A stretch of DNA of 57,021 bases. Origin: Candidatus Saccharimonadota bacterium (GTDB lineage Bacteria > Patescibacteriota > Saccharimonadia > Saccharimonadales > JACDBH01). Positions 1-57,021 of this stretch are shown here, piece after piece. Positions within the stretch are counted from its first letter, which is position 1, and the number at the start of each line of letters is the position of its first letter. Made by a program: the position numbers and the translations under genes. The stretch is from assembly GCA_013694995.1 (NCBI GenBank), contig JACDBH010000007.1:1-57021 (forward strand), read 5' to 3'. The notes under the pieces are model-generated. The model was not told where the DNA came from. It did not search any database and saw nothing but the letters and a program-made list of their open reading frames with translations.

Positions 1-1690
1 TAGTACCGTCTACAACACCTGAGTTAAAGCTAAGATTAGTGGTGTTATTCTCAATATCAAAGTCAGACACGACTGCAGTGCCGCCATTGTCATTAATGAC
101 TTCTTTAACTACGGTGAGGGTAGGGGCAACAGCTGTATTGGTTATTTCACAAGTAATATCTTCATCAAGCTCGAGAGTTACTACACTGCCGCTCAGTTCA
201 TCGCCATCACCCCCGGTGCATGACCAGCTTCCGGCAGAATAACCAGAAGGACCGGTTTCACTCAAAGTGTAGCCCGTACCGGCTGCGGCCGCATAAGTTT
301 GGGTTGTTGCGACTAATGTATCCGCAGGAGTTCCGGCTTCATTAATAAGTGGAGTCGCGGTTCCTTGCTGGGCTTTGAGAATCCAGTCATCGGCAAAATT
401 ATTACCGCCACTATTATTTACCACTGTTTTCTTTAGGGTTAGTGTCGGAGCGATATCGTTGTTGGTAATAGTACAAGTGATATTCTGGTTACTCGCAAGA
501 ACTACATTTCCACCCAATACCGTAGGACAGCCCGTGCCAGTAATCGATACGAACTGGTAGCCTATAAGTCCTGTTTCATTAATAGCGTAAGAACCAGGGC
601 TTAAACTAAGCGTCTGGCCTGAAGTAACTGCAGTGCCACCGATGCTCAAACCGAATGCATTAACACCTGCCGAACCTCCATTGTCATTTGTAACGCTCTT
701 GATAAGTGTGATCGAACCCTGCTGGCGGGTATTGGTAATGATACAAACCACATCAGAATTGTTTGGCGGTGTAACAGAGAACTGCCCAGTGCTAATAGTT
801 GTTACGGTAAGGATAGAACCCGCACCATTATTGTCTCTGCAAATTACGCTAATGGCATAGTTAGTGAGTGAGGAACCAGTTGCCGCTGTCTCGCGGAATG
901 TATGCGAAGCGTTTGTAACCGCCCTCTCACCAGTTGTGCCCGAGTCTCCAACAGCTGAAGCATAGACTACACCATCTATACTCAAATTAAATTGCCCGCT
1001 ATCAGTTGTGGGAGTGAGGGATTTACGTATTTCGAGTTTACTTGCACCAGTAGAGATAATACAGTCGGCTGGATCGGAATTTACTATTTGAGAAGGCAGT
1101 GAACAGACATCAATAAGCTCGCTTGTACTACCGCCAACTTCACTAATATCGATAATACAAGTAGCAACTGTGTCTTGTGGTGCGGCCTCACCAGTACCAA
1201 ACGGGTCAGTACTAGTAGTCGCTACAGAACACGATGTGGCATAAGGTCCGCCACTGTTAAGTAAGACCGAACTTGTACATCTATCAAACCTGGTATCGCC
1301 ACAGCTGTAAATATCGGGACTCGTAGCAGTCTGAGTAGCCGGGTTACCTGATATATTCACACAAACGGCATAATTAGCAAAGCCGTCATTATCAGTATCA
1401 AACAAGGCGCAAGCATCGCCCGTATTCGCGCCCGTAAAGTTTATTTTATCCCAGCTCCAGGAAACAGTAAGGGTGGAGGGCAGTCCAGATTCGTCTACGC
1501 ATAACATGGTCAAATCACGCTGCTGGGATCCAACATCGTTGGCTCCTTGCTGGTCATTTGTGCAGACAGGTGCAGCTTCGGCAGTATTATTCCAAAAAGC
1601 CGAGAACGGCACAATTTGGGCTGATAGTAATAAAATAACCGCTGAAGAATAGAGCACTGAATTTTTAAGTTTAGTAATAAATGTGTGCAT
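1..1690 (-). CDS. Secreted/surface repeat protein (SpaA/prealbumin-like repeats), 3' end beyond window
   Basis: Open minus frame from ATG at 1690-1688 (SD GGGAGG upstream): MHTFITKLKNSVLYSSAVILLLSAQIVPFSAFWNNTAEAAPVC..., signal peptide then repeats 'SITLIKSVTNDNGGSAGVNAF', 'TLTLKKTVVNNSGGNNFADDW', 'TLTVVKEVINDNGGTAVVSDF'. No stop before the window edge, so it is absent from the ORF track. Confidence 0.85.
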   Translation of the reverse strand, partial: MHTFITKLKNSVLYSSAVILLLSAQIVPFSAFWNNTAEAAPVCTNDQQGANDVGSQQRDLTMLCVDESGLPSTLTVSWSWDKINFTGANTGDACALFDTDNDGFANYAVCVNISGNPATQTATSPDIYSCGDTRFDRCTSSVLLNSGGPYATSCSVATTSTDPFGTGEAAPQDTVATCIIDISEVGGSTSELIDVCSLPSQIVNSDPADCIISTGASKLEIRKSLTPTTDSGQFNLSIDGVVYASAVGDSGTTGERAVTNASHTFRETAATGSSLTNYAISVICRDNNGAGSILTVTTISTGQFSVTPPNNSDVVCIITNTRQQGSITLIKSVTNDNGGSAGVNAFGLSIGGTAVTSGQTLSLSPGSYAINETGLIGYQFVSITGTGCPTVLGGNVVLASNQNITCTITNNDIAPTLTLKKTVVNNSGGNNFADDWILKAQQGTATPLINEAGTPADTLVATTQTYAAAAGTGYTLSETGPSGYSAGSWSCTGGDGDELSGSVVTLELDEDITCEITNTAVAPTLTVVKEVINDNGGTAVVSDFDIENNTTNLSFNSGVVDGT

Positions 1691-1908
1691 ATGGCCTCCC
1701 TGCCTTTGTTGTCGCTCCCACCAAATAACACCGATACTATATAAAGCGGATTATGTACTCGTAATATTATAAAAGCAAGTATTTTTACAATAATTACAAC
1801 TTAAAGTGTTTTAATGATATAAATAGCTCTATATATTTTTTTAAAAGCCCTTTAATAATTTACTTTATAGCGACAGTAGATTTCACATTTTAAATTTAAA
1901 AAAAATTG

Positions 1909-2841
1909 TCAAAAGTGATTGATGAAACCTTCTAGAGATTTGGCAAGTTCAGCATTATTAAGATTTCGAAGTTCAAGCAGTGCTTTTTGCTTATAGTTTT
2001 CTGCCTCACTTATAGCACGATTTATAGAGTCATCCTTTTTCAGTATTTCTAAGACTTGTGGGGCTGAAACGTCATCGCTTTCCAAAAGTTTTTTTAGCGT
2101 AACCTTATTTGGTCCATGAAGAGATAGTATAACTGGCAGGGTATAATTACCTTCGCGCACGTCGTTACCTACGGACTTACCGGTTGTTTCGGGCGATTCA
2201 ACGAAATCCCTAACATCATCCATATACTGGTAATAGAAACCAAAATTTTCAGCAACATCAGACAGCACTTTGAGCTCATTTGAGTCTAACCCGGAAACAA
2301 GCCCACCTAAATTTACCGAGGCAATAAACATAGAAGAGGTCTTGCCCCTGACCGCCGACAGGAGTGATTTTGTGGTACGCCTAGTATTAAAATTATCTCT
2401 AAGCTCAATTGCTTGGCCTTCGCATAAACGCATAATTGTTTCAGCCAAAATTACGCCAGCCTCAGCACTCACGTTTGCCGCCAATGCGCATCCTTTGGCG
2501 AACAAATAATCACCCGCAAGGATCGCCGAATTTGTACCTTCTTTTGAATTTATTGTTGGTACGCCCCAGCGCAATGCTCCGATGTCAATTATGTCATCGT
2601 GAACCAGGCTGGCCAAATGCACAAGCTCTACCGCAGTTGCTGCGTTAATGACTTTATCGTCAATTTTTTTCCCATTATAAAAAGCGATAGCGATGACCAG
2701 GCTTGGCCTTAGCCTCTTCCCGTGTGCGTGTAGCAGACGCCCAGCACCACTGATGTTTTTTGGTGCTAAGCCTTTTAGTTTTTTATCTACAAGATTAAGA
2801 AAACGGGGCAGGTTTTTTATTCCAAAATCTAGTGAATTCAC
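1909..2841 (-). CDS. Polyprenyl diphosphate synthase family protein
   Basis: 310 aa; first Asp-rich motif LVHLASLVHDDIID and second motif YYQYMDDVRDF. Confidence 0.9.
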   Translation of the reverse strand: MNSLDFGIKNLPRFLNLVDKKLKGLAPKNISGAGRLLHAHGKRLRPSLVIAIAFYNGKKIDDKVINAATAVELVHLASLVHDDIIDIGALRWGVPTINSKEGTNSAILAGDYLFAKGCALAANVSAEAGVILAETIMRLCEGQAIELRDNFNTRRTTKSLLSAVRGKTSSMFIASVNLGGLVSGLDSNELKVLSDVAENFGFYYQYMDDVRDFVESPETTGKSVGNDVREGNYTLPVILSLHGPNKVTLKKLLESDDVSAPQVLEILKKDDSINRAISEAENYKQKALLELRNLNNAELAKSLEGFINHF

Positions 2842-2884
2842 TTGATCTAATATAGCATTAATATATAAGTGGCCGCGCCGCTAC

Positions 2885-3012
2885 CTGACCCACACTCACT
2901 TTTTTGAAGCAAGAGGGTCAGGCGAAGTGCAACCGGATAACTTCCTGGCTTTAAACCAAGAAGTTACCCGCGTGTAACGCACTCTTGAAGCGAAAAAGTG
3001 AGTGTGGGTCAG
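2885..3012. mobile_element. MITE-like non-autonomous element (128 bp)
   Basis: 20-bp perfect terminal inverted repeats CTGACCCACACTCACTTTTT (2885-2904) / AAAAAGTGAGTGTGGGTCAG (2993-3012), flanked by 9-bp direct repeat CGCCGCTAC (2876-2884 and 3013-3021); interior also imperfectly palindromic. Confidence 0.75.
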
Positions 3013-3050
3013 CGCCGCTACAACAAAAGCCAGCCAAATTAAACTGCCAC

Positions 3051-3743
3051 TTAAGGCGCCACAGAGAAGTGGCCGTCTGTATTGATATCTTGATCGTCGT
3101 GAAATGCAAAATCACCCGACTGATTAAGGGTAATAGTCTCAGGACGTCCGTCGTCAAGCACGACTTCGTACTCCCCACCATAACTAACTTGCGCGGTATG
3201 CGAGCCAAACTTCATAACCCGCTTTTTATTATCTTCATTGATAAATGTCAACGTATCACACAAGCTTGCTTCAAGGTGTATAGGGCTGACTTGGCCGTCC
3301 TTTATAGTAATAATGTGGTTATCACCAAGCTCTTTACAAGCACCGGTTTTTTCGCCGCCTAACTGAGATATGCCTTCTTTTTGAGCAAGCCTAGTGGTTA
3401 TTTCTTCCGGTGACATGTTTTGATACAAGTGGCTCATAATAAACAGAGAAGCGCTTATGGTGAGCACAATGACTCCGGCCGTAGCAAAAAAGAAAACAAC
3501 GTTATATAGCGGCTTTGGCCCTCGCCCTAAGTGTAGGAAAAACAGTAACTGGATTGCCATCTGCAGTATCGCGATACTAAGTATTACTGCCAGCAACGCA
3601 TTGCCTGCAATGACTTTGTTGACCACCAAATAGTAGGGAATAATCGTGAATACCAGGGACAAAATAAATCCTATGACATACGAACCAGTTGTTCCATGCT
3701 CGCTCTTTGTGTTCGACTTGGTTACATGTGATTCTGTGCTCAT
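3051..3743 (-). CDS. cyoD: Cytochrome bo3 quinol oxidase subunit IV with C-terminal cupredoxin-like extension
   Basis: 230 aa; N-terminal ~110 aa CyoD-like (three TM; AILQMAIQLLFFLHLG), C-terminal ~120 aa soluble region resembling a cupredoxin fold. Confidence 0.85.
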   Translation of the reverse strand: MSTESHVTKSNTKSEHGTTGSYVIGFILSLVFTIIPYYLVVNKVIAGNALLAVILSIAILQMAIQLLFFLHLGRGPKPLYNVVFFFATAGVIVLTISASLFIMSHLYQNMSPEEITTRLAQKEGISQLGGEKTGACKELGDNHIITIKDGQVSPIHLEASLCDTLTFINEDNKKRVMKFGSHTAQVSYGGEYEVVLDDGRPETITLNQSGDFAFHDDQDINTDGHFSVAP

Positions 3744-4339
3744 ACGAATGCCATTAAATAAACTACAGTGAAGATAAATATCCAGACGATATCAAGGAAG
3801 TGCCAGAACAAACTGAGCATAGACAGTTTACGCACCATACTCTTGGTAAGACCGCGTTTTGCCACAAAGAACAGCGTTATTGCAGCCCATATCAAGGCAG
3901 ATGTAATATGCACGCCGTGTGTTCCAACCAGCAAAAAGAATGAAGACATGAACGCGTTACTACGCATCGTGTGTCCTTCATGAATAAATTCAACAAATTC
4001 GTATAATTCGATGCTCAAGAAGGCTAAACCTAGGAGAAACGTGATACCGAACCAAAAAAGTGTCTGTTTTTTTATACCCTTGCGGGCGGCGATCATCCCT
4101 AGCCCACAGGTAAAACTGCTAGTGAGAAGTATTAATGTCTCTGTTAGAGCCAGGGGAGGGCTAAATAGATCACGACCCGTTGGTCCACCTAAACTATTGC
4201 CATGCAATACGGCATATACTGCAAAGAGCACTGAGAACATCAAGAGATCGGTCATCAGATAGACCCAAAAACCAAACATTACGCGGTCATTGGCCGCCTC
4301 TTCGTGACTCATCTCTTCAGATGTTTCGGCGTGCGTCAT
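3740..4339 (-). CDS. cyoC: Cytochrome bo3 quinol oxidase subunit III
   Basis: COX3-like TM protein; start MTHAETSEEMSHEE gives ATGA overlap with cyoB stop. Confidence 0.92.
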   Translation of the reverse strand: MTHAETSEEMSHEEAANDRVMFGFWVYLMTDLLMFSVLFAVYAVLHGNSLGGPTGRDLFSPPLALTETLILLTSSFTCGLGMIAARKGIKKQTLFWFGITFLLGLAFLSIELYEFVEFIHEGHTMRSNAFMSSFFLLVGTHGVHITSALIWAAITLFFVAKRGLTKSMVRKLSMLSLFWHFLDIVWIFIFTVVYLMAFV

Positions 4340-6405
4340 CGTTTGCCCCTCACCAGTCGCCACGCCCAGGATAGTGCTATCTTTATAAATTCTAGGAGGC
4401 CCATGTCTACTTCATCATCATCCTTATGAAAGGCACGAACTTTATCGGCTTGGTGTTCTTCCATTTTTTCTACTACCTCAGCAGGGATTGTATACTCGGA
4501 ATCTTCATTAAATGTCTTGGCAATCAAACAAATAATGATGCCAAGGATCGACACAACTACCAACCAGACAATCTCCCAGACAAAGCCAAATCCGACTAGA
4601 AATGCGAAGATTGAAATGTATATACCAGAGGCTGTGTTCTTAGGCATGTGAATGTCTTTGTATGTAGGTTTTGAGATTCCGAGCTTTTTCATTTCGAAAT
4701 ATGCGTCGCGGGACGAAACTTCGGGAATAACGGCAAAGTTGTACGCAGGAGCTGGTGAGGCAACCGACCACTCTAATGTACGCCCATCCCAGGGGTCGCC
4801 TGTAGTATCGGCCAAACGCCTTTTTTGGATAAAACTGGCAATAATTTGCACAATTTGCAGTGCAGCACCAATCGCGATGATAATGCCTCCGATGAGAGAC
4901 ATTATGAAGAACGGCTGCCAACCAGTAGAAGCATCGTAGTGATCAAGCCGCCTGGTAGCCCCCATGAGTCCAAGTACATAAAGCGGGATAAAGGCTACAA
5001 AGAATCCAATTATCCAACTCCAGACAGCGTAGCGGCCGATACGCTCATTTAACCGGAAACCAGCTATCTTAGGGAACCAGTAAGCTAGACCGGCAAAGAT
5101 ACCGAATAGCACTCCCCCAACAACTGTAGAGTGGAAGTGTGCCACCAAGAACAGACTGTTGTGAAGTTGGAAGTCAACTGGGGGTATAGCCAGCAGTACG
5201 CCAGAAATTCCGCCCAATGCGAATACGGCAATAAACCCAAGGAACCAAAGCATCGGCACAGTAAGTCGTATTTTGCCCTTGTACATCGTGACAATCCAGC
5301 TGAACACTAACACAGTCGTCGGTATCGCGATTATCATCGTGGCTACCCCGAAGGCTGAGTTTACGTCAGCTCCGGCGCCCATAGTGAAGAAGTGGTGTAA
5401 CCACACCATCAGAGCAAGAGTCGAAATACCTATCATGCCAAACACATTGGATTTATAGAAAGCTATGGGTTTGCGACTGAAGGTGGAAACAACCTCTGAA
5501 AACACGCCCAATGAGGGCAACATCAAAATATATACTTCCGGGTGTCCCCACATCCATATAAGATTGGTATACATCATGGCGTTACCACCACCGGTGGTTG
5601 TGAAAAAGTGCGTGCCAAAATACCGGTCAAAAAACATCAAAAAGATAGTCATGGTAAGTAATGGGAAGACGGTAACTGCCATGGCCATACTGCACAGTGA
5701 GCCCCAGGTAAAGAGAGGCATCTTAAATAAGGTCATTCCTTTTGCGCGCATCTTGAGCATTGTCATAATAAAGTTTATCGCGGCTAAGGTCGTACCGATA
5801 CCGGAAATCTGCAGACTCCAAATCCAATAATCCATCCCGACGCCAGGGCTGAATTCCTTACCCGATAATGGAGCGACAGCCAGCCAGCCGGCTGCGCCGT
5901 ATTCATTGCCAAGAAAGAAAAACATATTTACCATAATGACCCCAGCAACATACAGCCAAAAGCCTAAGGTATTCATAAAAGGTGAGGCTAAATCGCGCGC
6001 GCCTATCTGTAGAGGCACAATATAGTTAATAAGCCCAAAAATCAGAGCCATAGCCACAAAGAACACCATAATATTTCCGTGAGCAGTAAAGATTTGCTGG
6101 AAGTGATCTGCAGATAAATAACCGTGTGAAGACCCGGATGACAAGGACTGCTGAAGCCAGAGCATGATTGCGTCCAGTCCCCCACGTACCAGCATGAAGC
6201 CACCGGCGATGAAGTACATTATGCCGATCTTTTTAGGGTCAACCGATGTAAACCATTCGTTCCACAACCACTTCCAACGCTTTTTGTAGGTTATAAGCCC
6301 GACCGCAAACAGTAGCATTAGCGTAAAGCCTACTGAACCGGCTATGGTAAACCACTCATGAGGTAGTGCGTCTGCGTTTAATTTTCCTATTAAGAATTCT
6401 CTCAT
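4336..6405 (-). CDS. cyoB: Cytochrome bo3 quinol oxidase subunit I
   Basis: 689 aa; GHPEVYI, HHFFTMGAG, HFHSTVVGG metal/heme motifs and VRGGLDAIM...HFQQIFTAHG quinol-site segment match CyoB. Confidence 0.97.
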   Translation of the reverse strand: MREFLIGKLNADALPHEWFTIAGSVGFTLMLLFAVGLITYKKRWKWLWNEWFTSVDPKKIGIMYFIAGGFMLVRGGLDAIMLWLQQSLSSGSSHGYLSADHFQQIFTAHGNIMVFFVAMALIFGLINYIVPLQIGARDLASPFMNTLGFWLYVAGVIMVNMFFFLGNEYGAAGWLAVAPLSGKEFSPGVGMDYWIWSLQISGIGTTLAAINFIMTMLKMRAKGMTLFKMPLFTWGSLCSMAMAVTVFPLLTMTIFLMFFDRYFGTHFFTTTGGGNAMMYTNLIWMWGHPEVYILMLPSLGVFSEVVSTFSRKPIAFYKSNVFGMIGISTLALMVWLHHFFTMGAGADVNSAFGVATMIIAIPTTVLVFSWIVTMYKGKIRLTVPMLWFLGFIAVFALGGISGVLLAIPPVDFQLHNSLFLVAHFHSTVVGGVLFGIFAGLAYWFPKIAGFRLNERIGRYAVWSWIIGFFVAFIPLYVLGLMGATRRLDHYDASTGWQPFFIMSLIGGIIIAIGAALQIVQIIASFIQKRRLADTTGDPWDGRTLEWSVASPAPAYNFAVIPEVSSRDAYFEMKKLGISKPTYKDIHMPKNTASGIYISIFAFLVGFGFVWEIVWLVVVSILGIIICLIAKTFNEDSEYTIPAEVVEKMEEHQADKVRAFHKDDDEVDMGLLEFIKIALSWAWRLVRGKR

Positions 6406-7328
6406 TAGTGCGTTACCTTGTGTTCCGTGGATCCTGCGTATTGTTGATGACCCCCAGCGTACTTACTTAGTATATTACTATATATTTCAGGTTCCGGATT
6501 GGAGTAAAAAGCGGCCTGATTATTCTCGCTGGGCATAAGCAGACTAGCGTATTCGGAGGTGCCAAGCTCGTTAGTTGAAAGCGTTGTATCGTTCACCCAC
6601 TTCTTAAAATCTTCTTCTGAACTGACGCGGGTAATAAACCTCATGCCGGCAAAACCGGCACCATTAATTTCGGCAGCACTGCCCTGATAATCCCCTGGGG
6701 TATTAGCAATTAAATTCAGCCAGTTTACGTGCTGGGTCATTGCATATAACATACCGCCTAAATGTGGAATCCAGAACGAACTCATGGGCGTCTCATCAGC
6801 CGTTAACTCAAATTGCACAGGGGTGTCTACGGGAATTTGGACATAGTTGACAGTCGCAATGTTCTGGTCTGGATATATAAATAACCATTTCCAACGCAAA
6901 GCAACTACTTGGATAGTGAGGCGCTCATTCTCGGATTCAATCAGTCTCTTTGGATCAAGTTTCTGAGTGGCCGGCAACATGAGGGATGCTAAAATTAGCA
7001 TAATTATAGTAGGCAAGGCCCATAGCGTAAATGTAAAAAACTTGCCATGATCGGAGTGGGGACTATAAGCGGCCTTCTCGTTGTCCTCTCTGTACTTCCA
7101 GGCGAAAAAGTAGAGGAAGAATAGAATCGGGACGCCAAACCCCAGCATTATTAATGTCGAGATTACCATCAGCCGATGCTGCTGGTCTGCCACCAAGCCT
7201 TTGGGGCTAAACAATATGACATCATTACCTCTTAGTAGTGCGGCAACAAGCAAACTGAGGCCAATAAACCCCAATAAAACTAGCCATATAGTTCTAACTC
7301 GACTAAACTTTTTCCCAGGTTTTGTCAT
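6405..7328 (-). CDS. cyoA: Cytochrome bo3 quinol oxidase subunit II
   Basis: 307 aa; two TM plus cupredoxin domain with PMSSFWIPHLGGMLYAMTQHVNWLNLIAN; lacks CuA ligands as expected for a quinol oxidase. Confidence 0.95.
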   Translation of the reverse strand: MTKPGKKFSRVRTIWLVLLGFIGLSLLVAALLRGNDVILFSPKGLVADQQHRLMVISTLIMLGFGVPILFFLYFFAWKYREDNEKAAYSPHSDHGKFFTFTLWALPTIIMLILASLMLPATQKLDPKRLIESENERLTIQVVALRWKWLFIYPDQNIATVNYVQIPVDTPVQFELTADETPMSSFWIPHLGGMLYAMTQHVNWLNLIANTPGDYQGSAAEINGAGFAGMRFITRVSSEEDFKKWVNDTTLSTNELGTSEYASLLMPSENNQAAFYSNPEPEIYSNILSKYAGGHQQYAGSTEHKVTH

Positions 7329-7470
7329 TAATACGCTATCATTATTTTATATATTTAAGCATTATCGCTATAACTTTACTATGCTGATCTTTGACTTTCA
7401 CTGTCTGTCACTAAATTATAAAGCTCACTGATTGCCTAGCACCACTGGTCGGTCTGTTACACTGAAGTGA

Positions 7471-8328
7471 ATGTTTAGTGGTTATTATAAGTTAATCAAG
7501 CCGCGGGTGATGTATGGCAATCTTATTACGACTATTGCTGGGTTCTTATTTGCCGCTGATGGACACATAGATTTAGGCTTGTTCTTGGCAACCGCTATCG
7601 GCACAGGGCTGGTTATTTCAAGTGCCTGTGTGATAAATAACTACCTCGATCAAGATATTGATGCCAAAATGGAGCGTACCAAATCCCGGCCGCTCATAAC
7701 GGGAGAGGTGAGTCAAACAGGTGCTGTTGTTTACGGCGCAACACTTGGGATCTTGGGTTTAGCGATGCTTATCGCCTGGACTAACAGGTGGGTAGTAGGC
7801 GTCGGCATTTTTGGCTTCGTGACATATGTCTGGTTATATGGAGCTCTAGGGAAGCGAAAAAGTGTACATGGCACACTAGTAGGTAGCCTCAGCGGTGCTG
7901 CGCCCATCTTGGCTGGTTACGTGGCCGTGCAGCCTGGGCTGGACGCTGCAGCCGTTATACTTTTTCTGATTATTTTCTTCTGGCAGATGCCAGAGTTTTA
8001 TTCGATATCAATTTACCGTAAGGTTGAGTACGCCAAGGCCGGCATACCAGTCAGCTCTGTGGTCCGCGGCGTCGATGCCACTAAACGGCAGATATTTGTT
8101 TACACGGTTCTAACTGTCGCCAGCATGATGGGCCTGGCCGCTACACCACTGGCCTCGCTGTCGTACCTGGTGGTGGTTTTGGTGTTTGGCGCCTACTGGC
8201 TGCAGCTGACCGCCGAAGGTCTGGTTACAGAAAATAATGATGTATGGGCTCACCGCAATTTTCATTTTGCACTTTGGGTACTGGTGATTTTTTGCCTAAT
8301 TATTTCATTAAACCCATTTGTGCCGTAA
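7471..8328 (+). CDS. cyoE: Protoheme IX farnesyltransferase (heme O synthase)
   Basis: 285 aa UbiA-family; NNYLDQDIDAKMERTKSRPL motif; divergent from cyoABCD. Confidence 0.95.
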   Translation: MFSGYYKLIKPRVMYGNLITTIAGFLFAADGHIDLGLFLATAIGTGLVISSACVINNYLDQDIDAKMERTKSRPLITGEVSQTGAVVYGATLGILGLAMLIAWTNRWVVGVGIFGFVTYVWLYGALGKRKSVHGTLVGSLSGAAPILAGYVAVQPGLDAAAVILFLIIFFWQMPEFYSISIYRKVEYAKAGIPVSSVVRGVDATKRQIFVYTVLTVASMMGLAATPLASLSYLVVVLVFGAYWLQLTAEGLVTENNDVWAHRNFHFALWVLVIFCLIISLNPFVP

Positions 8329-8338
8329 ACTATTTTAT

Positions 8339-8593
8339 ATGCTTATACTTACACATATTATTTTAGCCCTCAGTGCATTAGCACTATCAGTTGCATCCAA
8401 CTTCAGGCCTGACACCAGCAAACTTAAGACAAGTTACTCGTTAGCTATCGGCACACTCGCATCTGGTTTCCTACTGATTATCGTTAACAATGCGAGTGTC
8501 CTGCGAACGTGCCTTAGTGGCATTTTGTTCTTTGGAGTTGTAAGCCTCCTCAACGAAACTGCCCGCCGCAAACTCGTTACCCAAAACACCTAG
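8339..8593 (+). CDS. Small hypothetical membrane protein
   Basis: ~84 aa, hydrophobic segments, follows cyoE. Confidence 0.5.
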   Translation: MLILTHIILALSALALSVASNFRPDTSKLKTSYSLAIGTLASGFLLIIVNNASVLRTCLSGILFFGVVSLLNETARRKLVTQNT

Positions 8594-8613
8594 TCAAAAA
8601 CAGTAAAGAAGTT

Positions 8614-8661
8614 ACAAATGAAATCTGAATTTACTTCAGTTTCATTTGTTCTATGTTTTTT
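8614..8661 (+). terminator. Rho-independent terminator-like hairpin
   Basis: ACAAATGAAAtCTGAA tttac TTCAGTTTCATTTGT followed by TTCTATGTTTTTT. Confidence 0.75.
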
Positions 8662-8739
8662 GAAAGAGAAGAAAAGAGATAAGAAAACCTATCCGGAGGC
8701 CCCACTTAGGCGGGGCCGCGAATGGTTGTCTCGTTTCAG

Positions 8740-10395
8740 CTAAAAGTGATCGCGGACGTGAGAGAACGAATAGTCCCAGGTAGCAGTAACTTTTTTGTGC
8801 GGATTAAAGATATTTTCCGGATCAAAGATATGTTTAAAATCCCGCAATATCTCTAGCATTTCTTTACCGTACATTTCTTCCAGCCATGGTCCACGGACCA
8901 TACCGTCATTGTGCTCGCCGCTTAGACTGCCGCCGTATTTGAGTACCAGTTTGTTGACCTCTTTCATACTAGGCTCTAGCTTGGCACGCTCTTTTTTTTC
9001 CTCGAGTTTCATAAGAGGGATTATATGAAAATTTCCATCACCCATATGTCCGGCAATAGTCGCTAAAAGCTTGTATTTATTAATGATTTTACGCAGTTCT
9101 GGTAAAAATTTAGGCAAGTGCTCAGGGTTAACGACTAAATCATCAATATAGGGTGCGGTGTGCTTGTCTTTGACTTTTTGACGCAACAGCTGGAAACTCT
9201 GCCGCCTCATAATCCAGAATTTACGTGACTTAAGTTCCGTCTCGTCCTCTTCAAATAAAGCCTGCTGATTATAAGGATTAAGGTCAATGCGCATGTCATG
9301 GACTTTTTTAGCGACTTCTTCAGGCGTCGCACCATTAAACTCAACCAACAGCACCATCTTGGGGATGCCGCGAAAAAGCATCAGTGCATTTGGCAGTAGT
9401 TGTAAGCCAAGCTTGATTGTATTCCACCAGCCTAATGTCTTATGAAAATAAAAGAATAACTTGAAGCTAAGCATTAGAGTGTAGTTGTCAAAACCCTCGA
9501 ATGTCGCCGGGTTGTGCTTCATAACCTGGTTTATGATTTTACCTAGATCATTAATTTTACGTAAAAATATAACCAGGGTACCAGAATGCTTAGACGCCGG
9601 TACTAGTCGAAATTTAGCTTCGGTAGTAAGGCCCAGGGTGCCTTGGGCACCGACAATGCCTTGGGTAAGGTCAAATATGCCGGTTTCACGGTCCCAGACA
9701 TTCCATAAGTGATAACCGGTGGAATCCTTGCTGACTTTCGGTTTTGCAGCCTTGATTCGCTCGTAATTTTTCTCAATCAACTGATAGCTACGGCGATATA
9801 TGTCGCCCTCGAAATTACGAAGTTTTATCTTAGCATCCAATTCTTTTTTACTTAAGGGCTTAACTGTATACTCGTTGCCGTCGGCAAAAACTACTTTCAA
9901 CTCGGTAACAAATTTCTCAGTCTTGCCATATTGCAAAGATTTTTCGCCACCCGAGTTGTTGTTGACCATACCGCCAATAGTACACAAATCACGACTGGCA
10001 GGGTAAGGCGGGAGCAAGGCTCCGTGTTTAAGGGTTTGTACCTCAAAGTCCCGATAATAAACGCCTGGCTGTACACGGGCGGTTGAAAAGTTAACTGAAT
10101 GGATTTTATTAAAATATCTTGTAAAGTCGGCAATTACAGAATCATTTATCGCCCCGCCAGACATATCTGTACCACCACTGCGGGCAGTTACACTCAAGTC
10201 TGGGTTATTAGCTTTTTCCTTGCTGACAGTTCGTATTAGGGCTTGTACGTCAGCGCTGGATTTAGGATAAACAATAATTTCCGGTCTAACTTCAAATAAT
10301 GAAGCGTCGTGGCTATACAGATCACGAGCTTTCGCTGAATCGTCAGTTTCGCCACTAAAGCCTGCAGCCCGCAGTTTCTCTATGAATTTTTCCAT
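8740..10395 (-). CDS. FAD-linked oxidase (GlcD/D-lactate dehydrogenase-like)
   Basis: 551 aa; FAD_binding_4 pattern (ARSGGTDMSGGA...GGMVNNNSGGEKSLQYGKT) and C-terminal GHMGDGNFHIIPL. Confidence 0.88.
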   Translation of the reverse strand: MEKFIEKLRAAGFSGETDDSAKARDLYSHDASLFEVRPEIIVYPKSSADVQALIRTVSKEKANNPDLSVTARSGGTDMSGGAINDSVIADFTRYFNKIHSVNFSTARVQPGVYYRDFEVQTLKHGALLPPYPASRDLCTIGGMVNNNSGGEKSLQYGKTEKFVTELKVVFADGNEYTVKPLSKKELDAKIKLRNFEGDIYRRSYQLIEKNYERIKAAKPKVSKDSTGYHLWNVWDRETGIFDLTQGIVGAQGTLGLTTEAKFRLVPASKHSGTLVIFLRKINDLGKIINQVMKHNPATFEGFDNYTLMLSFKLFFYFHKTLGWWNTIKLGLQLLPNALMLFRGIPKMVLLVEFNGATPEEVAKKVHDMRIDLNPYNQQALFEEDETELKSRKFWIMRRQSFQLLRQKVKDKHTAPYIDDLVVNPEHLPKFLPELRKIINKYKLLATIAGHMGDGNFHIIPLMKLEEKKERAKLEPSMKEVNKLVLKYGGSLSGEHNDGMVRGPWLEEMYGKEMLEILRDFKHIFDPENIFNPHKKVTATWDYSFSHVRDHF

Positions 10396-10510
10396 ATTGT
10401 GTTATCTAAAGCTTACCGATAAACCCGAACCCGCGCAAGACACTTATGTTTTTTAAGTCTTTATCTGTATAATATGTCATAAAGAAATAAACGTAACCAT
10501 AAAGAAATAC

Positions 10511-11707
10511 ATGCGAAAACAAGAAGTAGTAATCGTAGGCGGTGGTTTTGGCGGCGTCAAATCCGCGCTCGAGCTGGCAGGCCATTCCTCATTCCAAGTC
10601 ACCCTTATATCCGACAAACCTTTTTTCGAATACCACCCACTTCTTTACCATACAGCTACTGGCGGCAGCAAAGTAGTGTCTAGTATACCTTTAGGTGAAA
10701 TATTTTCAGAAAAACGTATTCAGATTCTTATTGATACGGCAACAAAATTAGACAGAACTAAGAAGTCTTTAACCCTAAAATCAGGCAAGAAATTAGATTA
10801 CGATATTCTAATATTAGGTCTCGGAAATATTACCAATTATTTTAATATCCCAGGTATGAGCGAATACTCGTACGGTATCAAATCGCTAAAAGATGCCGAG
10901 AAGTTAAAAGCCCATTTACACCAGCAACTAACCGATACCCTGAAACTGGACACCGACTATGTCATCGTTGGCGGCGGGCCTACAGGCGTGGAGTTAGCCG
11001 GTGCCTTACCGGATTACCTCAAATACCTTATGAAACAGCATGGAGTAAAGTCCCGCAAAATCCATATTGACTTAATTGAAGCCGCACCCAGACTTATGCC
11101 GCGCATGCCAGAGAGTGTTTCCCGTGTAATCTACAGACGTTTAATTAAACTGGGCATCAAGATATATCTGAATGAACCCGTACAAGCAGAGACAGCCAAT
11201 ACCCTAATGCTCGACGGCAAGCCAATCCGCACCCATACCGTTATTTGGACCGCTGGCATTGCTAATAACCCGTTTTTTGCTGAAAACCATTTCCAACTGT
11301 CACCAAATGGCAAAGTGCTAGTTGACAGACTGATGCAGGCTTGGCCAGGGATTTTTGTACTCGGTGATAATGCCGATACACCCTATACCGGCATGGCCCA
11401 GACCGCTTTATACGACGCATTATTTGTAACCGAAAATCTAAAACGACATGCTGATGGCAAACGCCCATATGCTTACAAACCCCGTAAACCAATATATATT
11501 ACTCCGGCAGGTAAACACTGGGCAGTGGTAGTTTGGGGCAAACTACATATCTATGGCTGGCTAGGATGGGCTCTACGCAAGGTTGCCGATTGGATAGGTT
11601 ATAAGGACTTAGAGCCTTGGTGGAAGGCTACCGACCGGCTATTTGCAGACAACCGGCGCGAGGATAATTGCCTCATCTGTGCCACTAATGTCGTTGCAAT
11701 AGACTAA
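10511..11707 (+). CDS. ndh: Type II NADH dehydrogenase (NDH-2 family)
   Basis: 398 aa; two Rossmann motifs VVIVGGGFGGVKSALEL and YVIVGGGPTGVELAGAL; VFVLGDNAD. Confidence 0.88.
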   Translation: MRKQEVVIVGGGFGGVKSALELAGHSSFQVTLISDKPFFEYHPLLYHTATGGSKVVSSIPLGEIFSEKRIQILIDTATKLDRTKKSLTLKSGKKLDYDILILGLGNITNYFNIPGMSEYSYGIKSLKDAEKLKAHLHQQLTDTLKLDTDYVIVGGGPTGVELAGALPDYLKYLMKQHGVKSRKIHIDLIEAAPRLMPRMPESVSRVIYRRLIKLGIKIYLNEPVQAETANTLMLDGKPIRTHTVIWTAGIANNPFFAENHFQLSPNGKVLVDRLMQAWPGIFVLGDNADTPYTGMAQTALYDALFVTENLKRHADGKRPYAYKPRKPIYITPAGKHWAVVVWGKLHIYGWLGWALRKVADWIGYKDLEPWWKATDRLFADNRREDNCLICATNVVAID

Positions 11708-11716
11708 TCATCTTCA

Positions 11717-11750
11717 ATCTAAAAAGCCCTCACAATAGGGCTTTTTAGAT
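11717..11750. terminator. Bidirectional rho-independent terminator
   Basis: ATCTAAAAAGCCCT cacaat AGGGCTTTTTAGAT, 14-bp perfect stem between convergent genes. Confidence 0.85.
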
Positions 11751-11764
11751 TTAGCTTTTTTATT

Positions 11765-12325
11765 TTAAGCTTCAATGTCTGTTTTCTTATCAATATCTGT
11801 GTGAACAGCTACTTTTTCGCCAGCACCAGTATACTTGCTTCGGGTTTCAAATAAGAGCCATAAGCCTACTGCGCTTCCTAAGAGACTAAAGAACAGGCTT
11901 CCAATACCGCCACGACCATCTATGAAGAGGCTTGCAACACCATAAACTACATTAATTAATGATGCTAAGAAAAGAAGATCCCAGCCGCTCTTTTCGCGTC
12001 GCTTGAGTTTAGGATAGGCAATTAATAGGATTACAGCGTCAAGAACAAGCATTGCCAGTGCTATCCATACCCAGAGATCCCACCTAGTAGAAACAACTTC
12101 TTCACCACCGAAGGTTCGCGATAAGCTATTTGCATAGTCTACGAAATCATTGGCTGTCTTAGCCCAGGAATATAGAGCCCAGGCAGCTAGCAGCTGCAAC
12201 AAGCCACCAATTAGAGCCAACCAAGGCCATACCTTAACTAATGTTTCCCGCGTACTATCAGATAACTTTGGCGCACCCTTAAACACATCGGCCAAGCCAT
12301 CCTCGGCCTGTTTTAATAATGCCAT
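11765..12325 (-). CDS. Hypothetical multi-TM membrane protein
   Basis: 186 aa, about four TM segments; strong SD (AGGAGG) upstream. Confidence 0.75.
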   Translation of the reverse strand: MALLKQAEDGLADVFKGAPKLSDSTRETLVKVWPWLALIGGLLQLLAAWALYSWAKTANDFVDYANSLSRTFGGEEVVSTRWDLWVWIALAMLVLDAVILLIAYPKLKRREKSGWDLLFLASLINVVYGVASLFIDGRGGIGSLFFSLLGSAVGLWLLFETRSKYTGAGEKVAVHTDIDKKTDIEA

Positions 12326-12402
12326 ATGTACTTCCTCCTTTAATGATTACTCAAATCATAGCGCCAAAGCTTAGCAATTAGCAAGAGGTTATGCACAACA
12401 TA

Positions 12403-13428
12403 TTAAACAATAATCATTGCATCACCAAAGGAATAGAACCTGTATTTATTTGCTATCGCATGTGCGTAAATACTTTGTAGCTCAGTCACGGCCTGATTTT
12501 CTGTCATTTCTAGTTTGTCCGCAATAAATGACGCCGTCAGCATAAGCAGACTAGTGCTGGGAAGATGAAAGTTAGTAATAAGGCTGTTAATAACTTTAAA
12601 GCGATACCCCGGTTGTATAAAGATGTCAGTGTAGCTAGTCATGGGATTAAAGATGCCTTTGCTATCGGCAGCTGACTCCAATGTCCGTACCGTCGTAGTC
12701 CCGACAGCCGTTAAATGCCGAGCCTTGTTCAAAACTGCAGCTGTTTGTTCACTGATGCTGTAATACTCTTCATGCAACTTACCAATTTTAAACTGCTCTT
12801 TGGTTAGCTTGGCAAAGGTCCCAAGTCCTACATGCAAAGTTATCTCAGTAACATTATGGTTGGTGCTTATTCTGCTTAGTAATTTATTAGTAAAATGTAA
12901 GCCAGCCGTCGGCGCTGCCAGGCTTCCAACTGGTTTGGCATAAACAGTTTGGTAATCATTAGCTAAGCTTTTGTCCTGTTTAATGTAAGGAGGCAGTGGT
13001 ACGTGCTCGTAAATTTTTAACCTTGGGTCGTCATGGCCTACATTCATCCTTAAAGTCCTAACGCCGCCTTCATCAATGGCCAGCACGGAAGCTTGAAGCC
13101 ATGCCGTAAGTTTAACCCTACTATCGATACTAAACTTACGACCCGGCCGTACCATAGCCCGCACTGTATGGCTATCTGTTTTTTCTAATACGAAAATTTC
13201 TGTTTTCCCATCATCAAACAACCATCTGCAGTGCTCTACCTTGCTGTTATTGAGCACAAGGGTTGATTCTAATGGCAAGTACTTAGGTAACTCATGAAAA
13301 TATGTATCGGTTATAGAACAATCATTAAGACTGTAAACTAGCAACCTTGCATGGTCGCGCGGATGAGCAGGTTTTTGAGCGATCAGCGAATCAGGCAAAT
13401 CAAAATAATACTTTTTTAACTCTTCCAT
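12403..13428 (-). CDS. queA: S-adenosylmethionine:tRNA ribosyltransferase-isomerase
   Basis: 341 aa; FDLPDSLIAQKPAHPRDHARLLV, PTAGLHFT, VGLGTF, NFHLPSTSLLMLTASF. Confidence 0.96.
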   Translation of the reverse strand: MEELKKYYFDLPDSLIAQKPAHPRDHARLLVYSLNDCSITDTYFHELPKYLPLESTLVLNNSKVEHCRWLFDDGKTEIFVLEKTDSHTVRAMVRPGRKFSIDSRVKLTAWLQASVLAIDEGGVRTLRMNVGHDDPRLKIYEHVPLPPYIKQDKSLANDYQTVYAKPVGSLAAPTAGLHFTNKLLSRISTNHNVTEITLHVGLGTFAKLTKEQFKIGKLHEEYYSISEQTAAVLNKARHLTAVGTTTVRTLESAADSKGIFNPMTSYTDIFIQPGYRFKVINSLITNFHLPSTSLLMLTASFIADKLEMTENQAVTELQSIYAHAIANKYRFYSFGDAMIIV

Positions 13429-13446
13429 TAAACAATGTTAGCAATA

Positions 13447-14199
13447 TTATTTCAGATAGTAACTAACTGTAACGCTGTAACTTATTTCATTCTCGCCAGG
13501 CTGGACACTCAGGCTTGATTCTGTCTTACTTCTTTCATCTGATAACGTAACAGAGTCATATGGCGTAATGCCCCCGAATCCAGCGCCATCTTCAACTGAT
13601 TGAACTTTGCCTAAATTTGCGCCCAGATTACGAGCCGACTGTTCTGCCTTTGCCCGGGCGTCTTTAGTAGCCTCGTCACGGGCTTGGGATTCTAATTCTT
13701 TACGCTTTTCGGTACTGAAGGAAGGCTGAGGTGAAATCGTACCACTTGGGTCAGTTGTAATAAGATAATTCTGAATTTTCTGAGCCATTTCTTGGTCGCT
13801 AACAGTTACTGTCAGTTGTAAAGTGAACGTTGTGGTTCCATCGTCGGATTTTTCAGGGTAATAATACTTATTATCGTAATTACTGGAGTTGGTCTTTATA
13901 TCTTTATCTTCAACCCCTAATTCTTTAAGTTTTGCTACTAGTTCATCGCTCTTTTTACTCAAAGCAGCGATTCCAGCTTGGCTGTCAGTGTTTTTTAGCT
14001 CATACATTGGGTAAAATACAAATTCGTCAGGGGTGGTTTTGACGACAGCCTCACCGGTGACTTTTACTGTTCGGTCATTACTTGTAGCACCTGCCCACGG
14101 CCGCCATACGGCCAGCATGCCAATTACTACGGCTGCCAGGATCAAACTAATAATACGAAAATCCAGGTTGAGCGTTAATTTGCTATTGTTTTCTGCCAT
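13447..14199 (-). CDS. SIMPL domain-containing (DUF541) protein
   Basis: 250 aa; N-terminal TM then VKVTGEAVVKTTPDEFVF... and KAEQSARNLGANLGKVQSVEDG typical of SIMPL. Confidence 0.85.
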   Translation of the reverse strand: MAENNSKLTLNLDFRIISLILAAVVIGMLAVWRPWAGATSNDRTVKVTGEAVVKTTPDEFVFYPMYELKNTDSQAGIAALSKKSDELVAKLKELGVEDKDIKTNSSNYDNKYYYPEKSDDGTTTFTLQLTVTVSDQEMAQKIQNYLITTDPSGTISPQPSFSTEKRKELESQARDEATKDARAKAEQSARNLGANLGKVQSVEDGAGFGGITPYDSVTLSDERSKTESSLSVQPGENEISYSVTVSYYLK

Positions 14200-14291
14200 T
14201 TATTTAAGCTCCGTTTATGCTTTTTAGTGTGCTCCAGCTATTAAAAAATGTCAAAATATGTAGTTTTATAAGCTAGTAAATATAAAACTAC

Positions 14292-14320
14292 TTGACAAAT
14301 TCATAAAAGCGTGCTACAAT
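14292..14320 (+). promoter_or_regulatory. Sigma70-type promoter for candidate ncRNA
   Basis: TTGACA (14292-14297), 17-nt spacer, TACAAT (14315-14320), with extended -10 TGC. Confidence 0.8.
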
Positions 14321-14326
14321 GTAATT

Positions 14327-14600
14327 ACAAACGTATTCTCTTAAATAAAAGTGAAAACTAAACAGTTTAATAACTTATTATCCCTTGCTTAACGCAAGCG
14401 TTCGAATGCTTATTATAGTGACACAGTTTAGTCCGAGTAACGAAACGTAAACCGATATTATTAAGAAAGTAATGTTTGCAACAACATACTAAAGTGCGCG
14501 GGTATGACCGACTCAATTAGTTTGGTCCTAATCAAACTTAGTTCTTTACGCGCACTACAATGATTAGCAATGGGAAAACTTCCGTGCTAATTGAATTTAT
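14327..14600 (+). ncRNA. Candidate structured non-coding RNA (family unknown)
   Basis: No plus-strand ORF in track; long-range helix ACTAAAC(14357-14363)/GTTTAGT(14426-14432); CTTGC/GCAAG hairpin; AGTGCGCG(14493-14500)/CGCGCACT(14549-14556) enclosing AGTTTG/CAAACT; ATTAGCA(14563-14569)/TGCTAAT(14585-14591) enclosing GGAA/TTCC. 3' end not defined. Confidence 0.6.
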
Positions 14601-14615
14601 GCACTTATAAGATTA

Positions 14616-15221
14616 TTATGCCTGCTCCAAAGGAAAATGGTGTATTAAAGTTTCTGTTGATATAGTACTGAGCACGGTTTTTCCAAAATCCAAGGCATAA
14701 AGCATATCATTGACGTCTACATTTAATATTACGTCGTCACGCCGGCGCCTATATATATCCGCCATTGCCGGGGCGAAATACCTAAAGTCCGTATCATTTA
14801 CTACGAAAAACATTAAGGGCTTAGCAATTTTGTTATTTTGTATGCCCTCACGGTCCCTGAGTTCGGCATTGACGCGAAGTTTTGCTTCATCGGTATACGG
14901 CAGACAAAAATGCTTCACCAGTGTGCTCGATGTCCCGTTCTCACTGTCTGGCAATACTTCGTTAGTGACTATATGGATGTCGGGCCGATCATAATTATTT
15001 TTCACTGTTCTTTTAAAGAAATTAATCATCAAAACGTCGGTCCTAGACCCTTCGGGTTTAATAGACGAGGCAGGAAGGTAGTTTCGTAGACGATGCACGC
15101 ACACACCTGAACCATTTTTCGATAGTCCCAGCGATCCCATCACATATACGACATCCTGCCTGAAACGGGTGGCCTCTTCAAAATAATTAGCTGTGGAATT
15201 ATTTTTATCTGCGAGTGACAT
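14616..15221 (-). CDS. Hypothetical protein
   Basis: 201 aa ORF, no recognised domain. Confidence 0.65.
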   Translation of the reverse strand: MSLADKNNSTANYFEEATRFRQDVVYVMGSLGLSKNGSGVCVHRLRNYLPASSIKPEGSRTDVLMINFFKRTVKNNYDRPDIHIVTNEVLPDSENGTSSTLVKHFCLPYTDEAKLRVNAELRDREGIQNNKIAKPLMFFVVNDTDFRYFAPAMADIYRRRRDDVILNVDVNDMLYALDFGKTVLSTISTETLIHHFPLEQA

Positions 15222-15319
15222 AGTAATTACTTTTATTATGCTTTGGTTATATTTATACCCTTTGTTGTCAATAATGCAAAACTTTTGTTCATATACTACT
15301 CAAGGTTATAGTTAGTTGA

Positions 15320-15817
15320 ATGGCAAATTACAAAGGGCATGTGGTTGGCGGGGCAGCAGCAGGGGCAATTTATGCTCTAGCCTTGGCTTATGTTCCGGTG
15401 GAGCGCTTTGCAGAAGCCGCAGGAGTTTTGTATGACGCCCAGGCTCTAGCGGCAATTATCATCATTGCGATTTTATTCGGGCTATTCCCGGATGTAGACA
15501 CCAACAGCAAGGCCCAGGATTTATTTTTTGGTATTATTTTCCCACTCGATATATTACTTCTCTGGAACGGGCAAATTGAGGCCGCAGCATACTTAGGGCT
15601 TATTGCGATGCTGCCGATTATAGGCCACCACCGCGGCTGGACGCATAAAAAGTGGGCTATGCTAATAATTCCTTTGCCGATACTACTTATCCCGTATCTT
15701 TATAACGATAAAATACTTCCAATCTCTACAGTTTATTATGGTGCCGCGGTTGCCGGCTATTTCAGCCATTTACTGTTTGATGGGTTAGTCTGGCGCAAAT
15801 TTCGGATTAAGAATTAG
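15320..15817 (+). CDS. Membrane-bound metal-dependent hydrolase (YdjM/DUF457-like)
   Basis: 165 aa; N-terminal GHVVGG, FPDVDTNSKAQ, HHRGWTHKKW. Confidence 0.8.
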   Translation: MANYKGHVVGGAAAGAIYALALAYVPVERFAEAAGVLYDAQALAAIIIIAILFGLFPDVDTNSKAQDLFFGIIFPLDILLLWNGQIEAAAYLGLIAMLPIIGHHRGWTHKKWAMLIIPLPILLIPYLYNDKILPISTVYYGAAVAGYFSHLLFDGLVWRKFRIKN

Positions 15818-15891
15818 CTTGCATACTTAAATGTTCTGACGTATTATTGCGTGTTCGCAATAGGACGGACAGACAGGTAAGATATTAGGTA

Positions 15892-18732
15892 GTGATAGAG
15901 TCTAAGGCAAGTACTGGTACGCTGAATCCTAATCAGCTTAAAGCCGTTGAGCATTCGGCTGGGCCGCTTTTGGTTGTGGCCGGTGCCGGAACAGGCAAAA
16001 CCCGGGTTATTGTTGAACGTATCTTACATTTGATAAGCCTTGGTGTTGATCCGCGTTCTATTTTGGCACTGACTTTTACCGAAAAAGCTGCCGGCGAGAT
16101 GATGGATAGGGTAAATGCCGTGCGCGGCGGATTCACACTCGATACTACAATAGCTACTTACAACCGCTTCGGCGATGAACTTTTAAGAACCTACTCCGCC
16201 GAGATTGGCTTTGGTAGCACTGTCTTACTTGGAGAAACAGGGCAGCTGGTTTTTATGCGCGAACACCTCGATGAATTGGGCTTAGATTATTTTGCCCCAA
16301 TCTCAAGTCCAGATAGCCAACTTACATTGCTAGCCGGATATATTTCACTTTTAAAACAGCAACTAGTACGTGCAACTGATTATATAAATTATGCCAAAGC
16401 AATACCAAACGGGAGTGAAGAAGATAAGCTCGACAAACAAAAGCATCTGGAACTTGCCAGTATATATAGCAAATATATTGAGTTATGCCGCAAAAATAAC
16501 GTTATTGATTATGATGACCAATTATATTTGACAATAGAATTGCTGCAAAAAAGACCGAACATAAAAAATATTCTACAGCAGCGCTACCAGTTTATTCTGG
16601 TAGACGAATTCCAGGACACTAATCCGATGCAATCAGCCCTTTTGCACTTACTGGCCGGTAAAAGCCAAAATATAATGGTTGTCGGTGATGACGACCAAAG
16701 CATATATGGCTGGCGGGGGGCTACGCTTGCTAATATACTCGGTTTTAAAAAGCATTATCCTAAAACCACAGAAATTACCCTTATAGAAAATTACCGCTCG
16801 AGCCAAGCTATCCTGGATAGTGCCTACAGGCTAATTCAAAATAATAATCCTGACCGCCTGGAAGTTATAAATAAACTTAATAAACGTTTAGTTGCTCAAG
16901 CCGAGGATGGCAAACAGCCACAAACACTGCATTTTTCCAGTTTAGACGCAGAAATGACTTGGATCGCTGAAGATATTGCCTTAAGGCTTAAGACCGGTCA
17001 GGATCCAAGCACTATTTCCGTACTAGCACGACGTAATCATATAGTTAAGAAAATGCACGAAACTATGGAGCTTCATGCAATTCCACACTCCGTTGCCGGG
17101 CTAAGTAACGACCTATACCAACAGGTAGTAGTCAACCAACTTATAGAAACTTTAAAAGCTATTAATGATCCGCTTGATAATATGGCGCTGTTTCATGTTC
17201 TTGGTGGTCCTATGTTTAATATTAGCCCTACTGACCTGGCTTCTCTATCAGTTGTTAGCAAGAAAGAACACATTCCTTTATCAGAAGTTGTAGATAGTTC
17301 GCAGCACAAGAATGCTGTTTCAGCACTTAAGCAAATAGGTTCATGGCGTGAACGCACTCAAAACTTGAGTGTCGGGAGCTTAGCTTATGCAGTTATGACC
17401 GACAGTGGCTGGAAACACTCTCTTTATCAGCGCGCCGAAACTGACGCAGTGACCGCTTTACAAGTTCAAGCGTTAGGCCAATTCTTTAAAACTCTCAAAG
17501 AATTTGAGCGTATATCCGACATCGGAAGTCTGCAAAACTACTTGCAAAATTTACCAGCTCTGCGGGCAGCTGGCAGCGAGTTACAGGATGCCTCCCTAGA
17601 TATATCCGACTCGCTCATCAATATTTTGAGTGTCCACCGCTCAAAGGGACTAGAATGGGATACGGTTTATATTATTGACTGCACTGAAGGGTCATTCCCG
17701 ATGCGTAACTTTGGCAGTTCGTTAACCGTACCGGACGAACTAAAAACCCAGAGTGAAGCCGATGATCATATGGCAGAAGAAAGACGTCTTATGTATGTAG
17801 CTTTAACTAGAGCTAAAAGAGAATTAGTGTTAACATATTCCGATATACATAACGGGGGGGCAAAGCGTAAACCATCCCGCTTTATTTCGGAGTTATTTGG
17901 CAAAGATCCTGAGGTTGCCATACACGAGGAACAAGCGCAGCAAACCGTTATGGAACTATTTGCCCCAGCCCAAGAACATGTAGCTTATGTAACTTTGCCA
18001 GCGCATATGACTGCTAATAATAAATTGGTGTTAACCGTCAGTCAAATCGATAGTTGGCTGCGCTGCCCACTTAACTTTTACTTTATCTACGTACTACAAA
18101 TACCACTTCCTCGGGATCCAATCCAGCAATACGGTACAATCGTCCATTCATGCATCCAAACCATTCATGAAGCTTTAAGTGCAGGCACACAGCTAAGCCT
18201 TGAGACGTTACTTCAGAACGCAAAAAGACAGTTACCCCGTGAGGGTTATTTAACGGCCCGGTCGCGAGAAAGAGCACACACTCAAGCACTCAAAACTATA
18301 AAGCTATTGTACGATCGTTTTTCTAAAGAACCGCTACCCGATGAGATAGAAAAACCATTCCGGGCTGAAGTGCCGGATACAAAGTTAATAATGACTGGGC
18401 GGATTGATGCTGTTTACCAGACAGGAGATGGAGGTATTGAAATCCGTGATTATAAAACCGGAACTTCAGTGACTTCGGCCGATAAGGCCAAAAAGCGGGC
18501 CCAAGCCAGCAATCAGCTTACTCTTTATGCCTTAGCATGGAAGATAATTCATGACAAAATACCGTCACTATTAACCCTTGATTTTGTAGAGACAAACCAG
18601 CAGGGATCTGTCAGAAAGCAACAAAAATCGCTGGACACATTAATAAAAAAACTTCGTGATATGGAACAAAAACTTTTAGATGGCGTTTACCCGGAAGGCA
18701 AAGACCATACTTACTGTCGCCATCCCCTGTAA
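15892..18732 (+). CDS. UvrD/PcrA-family helicase with C-terminal RecB-like PD-(D/E)XK nuclease
   Basis: 946 aa, GTG start; Walker A VAGAGTGKTRV, VDEFQDTNPMQ, GDDDQSIYGWRGA, VALTRAKRELVLTYS; C-terminal GRIDAVYQTGDGGIEIRDYKTG. Confidence 0.93.
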   Translation: MIESKASTGTLNPNQLKAVEHSAGPLLVVAGAGTGKTRVIVERILHLISLGVDPRSILALTFTEKAAGEMMDRVNAVRGGFTLDTTIATYNRFGDELLRTYSAEIGFGSTVLLGETGQLVFMREHLDELGLDYFAPISSPDSQLTLLAGYISLLKQQLVRATDYINYAKAIPNGSEEDKLDKQKHLELASIYSKYIELCRKNNVIDYDDQLYLTIELLQKRPNIKNILQQRYQFILVDEFQDTNPMQSALLHLLAGKSQNIMVVGDDDQSIYGWRGATLANILGFKKHYPKTTEITLIENYRSSQAILDSAYRLIQNNNPDRLEVINKLNKRLVAQAEDGKQPQTLHFSSLDAEMTWIAEDIALRLKTGQDPSTISVLARRNHIVKKMHETMELHAIPHSVAGLSNDLYQQVVVNQLIETLKAINDPLDNMALFHVLGGPMFNISPTDLASLSVVSKKEHIPLSEVVDSSQHKNAVSALKQIGSWRERTQNLSVGSLAYAVMTDSGWKHSLYQRAETDAVTALQVQALGQFFKTLKEFERISDIGSLQNYLQNLPALRAAGSELQDASLDISDSLINILSVHRSKGLEWDTVYIIDCTEGSFPMRNFGSSLTVPDELKTQSEADDHMAEERRLMYVALTRAKRELVLTYSDIHNGGAKRKPSRFISELFGKDPEVAIHEEQAQQTVMELFAPAQEHVAYVTLPAHMTANNKLVLTVSQIDSWLRCPLNFYFIYVLQIPLPRDPIQQYGTIVHSCIQTIHEALSAGTQLSLETLLQNAKRQLPREGYLTARSRERAHTQALKTIKLLYDRFSKEPLPDEIEKPFRAEVPDTKLIMTGRIDAVYQTGDGGIEIRDYKTGTSVTSADKAKKRAQASNQLTLYALAWKIIHDKIPSLLTLDFVETNQQGSVRKQQKSLDTLIKKLRDMEQKLLDGVYPEGKDHTYCRHPL

Positions 18733-18764
18733 TTAGAAAGTTACTGATTCGAGGTTTATTTATC

Positions 18765-18806
18765 TTAATAAAAAACTCCCTTAATTCAGAGGGAGTTTTT
18801 TATTAA
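18765..18806. terminator. Bidirectional rho-independent terminator
   Basis: TTAATAAAAAACTCCC ttaattcaga GGGAGTTTTTTATTAA, 16-bp perfect stem between convergent genes. Confidence 0.88.
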
Positions 18807-18826
18807 AAAACTTTAAAGTTACTTAA

Positions 18827-19564
18827 CTAGCGCTTTTTGCGTGCAGCGGGCTTCTTTTTAGTCGTACGCGTAGTACGCGTCGCAGCTGCTTTTGTCTTAA
18901 CCACTTTAGCATCTTCAGTCTTAGTAGAACGGACCAATAACGCGTTAGCGGGCGCGAACAGAAGAACATACAAGTTCATTCCGATTACAGAACCTATAAT
19001 CGGGCCAAATATATAGGCTCGTGACCAGCTTTGGTTAGCCAGTGCTACTGCTGGATTCAATATTGCATTTGACGCCAGTGACGCAACAATTATACCAACG
19101 ACCAAACCTCCGCCCATCAGTGCAGCGGCTTTGCCGCCTTCGTATCGCTGGTACACAGCTGCCGCTACCATAAAGGCGAAGACAGCCATACCCACGGCTT
19201 CAGCAACAAGTATTTTCCAGTCAAATGTATTTCCTGCAATACTTCTAAGGTCATCACCTAAGAAATAATTGGCCAGCTGCCACGCAGCTAGACCACCGAG
19301 CATCTGGACTGCTAAATAGGCAATTGCCTGGATTGTTTGTATTTTGCGCAGTGTCCAGAGGCCAATAGTCACTGCAGGATTGAAATGCCCACCTGAAGTA
19401 GAACCGAGCGCTATAACCAGTAGACCGTAGGTCAGACCTACGCCAATGGCCACAAAATAGCCGATTCCGATTTGTGATCGCGAAATGTTAATTGCAACGG
19501 TTGCGAGTATTGCCGAACCCAAAAACTCTGCCGCCAACATCGCGATCTTTGATCGCACTGTCAT
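18827..19564 (-). CDS. MIP-family aquaporin/glycerol channel with Lys/Arg-rich C-terminal tail
   Basis: 245 aa; two NPA boxes (SGGHFNPAVTIG, NAILNPAVALA); tail KTKAAATRTTRTTKKKPAARKKR. Confidence 0.9.
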   Translation of the reverse strand: MTVRSKIAMLAAEFLGSAILATVAINISRSQIGIGYFVAIGVGLTYGLLVIALGSTSGGHFNPAVTIGLWTLRKIQTIQAIAYLAVQMLGGLAAWQLANYFLGDDLRSIAGNTFDWKILVAEAVGMAVFAFMVAAAVYQRYEGGKAAALMGGGLVVGIIVASLASNAILNPAVALANQSWSRAYIFGPIIGSVIGMNLYVLLFAPANALLVRSTKTEDAKVVKTKAAATRTTRTTKKKPAARKKR

Positions 19565-19631
19565 ATGGGAAAACCCTCCATTTATTTATAATTCTACAAT
19601 ACCCGCTATTGCTGAAATTTGCAATTATTAA

Positions 19632-19919
19632 TTAGGATAGGACAGCTGCGCGGTGCGACCCGTCACATAATGTAATATATGTAGCTACTTGATAGGTCAC
19701 CATTGCGTGATGAAGTTGCTTAGCTTGCTGTACTGCATTAGGTCCTGTTGCAAGTCGATTTGCGAGTTCTTTTATGTACCAAAGATCTACTATAAAAACT
19801 TGTTTATTAGTGTCCTTAACAAGCGCATCGCGGTCGATTGTTGAATTTGGTATATTATTAAATATAACCATTTGTTCTTTATGCCTGAGCTGCATGCCCA
19901 AGTATTTATGGCAGGACAA
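19632..19919 (-). CDS. Hypothetical protein (TTG start)
   Basis: 95 aa ORF downstream of atpC on same strand; start codon is TTG; no recognised domain. Confidence 0.35.
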   Translation of the reverse strand: MSCHKYLGMQLRHKEQMVIFNNIPNSTIDRDALVKDTNKQVFIVDLWYIKELANRLATGPNAVQQAKQLHHAMVTYQVATYITLCDGSHRAAVLS

Positions 19920-20002
19920 TATGTTGTGGAGTTAGTTGAACGTCAAATGCAGACAAATTATTTTGAAGAGTCATTTAGTTCTGATCCTCCTGTAGAGGCA
20001 GC

Positions 20003-20434
20003 TTAACCCCGACGGCGGCTTGAACGTTTGATGCCAGCTACTTGCAATCTTACTGAAGTGCGATCTATAAGGCTTTGGGCTTGGTCTAAGGACACTTGGT
20101 CTTTGGCTTCACTCTTAAGCTTCTTCGCACGCACGTACGCTGCTTTGGCTTCTTCTTCCGAGATTTCATCGGAATTATCTGCTTCATCAACGAGTACGCG
20201 CAAAGTATCGCCTGATACTTCAATCGCACCGCCCGATATAGCAAAAAGCTCCATCGAATCATCGCGGTCGTTAGCGTTACGGCGGACTGAAATAACACCG
20301 GCTTTTGCAACACTAATCAATGGCATATGTTTGGGCATTACTCCAATTTCACCATCCATTGTCGGTAAAATAACTTCATAGACATCTTCTGAAAACTTGA
20401 TGCCATCTAAACTTACCAATTCAAAATGAATCAT
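20003..20434 (-). CDS. atpC: ATP synthase F1 epsilon subunit
   Basis: 143 aa; IHFELVSLDGIKFSEDVYEVILPTMDGEIGVMPKHMPLIS. Confidence 0.95.
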   Translation of the reverse strand: MIHFELVSLDGIKFSEDVYEVILPTMDGEIGVMPKHMPLISVAKAGVISVRRNANDRDDSMELFAISGGAIEVSGDTLRVLVDEADNSDEISEEEAKAAYVRAKKLKSEAKDQVSLDQAQSLIDRTSVRLQVAGIKRSSRRRG

Positions 20435-20696
20435 TATTCCTGAACACTATTAAAATTTAATTCTGGCTGCGGCTCCTCAAACAAGCTTAACTGCACCCCT
20501 GCAGGTACAACACTACTTTTACCCAGTGCTTCAGCTAATTTGAACTGCACATAAGGCTGTAATTCTTCTGCGGTAATAGCTATTTCAACAATATTACGAA
20601 GTGTGTCGTTAGATATTTCACGTTTAACTTCGTAAATAACCATATGACTTCCATCAGGTGTCGTCTTAATAATATCTACTGTCTCTGGCCAGGCCA

Positions 20697-20697
<1 letters not shown>
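20434..20697 (-). CDS. Uncharacterised 87-aa ORF inside atp operon (between atpD and atpC)
   Basis: Shares 1 nt with both atpD stop and atpC start; ends ...GVQLSLFEEPQPELNFNSVQE. Confidence 0.8.
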
Positions 20698-22362
<1,665 letters not shown>

Positions 22363-22363
<1 letters not shown>

Positions 22364-22761
22364 TATATGTCTATCTCCATTGGCAAGCTTAAAATTCCAA
22401 AATCTTGCTCCATTTTTTGCATTAAATAGCCTAGAGCTACCGCCCTATGGTGTCTATTTATCTCCGGATCGACAAAAGCTATAAGCGGGTCGATACCTTC
22501 TGCCTGGCATTTTATATCGGCAAATCTTAATGCGTCGCTGGGTATTATTTCACGATTATTTATACTTGACATGGCAGGAGTCGCGATTCCTAAAGTATTT
22601 TGAATTAAGGCATGCCCAAGTCTTATTTTTTTTACTTCTTCAAAAAATTGAGCATCCTCATGAAAGGCTGAAAAATCGCTTTTTTCCTCGTCATGTTCGT
22701 CAACTGGAGCAAAACCCTCGTCGATGTTAGTTGCAAATATGCCGTCCAGACTATGTATCAT
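22363..22761 (-). CDS. Uncharacterised 132-aa ORF inside atp operon
   Basis: 4-nt overlap with atpG stop; no recognised domain. Confidence 0.8.
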
Positions 22762-23627
22762 TTCATAGCCTCCGCGCCGCCGGTTATTTCTGCTAGTTCC
22801 TGCGTGATTTTGGCCTGGCGCGCGGTATTAAACTCGAGCGTCAAGTCATTAATGATATCTATCGCGTTGTCAGTGGCGTTTTTCATGCTCAGCATGCGCA
22901 TTGAATGCTCTGAAGCAATGCTCTCAAGCAGCGCTTGCCATAACTGGACCTCCAGTAAGCGTTCGGTAACATTTTCAAGTACTTCTTCTACTGACGGCTC
23001 GAATGTTACTTCATTTAGTGAAGTTTCTTCACTCGCTTCGCCCTCGAATAAAGCAGGCAATATTGATAAACTAAGTGCTTCTTGCAGAATATTAGATTTG
23101 TGCTCGGTGTAGAATAAACGAACTTCGTCAACTTTTTCTGTCCGGTATAACTCGACTATTGTATCTAGTATTGGGCGAATGTCATTGGCGGTTGGATGGT
23201 CGCCGAAATCAGAATATGCAGCAACTAGTTCAACACTTTCAATCCGGCGCAAGAACTGGGCGCCACGTTTGCCAAGGATTAATATCTGGCTTTTAACACT
23301 AGTCCTTCGGTCCTCTCTAACTGAGGAGGTCAGCATTTTTATAATATTCGCATTATAAGCACCAGCAAGCCCCCGGTCACTCGTAATAACTACGTAAAGC
23401 CGGTGTTTAATCGTGCGCTTACAATACAGTGGATGCTCGTTTATTTCTGTCACAGCTGCAAGACGGGATAGCATAGAATGAGCGGCCTCGCGATAAGCGC
23501 GACCACGTTGGGCGGCTTCAGTGGCCTTGCGCATTTTACTGGCTGCTACAAGCTCCATAGCTTTAGTAATCTGTTTGGTGTTTTTGACGCTGCCGATGCG
23601 GCGCTTAAGCTGCTGGGTACTAGCCAT
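22758..23627 (-). CDS. atpG: ATP synthase F1 gamma subunit
   Basis: 289 aa; LKRRIGSVKNTKQITKAMELVAASKMRKA and C-terminal MKNATDNAIDIINDLTLEFNTARQAKITQELAEITGGAEA. Confidence 0.97.
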   Translation of the reverse strand: MASTQQLKRRIGSVKNTKQITKAMELVAASKMRKATEAAQRGRAYREAAHSMLSRLAAVTEINEHPLYCKRTIKHRLYVVITSDRGLAGAYNANIIKMLTSSVREDRRTSVKSQILILGKRGAQFLRRIESVELVAAYSDFGDHPTANDIRPILDTIVELYRTEKVDEVRLFYTEHKSNILQEALSLSILPALFEGEASEETSLNEVTFEPSVEEVLENVTERLLEVQLWQALLESIASEHSMRMLSMKNATDNAIDIINDLTLEFNTARQAKITQELAEITGGAEAMK

Positions 23628-23904
23628 TGTCTCGTTCGCTGACTGTGATTAAATGACGGCCCAGGGCGAGACCGATAGTAAGATCCCCTGCAGATGCTCG
23701 TAGTCTGTCGTAACGTCTATCAACCGCAATCGATGAAGCAACTAACGCAGGATATTCTATCCCCATATGATCTAACCCGAACGCTAGCCCTCCAATGCGT
23801 TCCGGTACGCCTCCTAAATCACATAATATTGAGACTGACGTACGGATATCGCTATCATCGATTTCTAATGAATAAGGTAATGCTAACTTCATAGTATCTA
23901 CCAT
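23620..23904 (-). CDS. Uncharacterised 94-aa ORF inside atp operon (between atpA and atpG)
   Basis: 8-nt overlap with atpG; starts immediately after atpA stop; no recognised domain. Confidence 0.78.
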   Translation of the reverse strand: MVDTMKLALPYSLEIDDSDIRTSVSILCDLGGVPERIGGLAFGLDHMGIEYPALVASSIAVDRRYDRLRASAGDLTIGLALGRHLITVSERDNG

Positions 23905-25452
23905 TTATTTGGCTTCTTTCTCGACGGCTTTATAACTTTCGGCTATGTGGTGGGCGAGTCTAAGAATTTCTTGCTTATCTTTTTCTTCCGGTTCTTTGCC
24001 AGAATCAATATGGTTTACAAGCGTAGTGTGCTTGCTCTTGAGTTCTCGGAGCAGGGAACCCTCAGCGTTCTTAATTTTATTCACATCGACTTTATCGAAT
24101 GCTCCCTCTGTTGCCGCAAGTAACATTACATACATTTGCCAAGTGCTGTAGGGGCTGTACTGCGGCTGCTTTAAAAGTTCAGTCAGGCGCTGGCCGCGTT
24201 CAATACGAGCCTTAGTATCAGCATCTAAGTCAGTGGAGAACTGTGAGAAGCTAGCAAGTTCTCTGAATTGCGCCAGGTCAACCCGTAGGGATTTTGCTAC
24301 CGACTTAACGGCTTTGGTCTGCGCAGAACCACCGACACGGGAAACCGACAAACCGACAGATACAGCAGGGCGGATACCCTGGTAAAACAAGTTTGTTTCC
24401 ATAAATATCTGGCCGTCAGTAATGGAAATCACATTTGTTGGAATGTAGGCACTAATATCACCAGCCTGGGTTTCTATAATTGGCAAGGCAGTAAGTGAAC
24501 CAGCTCCAAGATCGTCACTTAATTTAGCGGCTCTTTCAAGTAACCGTGAATGTAGGTAGAAAACATCACCAGGATAAGCTTCACGTCCCGGCGGGCGACG
24601 AAGCAGCAGGGACATTTGGCGGTAGGCGGCGGCGTGCTTAGTTAAATCATCGTAAATGATAAGGGCATGCTGTTTGTTATCTCGGAAATATTCACCCATG
24701 GTTGCGCCAGCATAAGGCGCAAGGTACTGCATACTGGCAGGGTCAGCAGCAGAAGTCGCAATAATAATCGTTTGTTCCATCACGCCTTCGCGCTTTAAGC
24801 GCTCGACCAGACGGGCAATCTTGCTCATTTTCTGACCGATAGCGACATATATATTTATAACGCCAGTATTTTGCTTGTGCTGGTTAATCATTGTATCGAT
24901 GGCAACAGCGGTCTTGCCGGTCTGTCGGTCGCCAATTATAAGCTCACGCTGACCACGGCCAATTGGCACCATGGCATCAATTGCGATAATCCCCGTCATC
25001 AATGGCTCATGTACCGATTTACGTGCCAAAACGCCGGGGGCAATGCGCTCCGCCGGGCTTGTCTGCTTGGCTTTGATGGCGCCTTTGCCGTCCAGAGGAC
25101 GCCCCAGAGGGTCAACGACGCGGCCGACAAGCTCCGGCCCGACCGGGATTTCGACGATTTTACCAGTACGGTGAGCCTTGGTACCGGCCTTAACAAGAAC
25201 GTCTTCACCCAGCAGCACCGCTCCGATTTCTTCAGTACCTAAGTTGAACGCAAAAGCGGTTATTTTTGATCCGTCTTCGGCGTCAAGTTCGATCATTTCA
25301 TTATAACCCGCCGAAGTCAGCCCATAAATCCAGACAATACCGTCACCAACCCGGGTGATAATACCTGTCTCTTCGATTTCCGGGCGTTTCTTTAGCTCAT
25401 TAATAGCCGCCCTAATATCGGCGGAAAGGTCTGCAATAGATATATCTTTCAT
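23905..25452 (-). CDS. atpA: ATP synthase F1 alpha subunit
   Basis: 515 aa; [58 protein letters not shown]. Confidence 0.98.
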
Positions 25453-25457
25453 AATAA

Positions 25458-25865
25458 TTATTTCCTTTCCTCTGCGACCAGCCGCTTAAACAAATTCAGT
25501 TTTGATTTGACGCTTAAATCCAAGTTTTCTTGCGGCAGTTCAATCCTTATACCTCCAATGACTGATGAGTCAAGAAGGCTATCGACAATGATTTTATTAG
25601 CTTGAGGAAAGTGCTCTTTTAATAATACTTCGATGTCTTTCAGCACTTCTGCCGTAAGTTCATGGGCGCTGACCGCAATTGCCTCAACAATACCTCTGGA
25701 TAACCGGTACTGCATAATGTCACGCGTTAAGGATCCTAGGTCAATCTGGTGATGTTCTGTAGTTAAGAATGCAGCGATTTCTTGCACAAGCGCATCTTTG
25801 TCAGTCGTATGGAGCGCGCGCTCGCCAATTACCTTAACTAAATCTTTTCGCGCCAGTGAGTTCAT
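25458..25865 (-). CDS. atpH: ATP synthase F1 delta subunit
   Basis: 135 aa; C-terminal [30 protein letters not shown] and position in operon. Confidence 0.88.
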
Positions 25866-26407
25866 TATTGTTTGCGGCCTTTCTTGATAGCCCTATCTAT
25901 AAGGGCGGCGTCTTTTTTAGCATCGACTTTTTCTTCGACGACGGCTTCGGTAGCTTCTGATACCAGCCCGACGATTTCACGCTCGAGCTTGCGGCGGGCC
26001 TGCTCGGCCTCTTCATTAATCCGTGCTTCGGCATCAGTCAACATATTCTCTGTTTTTTTGTGGGCTGTTTTTTCAGCTTCACGCACCATTTCGCGGCCCT
26101 CTTTTTGGGCATCAGAAATAATAGCGTCGGCATCATGGCGGGCCTCACGGACGATCTTGGCTGTTTCCTGTTCGAGTTTTTCACGCTCTTTTTCCATCTC
26201 TAAGCCGTGTTTGACGCCAGCTTCTATGACTTTATGGCGCTTATCAAGCATTTTTACTATCGGCTCAAAGGCAAAACGCTTCAACAGAAAGAAAATCAAT
26301 ATGAAGGTTATAAGCTGGATCATGAAAGCCTGGGGCGACAGACCTAGAGGTAAGCCCTCGCTAGCATGCTCAGCAGTTTCCGTAGCTGCAAAATAAACAG
26401 GTAACAT
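25865..26407 (-). CDS. atpF: ATP synthase Fo b subunit
   Basis: 180 aa; N-terminal TM plus long charged coiled coil. Confidence 0.93.
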   Translation of the reverse strand: MLPVYFAATETAEHASEGLPLGLSPQAFMIQLITFILIFFLLKRFAFEPIVKMLDKRHKVIEAGVKHGLEMEKEREKLEQETAKIVREARHDADAIISDAQKEGREMVREAEKTAHKKTENMLTDAEARINEEAEQARRKLEREIVGLVSEATEAVVEEKVDAKKDAALIDRAIKKGRKQ

Positions 26408-26478
26408 AAATTAATTTATCTCCAGGTTAGTGGAGGTTTGTAGATATACACCGCTAAAATGTTCCATATACTTACCTC

Positions 26479-26706
26479 CTAGATGATGAATAGTGAAGCG
26501 AAGACTAAAAGTGCTAAAAGTTCAATAATACCAATGATGACCAAAGCTTGGCCCAGGAACTTTGCAGCCTCCGGGTTACGTCCAACTGCGTTAATGAAAG
26601 CGTTTCCTACAAGCCCGATGCCAATAGCCGGGCCGATCATACCCAGGCCCATCATCATGCCTTTTCCTAAAATTTCTACGTCTCCAGTCAGTTCTGCAAA
26701 AAACAT
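26479..26706 (-). CDS. atpE: ATP synthase Fo c subunit
   Basis: 75 aa; two TM; loop GRNPEA; ion-binding Glu in IGIIELLALLVF. Confidence 0.97.
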   Translation of the reverse strand: MFFAELTGDVEILGKGMMMGLGMIGPAIGIGLVGNAFINAVGRNPEAAKFLGQALVIIGIIELLALLVFASLFII

Positions 26707-26724
26707 ATATTATTTCTCCCTTAC

Positions 26725-27585
26725 TTAATTTTCTTTTACCATTTGGCCCTTTCCTGAGGGTACGGATTCTTCAGGAACGGATTCATGATCATTGCTAGCA
26801 TGCTCGTCGGCATGGTCGTGTTTGATAGCTACAGCTAGGTAGGTAACGGACAGCATCACAAAAATATAGGCCTGCAGCATAGCGACCATAAGCTCGAGTG
26901 CGACAAACGGTAGAGAAGTAAGCGGTGCGGCTCCGCTACCCAAATATGCAAAGACAGAAATTATAATCTCGCCGATGACAACGTTCAAGAATAACCGTAG
27001 CGCCAGGCTAATAATGCGGGTAAATTCAGTAAATACTTCAAGTGCCCCGAATAAATACGTCGCAGGATTTTTAAGACTACCTGAGAAATAATGTCGTATA
27101 TGCCTTAATATTCCCGATTCCTTAATCGCAAAGGTTTGCACTAGTACCATAGTTACAATTGCAGCAGCTAAGGTGCCGTTTAAATCTGCAGTAAAGGCCC
27201 TCAGAAGCGGTGTCTCGCCGACCCTTACGGCTTCGCCAACACCTGGCAGCAAGCCGAACCAGTTGTTTAATAGTACATAGAAGAAAATAGCCGCGAAATA
27301 CGGAGCATACTTGATAGCTTTTTCGCGTGAGCCTAAAGAATTCGTTATAAGGCTAATTATAAATTCTACACCTGCCTCCACGAACTGGATAAGGCCCCGT
27401 TTGGGTCTTAAGGTTGCCCCGTGGCGAACAGTAACAAAAAGAACTAGGATAAACAAAGCGCACGCCCACCCGTAAATCATTGAGTTGGTAATGCTTATGT
27501 CGCCTATTTTAAATATTTCACCTGGCGCGATATGTATAGCAGGACCTTTATCTTCGGCCGCAAACAGGCGTAACAGATTAAGCAT
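26725..27585 (-). CDS. atpB: ATP synthase Fo a subunit
   Basis: 286 aa; SLALRLFLNVVIGEII and LQAYIFVMLSVTYLAVAI. Confidence 0.96.
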   Translation of the reverse strand: MLNLLRLFAAEDKGPAIHIAPGEIFKIGDISITNSMIYGWACALFILVLFVTVRHGATLRPKRGLIQFVEAGVEFIISLITNSLGSREKAIKYAPYFAAIFFYVLLNNWFGLLPGVGEAVRVGETPLLRAFTADLNGTLAAAIVTMVLVQTFAIKESGILRHIRHYFSGSLKNPATYLFGALEVFTEFTRIISLALRLFLNVVIGEIIISVFAYLGSGAAPLTSLPFVALELMVAMLQAYIFVMLSVTYLAVAIKHDHADEHASNDHESVPEESVPSGKGQMVKEN

Positions 27586-27925
27586 CGGTGCGAGCCTTTA
27601 CCTTTTTAGTTTTTCGTTTAGTCTTATTTGCTGCATCCACTAAGGCCTGCTGCTGTGACATGTCTTTAAATGTACGGGTAATAAGTACTGCCGAGCCAGC
27701 AATAGCTATAAATAATGCCGTCAGAGTAAGGGAGGGCGAGGTGTCGAATCTCTGATCCAGCTTTACGCCGATAAAGAGGGGGATAAGCACCGTCAATGCC
27801 AGTTGCCAGCCCATATTGAGCGAGGCTGCTACTAGCTGGCTGCGTGCATCAAACATAGTCAAATAATCCTGAGCTGGATCATTAGCGTTAGACGTCATAC
27901 GTTTTCGTGTGGCGGTTTTTCCCAT
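27578..27925 (-). CDS. AtpI/AtpZ-like ATP synthase-associated membrane protein
   Basis: 115 aa, two TM, first gene of atp operon. Confidence 0.75.
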   Translation of the reverse strand: MGKTATRKRMTSNANDPAQDYLTMFDARSQLVAASLNMGWQLALTVLIPLFIGVKLDQRFDTSPSLTLTALFIAIAGSAVLITRTFKDMSQQQALVDAANKTKRKTKKVKARTDA

Positions 27926-27999
27926 ATGCTTGACTCAGTATAACAGAGAAGTTTGTGGGCATACAAGCAGTAAGGCTGTCCTTGGAATTAAATCAGTAA

Positions 28000-28683
28000 C
28001 TACTCGGCCAAAGCACGTTTAAGACGGGAAAAAAAGCTTTTTTGACTAGGCCCATTGAGGCCGCTACAGGTTGCGGGATCCTGGTGTTTGTTTACTTCGA
28101 CGGCTGAGTCACTAACAGATTTATATTGGCTTGTTAAATCAGTACCGTTATCCCCGTATGAAATAAGTAATTGGTCGGTGTCAGCAATCACCCGCGTATC
28201 AATGCGGTCAACTTCTTGGCCATTAAGCATGAAGATGAGTTTTTTCATGTCGTTACTTTGATAGACACCATTACGGGTTTCAAGTACCTCGTCGCCAACT
28301 GTCCAGAAAACATTATGAAATAAGTCAGCGTATGTGACACGTTTGTCATGCACATGAATAACGTCACTGACTTCATCATGCATATGTACTCGACCTTTGG
28401 GATCGTTGCCGTATTCAGCTGAGCAAGCGGCGACTTCTTCATAATAAGTAACGTCTTTGAATTCTTCTCGTACTCCATCGATATAAACTGCAAAATTGGC
28501 ATGATAATGGGTTTCCTTAGATTGGACCAAGAAAAACCTTAAGCTGACCAGCCAGAGCAGGCCGATTATAAAACCTATGCCGAGTAGTGGAAGGTAGGGA
28601 GAGACACGTTTCCATATTGAACCTGAGTTTTGACGTAGCGGCTGCGTTACGGCACCCGCAGAAGTTCCTGTAGTTTTTTTCAT
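28000..28683 (-). CDS. Membrane-anchored His-rich protein of unknown function
   Basis: 227 aa; single N-terminal TM then HYHANFAVYIDG, GRVHMHDEVSDVIHVHD, DLFHNVFW. Confidence 0.75.
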   Translation of the reverse strand: MKKTTGTSAGAVTQPLRQNSGSIWKRVSPYLPLLGIGFIIGLLWLVSLRFFLVQSKETHYHANFAVYIDGVREEFKDVTYYEEVAACSAEYGNDPKGRVHMHDEVSDVIHVHDKRVTYADLFHNVFWTVGDEVLETRNGVYQSNDMKKLIFMLNGQEVDRIDTRVIADTDQLLISYGDNGTDLTSQYKSVSDSAVEVNKHQDPATCSGLNGPSQKSFFSRLKRALAE

Positions 28684-28717
28684 ATCTCCTAGTGTAGCAA
28701 ATGCTATACTGATGCTA

Positions 28718-28912
28718 ATGCATTTATTCGCTCATAGTGGAGTTAACCACGCGACCCAAGAACAAGCAGTTCAGCATTCTGCTACTGTAACAATCCTTGT
28801 CGTACTGCTAGTTAGCATGGTGGCCATTACACTTATGGTTTTTGCGATTTACTTATTACAGAAGTTCACATCTTGGCGCTTACCTAGCCGGCACAAAAGG
28901 GTATATAAGTAA
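28718..28912 (+). CDS. Small single-TM protein
   Basis: MHLFAHSGVNHATQEQAVQHSATVTILVVLLVSMVAITLMVFAIYLLQ...; 1-nt overlap with glutaredoxin gene. Confidence 0.6.
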   Translation: MHLFAHSGVNHATQEQAVQHSATVTILVVLLVSMVAITLMVFAIYLLQKFTSWRLPSRHKRVYK

Positions 28913-29160
28913 TGGTTACAGTCTACAGTGCAACCTGGTGTGCGTTCTGTCATGCGGCCAAAGAGTACTTTGATAAACTCAGTGTCAAATATGAAGACCG
29001 GGATATCGAGGATAATCCGGCTTATGCCCATGAAGCGGTTGAAAAATCCGGCCAGATGGGTATTCCTGTGATTGACATTGACGGTACTATCATTATAGGT
29101 TTTGACCGCCCGCGCATCGACCAAGCATTAAAGGAAAAGAATTTAGTTCCTGGCAATTAA
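28912..29160 (+). CDS. Glutaredoxin-like protein
   Basis: 82 aa; WCAFCHAAKEYFDK, cis-Pro GIPVIDIDG. Confidence 0.88.
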   Translation: MVTVYSATWCAFCHAAKEYFDKLSVKYEDRDIEDNPAYAHEAVEKSGQMGIPVIDIDGTIIIGFDRPRIDQALKEKNLVPGN

Positions 29161-29208
29161 GTGCTAAATATCACAGACAATTAAACTCCTCTGTTATACG
29201 CTTTAGAT

Positions 29209-29871
29209 ATGACCATAGATATGAGGGAGGAAATGGTGTGTTTTGAGGACGACCATTTGCCAATTGGTGCATATGAAATAAGACGTCCGTCTCGTCATGT
29301 GCCGGTTCCTGGCTTCAGCAATGAAGTTAAGTTTATGCCTGTCAATGGCCGCACTATGCATGTATATGCAGAAACAGATATAATCACAGAAAATACCGAA
29401 ACTGAGGTGGATTACGGATATTATCCTGATATGAATTTTTCCTTTGACGACAAGAAAATTCTTGGAAGCGATATGATACCTGCAACAGAAATTACCCGTC
29501 TCAGAAGCATGTACATAAGCCTGCGCAGCGGATGGGAAGGTTATGGCGGCCTAAATATGGATTCCGCAAAAGCCATACATACTAAGGTCAAAGCCCTTTC
29601 CTCCGGCACGATAAAAATTGGCCATACTAACATAGTTAGAAAAGACTTATTGCCACTAAGTAATGCAGTTGAAATGCTCTATAGCAGTTTTGCTGTAAGC
29701 AATCATCCTACTTGGCAGGCACTCAGGACTTTTGAAAAACAGTTTACGAATATTGGCCCTGGTATACATAGGCGGCTCCGCGAACTTGTTATCACCGGTA
29801 TACATTTCTCTGAAATAAAGTCTATTTATGCAGCATGCTTTGAGCAACTAAAAAAACAATCCACGCCTTAG
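29209..29871 (+). CDS. Hypothetical protein
   Basis: 220 aa; -10-like box just upstream; no recognised domain. Confidence 0.7.
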   Translation: MTIDMREEMVCFEDDHLPIGAYEIRRPSRHVPVPGFSNEVKFMPVNGRTMHVYAETDIITENTETEVDYGYYPDMNFSFDDKKILGSDMIPATEITRLRSMYISLRSGWEGYGGLNMDSAKAIHTKVKALSSGTIKIGHTNIVRKDLLPLSNAVEMLYSSFAVSNHPTWQALRTFEKQFTNIGPGIHRRLRELVITGIHFSEIKSIYAACFEQLKKQSTP

Positions 29872-29898
29872 CCGACAGTATCCGCTATACTTCAATTT

Positions 29899-30468
29899 AT
29901 GGCTTTTGAGGATTATAAGATTAAAAAATCTGTTGTAATTGTCTATACCGGTGAAGGGAAGGGAAAGACCTCGGCCGCGGTCGGCTTGATGGTACGCGCA
30001 CTTGGTGCGGACTGGAGGGTGGCATTCTTTCAGTTCATCAAACACTGGCAAGTCAGTGAGCATGATTTTATAGAAAAAATCCAGCCACTGTATGAAGATA
30101 AATTGTTGTTTCATAAAGGCGGCAAAGGTTTTTATAACGCAGGGGAAATCAGCGAAAAAAACGTATCGGAAGCGGAACATAAGCAAGCCGCTAATAACAC
30201 CTACCATGTGGCATTAAACGCGGTGACAAACGGCAAGTACGATCTGGTTATCTGCGATGAAATCAATAATGCTGTACAGGACGGGTTACTCAGCAAAAAA
30301 CAGTTAAAAGATTTAATTGTTTCGCGCACAGCTAATACCAGTTTGTGCCTAACTGGGCGTGATTTTCCTGAAGAATTATTAGATAATGTAGACATCGCAA
30401 CCCACATGAGCAAAATCAAACACCATTTCGACGATAAATTCCTGGCCAATAAGGGTATTGATTTCTAA
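29899..30468 (+). CDS. Cob(I)alamin/cob(I)yrinate adenosyltransferase-like P-loop protein (CobO/BtuR family)
   Basis: 189 aa; VYTGEGKGKTSAAVGLMVRALG, LVICDEINNAVQDGLL, LCLTGRDFPEEL. Confidence 0.88.
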   Translation: MAFEDYKIKKSVVIVYTGEGKGKTSAAVGLMVRALGADWRVAFFQFIKHWQVSEHDFIEKIQPLYEDKLLFHKGGKGFYNAGEISEKNVSEAEHKQAANNTYHVALNAVTNGKYDLVICDEINNAVQDGLLSKKQLKDLIVSRTANTSLCLTGRDFPEELLDNVDIATHMSKIKHHFDDKFLANKGIDF

Positions 30469-31466
30469 TGTTAGCTAGCACAGCAAGCAACGAAATATTG
30501 GAGCTCAGCATCCAGGTATCATGGTGGCACTGGGCACTTCTGGGTGGTTGGTTCTTATTCCTGATCCTTTTTGACATTCTAGTAGTTCACCGCAAAGACC
30601 ACGCACCTTCACTTCGCGGCTCAGCCATACAAAGTTCTATTTGGATAGCGTTAGGAATTGGGTTAGGTGCAGTCGTTTGGGCGGCTTACGGTGCTGAAGC
30701 GGGCGGGCAGTATTTCAATGGTTACTTGATTGAAAAGTCCTTGTCTGTCGATAACGTTTTTGCTTGGTCGGTCATCTTAGGGTATTTTAAAATTCCTAAA
30801 AAGTATCAACACCGGGTACTTTTCTGGGGTATTTTCGGGGCAATCGTTCTGCGTACGATATTTGTTTTCGCAGGTATTGCCATCATAGAGCGTTTTGAGC
30901 CCATTCTTCTTGTGTTTGGATTAATTCTTGTTTATAGCGGTTATAAACTGCTTAAAACCCACAAGGAAGACGAGTTTAATCCGGCAAACAGCAGGCTTTT
31001 TAAAATAGTACGTAAGTTTATACCCGTCAGCCACAATCTAGATGGCCATAAATTATTTACTGTCGAAAACGGCAAGCGCGTGGTAACAGTACTATTTATG
31101 GCTCTACTGGTTATTGAAACTTCTGATGTCGTTTTTGCTGTAGACTCCGTACCCGCTATCTTGGCTGTATCCCGCACACCATTCATTATTATCGCCAGCA
31201 ATGCCGCGGCAATACTCGGTATGCGAGCACTCTATTTTGTATTTGAGTTTATTAAGGATAAATTCTGGCTGCTCAACCATGCACTTGGCGTCCTATTGTT
31301 GTTCGTCGGCGTCAAGATGTTGATTGCACCAGATAAAATACTTGGCTTTAACTGGTTCGGTATCCACCTACCAACTTTGGTTTCGCTTGGAGTTATAACT
31401 ACTCTAATCAGCGGAGCGATCATCGGCTCGCTTGTCCTACCCAGAAAAGTATCTTCGAAGCCTTAG
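30468..31466 (+). CDS. TerC family integral membrane protein
   Basis: 332 aa; SLSVDNVFAWSVILGYFKIP, ETSDVVFAVDSVPAILAVSRTPFIIIASNAAAILGMRALYF. Confidence 0.93.
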   Translation: MLASTASNEILELSIQVSWWHWALLGGWFLFLILFDILVVHRKDHAPSLRGSAIQSSIWIALGIGLGAVVWAAYGAEAGGQYFNGYLIEKSLSVDNVFAWSVILGYFKIPKKYQHRVLFWGIFGAIVLRTIFVFAGIAIIERFEPILLVFGLILVYSGYKLLKTHKEDEFNPANSRLFKIVRKFIPVSHNLDGHKLFTVENGKRVVTVLFMALLVIETSDVVFAVDSVPAILAVSRTPFIIIASNAAAILGMRALYFVFEFIKDKFWLLNHALGVLLLFVGVKMLIAPDKILGFNWFGIHLPTLVSLGVITTLISGAIIGSLVLPRKVSSKP

Positions 31467-31492
31467 GCCCCAAATAGTATACTAATCGTATA

Positions 31493-32089
31493 ATGAGAAG
31501 CCTGCTTACTCGACGCCAAAAGCGGAAACTACTAATAACAACTCTTACGCTGTTATTCGCGCTAGTTTTTTATGCCCTTGAAAGAGCGGGCTGGCTGCAA
31601 CCAGCGGCAAGCCCAGTCCAACATCTACAACCAGGCCAGTATGCTGTGGTTAATGTAGCGGACGGAGATACGATTGAAATCGACATGAATGGGGTTAGGG
31701 AAAGAGTGCGCTTTATCGGTGTTGATACTCCAGAAACACAGGATCCGCGAACCAGCGTACAGTGCTTCGGCCAGGCGGCTAGCGCCTATACCAAAGAGCT
31801 ACTAGGCACCAGCCCGGTGAGGCTAGAAGCCGATCCGACCAATACCAACCGCGACCGTTATAACCGGCTACTTCGTTATGTTTATTTGCCAGATGGGAGG
31901 CTTATTAATGCCGAAATAATCAAGGCGGGGTACGGATTTGCTTATGTATTATTCCCATTTGAAAAACTTGAAGAATTCAGGAGTTATGAAGATGCAGCCA
32001 GGGCAGAAAACAAAGGCCTGTGGGGCAGCTGTAGCATCCAAGAAGATAATGATAAAAAGACCACAGATCCTGCTACGCTTACCGATTAG
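31493..32089 (+). CDS. Thermonuclease (SNase-like) family protein with N-terminal TM
   Basis: 198 aa; VADGDTIEIDMNGVRERVRFIGVDTPET, DRYNRLLRYVYL, GYGFAYV. Confidence 0.92.
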   Translation: MRSLLTRRQKRKLLITTLTLLFALVFYALERAGWLQPAASPVQHLQPGQYAVVNVADGDTIEIDMNGVRERVRFIGVDTPETQDPRTSVQCFGQAASAYTKELLGTSPVRLEADPTNTNRDRYNRLLRYVYLPDGRLINAEIIKAGYGFAYVLFPFEKLEEFRSYEDAARAENKGLWGSCSIQEDNDKKTTDPATLTD

Positions 32090-32870
32090 ATCCTTGAAAC
32101 CAACGTATAGTGCGGTCGAGCATTGCAAACGGAAAAATCAGCACCATGGTAGAACGTACAAGAAAAAATATTATAGTTCGAAGCGGATGGGCGTATAGCC
32201 AAAAGGTCCTGACTGCACGAAAGTGATATTCAATCTGGGCAAGTAAAGACTTGTGTGCCGAACGGAACGAGCAGCTTACTATAAGGCTAGGTAGGAATTT
32301 GATCCTACCTAGAGGTGCCAGCAAGAACGACATCTCATAATCTTCCCAGAAATTGTAACGATATGCCATTAAATTATCGATTTTAAGCCAGGCAGATCTA
32401 CGTATTGCGCAGTTAGCGCCCCATAACATCGGATGGCCTGCAATCCAGCGGCTGCCATAAACATGATAGACACGGAATACTATCTCGGCGATTTCTTTCA
32501 ACGGGATGTCGTAAGGCTCAGCATCCCCCGTTACCGCAACTAAATACGAGTCAGATTCAAATTCTTTAATAACTTTTTCAACCCAGTCCGGAGGTAAAAG
32601 AGTATCAGCGTCAATTCTGCCTAAAATGTCTGATTTTGCCGCGTTGAAACCAATTCTTTGAGCGAATACCTGTCCTTGTTGTTTTTCACGCAATATTTTG
32701 ACAAACGAATATTTTGACGCAATTTTAACGGTTGTATCTGTTGAGTTATTATCAACTACAAAAACTTCCTTAGGTGCTACGGTTTGCAAAGCAATAGCAT
32801 CAAGGCATGCTTTAATATGGAATTCTTCGTTGTAAGCTGGTATAACTATAGATAGCATAAGCGCATTCAT
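32079..32870 (-). CDS. Glycosyltransferase family 2
   Basis: 263 aa; LSIVIPAYNEEFHIKACLDAI, VVDNNSTDTT, GRIDADTLLPPDWV. Confidence 0.92.
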   Translation of the reverse strand: MNALMLSIVIPAYNEEFHIKACLDAIALQTVAPKEVFVVDNNSTDTTVKIASKYSFVKILREKQQGQVFAQRIGFNAAKSDILGRIDADTLLPPDWVEKVIKEFESDSYLVAVTGDAEPYDIPLKEIAEIVFRVYHVYGSRWIAGHPMLWGANCAIRRSAWLKIDNLMAYRYNFWEDYEMSFLLAPLGRIKFLPSLIVSCSFRSAHKSLLAQIEYHFRAVRTFWLYAHPLRTIIFFLVRSTMVLIFPFAMLDRTIRWFQGSNR

Positions 32871-32891
32871 AAAGCCTGAAAAGATACTATC

Positions 32892-34052
32892 ATGCCATTA
32901 AAGAAAAAACGTTTAAAAAAATCACCCTCGACGCTTAAAAAACCGCTCAAAGGGGCGGGTTTTTGGCAAGTATTCTGGTACAAGTTGACAGCGTGGTCAA
33001 TTAGACACAAATTTTGGCAGCGGCTCGGACTGGGGTTACTAGCTTTTATTATTATCTCAACTGCAAGTATGTACGGTATCGCCCAGTGGTACATCAACAA
33101 GAATAAAAATATACCCCTCATGGTCGGCGCTACATTTATCCCAAACTATGCTAGGTATTTTGATCTCAATGCTCAGGAAACCATGACGGCCATTGTAGAT
33201 GATTTAGGTATTAAACGGTTGCGCCTGGTTAGTTACTGGAGCGATATCGAAAAGGACGAAGGCACGTACAACTTTGACGAATTGGATTGGCAAATGCGCA
33301 TGGCTGAAGAAAAGGGTGTTCAGGTGGCACTTGCTGTTGGTTTGCGACAGCCACGCTGGCCTGAGTGCCATATGCCTTCGTGGGCGCAGCAAAAAATTGG
33401 CAACGACTGGTATAAACCGCTTGAGAATTTTATTGCAGCAACTGTTAACCGTTACAAAGACAGTTCTGCGCTTGAGAGCTATCAGTTAGAAAATGAGTTT
33501 TTTCTAACAGCCTTTGGTATATGCCATGATTTCAATCGTGACCGTTTGGTATCCGAATACAACCTCGTTAAATCTCTGGATACAAATACGCCAGTAGTCG
33601 TAACGATGAGTAATAACGCTATCGGCACACCTATCGGCCAACCAAAACCCGATAAATGGGCAATATCGGTCTATAAACGAGTGTGGGATAAAACTATTTC
33701 TCGCCGTTATTTTGAATATCCAATTCCCGCCTGGTACTACGCTTTCCGCGCCGGCTTTACTGAAGTTACTAGAGGCAGGGAAGTATTTATGCACGAACTT
33801 CAAACCGAAGCCTGGACGCCAGACACATTCGGTGGCACCAAGGAAACCCCATTAGCTGAGCAAAATAAATCACTCGATCCTGGTCGTCTTATTGCCCGGC
33901 TTGAATATGGTCAAGCAACTGGTATGAAAACCATGGATATGTGGGGAGTCGAGTGGTGGTATTGGCGCAAAGTCAAACACAACGACTCAGCCCTATGGGA
34001 TACCGCAAAACAAGAATTACGAAAAATTGAAGAAGAAAACGCTAAGTTGTAA
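32892..34052 (+). CDS. Membrane-anchored TIM-barrel glycoside hydrolase-like protein
   Basis: 386 aa; N-terminal TM; LGIKRLRLVSYWSDIEKDEGTYNFDELDWQMRMAEEKGVQVALAVG; QLENEFFLT. Confidence 0.72.
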   Translation: MPLKKKRLKKSPSTLKKPLKGAGFWQVFWYKLTAWSIRHKFWQRLGLGLLAFIIISTASMYGIAQWYINKNKNIPLMVGATFIPNYARYFDLNAQETMTAIVDDLGIKRLRLVSYWSDIEKDEGTYNFDELDWQMRMAEEKGVQVALAVGLRQPRWPECHMPSWAQQKIGNDWYKPLENFIAATVNRYKDSSALESYQLENEFFLTAFGICHDFNRDRLVSEYNLVKSLDTNTPVVVTMSNNAIGTPIGQPKPDKWAISVYKRVWDKTISRRYFEYPIPAWYYAFRAGFTEVTRGREVFMHELQTEAWTPDTFGGTKETPLAEQNKSLDPGRLIARLEYGQATGMKTMDMWGVEWWYWRKVKHNDSALWDTAKQELRKIEEENAKL

Positions 34053-34078
34053 TTGATAGCAAATCAAACAAGAACTAA

Positions 34079-34723
34079 TTACACTATTTCGTCAAGTATT
34101 TCATAAATCTGACGAACAGCTTCTCGAGGGTGTAGCAATGGCTGATTATGGTAACCGGGGAGCATCTTTGCTGAAATGCCATGTGATGTCGCATACGTAA
34201 CTGTCTCGTCGCTTCCAAAACCAAATTCATCCATATCGGTTGGTAAGTATAACCTTCCACCAGGAAAAGCTTCTTTGCCTCCGTCTATAAGCATTTGCGA
34301 AGTAGAAAATTTACGGACCATAAAAGGTACTTTAAGCGTTGAAGGATGACGCATTACTTCTTTAAAACCATTAGTAAGCCCTGTTTTAGGAATATGTTCA
34401 TCCCGGCCGATTTCTGAGTTAGTCCCAACTTTAACTGCGCCGCGTATGGTCTTAAATAGCGGAGTAGGCTCCACGCCGTTTAGAGCAACGATTATGCCGG
34501 CCTTTCTAATTACCATGTTTGCTGCTGAATGCGCAAAGATTATACGGCGCGCTGCTTCTTTGTTCAATTTATCTATATCTTTAAAACCTTCAGCTATAGT
34601 TATAGACTCCGCTTCATCAACTAAGCTATGAGGTCCATCGCAAATTTCGTTCGTAAAGCCTTCTAGGAATGTGTGGTCTTCACTAAATCCACCAATAACA
34701 AATGCTTTTGATACTTCGCTCAC
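34079..34723 (-). CDS. Alpha/beta-hydrolase-like protein
   Basis: GTG start with SD AAGGAG; FAHSAAN and C-terminal PGYHNQPLLHP. Confidence 0.5.
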   Translation of the reverse strand: MSEVSKAFVIGGFSEDHTFLEGFTNEICDGPHSLVDEAESITIAEGFKDIDKLNKEAARRIIFAHSAANMVIRKAGIIVALNGVEPTPLFKTIRGAVKVGTNSEIGRDEHIPKTGLTNGFKEVMRHPSTLKVPFMVRKFSTSQMLIDGGKEAFPGGRLYLPTDMDEFGFGSDETVTYATSHGISAKMLPGYHNQPLLHPREAVRQIYEILDEIV

Positions 34724-34805
34724 GGTAGCTCCTTTATTAAATACATTATAGCATATCAATTAATAGTTGTCAATGCTTATGCTGTTGAGTACAATAGGAT
34801 ATGTA

Positions 34806-35270
34806 ATGAATAAGAAAAAACAACCCACCGGTGTTATTTCGAATAAGCGGGCAAGATTTGATTTTGATCTCAAAGAACCGCTGACTGCTGGTATTGTCTT
34901 AAATGGTCCAGAAACACGCAGCCTGCGCTCTTTACACGGCAGCTTGCAAGGTGCCTTTGTTCAGATAATAAGAGGTGAGGCCTGGCTCATGAACTGTCTA
35001 GTTACGCCACTCAAGACCAATGCCGCGCATTTGCCGTCTGAAATGCAGAACCGCAACCGGAAGCTACTGCTTAAACAACGGGAGTTGGATGATCTTATAG
35101 AAGCCAAACAACAGGGCAATACCATCGTACCGCTTAGACTTCTCACCAGGGGCAGGTTTATTAAGGTTGAGATCGCAGTTGGCCGCGGTAAAAAGCAGTA
35201 TGATAAGCGCCAGACAATAAAAAAACGTGACGAGAATCGAAATACTGCCCGAGAGCTTAAGAACCGTTAG
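34806..35270 (+). CDS. smpB: SsrA-binding protein
   Basis: AGIVLNGPETRSLRSLHGSLQGAFVQIIRGEAWLMNC..., RKLLLKQRELDDL, GRGKKQYDKRQTIKKRD. Confidence 0.93.
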   Translation: MNKKKQPTGVISNKRARFDFDLKEPLTAGIVLNGPETRSLRSLHGSLQGAFVQIIRGEAWLMNCLVTPLKTNAAHLPSEMQNRNRKLLLKQRELDDLIEAKQQGNTIVPLRLLTRGRFIKVEIAVGRGKKQYDKRQTIKKRDENRNTARELKNR

Positions 35271-35974
35271 CTAATTTTGGTACCCACGGCTTCGCCGGCT
35301 GCAAGACGCTTTAGATTACCTGGCTCCATGATATCGAATACAATCACCGGCATGCCGTGCTCCATGGCTAGCCCCAATGCCGCTTTATCCATAACTTTGA
35401 TGTGCGGATTTTCTACTGCCGTCTGGTAATCAAGACTATTAAAACGTTTCGCATCCGTATGTTTAATCGGGTCTTTGTCATATACTCCATCGACTTTGGT
35501 CGCCTTAAGTGTTACGTTGCAATCTAGCTCTAATGCCACATTCACAGCAGCGACATCATGCGTAAAATATGGCCGGCCCAAACCTCCAGCTACGATTACA
35601 ACCCGGCTTTGTTCCAGATGCTTATCGGCCCGCCTAAAAGAATATGCTTCGGCAACCTGGTCTGTGAATAAATTGCTGAGACATCGCGTCACAATCCCTC
35701 TAGCTTCAAATATATCAGTTAGAGCTATTGCATTCATTAGCCCCGATAACATCCCCATGTGGTCGGCGGTTACCCGCCGGATACCGTGGCCGGCAACTTC
35801 AGCGCCGCGTACCATATTACCGCCACCCACAACCACTACAAACTCGGTGCCTGCTTGTTTGGCATCGATTATCTCCTGCGCGACATAACTAGCGATTTCA
35901 GGGTCAATCCCTACTTCGAATTTTCCCGATAATTGCTCACCGGAGAGTTTTAAGAGTATCCGCTTATAAGACAT
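35267..35974 (-). CDS. pyrH: UMP kinase
   Basis: MSYKRILLKLSGEQL, VVVGGGNMVRGAEVAGHGIRRVTADHMGMLSGLMNAIALTD, GVYDKDPIKH. Confidence 0.96.
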   Translation of the reverse strand: MSYKRILLKLSGEQLSGKFEVGIDPEIASYVAQEIIDAKQAGTEFVVVVGGGNMVRGAEVAGHGIRRVTADHMGMLSGLMNAIALTDIFEARGIVTRCLSNLFTDQVAEAYSFRRADKHLEQSRVVIVAGGLGRPYFTHDVAAVNVALELDCNVTLKATKVDGVYDKDPIKHTDAKRFNSLDYQTAVENPHIKVMDKAALGLAMEHGMPVIVFDIMEPGNLKRLAAGEAVGTKIS

Positions 35975-36048
35975 TGCAGATAAGTCTAGCATACTGCGAA
36001 TAGCTCGGGCGTTTAGTTTTATAGTAATAATCTTTATACTAAAACCTA

Positions 36049-36846
36049 ATGAAGATATATTCGTGGAATGTTAATGGGATACGAGCTGTCGTTAGTAAGG
36101 GCACCTTTCAGAAATTCATGGCCGAGCATGACCCTGATATTTTGTGTTTGCAGGAGACTAAGGCGATGCAAGGGCAGGCTGTAATTAATCTGCCAAATTA
36201 TAAAGAATATTGGAATTCGGCCGAGAAAAAAGGATACTCCGGTACTGCTATTTTTAGCAAGAACGAACCTTTATCGGTTGATTACGGCTTGCCACTCAAG
36301 ATTGCCAAACAGTTTGGGCTTACGAATGACGATTATGGTGACCCAAACAAGGAAGGTAGGATTATCACTTCGGAGTATGACGAATTTTATTTAGTTACGG
36401 TCTACACCCCAAACTCAAAAGAAGATTTATCACGGCTCAGCCTCAGGCATAAAAACTGGGACCCGGCCTTTCTGACCTACTGCAAGATACTCGAACAGCA
36501 CAAGCCGGTGATTTTTTGTGGAGATTTAAATGTTGCACATTCCGAGGATGACTTAGCTAACCCCAAGCCAAACATCGGCAAACACGGTTTTACGGACGAA
36601 GAGCGAGAAGGTTTTGAAAAGTTTATTGATGCAGGGTTTATTGATACTTTCCGTCTATTTACTCAAGGAAATGGACACTATACTTGGTGGACCCACTGGG
36701 CCAATGCCCGCTCACGTAACGTTGGCTGGCGGATAGATTACTTTCTGGTTTCCGAGGCTTTAAAAGATAGAGTGATGGGTGCTGAAATTCATTCTAAAAT
36801 TATGGGCTCAGACCATTGTCCCGTCAGCATCGAATTAGATGTTTAA
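36049..36846 (+). CDS. xth: Exodeoxyribonuclease III / AP endonuclease
   Basis: 265 aa; KIYSWNVNGIRAV, DILCLQETKA, GDLNVAH, GWRIDYFLVS, SDHCPVSIEL. Confidence 0.96.
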   Translation: MKIYSWNVNGIRAVVSKGTFQKFMAEHDPDILCLQETKAMQGQAVINLPNYKEYWNSAEKKGYSGTAIFSKNEPLSVDYGLPLKIAKQFGLTNDDYGDPNKEGRIITSEYDEFYLVTVYTPNSKEDLSRLSLRHKNWDPAFLTYCKILEQHKPVIFCGDLNVAHSEDDLANPKPNIGKHGFTDEEREGFEKFIDAGFIDTFRLFTQGNGHYTWWTHWANARSRNVGWRIDYFLVSEALKDRVMGAEIHSKIMGSDHCPVSIELDV

Positions 36847-36880
36847 ATAAGTACATCGTCTTCAATGATAAGATGTGGGT

Positions 36881-37681
36881 ATGGTTCCTGAGTATTGGCA
36901 AAAACAAACCAAAGATACACCTTTATTTCCTGATCTGCTGTGGAGCAGGCCCGAAAACCGGGCGGGAGCGGGCAAGCTGCTCATCGCTGGAGGCAATAGC
37001 ATGGGTTTCGCAGCGGTTGGTGAAGCTTATTCGTGCGCGGTAAAAAGTGGAGCAGGGATTATACGCGCCATATTACCAAACTCTATTAGAACACATTTTC
37101 CTCGTTTCCAAGACCAGGTCTTGGAAATAGAGTTTGCTCCAAGCACGCCAAGTGGAAGCTTTGCTAAATCCGCCCAATCCGAGTTGCTTAATCACAGCGC
37201 ATGGGCTGATATGGTGCTACTGGCCGGAGATGTAGGACGTAACAGCGAAACGTCCGTGATGCTAGAGGGATATTTACAGAAATACCTAGGGCCAGTAACG
37301 ATTACGAAAGACGTGGTTGATTATTTTTACAGCTTGCCTGAGTTACTCGCCAACCGACCAAAGACAACGCTTGTACTTAGCATGGCACAGCTACAGAAGC
37401 TCGGTACTGCTCTGAAGTTTGAAACGCCTTTTTTGCTAAGTATGGGTATGCTGATGTTGTCGCAGGCTCTTCACAAATTTACAGAGCGTTACCCGGTAGT
37501 TATTATTACCAAAGAACTGGACAATCTAGTCGTAGCTTACGAAGGCAAGGTAAGCTCAACCAAATTACAAAAAGAAGAAGATATCTGGCGGGTAGGTACG
37601 GCGGCAGCGGCGGCAGTCTTTTGGATGCAGAATCCGCATAAACCTTTTGAAGCCATAACCACGTCCCTAGTGGCAGAATAA
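36881..37681 (+). CDS. Ribokinase-fold protein resembling ADP-dependent NAD(P)H-hydrate dehydratase
   Basis: RAGAGKLLIAGGNSMGFAAVGEAYSCAVKSGAGIIRAILP; WRVGTAAAAAVFW. Divergent. Confidence 0.55.
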   Translation: MVPEYWQKQTKDTPLFPDLLWSRPENRAGAGKLLIAGGNSMGFAAVGEAYSCAVKSGAGIIRAILPNSIRTHFPRFQDQVLEIEFAPSTPSGSFAKSAQSELLNHSAWADMVLLAGDVGRNSETSVMLEGYLQKYLGPVTITKDVVDYFYSLPELLANRPKTTLVLSMAQLQKLGTALKFETPFLLSMGMLMLSQALHKFTERYPVVIITKELDNLVVAYEGKVSSTKLQKEEDIWRVGTAAAAAVFWMQNPHKPFEAITTSLVAE

Positions 37682-37691
37682 GATATTTAAT

Positions 37692-37777
37692 TGGTGGGCG
37701 AGGTGGGACTTGAACCCACACGAGCTAATGCTCACAAGATTTTGAGTCTAGCGTGTATACCATTTCACCACTCGCCC
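37692..37777 (-). tRNA. tRNA-Leu (anticodon CAA)
   Basis: Acceptor GGGCGAG/CTCGCCC, anticodon loop CTCAAAA, long variable arm, T-loop GTTCAAGTC, discriminator A and encoded CCA. Confidence 0.9.
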
Positions 37778-37978
37778 TACGTCGCAACAAGACTGTTTAG
37801 TTCGTTATTGAAATCTATTCCAAAACTTCACTTTTTGGTCGGTTGCTCCTCTCAGTTGCCCAAACATAATAATTCCTTAATTTGGTCAACTGGCAAAACA
37901 ACAGACATTAATATAAACCGCGTATAATAACAGAGTGAATTATACTATAATACTCTAGTAAGCCGCTAGCATAAGCAA

Positions 37979-39196
37979 ATGAAACTAGACCCTATTAACC
38001 ATCCAACCCTGCCGCTACCAGACTCGGACGGCAATAACAACACAGCCGAAACCGCGGCTAATTTGATTCGCCATAAGTTAGACAACCTATATAGCCTTGA
38101 ACCCGATGCAGTTACAGAGACTATTGAGAGCTCCCAGGCTGCAGCTGGTAGTCGAAGTAAGCACCAAAAGTTCATGATAGAGCTGGCGGCTTCTGGAAAG
38201 CCTTTTGCCCAGATCCAAACTGATTGGCACGAATATTACGCTGGCCTAAGCAATTCCGAAAAACACCAAGTCTGGCAAGAATTTTATGATGTTCAGAACC
38301 GCTCGCACGCAGCACCCGCTCCGCAGGTACCCGAGCCACTACTGCCCGGCGAAAATTCCGCTGTAACGGGAAATTTTGAGCAGCATTTTGTTCCTCCACC
38401 TAAGTTAAGAATTAAAAAATCTTCGGTCGCAGACCTAAAGCAACAGATTACCGGCAGGGTGCAAAGCCGCTCCAAGCTCAGCCGCAAGGCTCATGTTCAA
38501 TCGATGTTATTTGGGCTCTCGGCAGGAGCGTTCGTAGTGTTAATGCTTATGTTTAGCTTTTTCAACGAGCGAGTAATAGCCCCTTTTATTACTCCCAGTC
38601 GAAACGTAAGCTCAACACCGCTTATACTAGATCCGTCTTCGGCAGCTGTCGGCAGTGAATCTAAATTAATTATCCCTAAAATTAATGTCGAAGTCCCAGT
38701 AGTATACGACGTCGAAACTATTGAAGAAGCGGCAGTACAGAAAGGCCTGGAAAGCGGCGTTGTCCACTACGCAACAACTTCCAATCCTGGAGAACAGGGT
38801 AATGGGGCAATATTCGGGCATTCCAGTAACAATATTCTTAACCGTGGCAAATATAAGTTCGCATTTGTGCTTTTGAGCCGGCTAGAGTCAGGTGATACCT
38901 TTTACATTGAAAAAGGTGGCGTACGCTACGTCTATAAAATTTTTGAAAAAAAGGTTGTCAGCCCAACTGATGTTTCGGTACTGGGCTCAATAAACGGGAA
39001 ACCTAGCACGCTCAGCTTAATTACATGTGACCCGCCCGGCACGACTATAAATCGCCTAGTAGTTATTGGTGAGCAAATTAGCCCCGATCCAGCGGGCAAT
39101 ATTGCCAGTACCGCTACCCAGACAGATGAGCAAGCTGAAATCCTTGCTGGCAATCCCCAGTCACTATGGAGCCGGATATGGGGCAATATATTTTAG
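37979..39196 (+). CDS. Sortase family protein with long N-terminal region
   Basis: 405 aa; TM at ~170; LIIPKINVEVPVVYDV, GAIFGHSSN, LSLITCDPPGTTINRLVVIGEQ. Confidence 0.9.
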   Translation: MKLDPINHPTLPLPDSDGNNNTAETAANLIRHKLDNLYSLEPDAVTETIESSQAAAGSRSKHQKFMIELAASGKPFAQIQTDWHEYYAGLSNSEKHQVWQEFYDVQNRSHAAPAPQVPEPLLPGENSAVTGNFEQHFVPPPKLRIKKSSVADLKQQITGRVQSRSKLSRKAHVQSMLFGLSAGAFVVLMLMFSFFNERVIAPFITPSRNVSSTPLILDPSSAAVGSESKLIIPKINVEVPVVYDVETIEEAAVQKGLESGVVHYATTSNPGEQGNGAIFGHSSNNILNRGKYKFAFVLLSRLESGDTFYIEKGGVRYVYKIFEKKVVSPTDVSVLGSINGKPSTLSLITCDPPGTTINRLVVIGEQISPDPAGNIASTATQTDEQAEILAGNPQSLWSRIWGNIF

Positions 39197-39201
39197 AACA
39201 G

Positions 39202-40680
39202 CTACTGAGCTAGGTCGATCTTAGTGACCGTAAGTGCTGATTTACTTGCGTCTAATTTGGAAGGTTCCAGAGTGTAGACATTATTGAAATCGCGGTCAAA
39301 GAATGGCTCGACGGACGCCAGCATAGTGACCAGGGTTTCTTCGTTGGAACCGTCGAAATCTACAATAAATGACTGGCCGTCAACTACATATAAGAAACGA
39401 TGCCCGTCCATCCAGTCTATTTTCTGATTTACAGGTATATCGTGCTTTAGCTTCAGGCGGTATTGTCGGTCATCTTCCAGGTTAATGGTAACTATTTCCG
39501 ATCCACTTTGGACGGCAAAATACTGAGTATTATCTGAAAATGAAGCAAAACGGGGATTATCAATCCGTAAAATCCCACTGATAATCAACGGCGTTTTAGC
39601 TCCGGGTTTTAGCGCTGGCAAGGGATTTTCATATACGAAAGCCATGTTGTCGCTGGCACTTCCAACGACATAATACCAGCGCTTTTCGTAGCGTGACACA
39701 TCAAGCACGTAGGCGTCGGACTGGTTGACGACTTTCAGTTTATATATTACGCCAGCTTCCATGATGCGAAATTCGGTTTGGCCGGCTTCGACATCGGTCT
39801 GGGTGGCATAAAGGATTATGTCGTTGCCTGATGTCCGGTAGGTGATAACACCCAATACCAGTGGGGCAGAGATTGTACGGGCGCGCAAGTCGCCACTCCG
39901 CAGTGTGCCGGGTATCGCATCCAGAAAATAAATCTGTTCCCACTGCTTATTGCGCAAACTAAGGCTGATAGGTGCAATACCTAGCGTGGTATTGATATTG
40001 AGGCTCTCGGATGTATTTTCATGATCAAACATTATAAATTCGGTTTTGCCCTCATATTGTCGTTCGATAAGCACATGCCGGTTGTCACCAGACCATTCCA
40101 CAAACTTCAGCGTAGCTTGGGCAGATGGCGAAGTTATAATGCTTACTGGCAATGTTATAACTGCTGGCGGCTTGGCTGGGTCGGCTAGATCAAACAAGTC
40201 GAATTGATATAGTTGACCAGGTTTCTGAATCATTACCCATCTGCGATCCGGGCTCTGAGTGGCCAGACTTGGCAGGGCCTCATAGCGTATAACATCGCTA
40301 ATAATAAGTTCATTCGGTATTAGGTATGGATATACAATGCGTTGGATCTGGCCGCCTTCCAGGCTAAAAGTACGTTCCCAGGTCCTATAGCCATCGGCCT
40401 CTAATCTGAGAGTATATACTCCTGCTGGTAGCACCATGCGGGTGTCTGTACGCCTACCTTGGCGGACATCGTTGACATAAATCGATGCACCGGCAGGGTT
40501 AGAATCCACAAACACGATACCGTTTTGTATCAGTCCGCCACCTTTGCGATCGATATCGTAGCCGTAAGCTTGATAAAGCACAATAAGCGTACCGATGCCA
40601 ACAACAATAGACATCAACACGTAACCTATAAATAGGCGGCGGCGGTGGGCTTTACGATGGCGTGGGTCTAAGAAATCCAT
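39202..40680 (-). CDS. PEGA domain-containing membrane-anchored protein
   Basis: 492 aa; N-terminal TM; IVFVDSNPAGASIYVNDVRQGRRTDTRMVLPAGVYTLRLEADGYRTWERTF. Confidence 0.85.
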   Translation of the reverse strand: MDFLDPRHRKAHRRRLFIGYVLMSIVVGIGTLIVLYQAYGYDIDRKGGGLIQNGIVFVDSNPAGASIYVNDVRQGRRTDTRMVLPAGVYTLRLEADGYRTWERTFSLEGGQIQRIVYPYLIPNELIISDVIRYEALPSLATQSPDRRWVMIQKPGQLYQFDLFDLADPAKPPAVITLPVSIITSPSAQATLKFVEWSGDNRHVLIERQYEGKTEFIMFDHENTSESLNINTTLGIAPISLSLRNKQWEQIYFLDAIPGTLRSGDLRARTISAPLVLGVITYRTSGNDIILYATQTDVEAGQTEFRIMEAGVIYKLKVVNQSDAYVLDVSRYEKRWYYVVGSASDNMAFVYENPLPALKPGAKTPLIISGILRIDNPRFASFSDNTQYFAVQSGSEIVTINLEDDRQYRLKLKHDIPVNQKIDWMDGHRFLYVVDGQSFIVDFDGSNEETLVTMLASVEPFFDRDFNNVYTLEPSKLDASKSALTVTKIDLAQ

Positions 40681-40949
40681 TTTGCATTAAGTCGTTTCTG
40701 TCTCTTATTTATACCACATTTATAATGCTAATTACGGTAAAAAAACAATGGTTTTAGCTAAACTCAAACTAGGCCAAAAACACAGGCAGCATTCATACCT
40801 ATATGTTAGGTATTGGCATTAAGGAGCATGAGTTGTACTAAAAACACTTGCACAGGCCAACTGTTACGCAGTAAGATACTACTTAAGCATTAGAACTTCA
40901 ATGCGTATTTATCCAGATGGCAGCAAAAAAGACTTAATGAAAAGATATA

Positions 40950-42023
40950 GTGGTCAGAAACTCGCAAACCAGTATAGAAATAAATGGCAAACGCTATGAT
41001 GCCCGAACAGGGAGGATGCTGACGTCTGATGATATTGGCACACCCTCGCAAACCAGTCCGATTGACAGGCACCGACATCCTGTTAACGATATAAACCCTC
41101 GGCAACCAACCCCTCAAGTCCATAAACCGCTTGAGCGTAGTAAGACTTTGATGCGCCACGCCGTCAAAAAACCTGCAGCGGACAAACCGGTGCACCATTC
41201 AACATCTACAAAAGCCTTGTCTGACGTATCTTTCAGGCCAAACAACAATCTTGCTCCAAGTAGTACGCTACTTCATCAATTTGATAGGGATCGCGAGACG
41301 CGAGCCCACAATATCCAACGCAGCAATCTTGTTAGTAAATTTAGCGATATAAGCAGTAAACCTAGTGGAGCAGTATCGGGTGCACACTCACAACACGAAG
41401 TTCAAAAACGTGTCCAACCCCTGTCAGTCCAGGCAGCACCTGCCCTACAACTACCGGTAAGACTCTTACATTCCAAGACTGAGTTAATGCTCACTAAAGG
41501 CTTACAGACAGCGCAGAGCCATACCGAAACCCAGCCGCACAATGCGCACCGTCGTAAAACAACCAAAGCGGCTCGCTACATGACATTGGCGGCCAGCAGC
41601 TTGTCGGTACTGATGCTTGCTGGATTTATTGCTTATCAGAACCTGCCTAACATGGCAATGCGCTATGCCGCCACCCGCGCAGGAATCAGCGCCCAACTGC
41701 CAGGCTATAAGCCGGCTGGCTTTGCACTCAACAACCGCATTCACTACAACCCTGGGCAGATAACAATTAATTTTGCATCAAACAGTGATGACCGTAACTT
41801 CTCTATCACTCAGCGCTCAACTAGTTGGGATAGTAAAGCACTTCTCAGCAATTATGTTGCTACAGCTAGCGACCAAATACAGACTTATGAAGACAAGGGA
41901 AGGACAATTTATATATACGATGAATCAAACGCAACCTGGGTAAATGGAGGTGTCTGGTATGACATAAACGGCAGCTCTAAACTCAATAGCGACCAGCTGA
42001 TTCGTATTGCTACTTCAATGTAG
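40950..42023 (+). CDS. Hypothetical single-TM protein
   Basis: 357 aa; INGKRYDARTGRML N-terminus, central TM YMTLAASSLSVLMLAGFIAY, extracellular C-terminus. Confidence 0.7.
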   Translation: MVRNSQTSIEINGKRYDARTGRMLTSDDIGTPSQTSPIDRHRHPVNDINPRQPTPQVHKPLERSKTLMRHAVKKPAADKPVHHSTSTKALSDVSFRPNNNLAPSSTLLHQFDRDRETRAHNIQRSNLVSKFSDISSKPSGAVSGAHSQHEVQKRVQPLSVQAAPALQLPVRLLHSKTELMLTKGLQTAQSHTETQPHNAHRRKTTKAARYMTLAASSLSVLMLAGFIAYQNLPNMAMRYAATRAGISAQLPGYKPAGFALNNRIHYNPGQITINFASNSDDRNFSITQRSTSWDSKALLSNYVATASDQIQTYEDKGRTIYIYDESNATWVNGGVWYDINGSSKLNSDQLIRIATSM

Positions 42024-42060
42024 ATCGCAACCATCAAGCTCATGAAAATTGTATGGGCTT

Positions 42061-42118
42061 AAGATTGCCGGGAGGGTAGAAATTTGTGCTGGTGGCACAA
42101 CTCTTCCTCCAAAATCTT
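42061..42118. other. Nested stem-loop between convergent genes
   Basis: AAGATT/AATCTT, GGAGG/CCTCC, TTGTGC-TGGTG-GCACAA nested helices. Confidence 0.5.
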
Positions 42119-42171
42119 CATTGTAGAATTACCCGCCAGTTAGCTCTGGTTGAAATAGTCTTAAAAAAGTT

Positions 42172-43779
42172 TTAAACGCTCAAACGGGCACGGACCCGCT
42201 CTAGACCCATCACCTGCATAATGGCGTACAAATCGGGTGTTTGGTTTTTACCAGTTAATTTGACTCGGAGGATACGAGCATAATCCTTCAGGCTAAGGCT
42301 TTGGTTATCGGCAGCGGCGCGCATTTTCTCAAGCCACGCCGCCTGGGCATCGTCTGGAACATAAAAAGACAAAAAGGCTTCGCTGGCAGCCCGTTCAACA
42401 TTATTGTCGATGTCACTTAAATGTTCCTGACGACCTTGTTGCTGAAAATCTGTTTCGAACAGTTCATTAAAGAAATACCCATACTGGTCTTTCGCTTGTG
42501 ACCACTGACTCAGATCCTTACGAGGCTTGAGACCTGTTCGCTCAATCGCAAGTACTTGGTGTGTATAGCCTGGGTCAGCTTCAAGCGCAGCTTTAAAAGT
42601 GCCATCGGCGCTTTTTATTATGGCGTTATAAAAATCTTCCTGCGACAAACGAGCGATGTAATCTTTGGCGTAATCTTCAAGTTTACGCATATCGAGTAGT
42701 GGCGCGCGGCTGGCCGCAAGTTTTTCTAAAGAAAGAGAAAATTCTTTCAAGGACTTGTCTGGATTGGCCCGGTACCAGTCTTCAAAATTAGAGTTGGCCA
42801 AACCAAGCAGATAGGCTTTGACGGCTTCGATAGGATAGCCAGCCTGGAGCCAGTATTGCACATCGGCCTCGGGATCTTTTCGCTTGCTAAGTTTTCGTTT
42901 TCCGCCATTATTATCGATGATTGAAATCGGGGCAAAATGACCGTAGTTAAAGGGTTTCAGGCCTAGCGACTGAGACAACTCAATATGTAGCGCTGTACTC
43001 GGCAACCATTCGTCCGAACGAAACACTTTAGTCGTACCCATCAAAAAATCATCAACTACGTGTGCCAAATGGTAGGTAGGCAAATGGAATTCGTCGCTTT
43101 TAATTAACGGTACATCCAGGTCGTTTTCTGGCACTTCCATTTTTCCCTTAAAAATATCAGTGTAATTTATACGTTTGTCATGCGAACCCTCAGAGCGGAA
43201 GCGTAGGACAAACGGTTTATTATCATTCAGTGCAGTAGTGATTTCAGCTGCGGATTTATCGCGCCAAAGGGCCCATTGGCCGTAATAACCAGGCCTTAAC
43301 TTTTTAGCCTGCTGATACTTGACGGCCATTGCAAGATCGTCGGGGCTGGCAAAGCAAGGATAAGCCCGGCCTTTATGCAGCAAGTCGACTGCATAGCCCA
43401 GATACATTCTGGCCCGCTCGCTCTGCAAGTACGGACCATAGCCACCTTCTTTTCCTGGGCCTTCGTCATAATTTAAGTCAAATTTTTGAAATGCGCTTAT
43501 TATCGCTTCGATTGATCCTGTGACTTCACGCTTTTTATCTGTGTCCTCTATCCGCAGAATAAATACTCCGCCACTTTGGTGAGCTATACGTTCGTTGATT
43601 AGCCCCGCATATATCGTACCAATATGAACGAATCCGGTCGGACTGGGAGGTACTCGCATCACTTCTGCTTTATCAGACAACTGACGTAAGGGATAGCGTG
43701 TTTCGCTTTCTTGCCGCAACGTATAACCATTTGGTGCCAGCTTTGCAATTATCCGCTCAGTTAGTTCAGGGCTATACAT
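42172..43779 (-). CDS. gltX: Glutamyl-tRNA synthetase
   Basis: MRVPPSPTGFVHIGTIYAGLINERIAHQSGG, DTDKKREV, KLSKRKDPEADV; ORF can extend to 43848. Confidence 0.95.
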   Translation of the reverse strand: MYSPELTERIIAKLAPNGYTLRQESETRYPLRQLSDKAEVMRVPPSPTGFVHIGTIYAGLINERIAHQSGGVFILRIEDTDKKREVTGSIEAIISAFQKFDLNYDEGPGKEGGYGPYLQSERARMYLGYAVDLLHKGRAYPCFASPDDLAMAVKYQQAKKLRPGYYGQWALWRDKSAAEITTALNDNKPFVLRFRSEGSHDKRINYTDIFKGKMEVPENDLDVPLIKSDEFHLPTYHLAHVVDDFLMGTTKVFRSDEWLPSTALHIELSQSLGLKPFNYGHFAPISIIDNNGGKRKLSKRKDPEADVQYWLQAGYPIEAVKAYLLGLANSNFEDWYRANPDKSLKEFSLSLEKLAASRAPLLDMRKLEDYAKDYIARLSQEDFYNAIIKSADGTFKAALEADPGYTHQVLAIERTGLKPRKDLSQWSQAKDQYGYFFNELFETDFQQQGRQEHLSDIDNNVERAASEAFLSFYVPDDAQAAWLEKMRAAADNQSLSLKDYARILRVKLTGKNQTPDLYAIMQVMGLERVRARLSV

Positions 43780-43930
43780 ATAGCTTAGATTGTAACAGAT
43801 AGGTGTATGGACCGGAGATTGAAAAAGTGTTCTCATGATTTTAATCAATTATTTTTAATTTCCAGTTTTCATTATTCGGTCCTAGTTCTTCTGATATGCG
43901 TAAGCGGTATGTTAAAATCAAACAATAAAT

Positions 43931-45223
43931 ATGGATGATATTATCAGACGGCCAAAAAGGCCGAAAATTGACCTGTCTGAACTCCCGCAATCCCAAACCT
44001 TTTCCATGCACCAGGAACTTTACAGGCCGCCTGTTGCCGCTCGTACCGCCCTCAAACCTTCGGTTGCAAGTCGGGCACCTTTACCGCAGAGTTTTGCTCG
44101 TAAAGCACCCAAGCCGTCGCCTGTTGCCGCACCCGTTCCCATCAAAACCCCTAAATGGAAGATGAAATTTCGGCTTCCGCGTAATAAAAAAGAGTGGATA
44201 ATCGCAGCCGCCACAGCCATACTTTTATGCGTAGGCTGTTTCGCGCTGTATTGGTTCGTTATTCGTGATACCGCGCCAGTCGTTACATACATTGCGCCTG
44301 AGCCCGAACCCGAACCAGAACCGCCGGCACCAACCACTGGACCTTCTAAGCTGAGCGGCCGCGAAGTCGAGCTTGCAGTTAATGACCGACCAGTCTACGC
44401 CGTACAGATAGAAAATAGCCCTGATGCTCGACCACAGTCCGGCCTTAAAGAAGCCGATATTGTATTTGAGGCCGTAGCCGAAGGCGGAATTACTCGATTT
44501 AATGCCTTGTTTCACGACAATCAGCCAGGTAATATTGGGCCAATCCGTTCTTTAAGGCCATACTATATCGACTGGTTCTGGCCGTTCGATGCTGCCATAG
44601 TACATGCCGGCGGCTCACCGGAAGCTCTAAATGACATAAAAGCTTTAGGTCTTAAAGACATAGAACATGGCGTAAACGGCGGGTCTTTCAGACGGGTAAG
44701 CAATCGTTATGCTCCCCATAATCTATACTCTACATCAGCCCAACTTACAGAACTAATGAGTAAAAAGGGCTTTAACAGCTCGACATTTACCAGTTTAAGC
44801 CGGAAAGTCCCGGCCGTCGATGCTGTAGCTACAGCAAGCACCGTTAACCTTAAAATATCCAGCACTCTTTACAATGTCACTTACTCCTATGACAAAGCCA
44901 GTAATAGTTACAAGAGGGCACAAGGCGGTGGCCCACATTTAGATGCCGAAAGTGGCCAGCAGCTGGCTCCTAACGTATTGATAGTTCCGGTTTTGAGCAA
45001 AGGGATCCACCCCGACCGGGTACACACCGCATACGGTACTACTGGTTCAGGAAAAGTGTTTGTTTTCCAGGACGGCATTGTCACTGAAGGAACCTGGACT
45101 AAACCTGACCGTAAATCACAGTGGCAGCTTACTGATAATGCCGGTGCGGCGATAACGTTCAATCCGGGTCAAACTTGGTTTACTATTATCGATGCGGCGG
45201 GCTCCGTGACCTATCAGCCATGA
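43931..45223 (+). CDS. DUF3048 (YerB-like) domain protein
   Basis: 430 aa; VYAVQIENSPDARPQSGLKEADIVFEAVAEGGITRFNALFHDNQPGNIGPIRSLRPYYIDW. Confidence 0.88.
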   Translation: MDDIIRRPKRPKIDLSELPQSQTFSMHQELYRPPVAARTALKPSVASRAPLPQSFARKAPKPSPVAAPVPIKTPKWKMKFRLPRNKKEWIIAAATAILLCVGCFALYWFVIRDTAPVVTYIAPEPEPEPEPPAPTTGPSKLSGREVELAVNDRPVYAVQIENSPDARPQSGLKEADIVFEAVAEGGITRFNALFHDNQPGNIGPIRSLRPYYIDWFWPFDAAIVHAGGSPEALNDIKALGLKDIEHGVNGGSFRRVSNRYAPHNLYSTSAQLTELMSKKGFNSSTFTSLSRKVPAVDAVATASTVNLKISSTLYNVTYSYDKASNSYKRAQGGGPHLDAESGQQLAPNVLIVPVLSKGIHPDRVHTAYGTTGSGKVFVFQDGIVTEGTWTKPDRKSQWQLTDNAGAAITFNPGQTWFTIIDAAGSVTYQP

Positions 45224-46764
45224 ACCATTTGAAACGATTTAGCCAGCAGCTGACATGGATGCTTTTTTTTAGCATCATTACACCGGGCGTAGTAAGTGTG
45301 GCTGGCTACGTTTTACTACATGACATTATGGATCTTAGCGTAGTCTGGTCGCTTACAGCCATAGCTCCGTTTTTCTTGATAATCTCCTTGTGGTCAAATA
45401 TGTCTGCGGTTAAACACTCCGTAGTGCCAATAGAAAAGATTTGGCAGGCTATTTGGCATATTAGCCCAGAAGCACGCGACGTTCAGTCTCCAACAATGGA
45501 GGATATTAAAGTCGGCCGCGAACTCGTAAGCAGTATGGTCATGCAAATTTATGAGCTTGCCAGCCACGGATCAAATGTCCAAACAGCCACCACTGGCAAA
45601 CCGTTGCCACCGGCAGTTGACATGAGCAGCTTGCTGGAGCACATCCCTCAGCCCGTTTTTGTACTCGACAAAGACCGAGTTATCGGTGGCGTAAACAACG
45701 TAGCCTGCATATTTTTGGGACAGACACGCGATGAGCTTATTGGCAAAAGCACGTATGATGTACTTAGGATGTCGTTCCAAACGGTTGATACGTTAGACCT
45801 GTGGTTAGACGAAGCAAGTAAATCACTAGCCACTGCTACTAAGAGCTGGGAACATGTCCGCACGCCGCTTTCAGATGGAAAAACCTTTAAGCAATTTGAC
45901 TTAGCTGCCTCTTACAGCAAGGAAAATACCGCCGGTTACGAAACCGTTATAACTTTATTTGACCGGACGGCAACTTACGCTCGCCAAGACGAAGCCACCA
46001 GCTACGTGGCACTGGCTGTGCATGAGCTGCGAACGCCGCTTACAATCTTAAGAGGTTATATAGAAGTATTCGATGATGAACTCGGCAGTCAACTTACGCC
46101 AGAGCTAAGAGAATTTATGCGCAAAATGGGTGCCGCCGCCCAAAGCCTGACTGCTTTTGTTAGCAACATACTTAACGTTGCACGGGTAGATGAAAACCAA
46201 CTGGTATTATCGCTGCACGAAGCAGACTGGAATAAAGTATTGCCGGAAATAGCCAAAGATCTAGAGCTCCGAGCCAGCGTACGCGGCAAGACCATAGAAC
46301 TTGATATTGAAGCAGGCCTACCCTCTGTCGCTATTGATAAGATAAGTATGTATGAGGTAGTCAGCAACTTAGTTGATAATGCAATCAAATACGGCGGCTT
46401 GTCACTTAAGGTTATAATCCATGCTAAAAGATCCAAGGATGGTACTATAGAAACAGTAATACAAGACTTCGGGCTGGGGATTCCCGAAAACGCCATGTCG
46501 GATTTATTCACTAAATTTTACCGCTCACACAGCTCAAAAAATGCTGTCAGCGGTAGTGGACTTGGATTGTACCTCGTCAAAGCTATAATTAGCGCTCACG
46601 GCGGCAACGTATGGGTCAATAGTAAGGAAGGCGAGGGCAGTAGTTTCGGTTTTAGCTTGCAAACATATGAGATAGCTTCCTCTCAGGCCGGTGCCAAAGC
46701 CAGCGATGGCATAGAACGCCAAGCAAGCGGCTGGATAAAAAACCATTCATTATATAGAAGATAA
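45220..46764 (+). CDS. PAS-domain sensor histidine kinase
   Basis: ATGA overlap with previous CDS; two TM; PAS; ALAVHELRTPLTILRGYIEVF; EVVSNLVDNAIKYGG; GSGLGLYLVKAI. Confidence 0.93.
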   Translation: MNHLKRFSQQLTWMLFFSIITPGVVSVAGYVLLHDIMDLSVVWSLTAIAPFFLIISLWSNMSAVKHSVVPIEKIWQAIWHISPEARDVQSPTMEDIKVGRELVSSMVMQIYELASHGSNVQTATTGKPLPPAVDMSSLLEHIPQPVFVLDKDRVIGGVNNVACIFLGQTRDELIGKSTYDVLRMSFQTVDTLDLWLDEASKSLATATKSWEHVRTPLSDGKTFKQFDLAASYSKENTAGYETVITLFDRTATYARQDEATSYVALAVHELRTPLTILRGYIEVFDDELGSQLTPELREFMRKMGAAAQSLTAFVSNILNVARVDENQLVLSLHEADWNKVLPEIAKDLELRASVRGKTIELDIEAGLPSVAIDKISMYEVVSNLVDNAIKYGGLSLKVIIHAKRSKDGTIETVIQDFGLGIPENAMSDLFTKFYRSHSSKNAVSGSGLGLYLVKAIISAHGGNVWVNSKEGEGSSFGFSLQTYEIASSQAGAKASDGIERQASGWIKNHSLYRR

Positions 46765-46774
46765 GGGAGTAAAT

Positions 46775-47164
46775 ATGCCTGTTGCCACCAAACCACACCG
46801 CGTACTGTGTATAGAAGATGAATTCTTTATCGGTGAGCTATACGAACGTGCCCTCCGGAAAGCCGGTTATGAGGTGACTACAGTTCTCAATGGCACCGAT
46901 GGTCTGCAAGTCGCCCAGACCAACCGCTACGATATAGTTTTGCTTGATCTAATGGTGCCTGGGCTTACTGGCATAGAAATCCTTCGCTCACTCCGTAACC
47001 CCGATATCAGCCCTGGATTTAAGAGTAAAGTTATTATAACCACCAATCTAGACCAGGATGATGAAACCAAGACCGAGATAGAAGAACAAGCCGACGGCTA
47101 CATCATAAAAGCCAGTATCACTCCTAAAGAGCTTGTGAGTTTTATTGACAAACTTGAGTTATAG
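46775..47164 (+). CDS. Single-domain response regulator
   Basis: 129 aa; CIEDEFFIGELYERAL, DIVLLDLMVPGLTGIEIL. Confidence 0.93.
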   Translation: MPVATKPHRVLCIEDEFFIGELYERALRKAGYEVTTVLNGTDGLQVAQTNRYDIVLLDLMVPGLTGIEILRSLRNPDISPGFKSKVIITTNLDQDDETKTEIEEQADGYIIKASITPKELVSFIDKLEL

Positions 47165-47216
47165 ACAAACTACCTCTGTTATGCTAGGATGTCTTTGGCC
47201 AAATTTGTGAGAGAAT

Positions 47217-48983
47217 TCACGAATTTGAAAGAAGCAAGCTTGGTGAATTTGTAAGCAGTGCCGGACAAGCCTGTTTTGCCAGCAGTGAGACAAACGCATC
47301 ATCACAATGTGACGTGGTCCCGTCGTCTAGTGGTCCAGGACATCTGGTTCTCATCCAGAAGATCGCGGGTTCGACTCCCGCCGGGATCACCAAAACAGAC
47401 TCAGAGTCATTCTGGGTCTTTTTTGATGCCACAAGTTCTGCCTCTAACACCTTAGCTTGCCTGAAAGGCAGGCCAACTTTTACGGTTCCAAATTTTTGAT
47501 TTGCATTGATGGTCAAACCCTCTGGCAATGCCATATGTTGGAACCGGACTCTGTCATCGTCTTGTGCCACGGACCACATACTAGCAACATTAGCCATAAA
47601 ATTTATAGCTAAGTCTAGGACTCGGTCGGTGCTAACAAATTCTTGCTTAATGTCGGCTAACTCTAACTCAAGACGAGTGCGTTCAATAGCTATCTGGTCA
47701 CGTTCATCTTTGAGTTCGTTGTCAGTAATAGTACCAACTCGGCACATTTCAATATAGTCGTGCTTCTTTTTATCTAATGCAGCTATGTCTGATTCAGCCT
47801 TCTGACGGCGTGCAATCGTTTCTGCATAATCCATATTCCACTTACGTACAACAATCTCCTTGAAAGCACGTAGGGCACCAACGGAGGGCTGGATGCCCTC
47901 CATTAGATTCAAGTAAGCCTTCTGGACCTGTTCACGAGGTAAAGCTAGGTGTTTGTAAGTATCATCACGTACTTTGACACCCTTGCACTTGGTGCAGTGA
48001 TAGTACTCGTAAGTATTGTTTCTGCCACGTGAACGGCTACCAGTTAAGTGACTGCCACAGTACGCACATTTTAGATATCTGCGTAATGGCCAGTGCTCTT
48101 TATTTTTACCGTATGGTCTCAGTACTGGTTTGTCTGAGCCTGTAAGTATTAGCTTGATAGCATCAAACTCCTCGGTAGTTATCAGAGCATTGTGCATATG
48201 TAAGCCGTCTATAGGCTCATCAATGCCTTTACCGGTAATCTTTCCTGCGTACAGGGGATTTCGCAACATTGAATATACCGTACTTTTACCAACCGGCTTA
48301 TCATAGTGCTTACTATATTTTCTTTTACCTTTGACCAACGTGTAGCTACGAGACATTATTTTGTACTTGGTTGTTGCTAGTTCTGCTGCACTATCTTGGT
48401 TGTATAGACCTTTTGCAAAGTCTTTCAGAAACCTTTGTACATTTTTGGCCATTTCATCTGGCTCTACAGTTGGTCGGCCTAAAGTATCTTTAATGTTCCG
48501 ATAGCCTATCGGTGCCAAATGCACCCAGCCACCTTCTTGAAGTCTTGCCATCATTCCTTTAGCAGAGCGTTCTGAACGGAGTGAGTTGTCAAACTCAGCA
48601 AACGATGCCAGTATGTGCTCCATTAACTTCCCAGAAGGCGTATCTTCTAGGACTTCAGTAGCAGAATGTAGCCTAATGCCTAGCTTAATGAATATGTTCG
48701 CTAGGGCAATATGGTCTTCAGTCCGTCTGGCCAATCTATCCAACTTCCAAACGATGACATCGCTAATTTCTTTACGATGTTCGGTGCAATACGCCAACAT
48801 TGCTTTCAACTGCGTCCTATTAGCGGTTTTGGCACTTTCTCCCTCTTCAACATATACTTCTGCAACACTACCCAAATTTGCTTTGGCAGCATAGTCACGG
48901 CAGGCTTTTTCTTGTGTCTCTAGGCTTTTATTCTTCTCAGCCTGCTCAACCGTAGAGACTCTTGTGTAAATTACGACTTTCAT
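47217..48983 (-). CDS. Large serine recombinase (integrase)
   Basis: 588 aa; MKVVIYTRVSTVEQAEKNKSLETQEKACRDYA, WKLDRLARRTED, zinc ribbon CAYCGSHLTG...YYHCTKC; C-terminus translated antisense through tRNA-Glu. Confidence 0.93.
   Translation of the reverse strand: MKVVIYTRVSTVEQAEKNKSLETQEKACRDYAAKANLGSVAEVYVEEGESAKTANRTQLKAMLAYCTEHRKEISDVIVWKLDRLARRTEDHIALANIFIKLGIRLHSATEVLEDTPSGKLMEHILASFAEFDNSLRSERSAKGMMARLQEGGWVHLAPIGYRNIKDTLGRPTVEPDEMAKNVQRFLKDFAKGLYNQDSAAELATTKYKIMSRSYTLVKGKRKYSKHYDKPVGKSTVYSMLRNPLYAGKITGKGIDEPIDGLHMHNALITTEEFDAIKLILTGSDKPVLRPYGKNKEHWPLRRYLKCAYCGSHLTGSRSRGRNNTYEYYHCTKCKGVKVRDDTYKHLALPREQVQKAYLNLMEGIQPSVGALRAFKEIVVRKWNMDYAETIARRQKAESDIAALDKKKHDYIEMCRVGTITDNELKDERDQIAIERTRLELELADIKQEFVSTDRVLDLAINFMANVASMWSVAQDDDRVRFQHMALPEGLTINANQKFGTVKVGLPFRQAKVLEAELVASKKTQNDSESVLVIPAGVEPAIFWMRTRCPGPLDDGTTSHCDDAFVSLLAKQACPALLTNSPSLLLSNS
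47316..47392 (+). tRNA. tRNA-Glu (anticodon CTC)
   Basis: Acceptor GGTCCCG/CGGGATC, anticodon arm TCTGG-TTCTCAT-CCAGA, T arm GCGGGTTCGACTCCCGC, discriminator A and CCA encoded. Confidence 0.92.
47397..47424 (+). terminator. Rho-independent terminator downstream of tRNA-Glu
   Basis: AGACTCAGA gtcat TCTGGGTCT TTTTT. Confidence 0.78.
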
Positions 48984-49028
48984 TTCTAACTCCTATTATC
49001 TTGCTATTAAAGTTTGCATACAAGTGAC

Positions 49029-49220
49029 CTACGTAGACTTTGGAACCGCTTCCTTGTTGCCTAGCAGCTCTTTCTTGATTTGCTTAATTACTATTTCTGC
49101 CATCAACTCAAGCTGAACAGTGACCGTGCCAACCTCACGGTCCGAATTGCTAGCGTACTCCTTTCCAAGTAGCTTTCGCATTTCATTAGTTGATATGATT
49201 TTGTCCTGCTTATCGTTCAT
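49029..49220 (-). CDS. Small helical hypothetical protein
   Basis: 63 aa, charged; within the integrative element. Confidence 0.5.
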   Translation of the reverse strand: MNDKQDKIISTNEMRKLLGKEYASNSDREVGTVTVQLELMAEIVIKQIKKELLGNKEAVPKST

Positions 49221-49339
49221 AACGCTTGAGATTATAGGCGTTGATAACTATGCTTTCAGGCAACGCCGGAATGATTTTTAGCAGACTAAATTTGATACAG
49301 TTTGATAGAGTTCAAGCTTGCCGGTTTTTTGCCGGTTTT

Positions 49340-50029
49340 TTACGTTTTCAATTTTTGCTTAATTTCTTGCCATTCGCTTTGAGTAATTTGAATTGGATTT
49401 GTTAGCTCCAATTCTTTAGTCCCACAACGCTTGAAGAACAGTTTTTTAAGTTGTCTGTCAAAACCAACCTTGCGTACCACTTCGGCTAAGTCCTTAACAT
49501 TTCCTACTGTCTCAAATTCTCGTCTGAGTTCTGTCAACCTAACTAGCGAACCTGGCCTATTATTTATCACATAACCCAATATCAATTCAGGAGGCCTATG
49601 AGAAGTAAATCTATTTAGAAAAACTTTGTCATCGTCAGTAACTAACCACAAGCCTCTACCTTCTTTTGAAAGCCATACAGTTATAAGTTCAGGGGTGTCT
49701 GCGGTCCCTGTGGGTTCGTAGGCCGTTACTACACCATCTACATCACTATAGTTCTTAAACCAAAGGTCCATAGCATTGTAGGCTTTTGTAAATTCGTGAA
49801 GAAATGTAACTTTGTACGAATCGTCATCTAACTTTTCAAGTTCAATATAATTCTGTCCAGCAAACTGTTTTAACAGTCTTGACTGAATCAACTTACTTGG
49901 TGCATTGTTTTCTCGTAAATAAAACACTGTGCTTAGCTCTGATGGGTCAGAGACCAAGAACTCAGCCTTGAGCACTTTCAGTATCCACCACTTATCTAGA
50001 TGATATTGGTCTTCTGGTGTAACTTGCAT
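49340..50029 (-). CDS. Uncharacterised protein, third gene of RM locus
   Basis: 229 aa; same strand, 43 nt downstream of res. Confidence 0.75.
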   Translation of the reverse strand: MQVTPEDQYHLDKWWILKVLKAEFLVSDPSELSTVFYLRENNAPSKLIQSRLLKQFAGQNYIELEKLDDDSYKVTFLHEFTKAYNAMDLWFKNYSDVDGVVTAYEPTGTADTPELITVWLSKEGRGLWLVTDDDKVFLNRFTSHRPPELILGYVINNRPGSLVRLTELRREFETVGNVKDLAEVVRKVGFDRQLKKLFFKRCGTKELELTNPIQITQSEWQEIKQKLKT

Positions 50030-50072
50030 ACCTAAATTATAGGCTTAGTCTTGCAAACTATGAAAAACTCTT

Positions 50073-52763
50073 TTACTTTTCTTCAAAAACTCTGATGACT
50101 TCATCAAAGCTCTTTAGTCGGTCCTTATTCCATTCTGTCTGCTTAACGTAGAGTGCCTTGTAGGTCATCTTGCTCTGTCTGCTGTTAACATCTTCGCACC
50201 ATTTTTTAAGACGTTCAAATTTGAGCTTAGCGTCATCATCTTCACGCCCTTTAGTCTCAATAATAAATACAGTCTTCGGGTTAGTTTTTACGAAGAAGTC
50301 TGGATAATAAACTGCTATAAAGCCTTCTGAGTTTTTATATTCAATTCGTAAAGCACTCGCTTCTTTATTCTGGAAGTTTTTAGAGAAAGAAACAACATCA
50401 TCACAGCCCTCAAGAAAATCAGAAAATTCCAATTCAAAATCACTGTCACCAACGATTTTATTGAACACAGACTTTTTGGGTAAAAGGTATGACTTGTCGT
50501 TGACGACAAAAGGACGTGACTCACTTATTTTTATGTAATTCTTTATCTCGGTATCACCACTATCCTGGACTGTAAGTTCGTTTATAGCTTTCTTGAACGA
50601 CTCTTTAATTAGTTTTATATACTCAATTTCAGATAGGTTTCTTAGGGTATTCAAATTAGTTAGCTCAACATCAGTATCAAACATATTGTTTTGTACGAAC
50701 TGCTTAACTTTCCCAAAGAGTATGTCGTAGCAGCCAAAGAGTCTTAGCTCTCGCATTATGGCTTGAGCAAAGAATCCTATAACGCTTTGATAGTCAGGGT
50801 TAAGTTCACCACTAAGAACCGTAGTATGGTGAGTAGTTTCACCAACAACGTCCTTGAAAACTATCTCTCTTTTTTCTTCTTCACTAAAAGTTTTGATGGT
50901 GACTTTTTTATTTCCGAATTTAGCTACATCAAGCTCAGCTAAGTTTTTATACTCACGTTGAATCCTTGGGGTCATCACAGGAATCTCAATATCCAGTTTC
51001 TCTATGTCTTTCTTTGGATTATCCCTATCTACTTCTATGACGGTTGGTGCTATAGGTTTCGCACCTGTACCCATAGCTTTCTTCTCAAGAATCACACCCT
51101 CACCCTTGATTGATTCAACAAATTCCATAAACGCAGGCGTTCCGATAACACTCACATATTCCTCAACGTCATCATTACCAAAGAACATTCTACGAAGTCC
51201 ACGTCCTAGAGTTTGCTCTGGCAATATCTTTGAATCAGCAGCATAAGGCCTTAGGCCAACGATAGTAGTAACATTCTTTACGTCCCAACCTTCTTTTAAC
51301 ATCATAACTGAAACAATAACCTTAAACGGACTTTCCCAGCTATCAATCTCATTTGCTTGTTTTCTAAGTAGTTCTAACTCTTCTTTGTTCCTACCGCTAG
51401 TAGTTTCTGATATGTCACCACTTTTGTTCGTGTGAATAGTTAGAACGGCGTTACTTAGGTCTTTGTAGCTTGTCTTAATGTACTCGGCAACTTCATCACA
51501 GTTTTTAGTATCATCGGTCATTATGAACAGGATTGATTTCTTGCCCATAGGCTCTAAAGCGACATAAGTTTTTCGCCATTCTTCAATGCCCAGATTTATA
51601 AAGTCTCTATATTTTTCACTGAACAAAGCACTTTGATTCTCTCTAAGTTTTCCTCTACTGGCAGCATCTGGTACAACTGGGTTCTTAACAATTCTTTGGT
51701 GGATTGCTTCAACTAAGGGGTAGTCAGAAATTGTTTGTACAAATATAGAACCGTCACGCTTCTTTGGCGTTGCGGTTACGTCAAGCTGCAATGCAAGCCC
51801 AGAACCTTTTTGCTTTAATTGATTGTCAATATCCTGGATTGATTTCGCCCAGGCCAACTTCTCGTCCCATATGTGATGTGCCTCGTCATTTATAACTATG
51901 AGCTCATCAATATCTCTAACAATCATTCCCAAATCAACACTAGAATCACTAGTTTTAGTTACTGGTTTATCGCCCAAGAAGTAAGTTGTTGAATCCTCGT
52001 CATCAGGACTGGGTGTTTTAACGTTTCCCTCAAAGACTCTGTGTATATTCGTTAAGAAAATGTTGCCTGTGTCTGAAACTTTCCGTAGTTCATCTTGCAG
52101 GTGTAGGGTTAACTGAAAGTCATCTTGCCAGTTTTGGCCCATATAACCATTTTCAGGTAATACGGGGTCTTGTGAGAATATCTTGAGTCCCTCAAAGTCA
52201 TTCTTAATTCGCTCAAAAACAATTACATTAGGAGTGATGAGTAAAAAGTTCTTTGCAAGCAAGGAACCATCTTCATACTTTTTATGAAAGTAAGCCCAAG
52301 CTAACACAAGACTCATAACTTTAGTCTTGCCAGCACCTGTCGCCATTTTTATTACAAAACGCAGCCATTCCTCAGGGAACATACCTGCACTCAGGACGCC
52401 TGTAGAGTTATAACGTATCAAATCATACTTATCTTTGACTTGTGCAACCTCATAGAGCCACACAACGGTCTCTAAGGCCTCACGTTGTGCAAAGTAGTAG
52501 CGAAAGTTATAAGAGCTGCCATCTGGATTGTATTGGACGTGTTCTTCCTTGAACCACCATTTCAATAATGCGACAGAAGTTTCTGTTGCACCTTTATAGC
52601 CATCGCTTCGCCAATCCTTAACCTTTTTTCGTAAATCAGCAACCAAAGGAGGCAAGAGCTTTTCGTGGCCTTTGTCTCGCAGGTCCTCATCAGCAGGAAA
52701 CCATCTAATACTGGGGTCTAATATTGCGTAAGGGTCTCTAGGAAAGTCTTTATGCAGGGCCAT
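50073..52763 (-). CDS. Type III-like restriction enzyme / DEAD-DEAH helicase subunit (Res)
   Basis: VIKMATGAGKTKVMSLVLAWAYFH, IVINDEAHHIWDEK, TLGRGLRRMF, C-terminal VYYPDFFVKTNPKTVFIIETKGREDD (PD-(D/E)XK). Confidence 0.9.
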   Translation of the reverse strand: MALHKDFPRDPYAILDPSIRWFPADEDLRDKGHEKLLPPLVADLRKKVKDWRSDGYKGATETSVALLKWWFKEEHVQYNPDGSSYNFRYYFAQREALETVVWLYEVAQVKDKYDLIRYNSTGVLSAGMFPEEWLRFVIKMATGAGKTKVMSLVLAWAYFHKKYEDGSLLAKNFLLITPNVIVFERIKNDFEGLKIFSQDPVLPENGYMGQNWQDDFQLTLHLQDELRKVSDTGNIFLTNIHRVFEGNVKTPSPDDEDSTTYFLGDKPVTKTSDSSVDLGMIVRDIDELIVINDEAHHIWDEKLAWAKSIQDIDNQLKQKGSGLALQLDVTATPKKRDGSIFVQTISDYPLVEAIHQRIVKNPVVPDAASRGKLRENQSALFSEKYRDFINLGIEEWRKTYVALEPMGKKSILFIMTDDTKNCDEVAEYIKTSYKDLSNAVLTIHTNKSGDISETTSGRNKEELELLRKQANEIDSWESPFKVIVSVMMLKEGWDVKNVTTIVGLRPYAADSKILPEQTLGRGLRRMFFGNDDVEEYVSVIGTPAFMEFVESIKGEGVILEKKAMGTGAKPIAPTVIEVDRDNPKKDIEKLDIEIPVMTPRIQREYKNLAELDVAKFGNKKVTIKTFSEEEKREIVFKDVVGETTHHTTVLSGELNPDYQSVIGFFAQAIMRELRLFGCYDILFGKVKQFVQNNMFDTDVELTNLNTLRNLSEIEYIKLIKESFKKAINELTVQDSGDTEIKNYIKISESRPFVVNDKSYLLPKKSVFNKIVGDSDFELEFSDFLEGCDDVVSFSKNFQNKEASALRIEYKNSEGFIAVYYPDFFVKTNPKTVFIIETKGREDDDAKLKFERLKKWCEDVNSRQSKMTYKALYVKQTEWNKDRLKSFDEVIRVFEEK

Positions 52764-52764
52764 A

Positions 52765-54885
52765 TTAAACTTCCACTTCAATAACTTTTGTCGTGTCGTT
52801 ACCAAAGATATCTACAACCTTAATCGCTACTTTGTGCTTTCCTTTGGATATTTCCCTAGCAGCAGAAGTTAATTCAAGATTGCGATTCTTCTTTGTCCTA
52901 AAGCTCTGCCATTCATTGTCAAAAACGTAGTCGCCAGTCCAAACTTCTTTTTCTTCATCACCGTCAAGAACGGTTATAACTTCTTTTCTGTCAGCAAAAT
53001 CAAAATCAACAGCCCAGTAATCTATCCAGTCACTCCATTTTTTCGTAAGCACATCTTTTGTGACGATATCACTCTCTTTGTCCTTGGACACTTTTATTAC
53101 TTGTCCGTCTTCAACAATGACTTTATTGCCACCTGGTCGGAGTGCTTCTGACACTTCACCTGAGTCATCTTGATTATAGGAAACGGAAAAATCAGTCAAT
53201 TCAATAGTCAGTTCTTTGTTGTTTATAGGACCTTTGACAGACGACTTAGCTTCTATAAATGCAACATCGTAGAACTTAACGTGACCTCTTTCCACGGCTT
53301 TTTTATCAAATACCTCTCTGGGTATTACCTTGAAGGCGATATCAATCCCTTGACTTGTGTACTCTTGAAAGTCCAAGCCCATCTCGTAGTCAAATCCAAG
53401 AATATCAACTTTTGTAATTCCTTTATCCCTACATTCACTTACGATATCGTGTACTTGCTTTGACGATACCGGCGTTGATATAGGACCTACCGCCACAAGC
53501 CTGTCTCGTTTCTTGCCAACAACACTAGCAAATGATTCAACAGGCTCAGCTTTGTATGCCGTCAGTATGAGTTTTACAAACTCATCTTCTTTGCGTTTAG
53601 CTTGTTTGGCTTTTTCTTCTGCCCTAAGGTCATCATTTACCTCAACGTAATTATCACGTTCGTATTTACCTACATTGAGTATTTCAAACGCTCTAAAATC
53701 TTTACCTTCTTTTTTTATTTTTCTCTGGACGTCAATCATTCTTTTGCGAGAAGTGTGAATACTAAACTTACCTAAATCCGAGCCAATCCATTTACGTCCC
53801 AGTTTTTCCGCAACCGCTAGGGTTGACCCCGAACCTACAAAAAAATCTGCAACTAAGTCACCCTCGTTTGAGGACGCCTGTAGTATTCTCTCAATCAGTG
53901 CTTCGGGTTTTTGAGTTGGGTAATCTACTCTTTCTTGAGCAACTGGATTCACTGGCGGTATATCGTCCCAAACAGAATCAACAATGTCTCCCCCTACGTC
54001 ATCTAGGTAGATTATTCTCTTGCCCCCTCTGGTAGGATTCACATCGTCACGATAAAGTCTGCCATTTTCGTCCTTTTTCCAGCGTTTTAGATATTCAGCA
54101 CTGTGGGCTTTATACTGGGTATTCCAAATGTAGTTTGATTTGTTTTTGCAATAAGATAAGATAGTGTCGTGTTTTTGAGGAAACTTTTTTGTTGTTGACC
54201 TCTTAAAGGCAAAATAGCTCCACGATATTTCATTTAAGAAGTTACTTTTACCAAAAACATCGTCCAAGACTAGTCTTAGATAACTATTTACACGCCAGTC
54301 GCAGTGAACGTAGATGCTGCCATCATCTGCAAGTAAATCGTACATAAGTTTTAACCGCTCATAAATCATTGCAATAAAGCTATCTGCACCCTTACCCCAA
54401 GTGTCCCTATATGCAATTTCTTCAATCACTGATGGCTTCTTGGTGAAACTTTCTTCTTCATCTCCTTCACCAATCTTTAACTCCATAGAAAAATCAGCAC
54501 CAACGTCAAAAGGCGGGTCTATATAGATTAGTTTTAAGCCACCTTGAGCTTCAATTTCTTTCCGCATAGGACCATTTTTAAGAGAAGATAAGATTAGCTT
54601 ATTATCTCCCCATATGAGCTTGTTGGTCCAGCCAGTTATCTGTCGGCCTGTATCATCAAAGAGAGTTGACTGTAATCCAATTCTGTCATCACTACGTGGC
54701 TCGTCTATCTGCTCAATTACCTGAAATGGCAACACGGTGTTTGTAACTTCATTTGTTTTGCCATTCCATAAAAGTTCAACTTCACGGTCATCATCAAACA
54801 GCAAGAAACGATATTTCTCCGGTAGAGGTTTTCCAGCCTCAAGGTATTTGATTACGTCTCTTTTTTCGTTATCACTTAAAATCAT
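52765..54885 (-). CDS. Type III-like site-specific DNA-methyltransferase (Mod)
   Basis: LIYIDPPFDVGADF (motif IV, beta-class order) then LVADFFVGSGSTLAVAEKLGRKWIGSDLGKFSIHTSRKRM (motif I). Confidence 0.92.
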   Translation of the reverse strand: MILSDNEKRDVIKYLEAGKPLPEKYRFLLFDDDREVELLWNGKTNEVTNTVLPFQVIEQIDEPRSDDRIGLQSTLFDDTGRQITGWTNKLIWGDNKLILSSLKNGPMRKEIEAQGGLKLIYIDPPFDVGADFSMELKIGEGDEEESFTKKPSVIEEIAYRDTWGKGADSFIAMIYERLKLMYDLLADDGSIYVHCDWRVNSYLRLVLDDVFGKSNFLNEISWSYFAFKRSTTKKFPQKHDTILSYCKNKSNYIWNTQYKAHSAEYLKRWKKDENGRLYRDDVNPTRGGKRIIYLDDVGGDIVDSVWDDIPPVNPVAQERVDYPTQKPEALIERILQASSNEGDLVADFFVGSGSTLAVAEKLGRKWIGSDLGKFSIHTSRKRMIDVQRKIKKEGKDFRAFEILNVGKYERDNYVEVNDDLRAEEKAKQAKRKEDEFVKLILTAYKAEPVESFASVVGKKRDRLVAVGPISTPVSSKQVHDIVSECRDKGITKVDILGFDYEMGLDFQEYTSQGIDIAFKVIPREVFDKKAVERGHVKFYDVAFIEAKSSVKGPINNKELTIELTDFSVSYNQDDSGEVSEALRPGGNKVIVEDGQVIKVSKDKESDIVTKDVLTKKWSDWIDYWAVDFDFADRKEVITVLDGDEEKEVWTGDYVFDNEWQSFRTKKNRNLELTSAAREISKGKHKVAIKVVDIFGNDTTKVIEVEV

Positions 54886-55103
54886 ATGTCTATATTCTAA
54901 CCTCTTATACAGGGTAATCCCAACATAATTATTAAACATCGCCTAATTTAAGCAATTCCCTGGGAAATCCCTAGCCTTAATTAAGCAGAGCCTATCATTT
55001 TCCTACAGCATAGAACAAAAAGCGGTACAAATGCTTAATTTTTTAAGGTGTAAAGTTAGTGCTTGTAATTATAGTTATTGGCAGTAAGAGTTAGGGCAAA
55101 CCC

Positions 55104-55136
55104 TACCTTATTCCTACCTTATTCCTACCTTATTCC
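55104..55136. repeat. 11-bp direct repeat x3 (TACCTTATTCC)
   Basis: Three perfect tandem copies between tyrosine recombinase stop and mod start. Confidence 0.85.
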
Positions 55137-55215
55137 TAACAAAGTTAGCCCAAAACCCCACAGAATACTAAAAACCTGCAACTTTCCCTACCTTTTCCCT
55201 AAATCACCCTAGTGC

Positions 55216-56109
55216 CTAGAAGTTGATACCTGCAAATGCTGCAGCCACTTTATCTAGAGTATAATCCTGCCTGTTGCGATTATCGTACACACGTAACATC
55301 TCTACACTTCGGTGGCGTGTGTAATGTGCTACATCTAATAAGTGCCCAGGCATAATCTTTAGGAGCTGACTGGTGTAATAATGGCGTGTCCCGTGAGCAG
55401 TCTTGTGGATATGCAACTTCTTAAATATGACCATTACAATTTCACGAAGTCCACGAGTAGATAACCTTTGACCCATTCGGCTGTGGCTGTTGCTTCTAAA
55501 TAACGCACCCTCTTTTGTTTCATTGCTCCGTAGATACTGCCGAAGGTATGTAATTGTCTGAGGCATTAGCAGAATTGGTTCTTTATCATCTTGGCCTTTA
55601 CCCAATACGGACAGTATTTCGTTATCAAGGTCTAAATCCTCAACATCTAATCTACACACTTCTACCAGTCGCAGTCCTTGTAGCAGAAGTAGGCTAAAGA
55701 TTGCTTTTAGCCTGTCGTTCTCAGGTGTATCTGGCAGTTCAGACAGCCAAGTGGCAAGCCTTTTGGCCTCGGCATCATTTAAGCCACGTTTCTTGTGCTT
55801 CTTACTTTGCTTGAAAGCCTTAACATTGTGCGTAATGTCTGTTGGTATTAAGCCTTGTCGGTGCAGTTCTTTTAGGAACACTCTAGCCACTATCAGATGC
55901 TTGTTTTTAGTTGAAACAGACCAAGTCATAGCTCGCAGATGCTTTTTGTAATCCAGATAGGTATTTGTAGTGAAACCGTGGAGGTTTACGAAAGACACGA
56001 ATAGAGGCAGACGGTAGCAATAATCTATTCTGGTGCTTTCGGCTACGTCCAAGTTATCAAAGACAGCATTGTAATCTTTGGGGATTATCGGTTGTACTAG
56101 AGTGTTCAT
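55216..56109 (-). CDS. Tyrosine recombinase (XerC/D / phage integrase family)
   Basis: LLLQGLRLVEVCRLDVEDLD, HKTAHGTRHYYTSQLL, EMLRVYDNRNR; ATGA overlap with upstream gene. Confidence 0.92.
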   Translation of the reverse strand: MNTLVQPIIPKDYNAVFDNLDVAESTRIDYCYRLPLFVSFVNLHGFTTNTYLDYKKHLRAMTWSVSTKNKHLIVARVFLKELHRQGLIPTDITHNVKAFKQSKKHKKRGLNDAEAKRLATWLSELPDTPENDRLKAIFSLLLLQGLRLVEVCRLDVEDLDLDNEILSVLGKGQDDKEPILLMPQTITYLRQYLRSNETKEGALFRSNSHSRMGQRLSTRGLREIVMVIFKKLHIHKTAHGTRHYYTSQLLKIMPGHLLDVAHYTRHRSVEMLRVYDNRNRQDYTLDKVAAAFAGINF

Positions 56110-56747
56110 AGATGACCTTCTAATTTCTTCCACTTATCAAGGTATTTGTCGGTTTTCTTTGATGCAGGGGTTACATAAGACCATATCTCATACCATTTCT
56201 TGGCTCGCTCCGCTTTTTCTTCGTCTGTGCCTTGCTCCCAACGACCGTGTATCGTTTTGCCTCTAGCAGTGTGAACGTCTACGGCAACTTCGGGTATTTC
56301 TAGGCGTTTACCCTCCTTAAACTCCTTTATAACTAGGTTGGCGAGGGTATCTACCTCACGTAGCTTTTCAGAGGAGCAAAGGTACATTACAGCTTGAAAG
56401 ATAAACAGTGAACCATTTCCACCCAATCGGGTCTTACTATCTATGGTTGCTTCATAGTTCTGTCTGAGGGCATTAACAATTACGACTGCCATCGGGTTAG
56501 CATTACCGACATCTTCTGAGGCGATTATCATCAATCTACGCCAGACGTATTTGTAATAACCGCTATCGTGTAGCACGTAAGCCCACCAGCAGGCTTCATA
56601 CTCTTTATTTCGGCGTATCATCTTCTGCAATGCAGAGGTTGCCTCGTCAAAGCTATATTCGCCAATCAGCCGAAGCTCGTACCCTCCACGATACGATGAT
56701 TTCGCATTGCCAGATTTTGCATCTTTTGCCATAATTTTTGCCCCCAA
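56106..56747 (-). CDS. Orphan RarA/MgsA C-terminal domain-like protein
   Basis: 213 aa; ALQKMIRRNKEYEACWWAYVLHDSGYYKYVWRRLMIIASEDVGNANPMAVVIVNAL resembles RarA C-terminal region but no AAA+ Walker motifs. Confidence 0.7.
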   Translation of the reverse strand: MGAKIMAKDAKSGNAKSSYRGGYELRLIGEYSFDEATSALQKMIRRNKEYEACWWAYVLHDSGYYKYVWRRLMIIASEDVGNANPMAVVIVNALRQNYEATIDSKTRLGGNGSLFIFQAVMYLCSSEKLREVDTLANLVIKEFKEGKRLEIPEVAVDVHTARGKTIHGRWEQGTDEEKAERAKKWYEIWSYVTPASKKTDKYLDKWKKLEGHL

Positions 56748-56886
56748 ATTGTTAAAGTAATGTGTTTATATTATAGCAAATGACCCCTGTTAAATCAATA
56801 TTAATTATATGAATTCTAAAATCTGTCAATAGCTCAAAATTGCTCCACTTATGTGTCTCTGTTTTACCATAAAAGCGGAGGTAAAT

Positions 56887-57021
56887 ATGGAATTAACTAA
56901 GTCAGATGTAGCTAAATTTCAAAAACTATATAAAGAAAAGTTTAATAAGGACCTGGACTACCAAACAGCACACCACAAACTGTCAATGTTGGTGTTGCAG
57001 GTAAAAACCGTCTATCAGCCA
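56887..57021 (+). CDS. Small uncharacterised protein, truncated by window edge
   Basis: ATG with SD GGAGG: MELTKSDVAKFQKLYKEKFNKDLDYQTAHHKLSMLVLQVKTVYQP...; missing from ORF track because no stop in window. Confidence 0.7.
   Translation, partial: MELTKSDVAKFQKLYKEKFNKDLDYQTAHHKLSMLVLQVKTVYQP

Follow-up and report, generated by a model that had tools for sequence, protein, structure and literature searches.

Does the near-consensus promoter at position 14,292 of a Saccharimonadales contig drive a new structured noncoding RNA, as the initial annotation proposed? The window analysed here (57,021 nucleotides) is contig C2 of a 765,679-base genome, 98.75% complete, from the order Saccharimonadales. 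Its 14292-14600 segment falls within a 416-bp intergenic gap, flanked by a SIMPL (DUF541) gene that starts at 14199 and a 201-aa gene that stops at 14616, both on the minus strand. The segment was found in one genome only among several hundred relatives, and our analysis suggests a lineage-specific small RNA at most. The features discussed below are collected in Table 1.

Table 1. Features in and around the 14292-14600 segment (positions in the window).
Feature	Position	Strand	Evidence
Perfect 11-bp inverted repeat, GTAGTTTTATA n10 TATAAAACTAC, abutting the -35 box	14260..14291	.	Inverted-repeat listing
-35 box, TTGACA	14292..14297	+	Promoter scan and genome pattern count
Extended -10, TGC + TACAAT	14312..14320	+	Promoter scan and genome pattern count
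5′ half of the presumed transcript, with a putative start about 7 nt past the -10	14327..14480	+	Fold z about -0.8 to -1.0
Hairpin A, AGTGCGCG/CGCGCACT enclosing ATTAGTTTG/CAAACTTAGT	14493..14556	+	z -3.3 for 14488-14560
Hairpin B, GATTAGCA.TGGGA/TTCCGTGCTAATT, terminator-like stem without T tract	14562..14592	+	z -4.5 alone
Orphan gene of 201 aa, convergent with the segment; possible antisense partner	14616..15221	-	Layout, homology searches and codon bias

The near-consensus sigma70 promoter with a TGC-extended -10 that the initial annotation described is present as sequence at 14292-14320 on the plus strand, with a 17-nt spacer ending in TGC and 11 of 12 consensus matches. Such promoters are rare: the 57-kb window holds two sites with at least 11 matches, this one included, and the other lies upstream of a protein gene. 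Across the genome, the pattern TTGACA-N16-18-TANAAT occurs at 15 sites, against 2 for the backwards pattern used as a control. Reading the flanks of all 15 placed most of the others no more than about 150 nt before a protein start, and the TGn extension is common to most of the genome's other near-consensus promoters. Because of this excess over the reversed pattern and the position of the other sites, the 14292 promoter is unlikely to be a chance occurrence. For one further near-consensus promoter, at C3:94823-94852(-) (locus L134), no obvious protein start follows closely on the promoter's strand.

The inverted repeat that abuts the -35 box is a possible operator or weak minus-strand terminator. 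It has a TTGACA on either side, one on the minus strand (14255-14250) and the plus-strand box at 14292, as if two divergent promoters shared it, but the minus side has no good -10.

Downstream, the plus strand between 14300 and 14640 contains no ORF of at least 25 codons; the two largest frames there (21 and 24 codons) both begin with TTG. The reported lack of a plus-strand ORF is thereby borne out. That a promoter leads into an ORF-less sequence is well supported by these scans, and the segment combines two features of independently transcribed bacterial sRNAs, a promoter of its own and no protein frame. A decayed gene was also considered and rejected: when translations were compared with 7205 reading frames from related loci, the three short local matches that emerged all fell outside 14200-14615.

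The structural claim survives in part. All the stem arms named by the initial annotation are present, namely ACTAAAC (14357)/GTTTAGT (14426), CTTGC (14384)/GCAAG (14394), AGTGCGCG (14493-14500)/CGCGCACT (14549-14556), AGTTTG (14519)/CAAACT (14533) and ATTAGCA (14563)/TGCTAAT (14585). The description of the whole as highly structured was not confirmed, since only 14478-14600 is exceptional against dinucleotide shuffles. The full segment gave z -1.6 to -2.4 in two runs, the 5′ half (14322-14480) folded no better than its shuffles, and the ACTAAAC/GTTTAGT domain alone gave z -0.1. The 3′ half reached z -4.1, all 300 of its shuffles being less stable, whereas its minus strand gave z -2.2, indicating that the promoter's strand folds better. 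The best 120-nt part of the segment (z -4.4) ranks second among the window's 13 long intergenic regions. The most stable intergenic fold of the window, at 8609-8728 between converging genes (z -4.9 plus, -5.6 minus), is probably a two-way terminator.

Hairpin B is followed by GAATTTATGC, and terminator prediction called no intrinsic terminator at the 3′ end of the segment. The genome's tmRNA, in contrast, ends in a stem followed by TTTTT.

Comparison with Rfam 15 assigned the segment to no known family, in line with the earlier observation that it lacks the hallmarks of tmRNA, RNase P RNA, SRP RNA and 6S RNA. At the gathering score the window contains two tRNAs and nothing at the segment; up to E = 5, the region gave a sole chance U7 match over the palindrome. 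A tmRNA or RNase P RNA identity was rejected, as neither model matches here and the genome's copies lie elsewhere (C4:88193-88581 and C7:113216-113657, respectively, by Rfam model). The SRP RNA model likewise failed to match the region at E values up to 5, the genome's own copy not being located, and the 6S RNA model (RF00013) matched nowhere in the genome. A retron or CRISPR element was rejected as well, with no reverse transcriptase or Cas gene among 16 neighbouring proteins checked.

BLASTN of the segment against sets of 61, 4 and 392 genomes, the last drawn from the order, returned one true match, the window itself. Fifteen other genomes gave weaker matches (E 0.0007-0.05) with an apparent cluster at 14454-14487; these are isolated matches of 20-40 nt, nearly all within long open frames, and were rejected as homology. 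A 24-nt match in G001 proved to be a further TTGACAAATTCAT promoter that precedes a recombinase-type gene. When 294 genomes were searched with a covariance model built on the 3′ half, the window alone was recovered. In a set of 30 genomes, among them the five reached via the nearest UvrD relatives, the model's hits stayed at chance level (best E 0.2). Phage and plasmid collections yielded chance matches only.

With no homologue by BLASTN or covariance model, and half of the claimed structure at chance level, the proposal of a new structured ncRNA is not upheld. The conservation test that the initial annotation had named failed, no relative being found in a genome set that includes three other members of the family (two of them less than 70% complete) and none of the genus. 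The lack of homologues leaves no basis for measuring covariation and no sign of selection. Since the set contains no same-genus member, a lineage-restricted RNA is possible.

This result can be set against a positive control from the same genome. One other promoter among the 15, at C5:82625, clearly leads into a long ORF-less sequence, adjoined by a DprA-like gene. The resulting C5 RNA (C5:82649-83034(+); L141:1525-1910, L146) spans about 380 nt behind its own TTGACA-17-TAAAAT promoter, folds with z -6.5, and has no Rfam match beyond chance. BLASTN detected it in 87 of 118 relatives. Alignment of 21 homologues revealed invariant C-rich segments, GUUGUUACCCUCCAC, together with CCCUUUAA pairing with UUGAAGGG, an invariant terminal hairpin loop, GGUGCCCACCCCC, and a T-rich end. 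The invariant C-rich loops include ACCCUCC, which is anti-Shine-Dalgarno-like, and 16 of 33 predicted pairs show at least one compensatory change.

By these features the C5 RNA looks like an undescribed, order-wide Saccharimonadales RNA. Its detection indicates that the comparison finds conserved RNAs in this order and that the 14292 segment is not among them: homologues with compensatory changes, the mark of a conserved ncRNA family, were not found for the segment, although the same type of BLASTN search found the control. The 21-homologue profile had no match in the 14292 region, and a diverged copy of the C5 RNA was rejected on that ground.

The genomic setting points to a variable site. 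The closest UvrD relatives are Candidatus Saccharibacteria. In three relatives (56-62% UvrD identity) NDH-2 lies next to UvrD or almost so, which marks the site as variable; the block that separates the two genes here, the segment included, is missing. This block (11765-15817) comprises a 186-aa membrane-like gene, QueA, SIMPL, the segment, the orphan gene and YdjM. QueA neighbours UvrD more loosely in two other relatives, and SIMPL and YdjM adjoin in G012. The surroundings of UvrD in the five nearest genomes found contain neither the segment nor the orphan gene, and a syntenic counterpart was therefore rejected.

The convergence on a hypothetical gene at 14616-15221(-) was described correctly. 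Codon bias in this gene is 0.054 in its own frame and negative in the other five (0.13-0.17 in three neighbours), and because the bias is confined to its own frame, the gene is probably real, if unusual. Its protein matched nothing in Pfam, PADLOC or PHROGs and is absent from 293 other genomes searched, and phage and plasmid collections hold no homologue of the gene. The orphan gene and the segment are thus alike in their absence from relatives.

We tentatively favour, at somewhat less than even confidence, an independently promoted, lineage-restricted noncoding transcript that probably overlaps the 3′ end of the orphan mRNA. Transcription would begin near 14327 and run for some 270 nt or more in the direction of the orphan gene. 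Since neither strand has a recognisable intrinsic terminator between the two units, the 3′ ends of the RNA and the orphan transcript would be expected to overlap. In that case the likeliest role would be antisense control in cis, exerted on the orphan mRNA through pairing with its 3′ end or through collision over it, while the hairpins would protect the RNA's own 3′ end. We infer this role from geometry only, namely the convergent layout and the lack of a called terminator.

The main rival, which we hold to be nearly as likely, is that the segment is non-functional: a real or leftover promoter would fire into variable, recently acquired or decaying DNA, the RNA would be noise, and the hairpins would be chance structures or relics. 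The lack of conservation shared by the segment and its neighbouring gene, the variability of the site and the unstructured 5′ half are all consistent with such noise. Against this rival, the genome has few near-consensus promoters, most of which look functional, and the 3′ half beats every shuffle and folds better on the promoter's strand.

A trans-acting, lineage-level small RNA unlinked to the orphan gene, with the 3′ domain as its stable body, would also account for the promoter, the missing ORF and the stable fold. We consider it unlikely, given that no homologue was found and that the T-tract terminator in which the genome's tmRNA and C5 RNA end is lacking here. Somewhat less probable again is a reading in which the segment would encode a lineage-restricted regulatory RNA whose 3′ domain consists of two hairpins. 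This RNA and the equally restricted orphan protein would form a small antisense-controlled module that was inserted at the SIMPL-YdjM site.

It is very improbable that the segment is a messenger for tiny peptides. Two candidate frames are visible, a 19-codon ATG frame at 14504 and a 16-codon frame ending at 14610, and the stop of the first overlaps the ATG of the second; yet neither is preceded by a Shine-Dalgarno-like sequence, frames so short are expected by chance, and they are not conserved. Least credible is the genome's 6S RNA or another housekeeping RNA too diverged for Rfam, a view encouraged by the strong promoter and by the failure of RF00013 but largely refuted, since tmRNA and RNase P RNA are located elsewhere, sister genomes should keep a housekeeping RNA and none has the segment, and the fold shows no long rod with a central bubble.

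If transcribed, the segment would represent a single small or antisense RNA at the level of one lineage of ultrasmall bacteria; for this group we found no small-RNA study in the open-access literature. The main value is methodological: a genome-wide promoter test separated this unconserved segment from a conserved, order-wide RNA that is not listed among known families.

Three systems place the cis-antisense reading in context. The C5 RNA shares the promoter type, the missing ORF and the missing Rfam match with the segment but differs in its conservation across relatives, its compensatory changes and its T-rich terminator. 6S RNA (RF00013) is likewise ORF-less and strongly promoted, and the genome has no recognised copy; the segment, however, has no Rfam match, no central-bubble rod and no counterpart in sister genomes. 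The closest likeness is to convergent, 3′-overlapping bacterial cis-antisense RNAs. Although the present case is known from sequence alone, has an orphan partner and belongs to no named family, it resembles them in its own promoter, its ORF-less course, its orientation toward the 3′ end of an opposite-strand gene and the lack of a terminator between the two.
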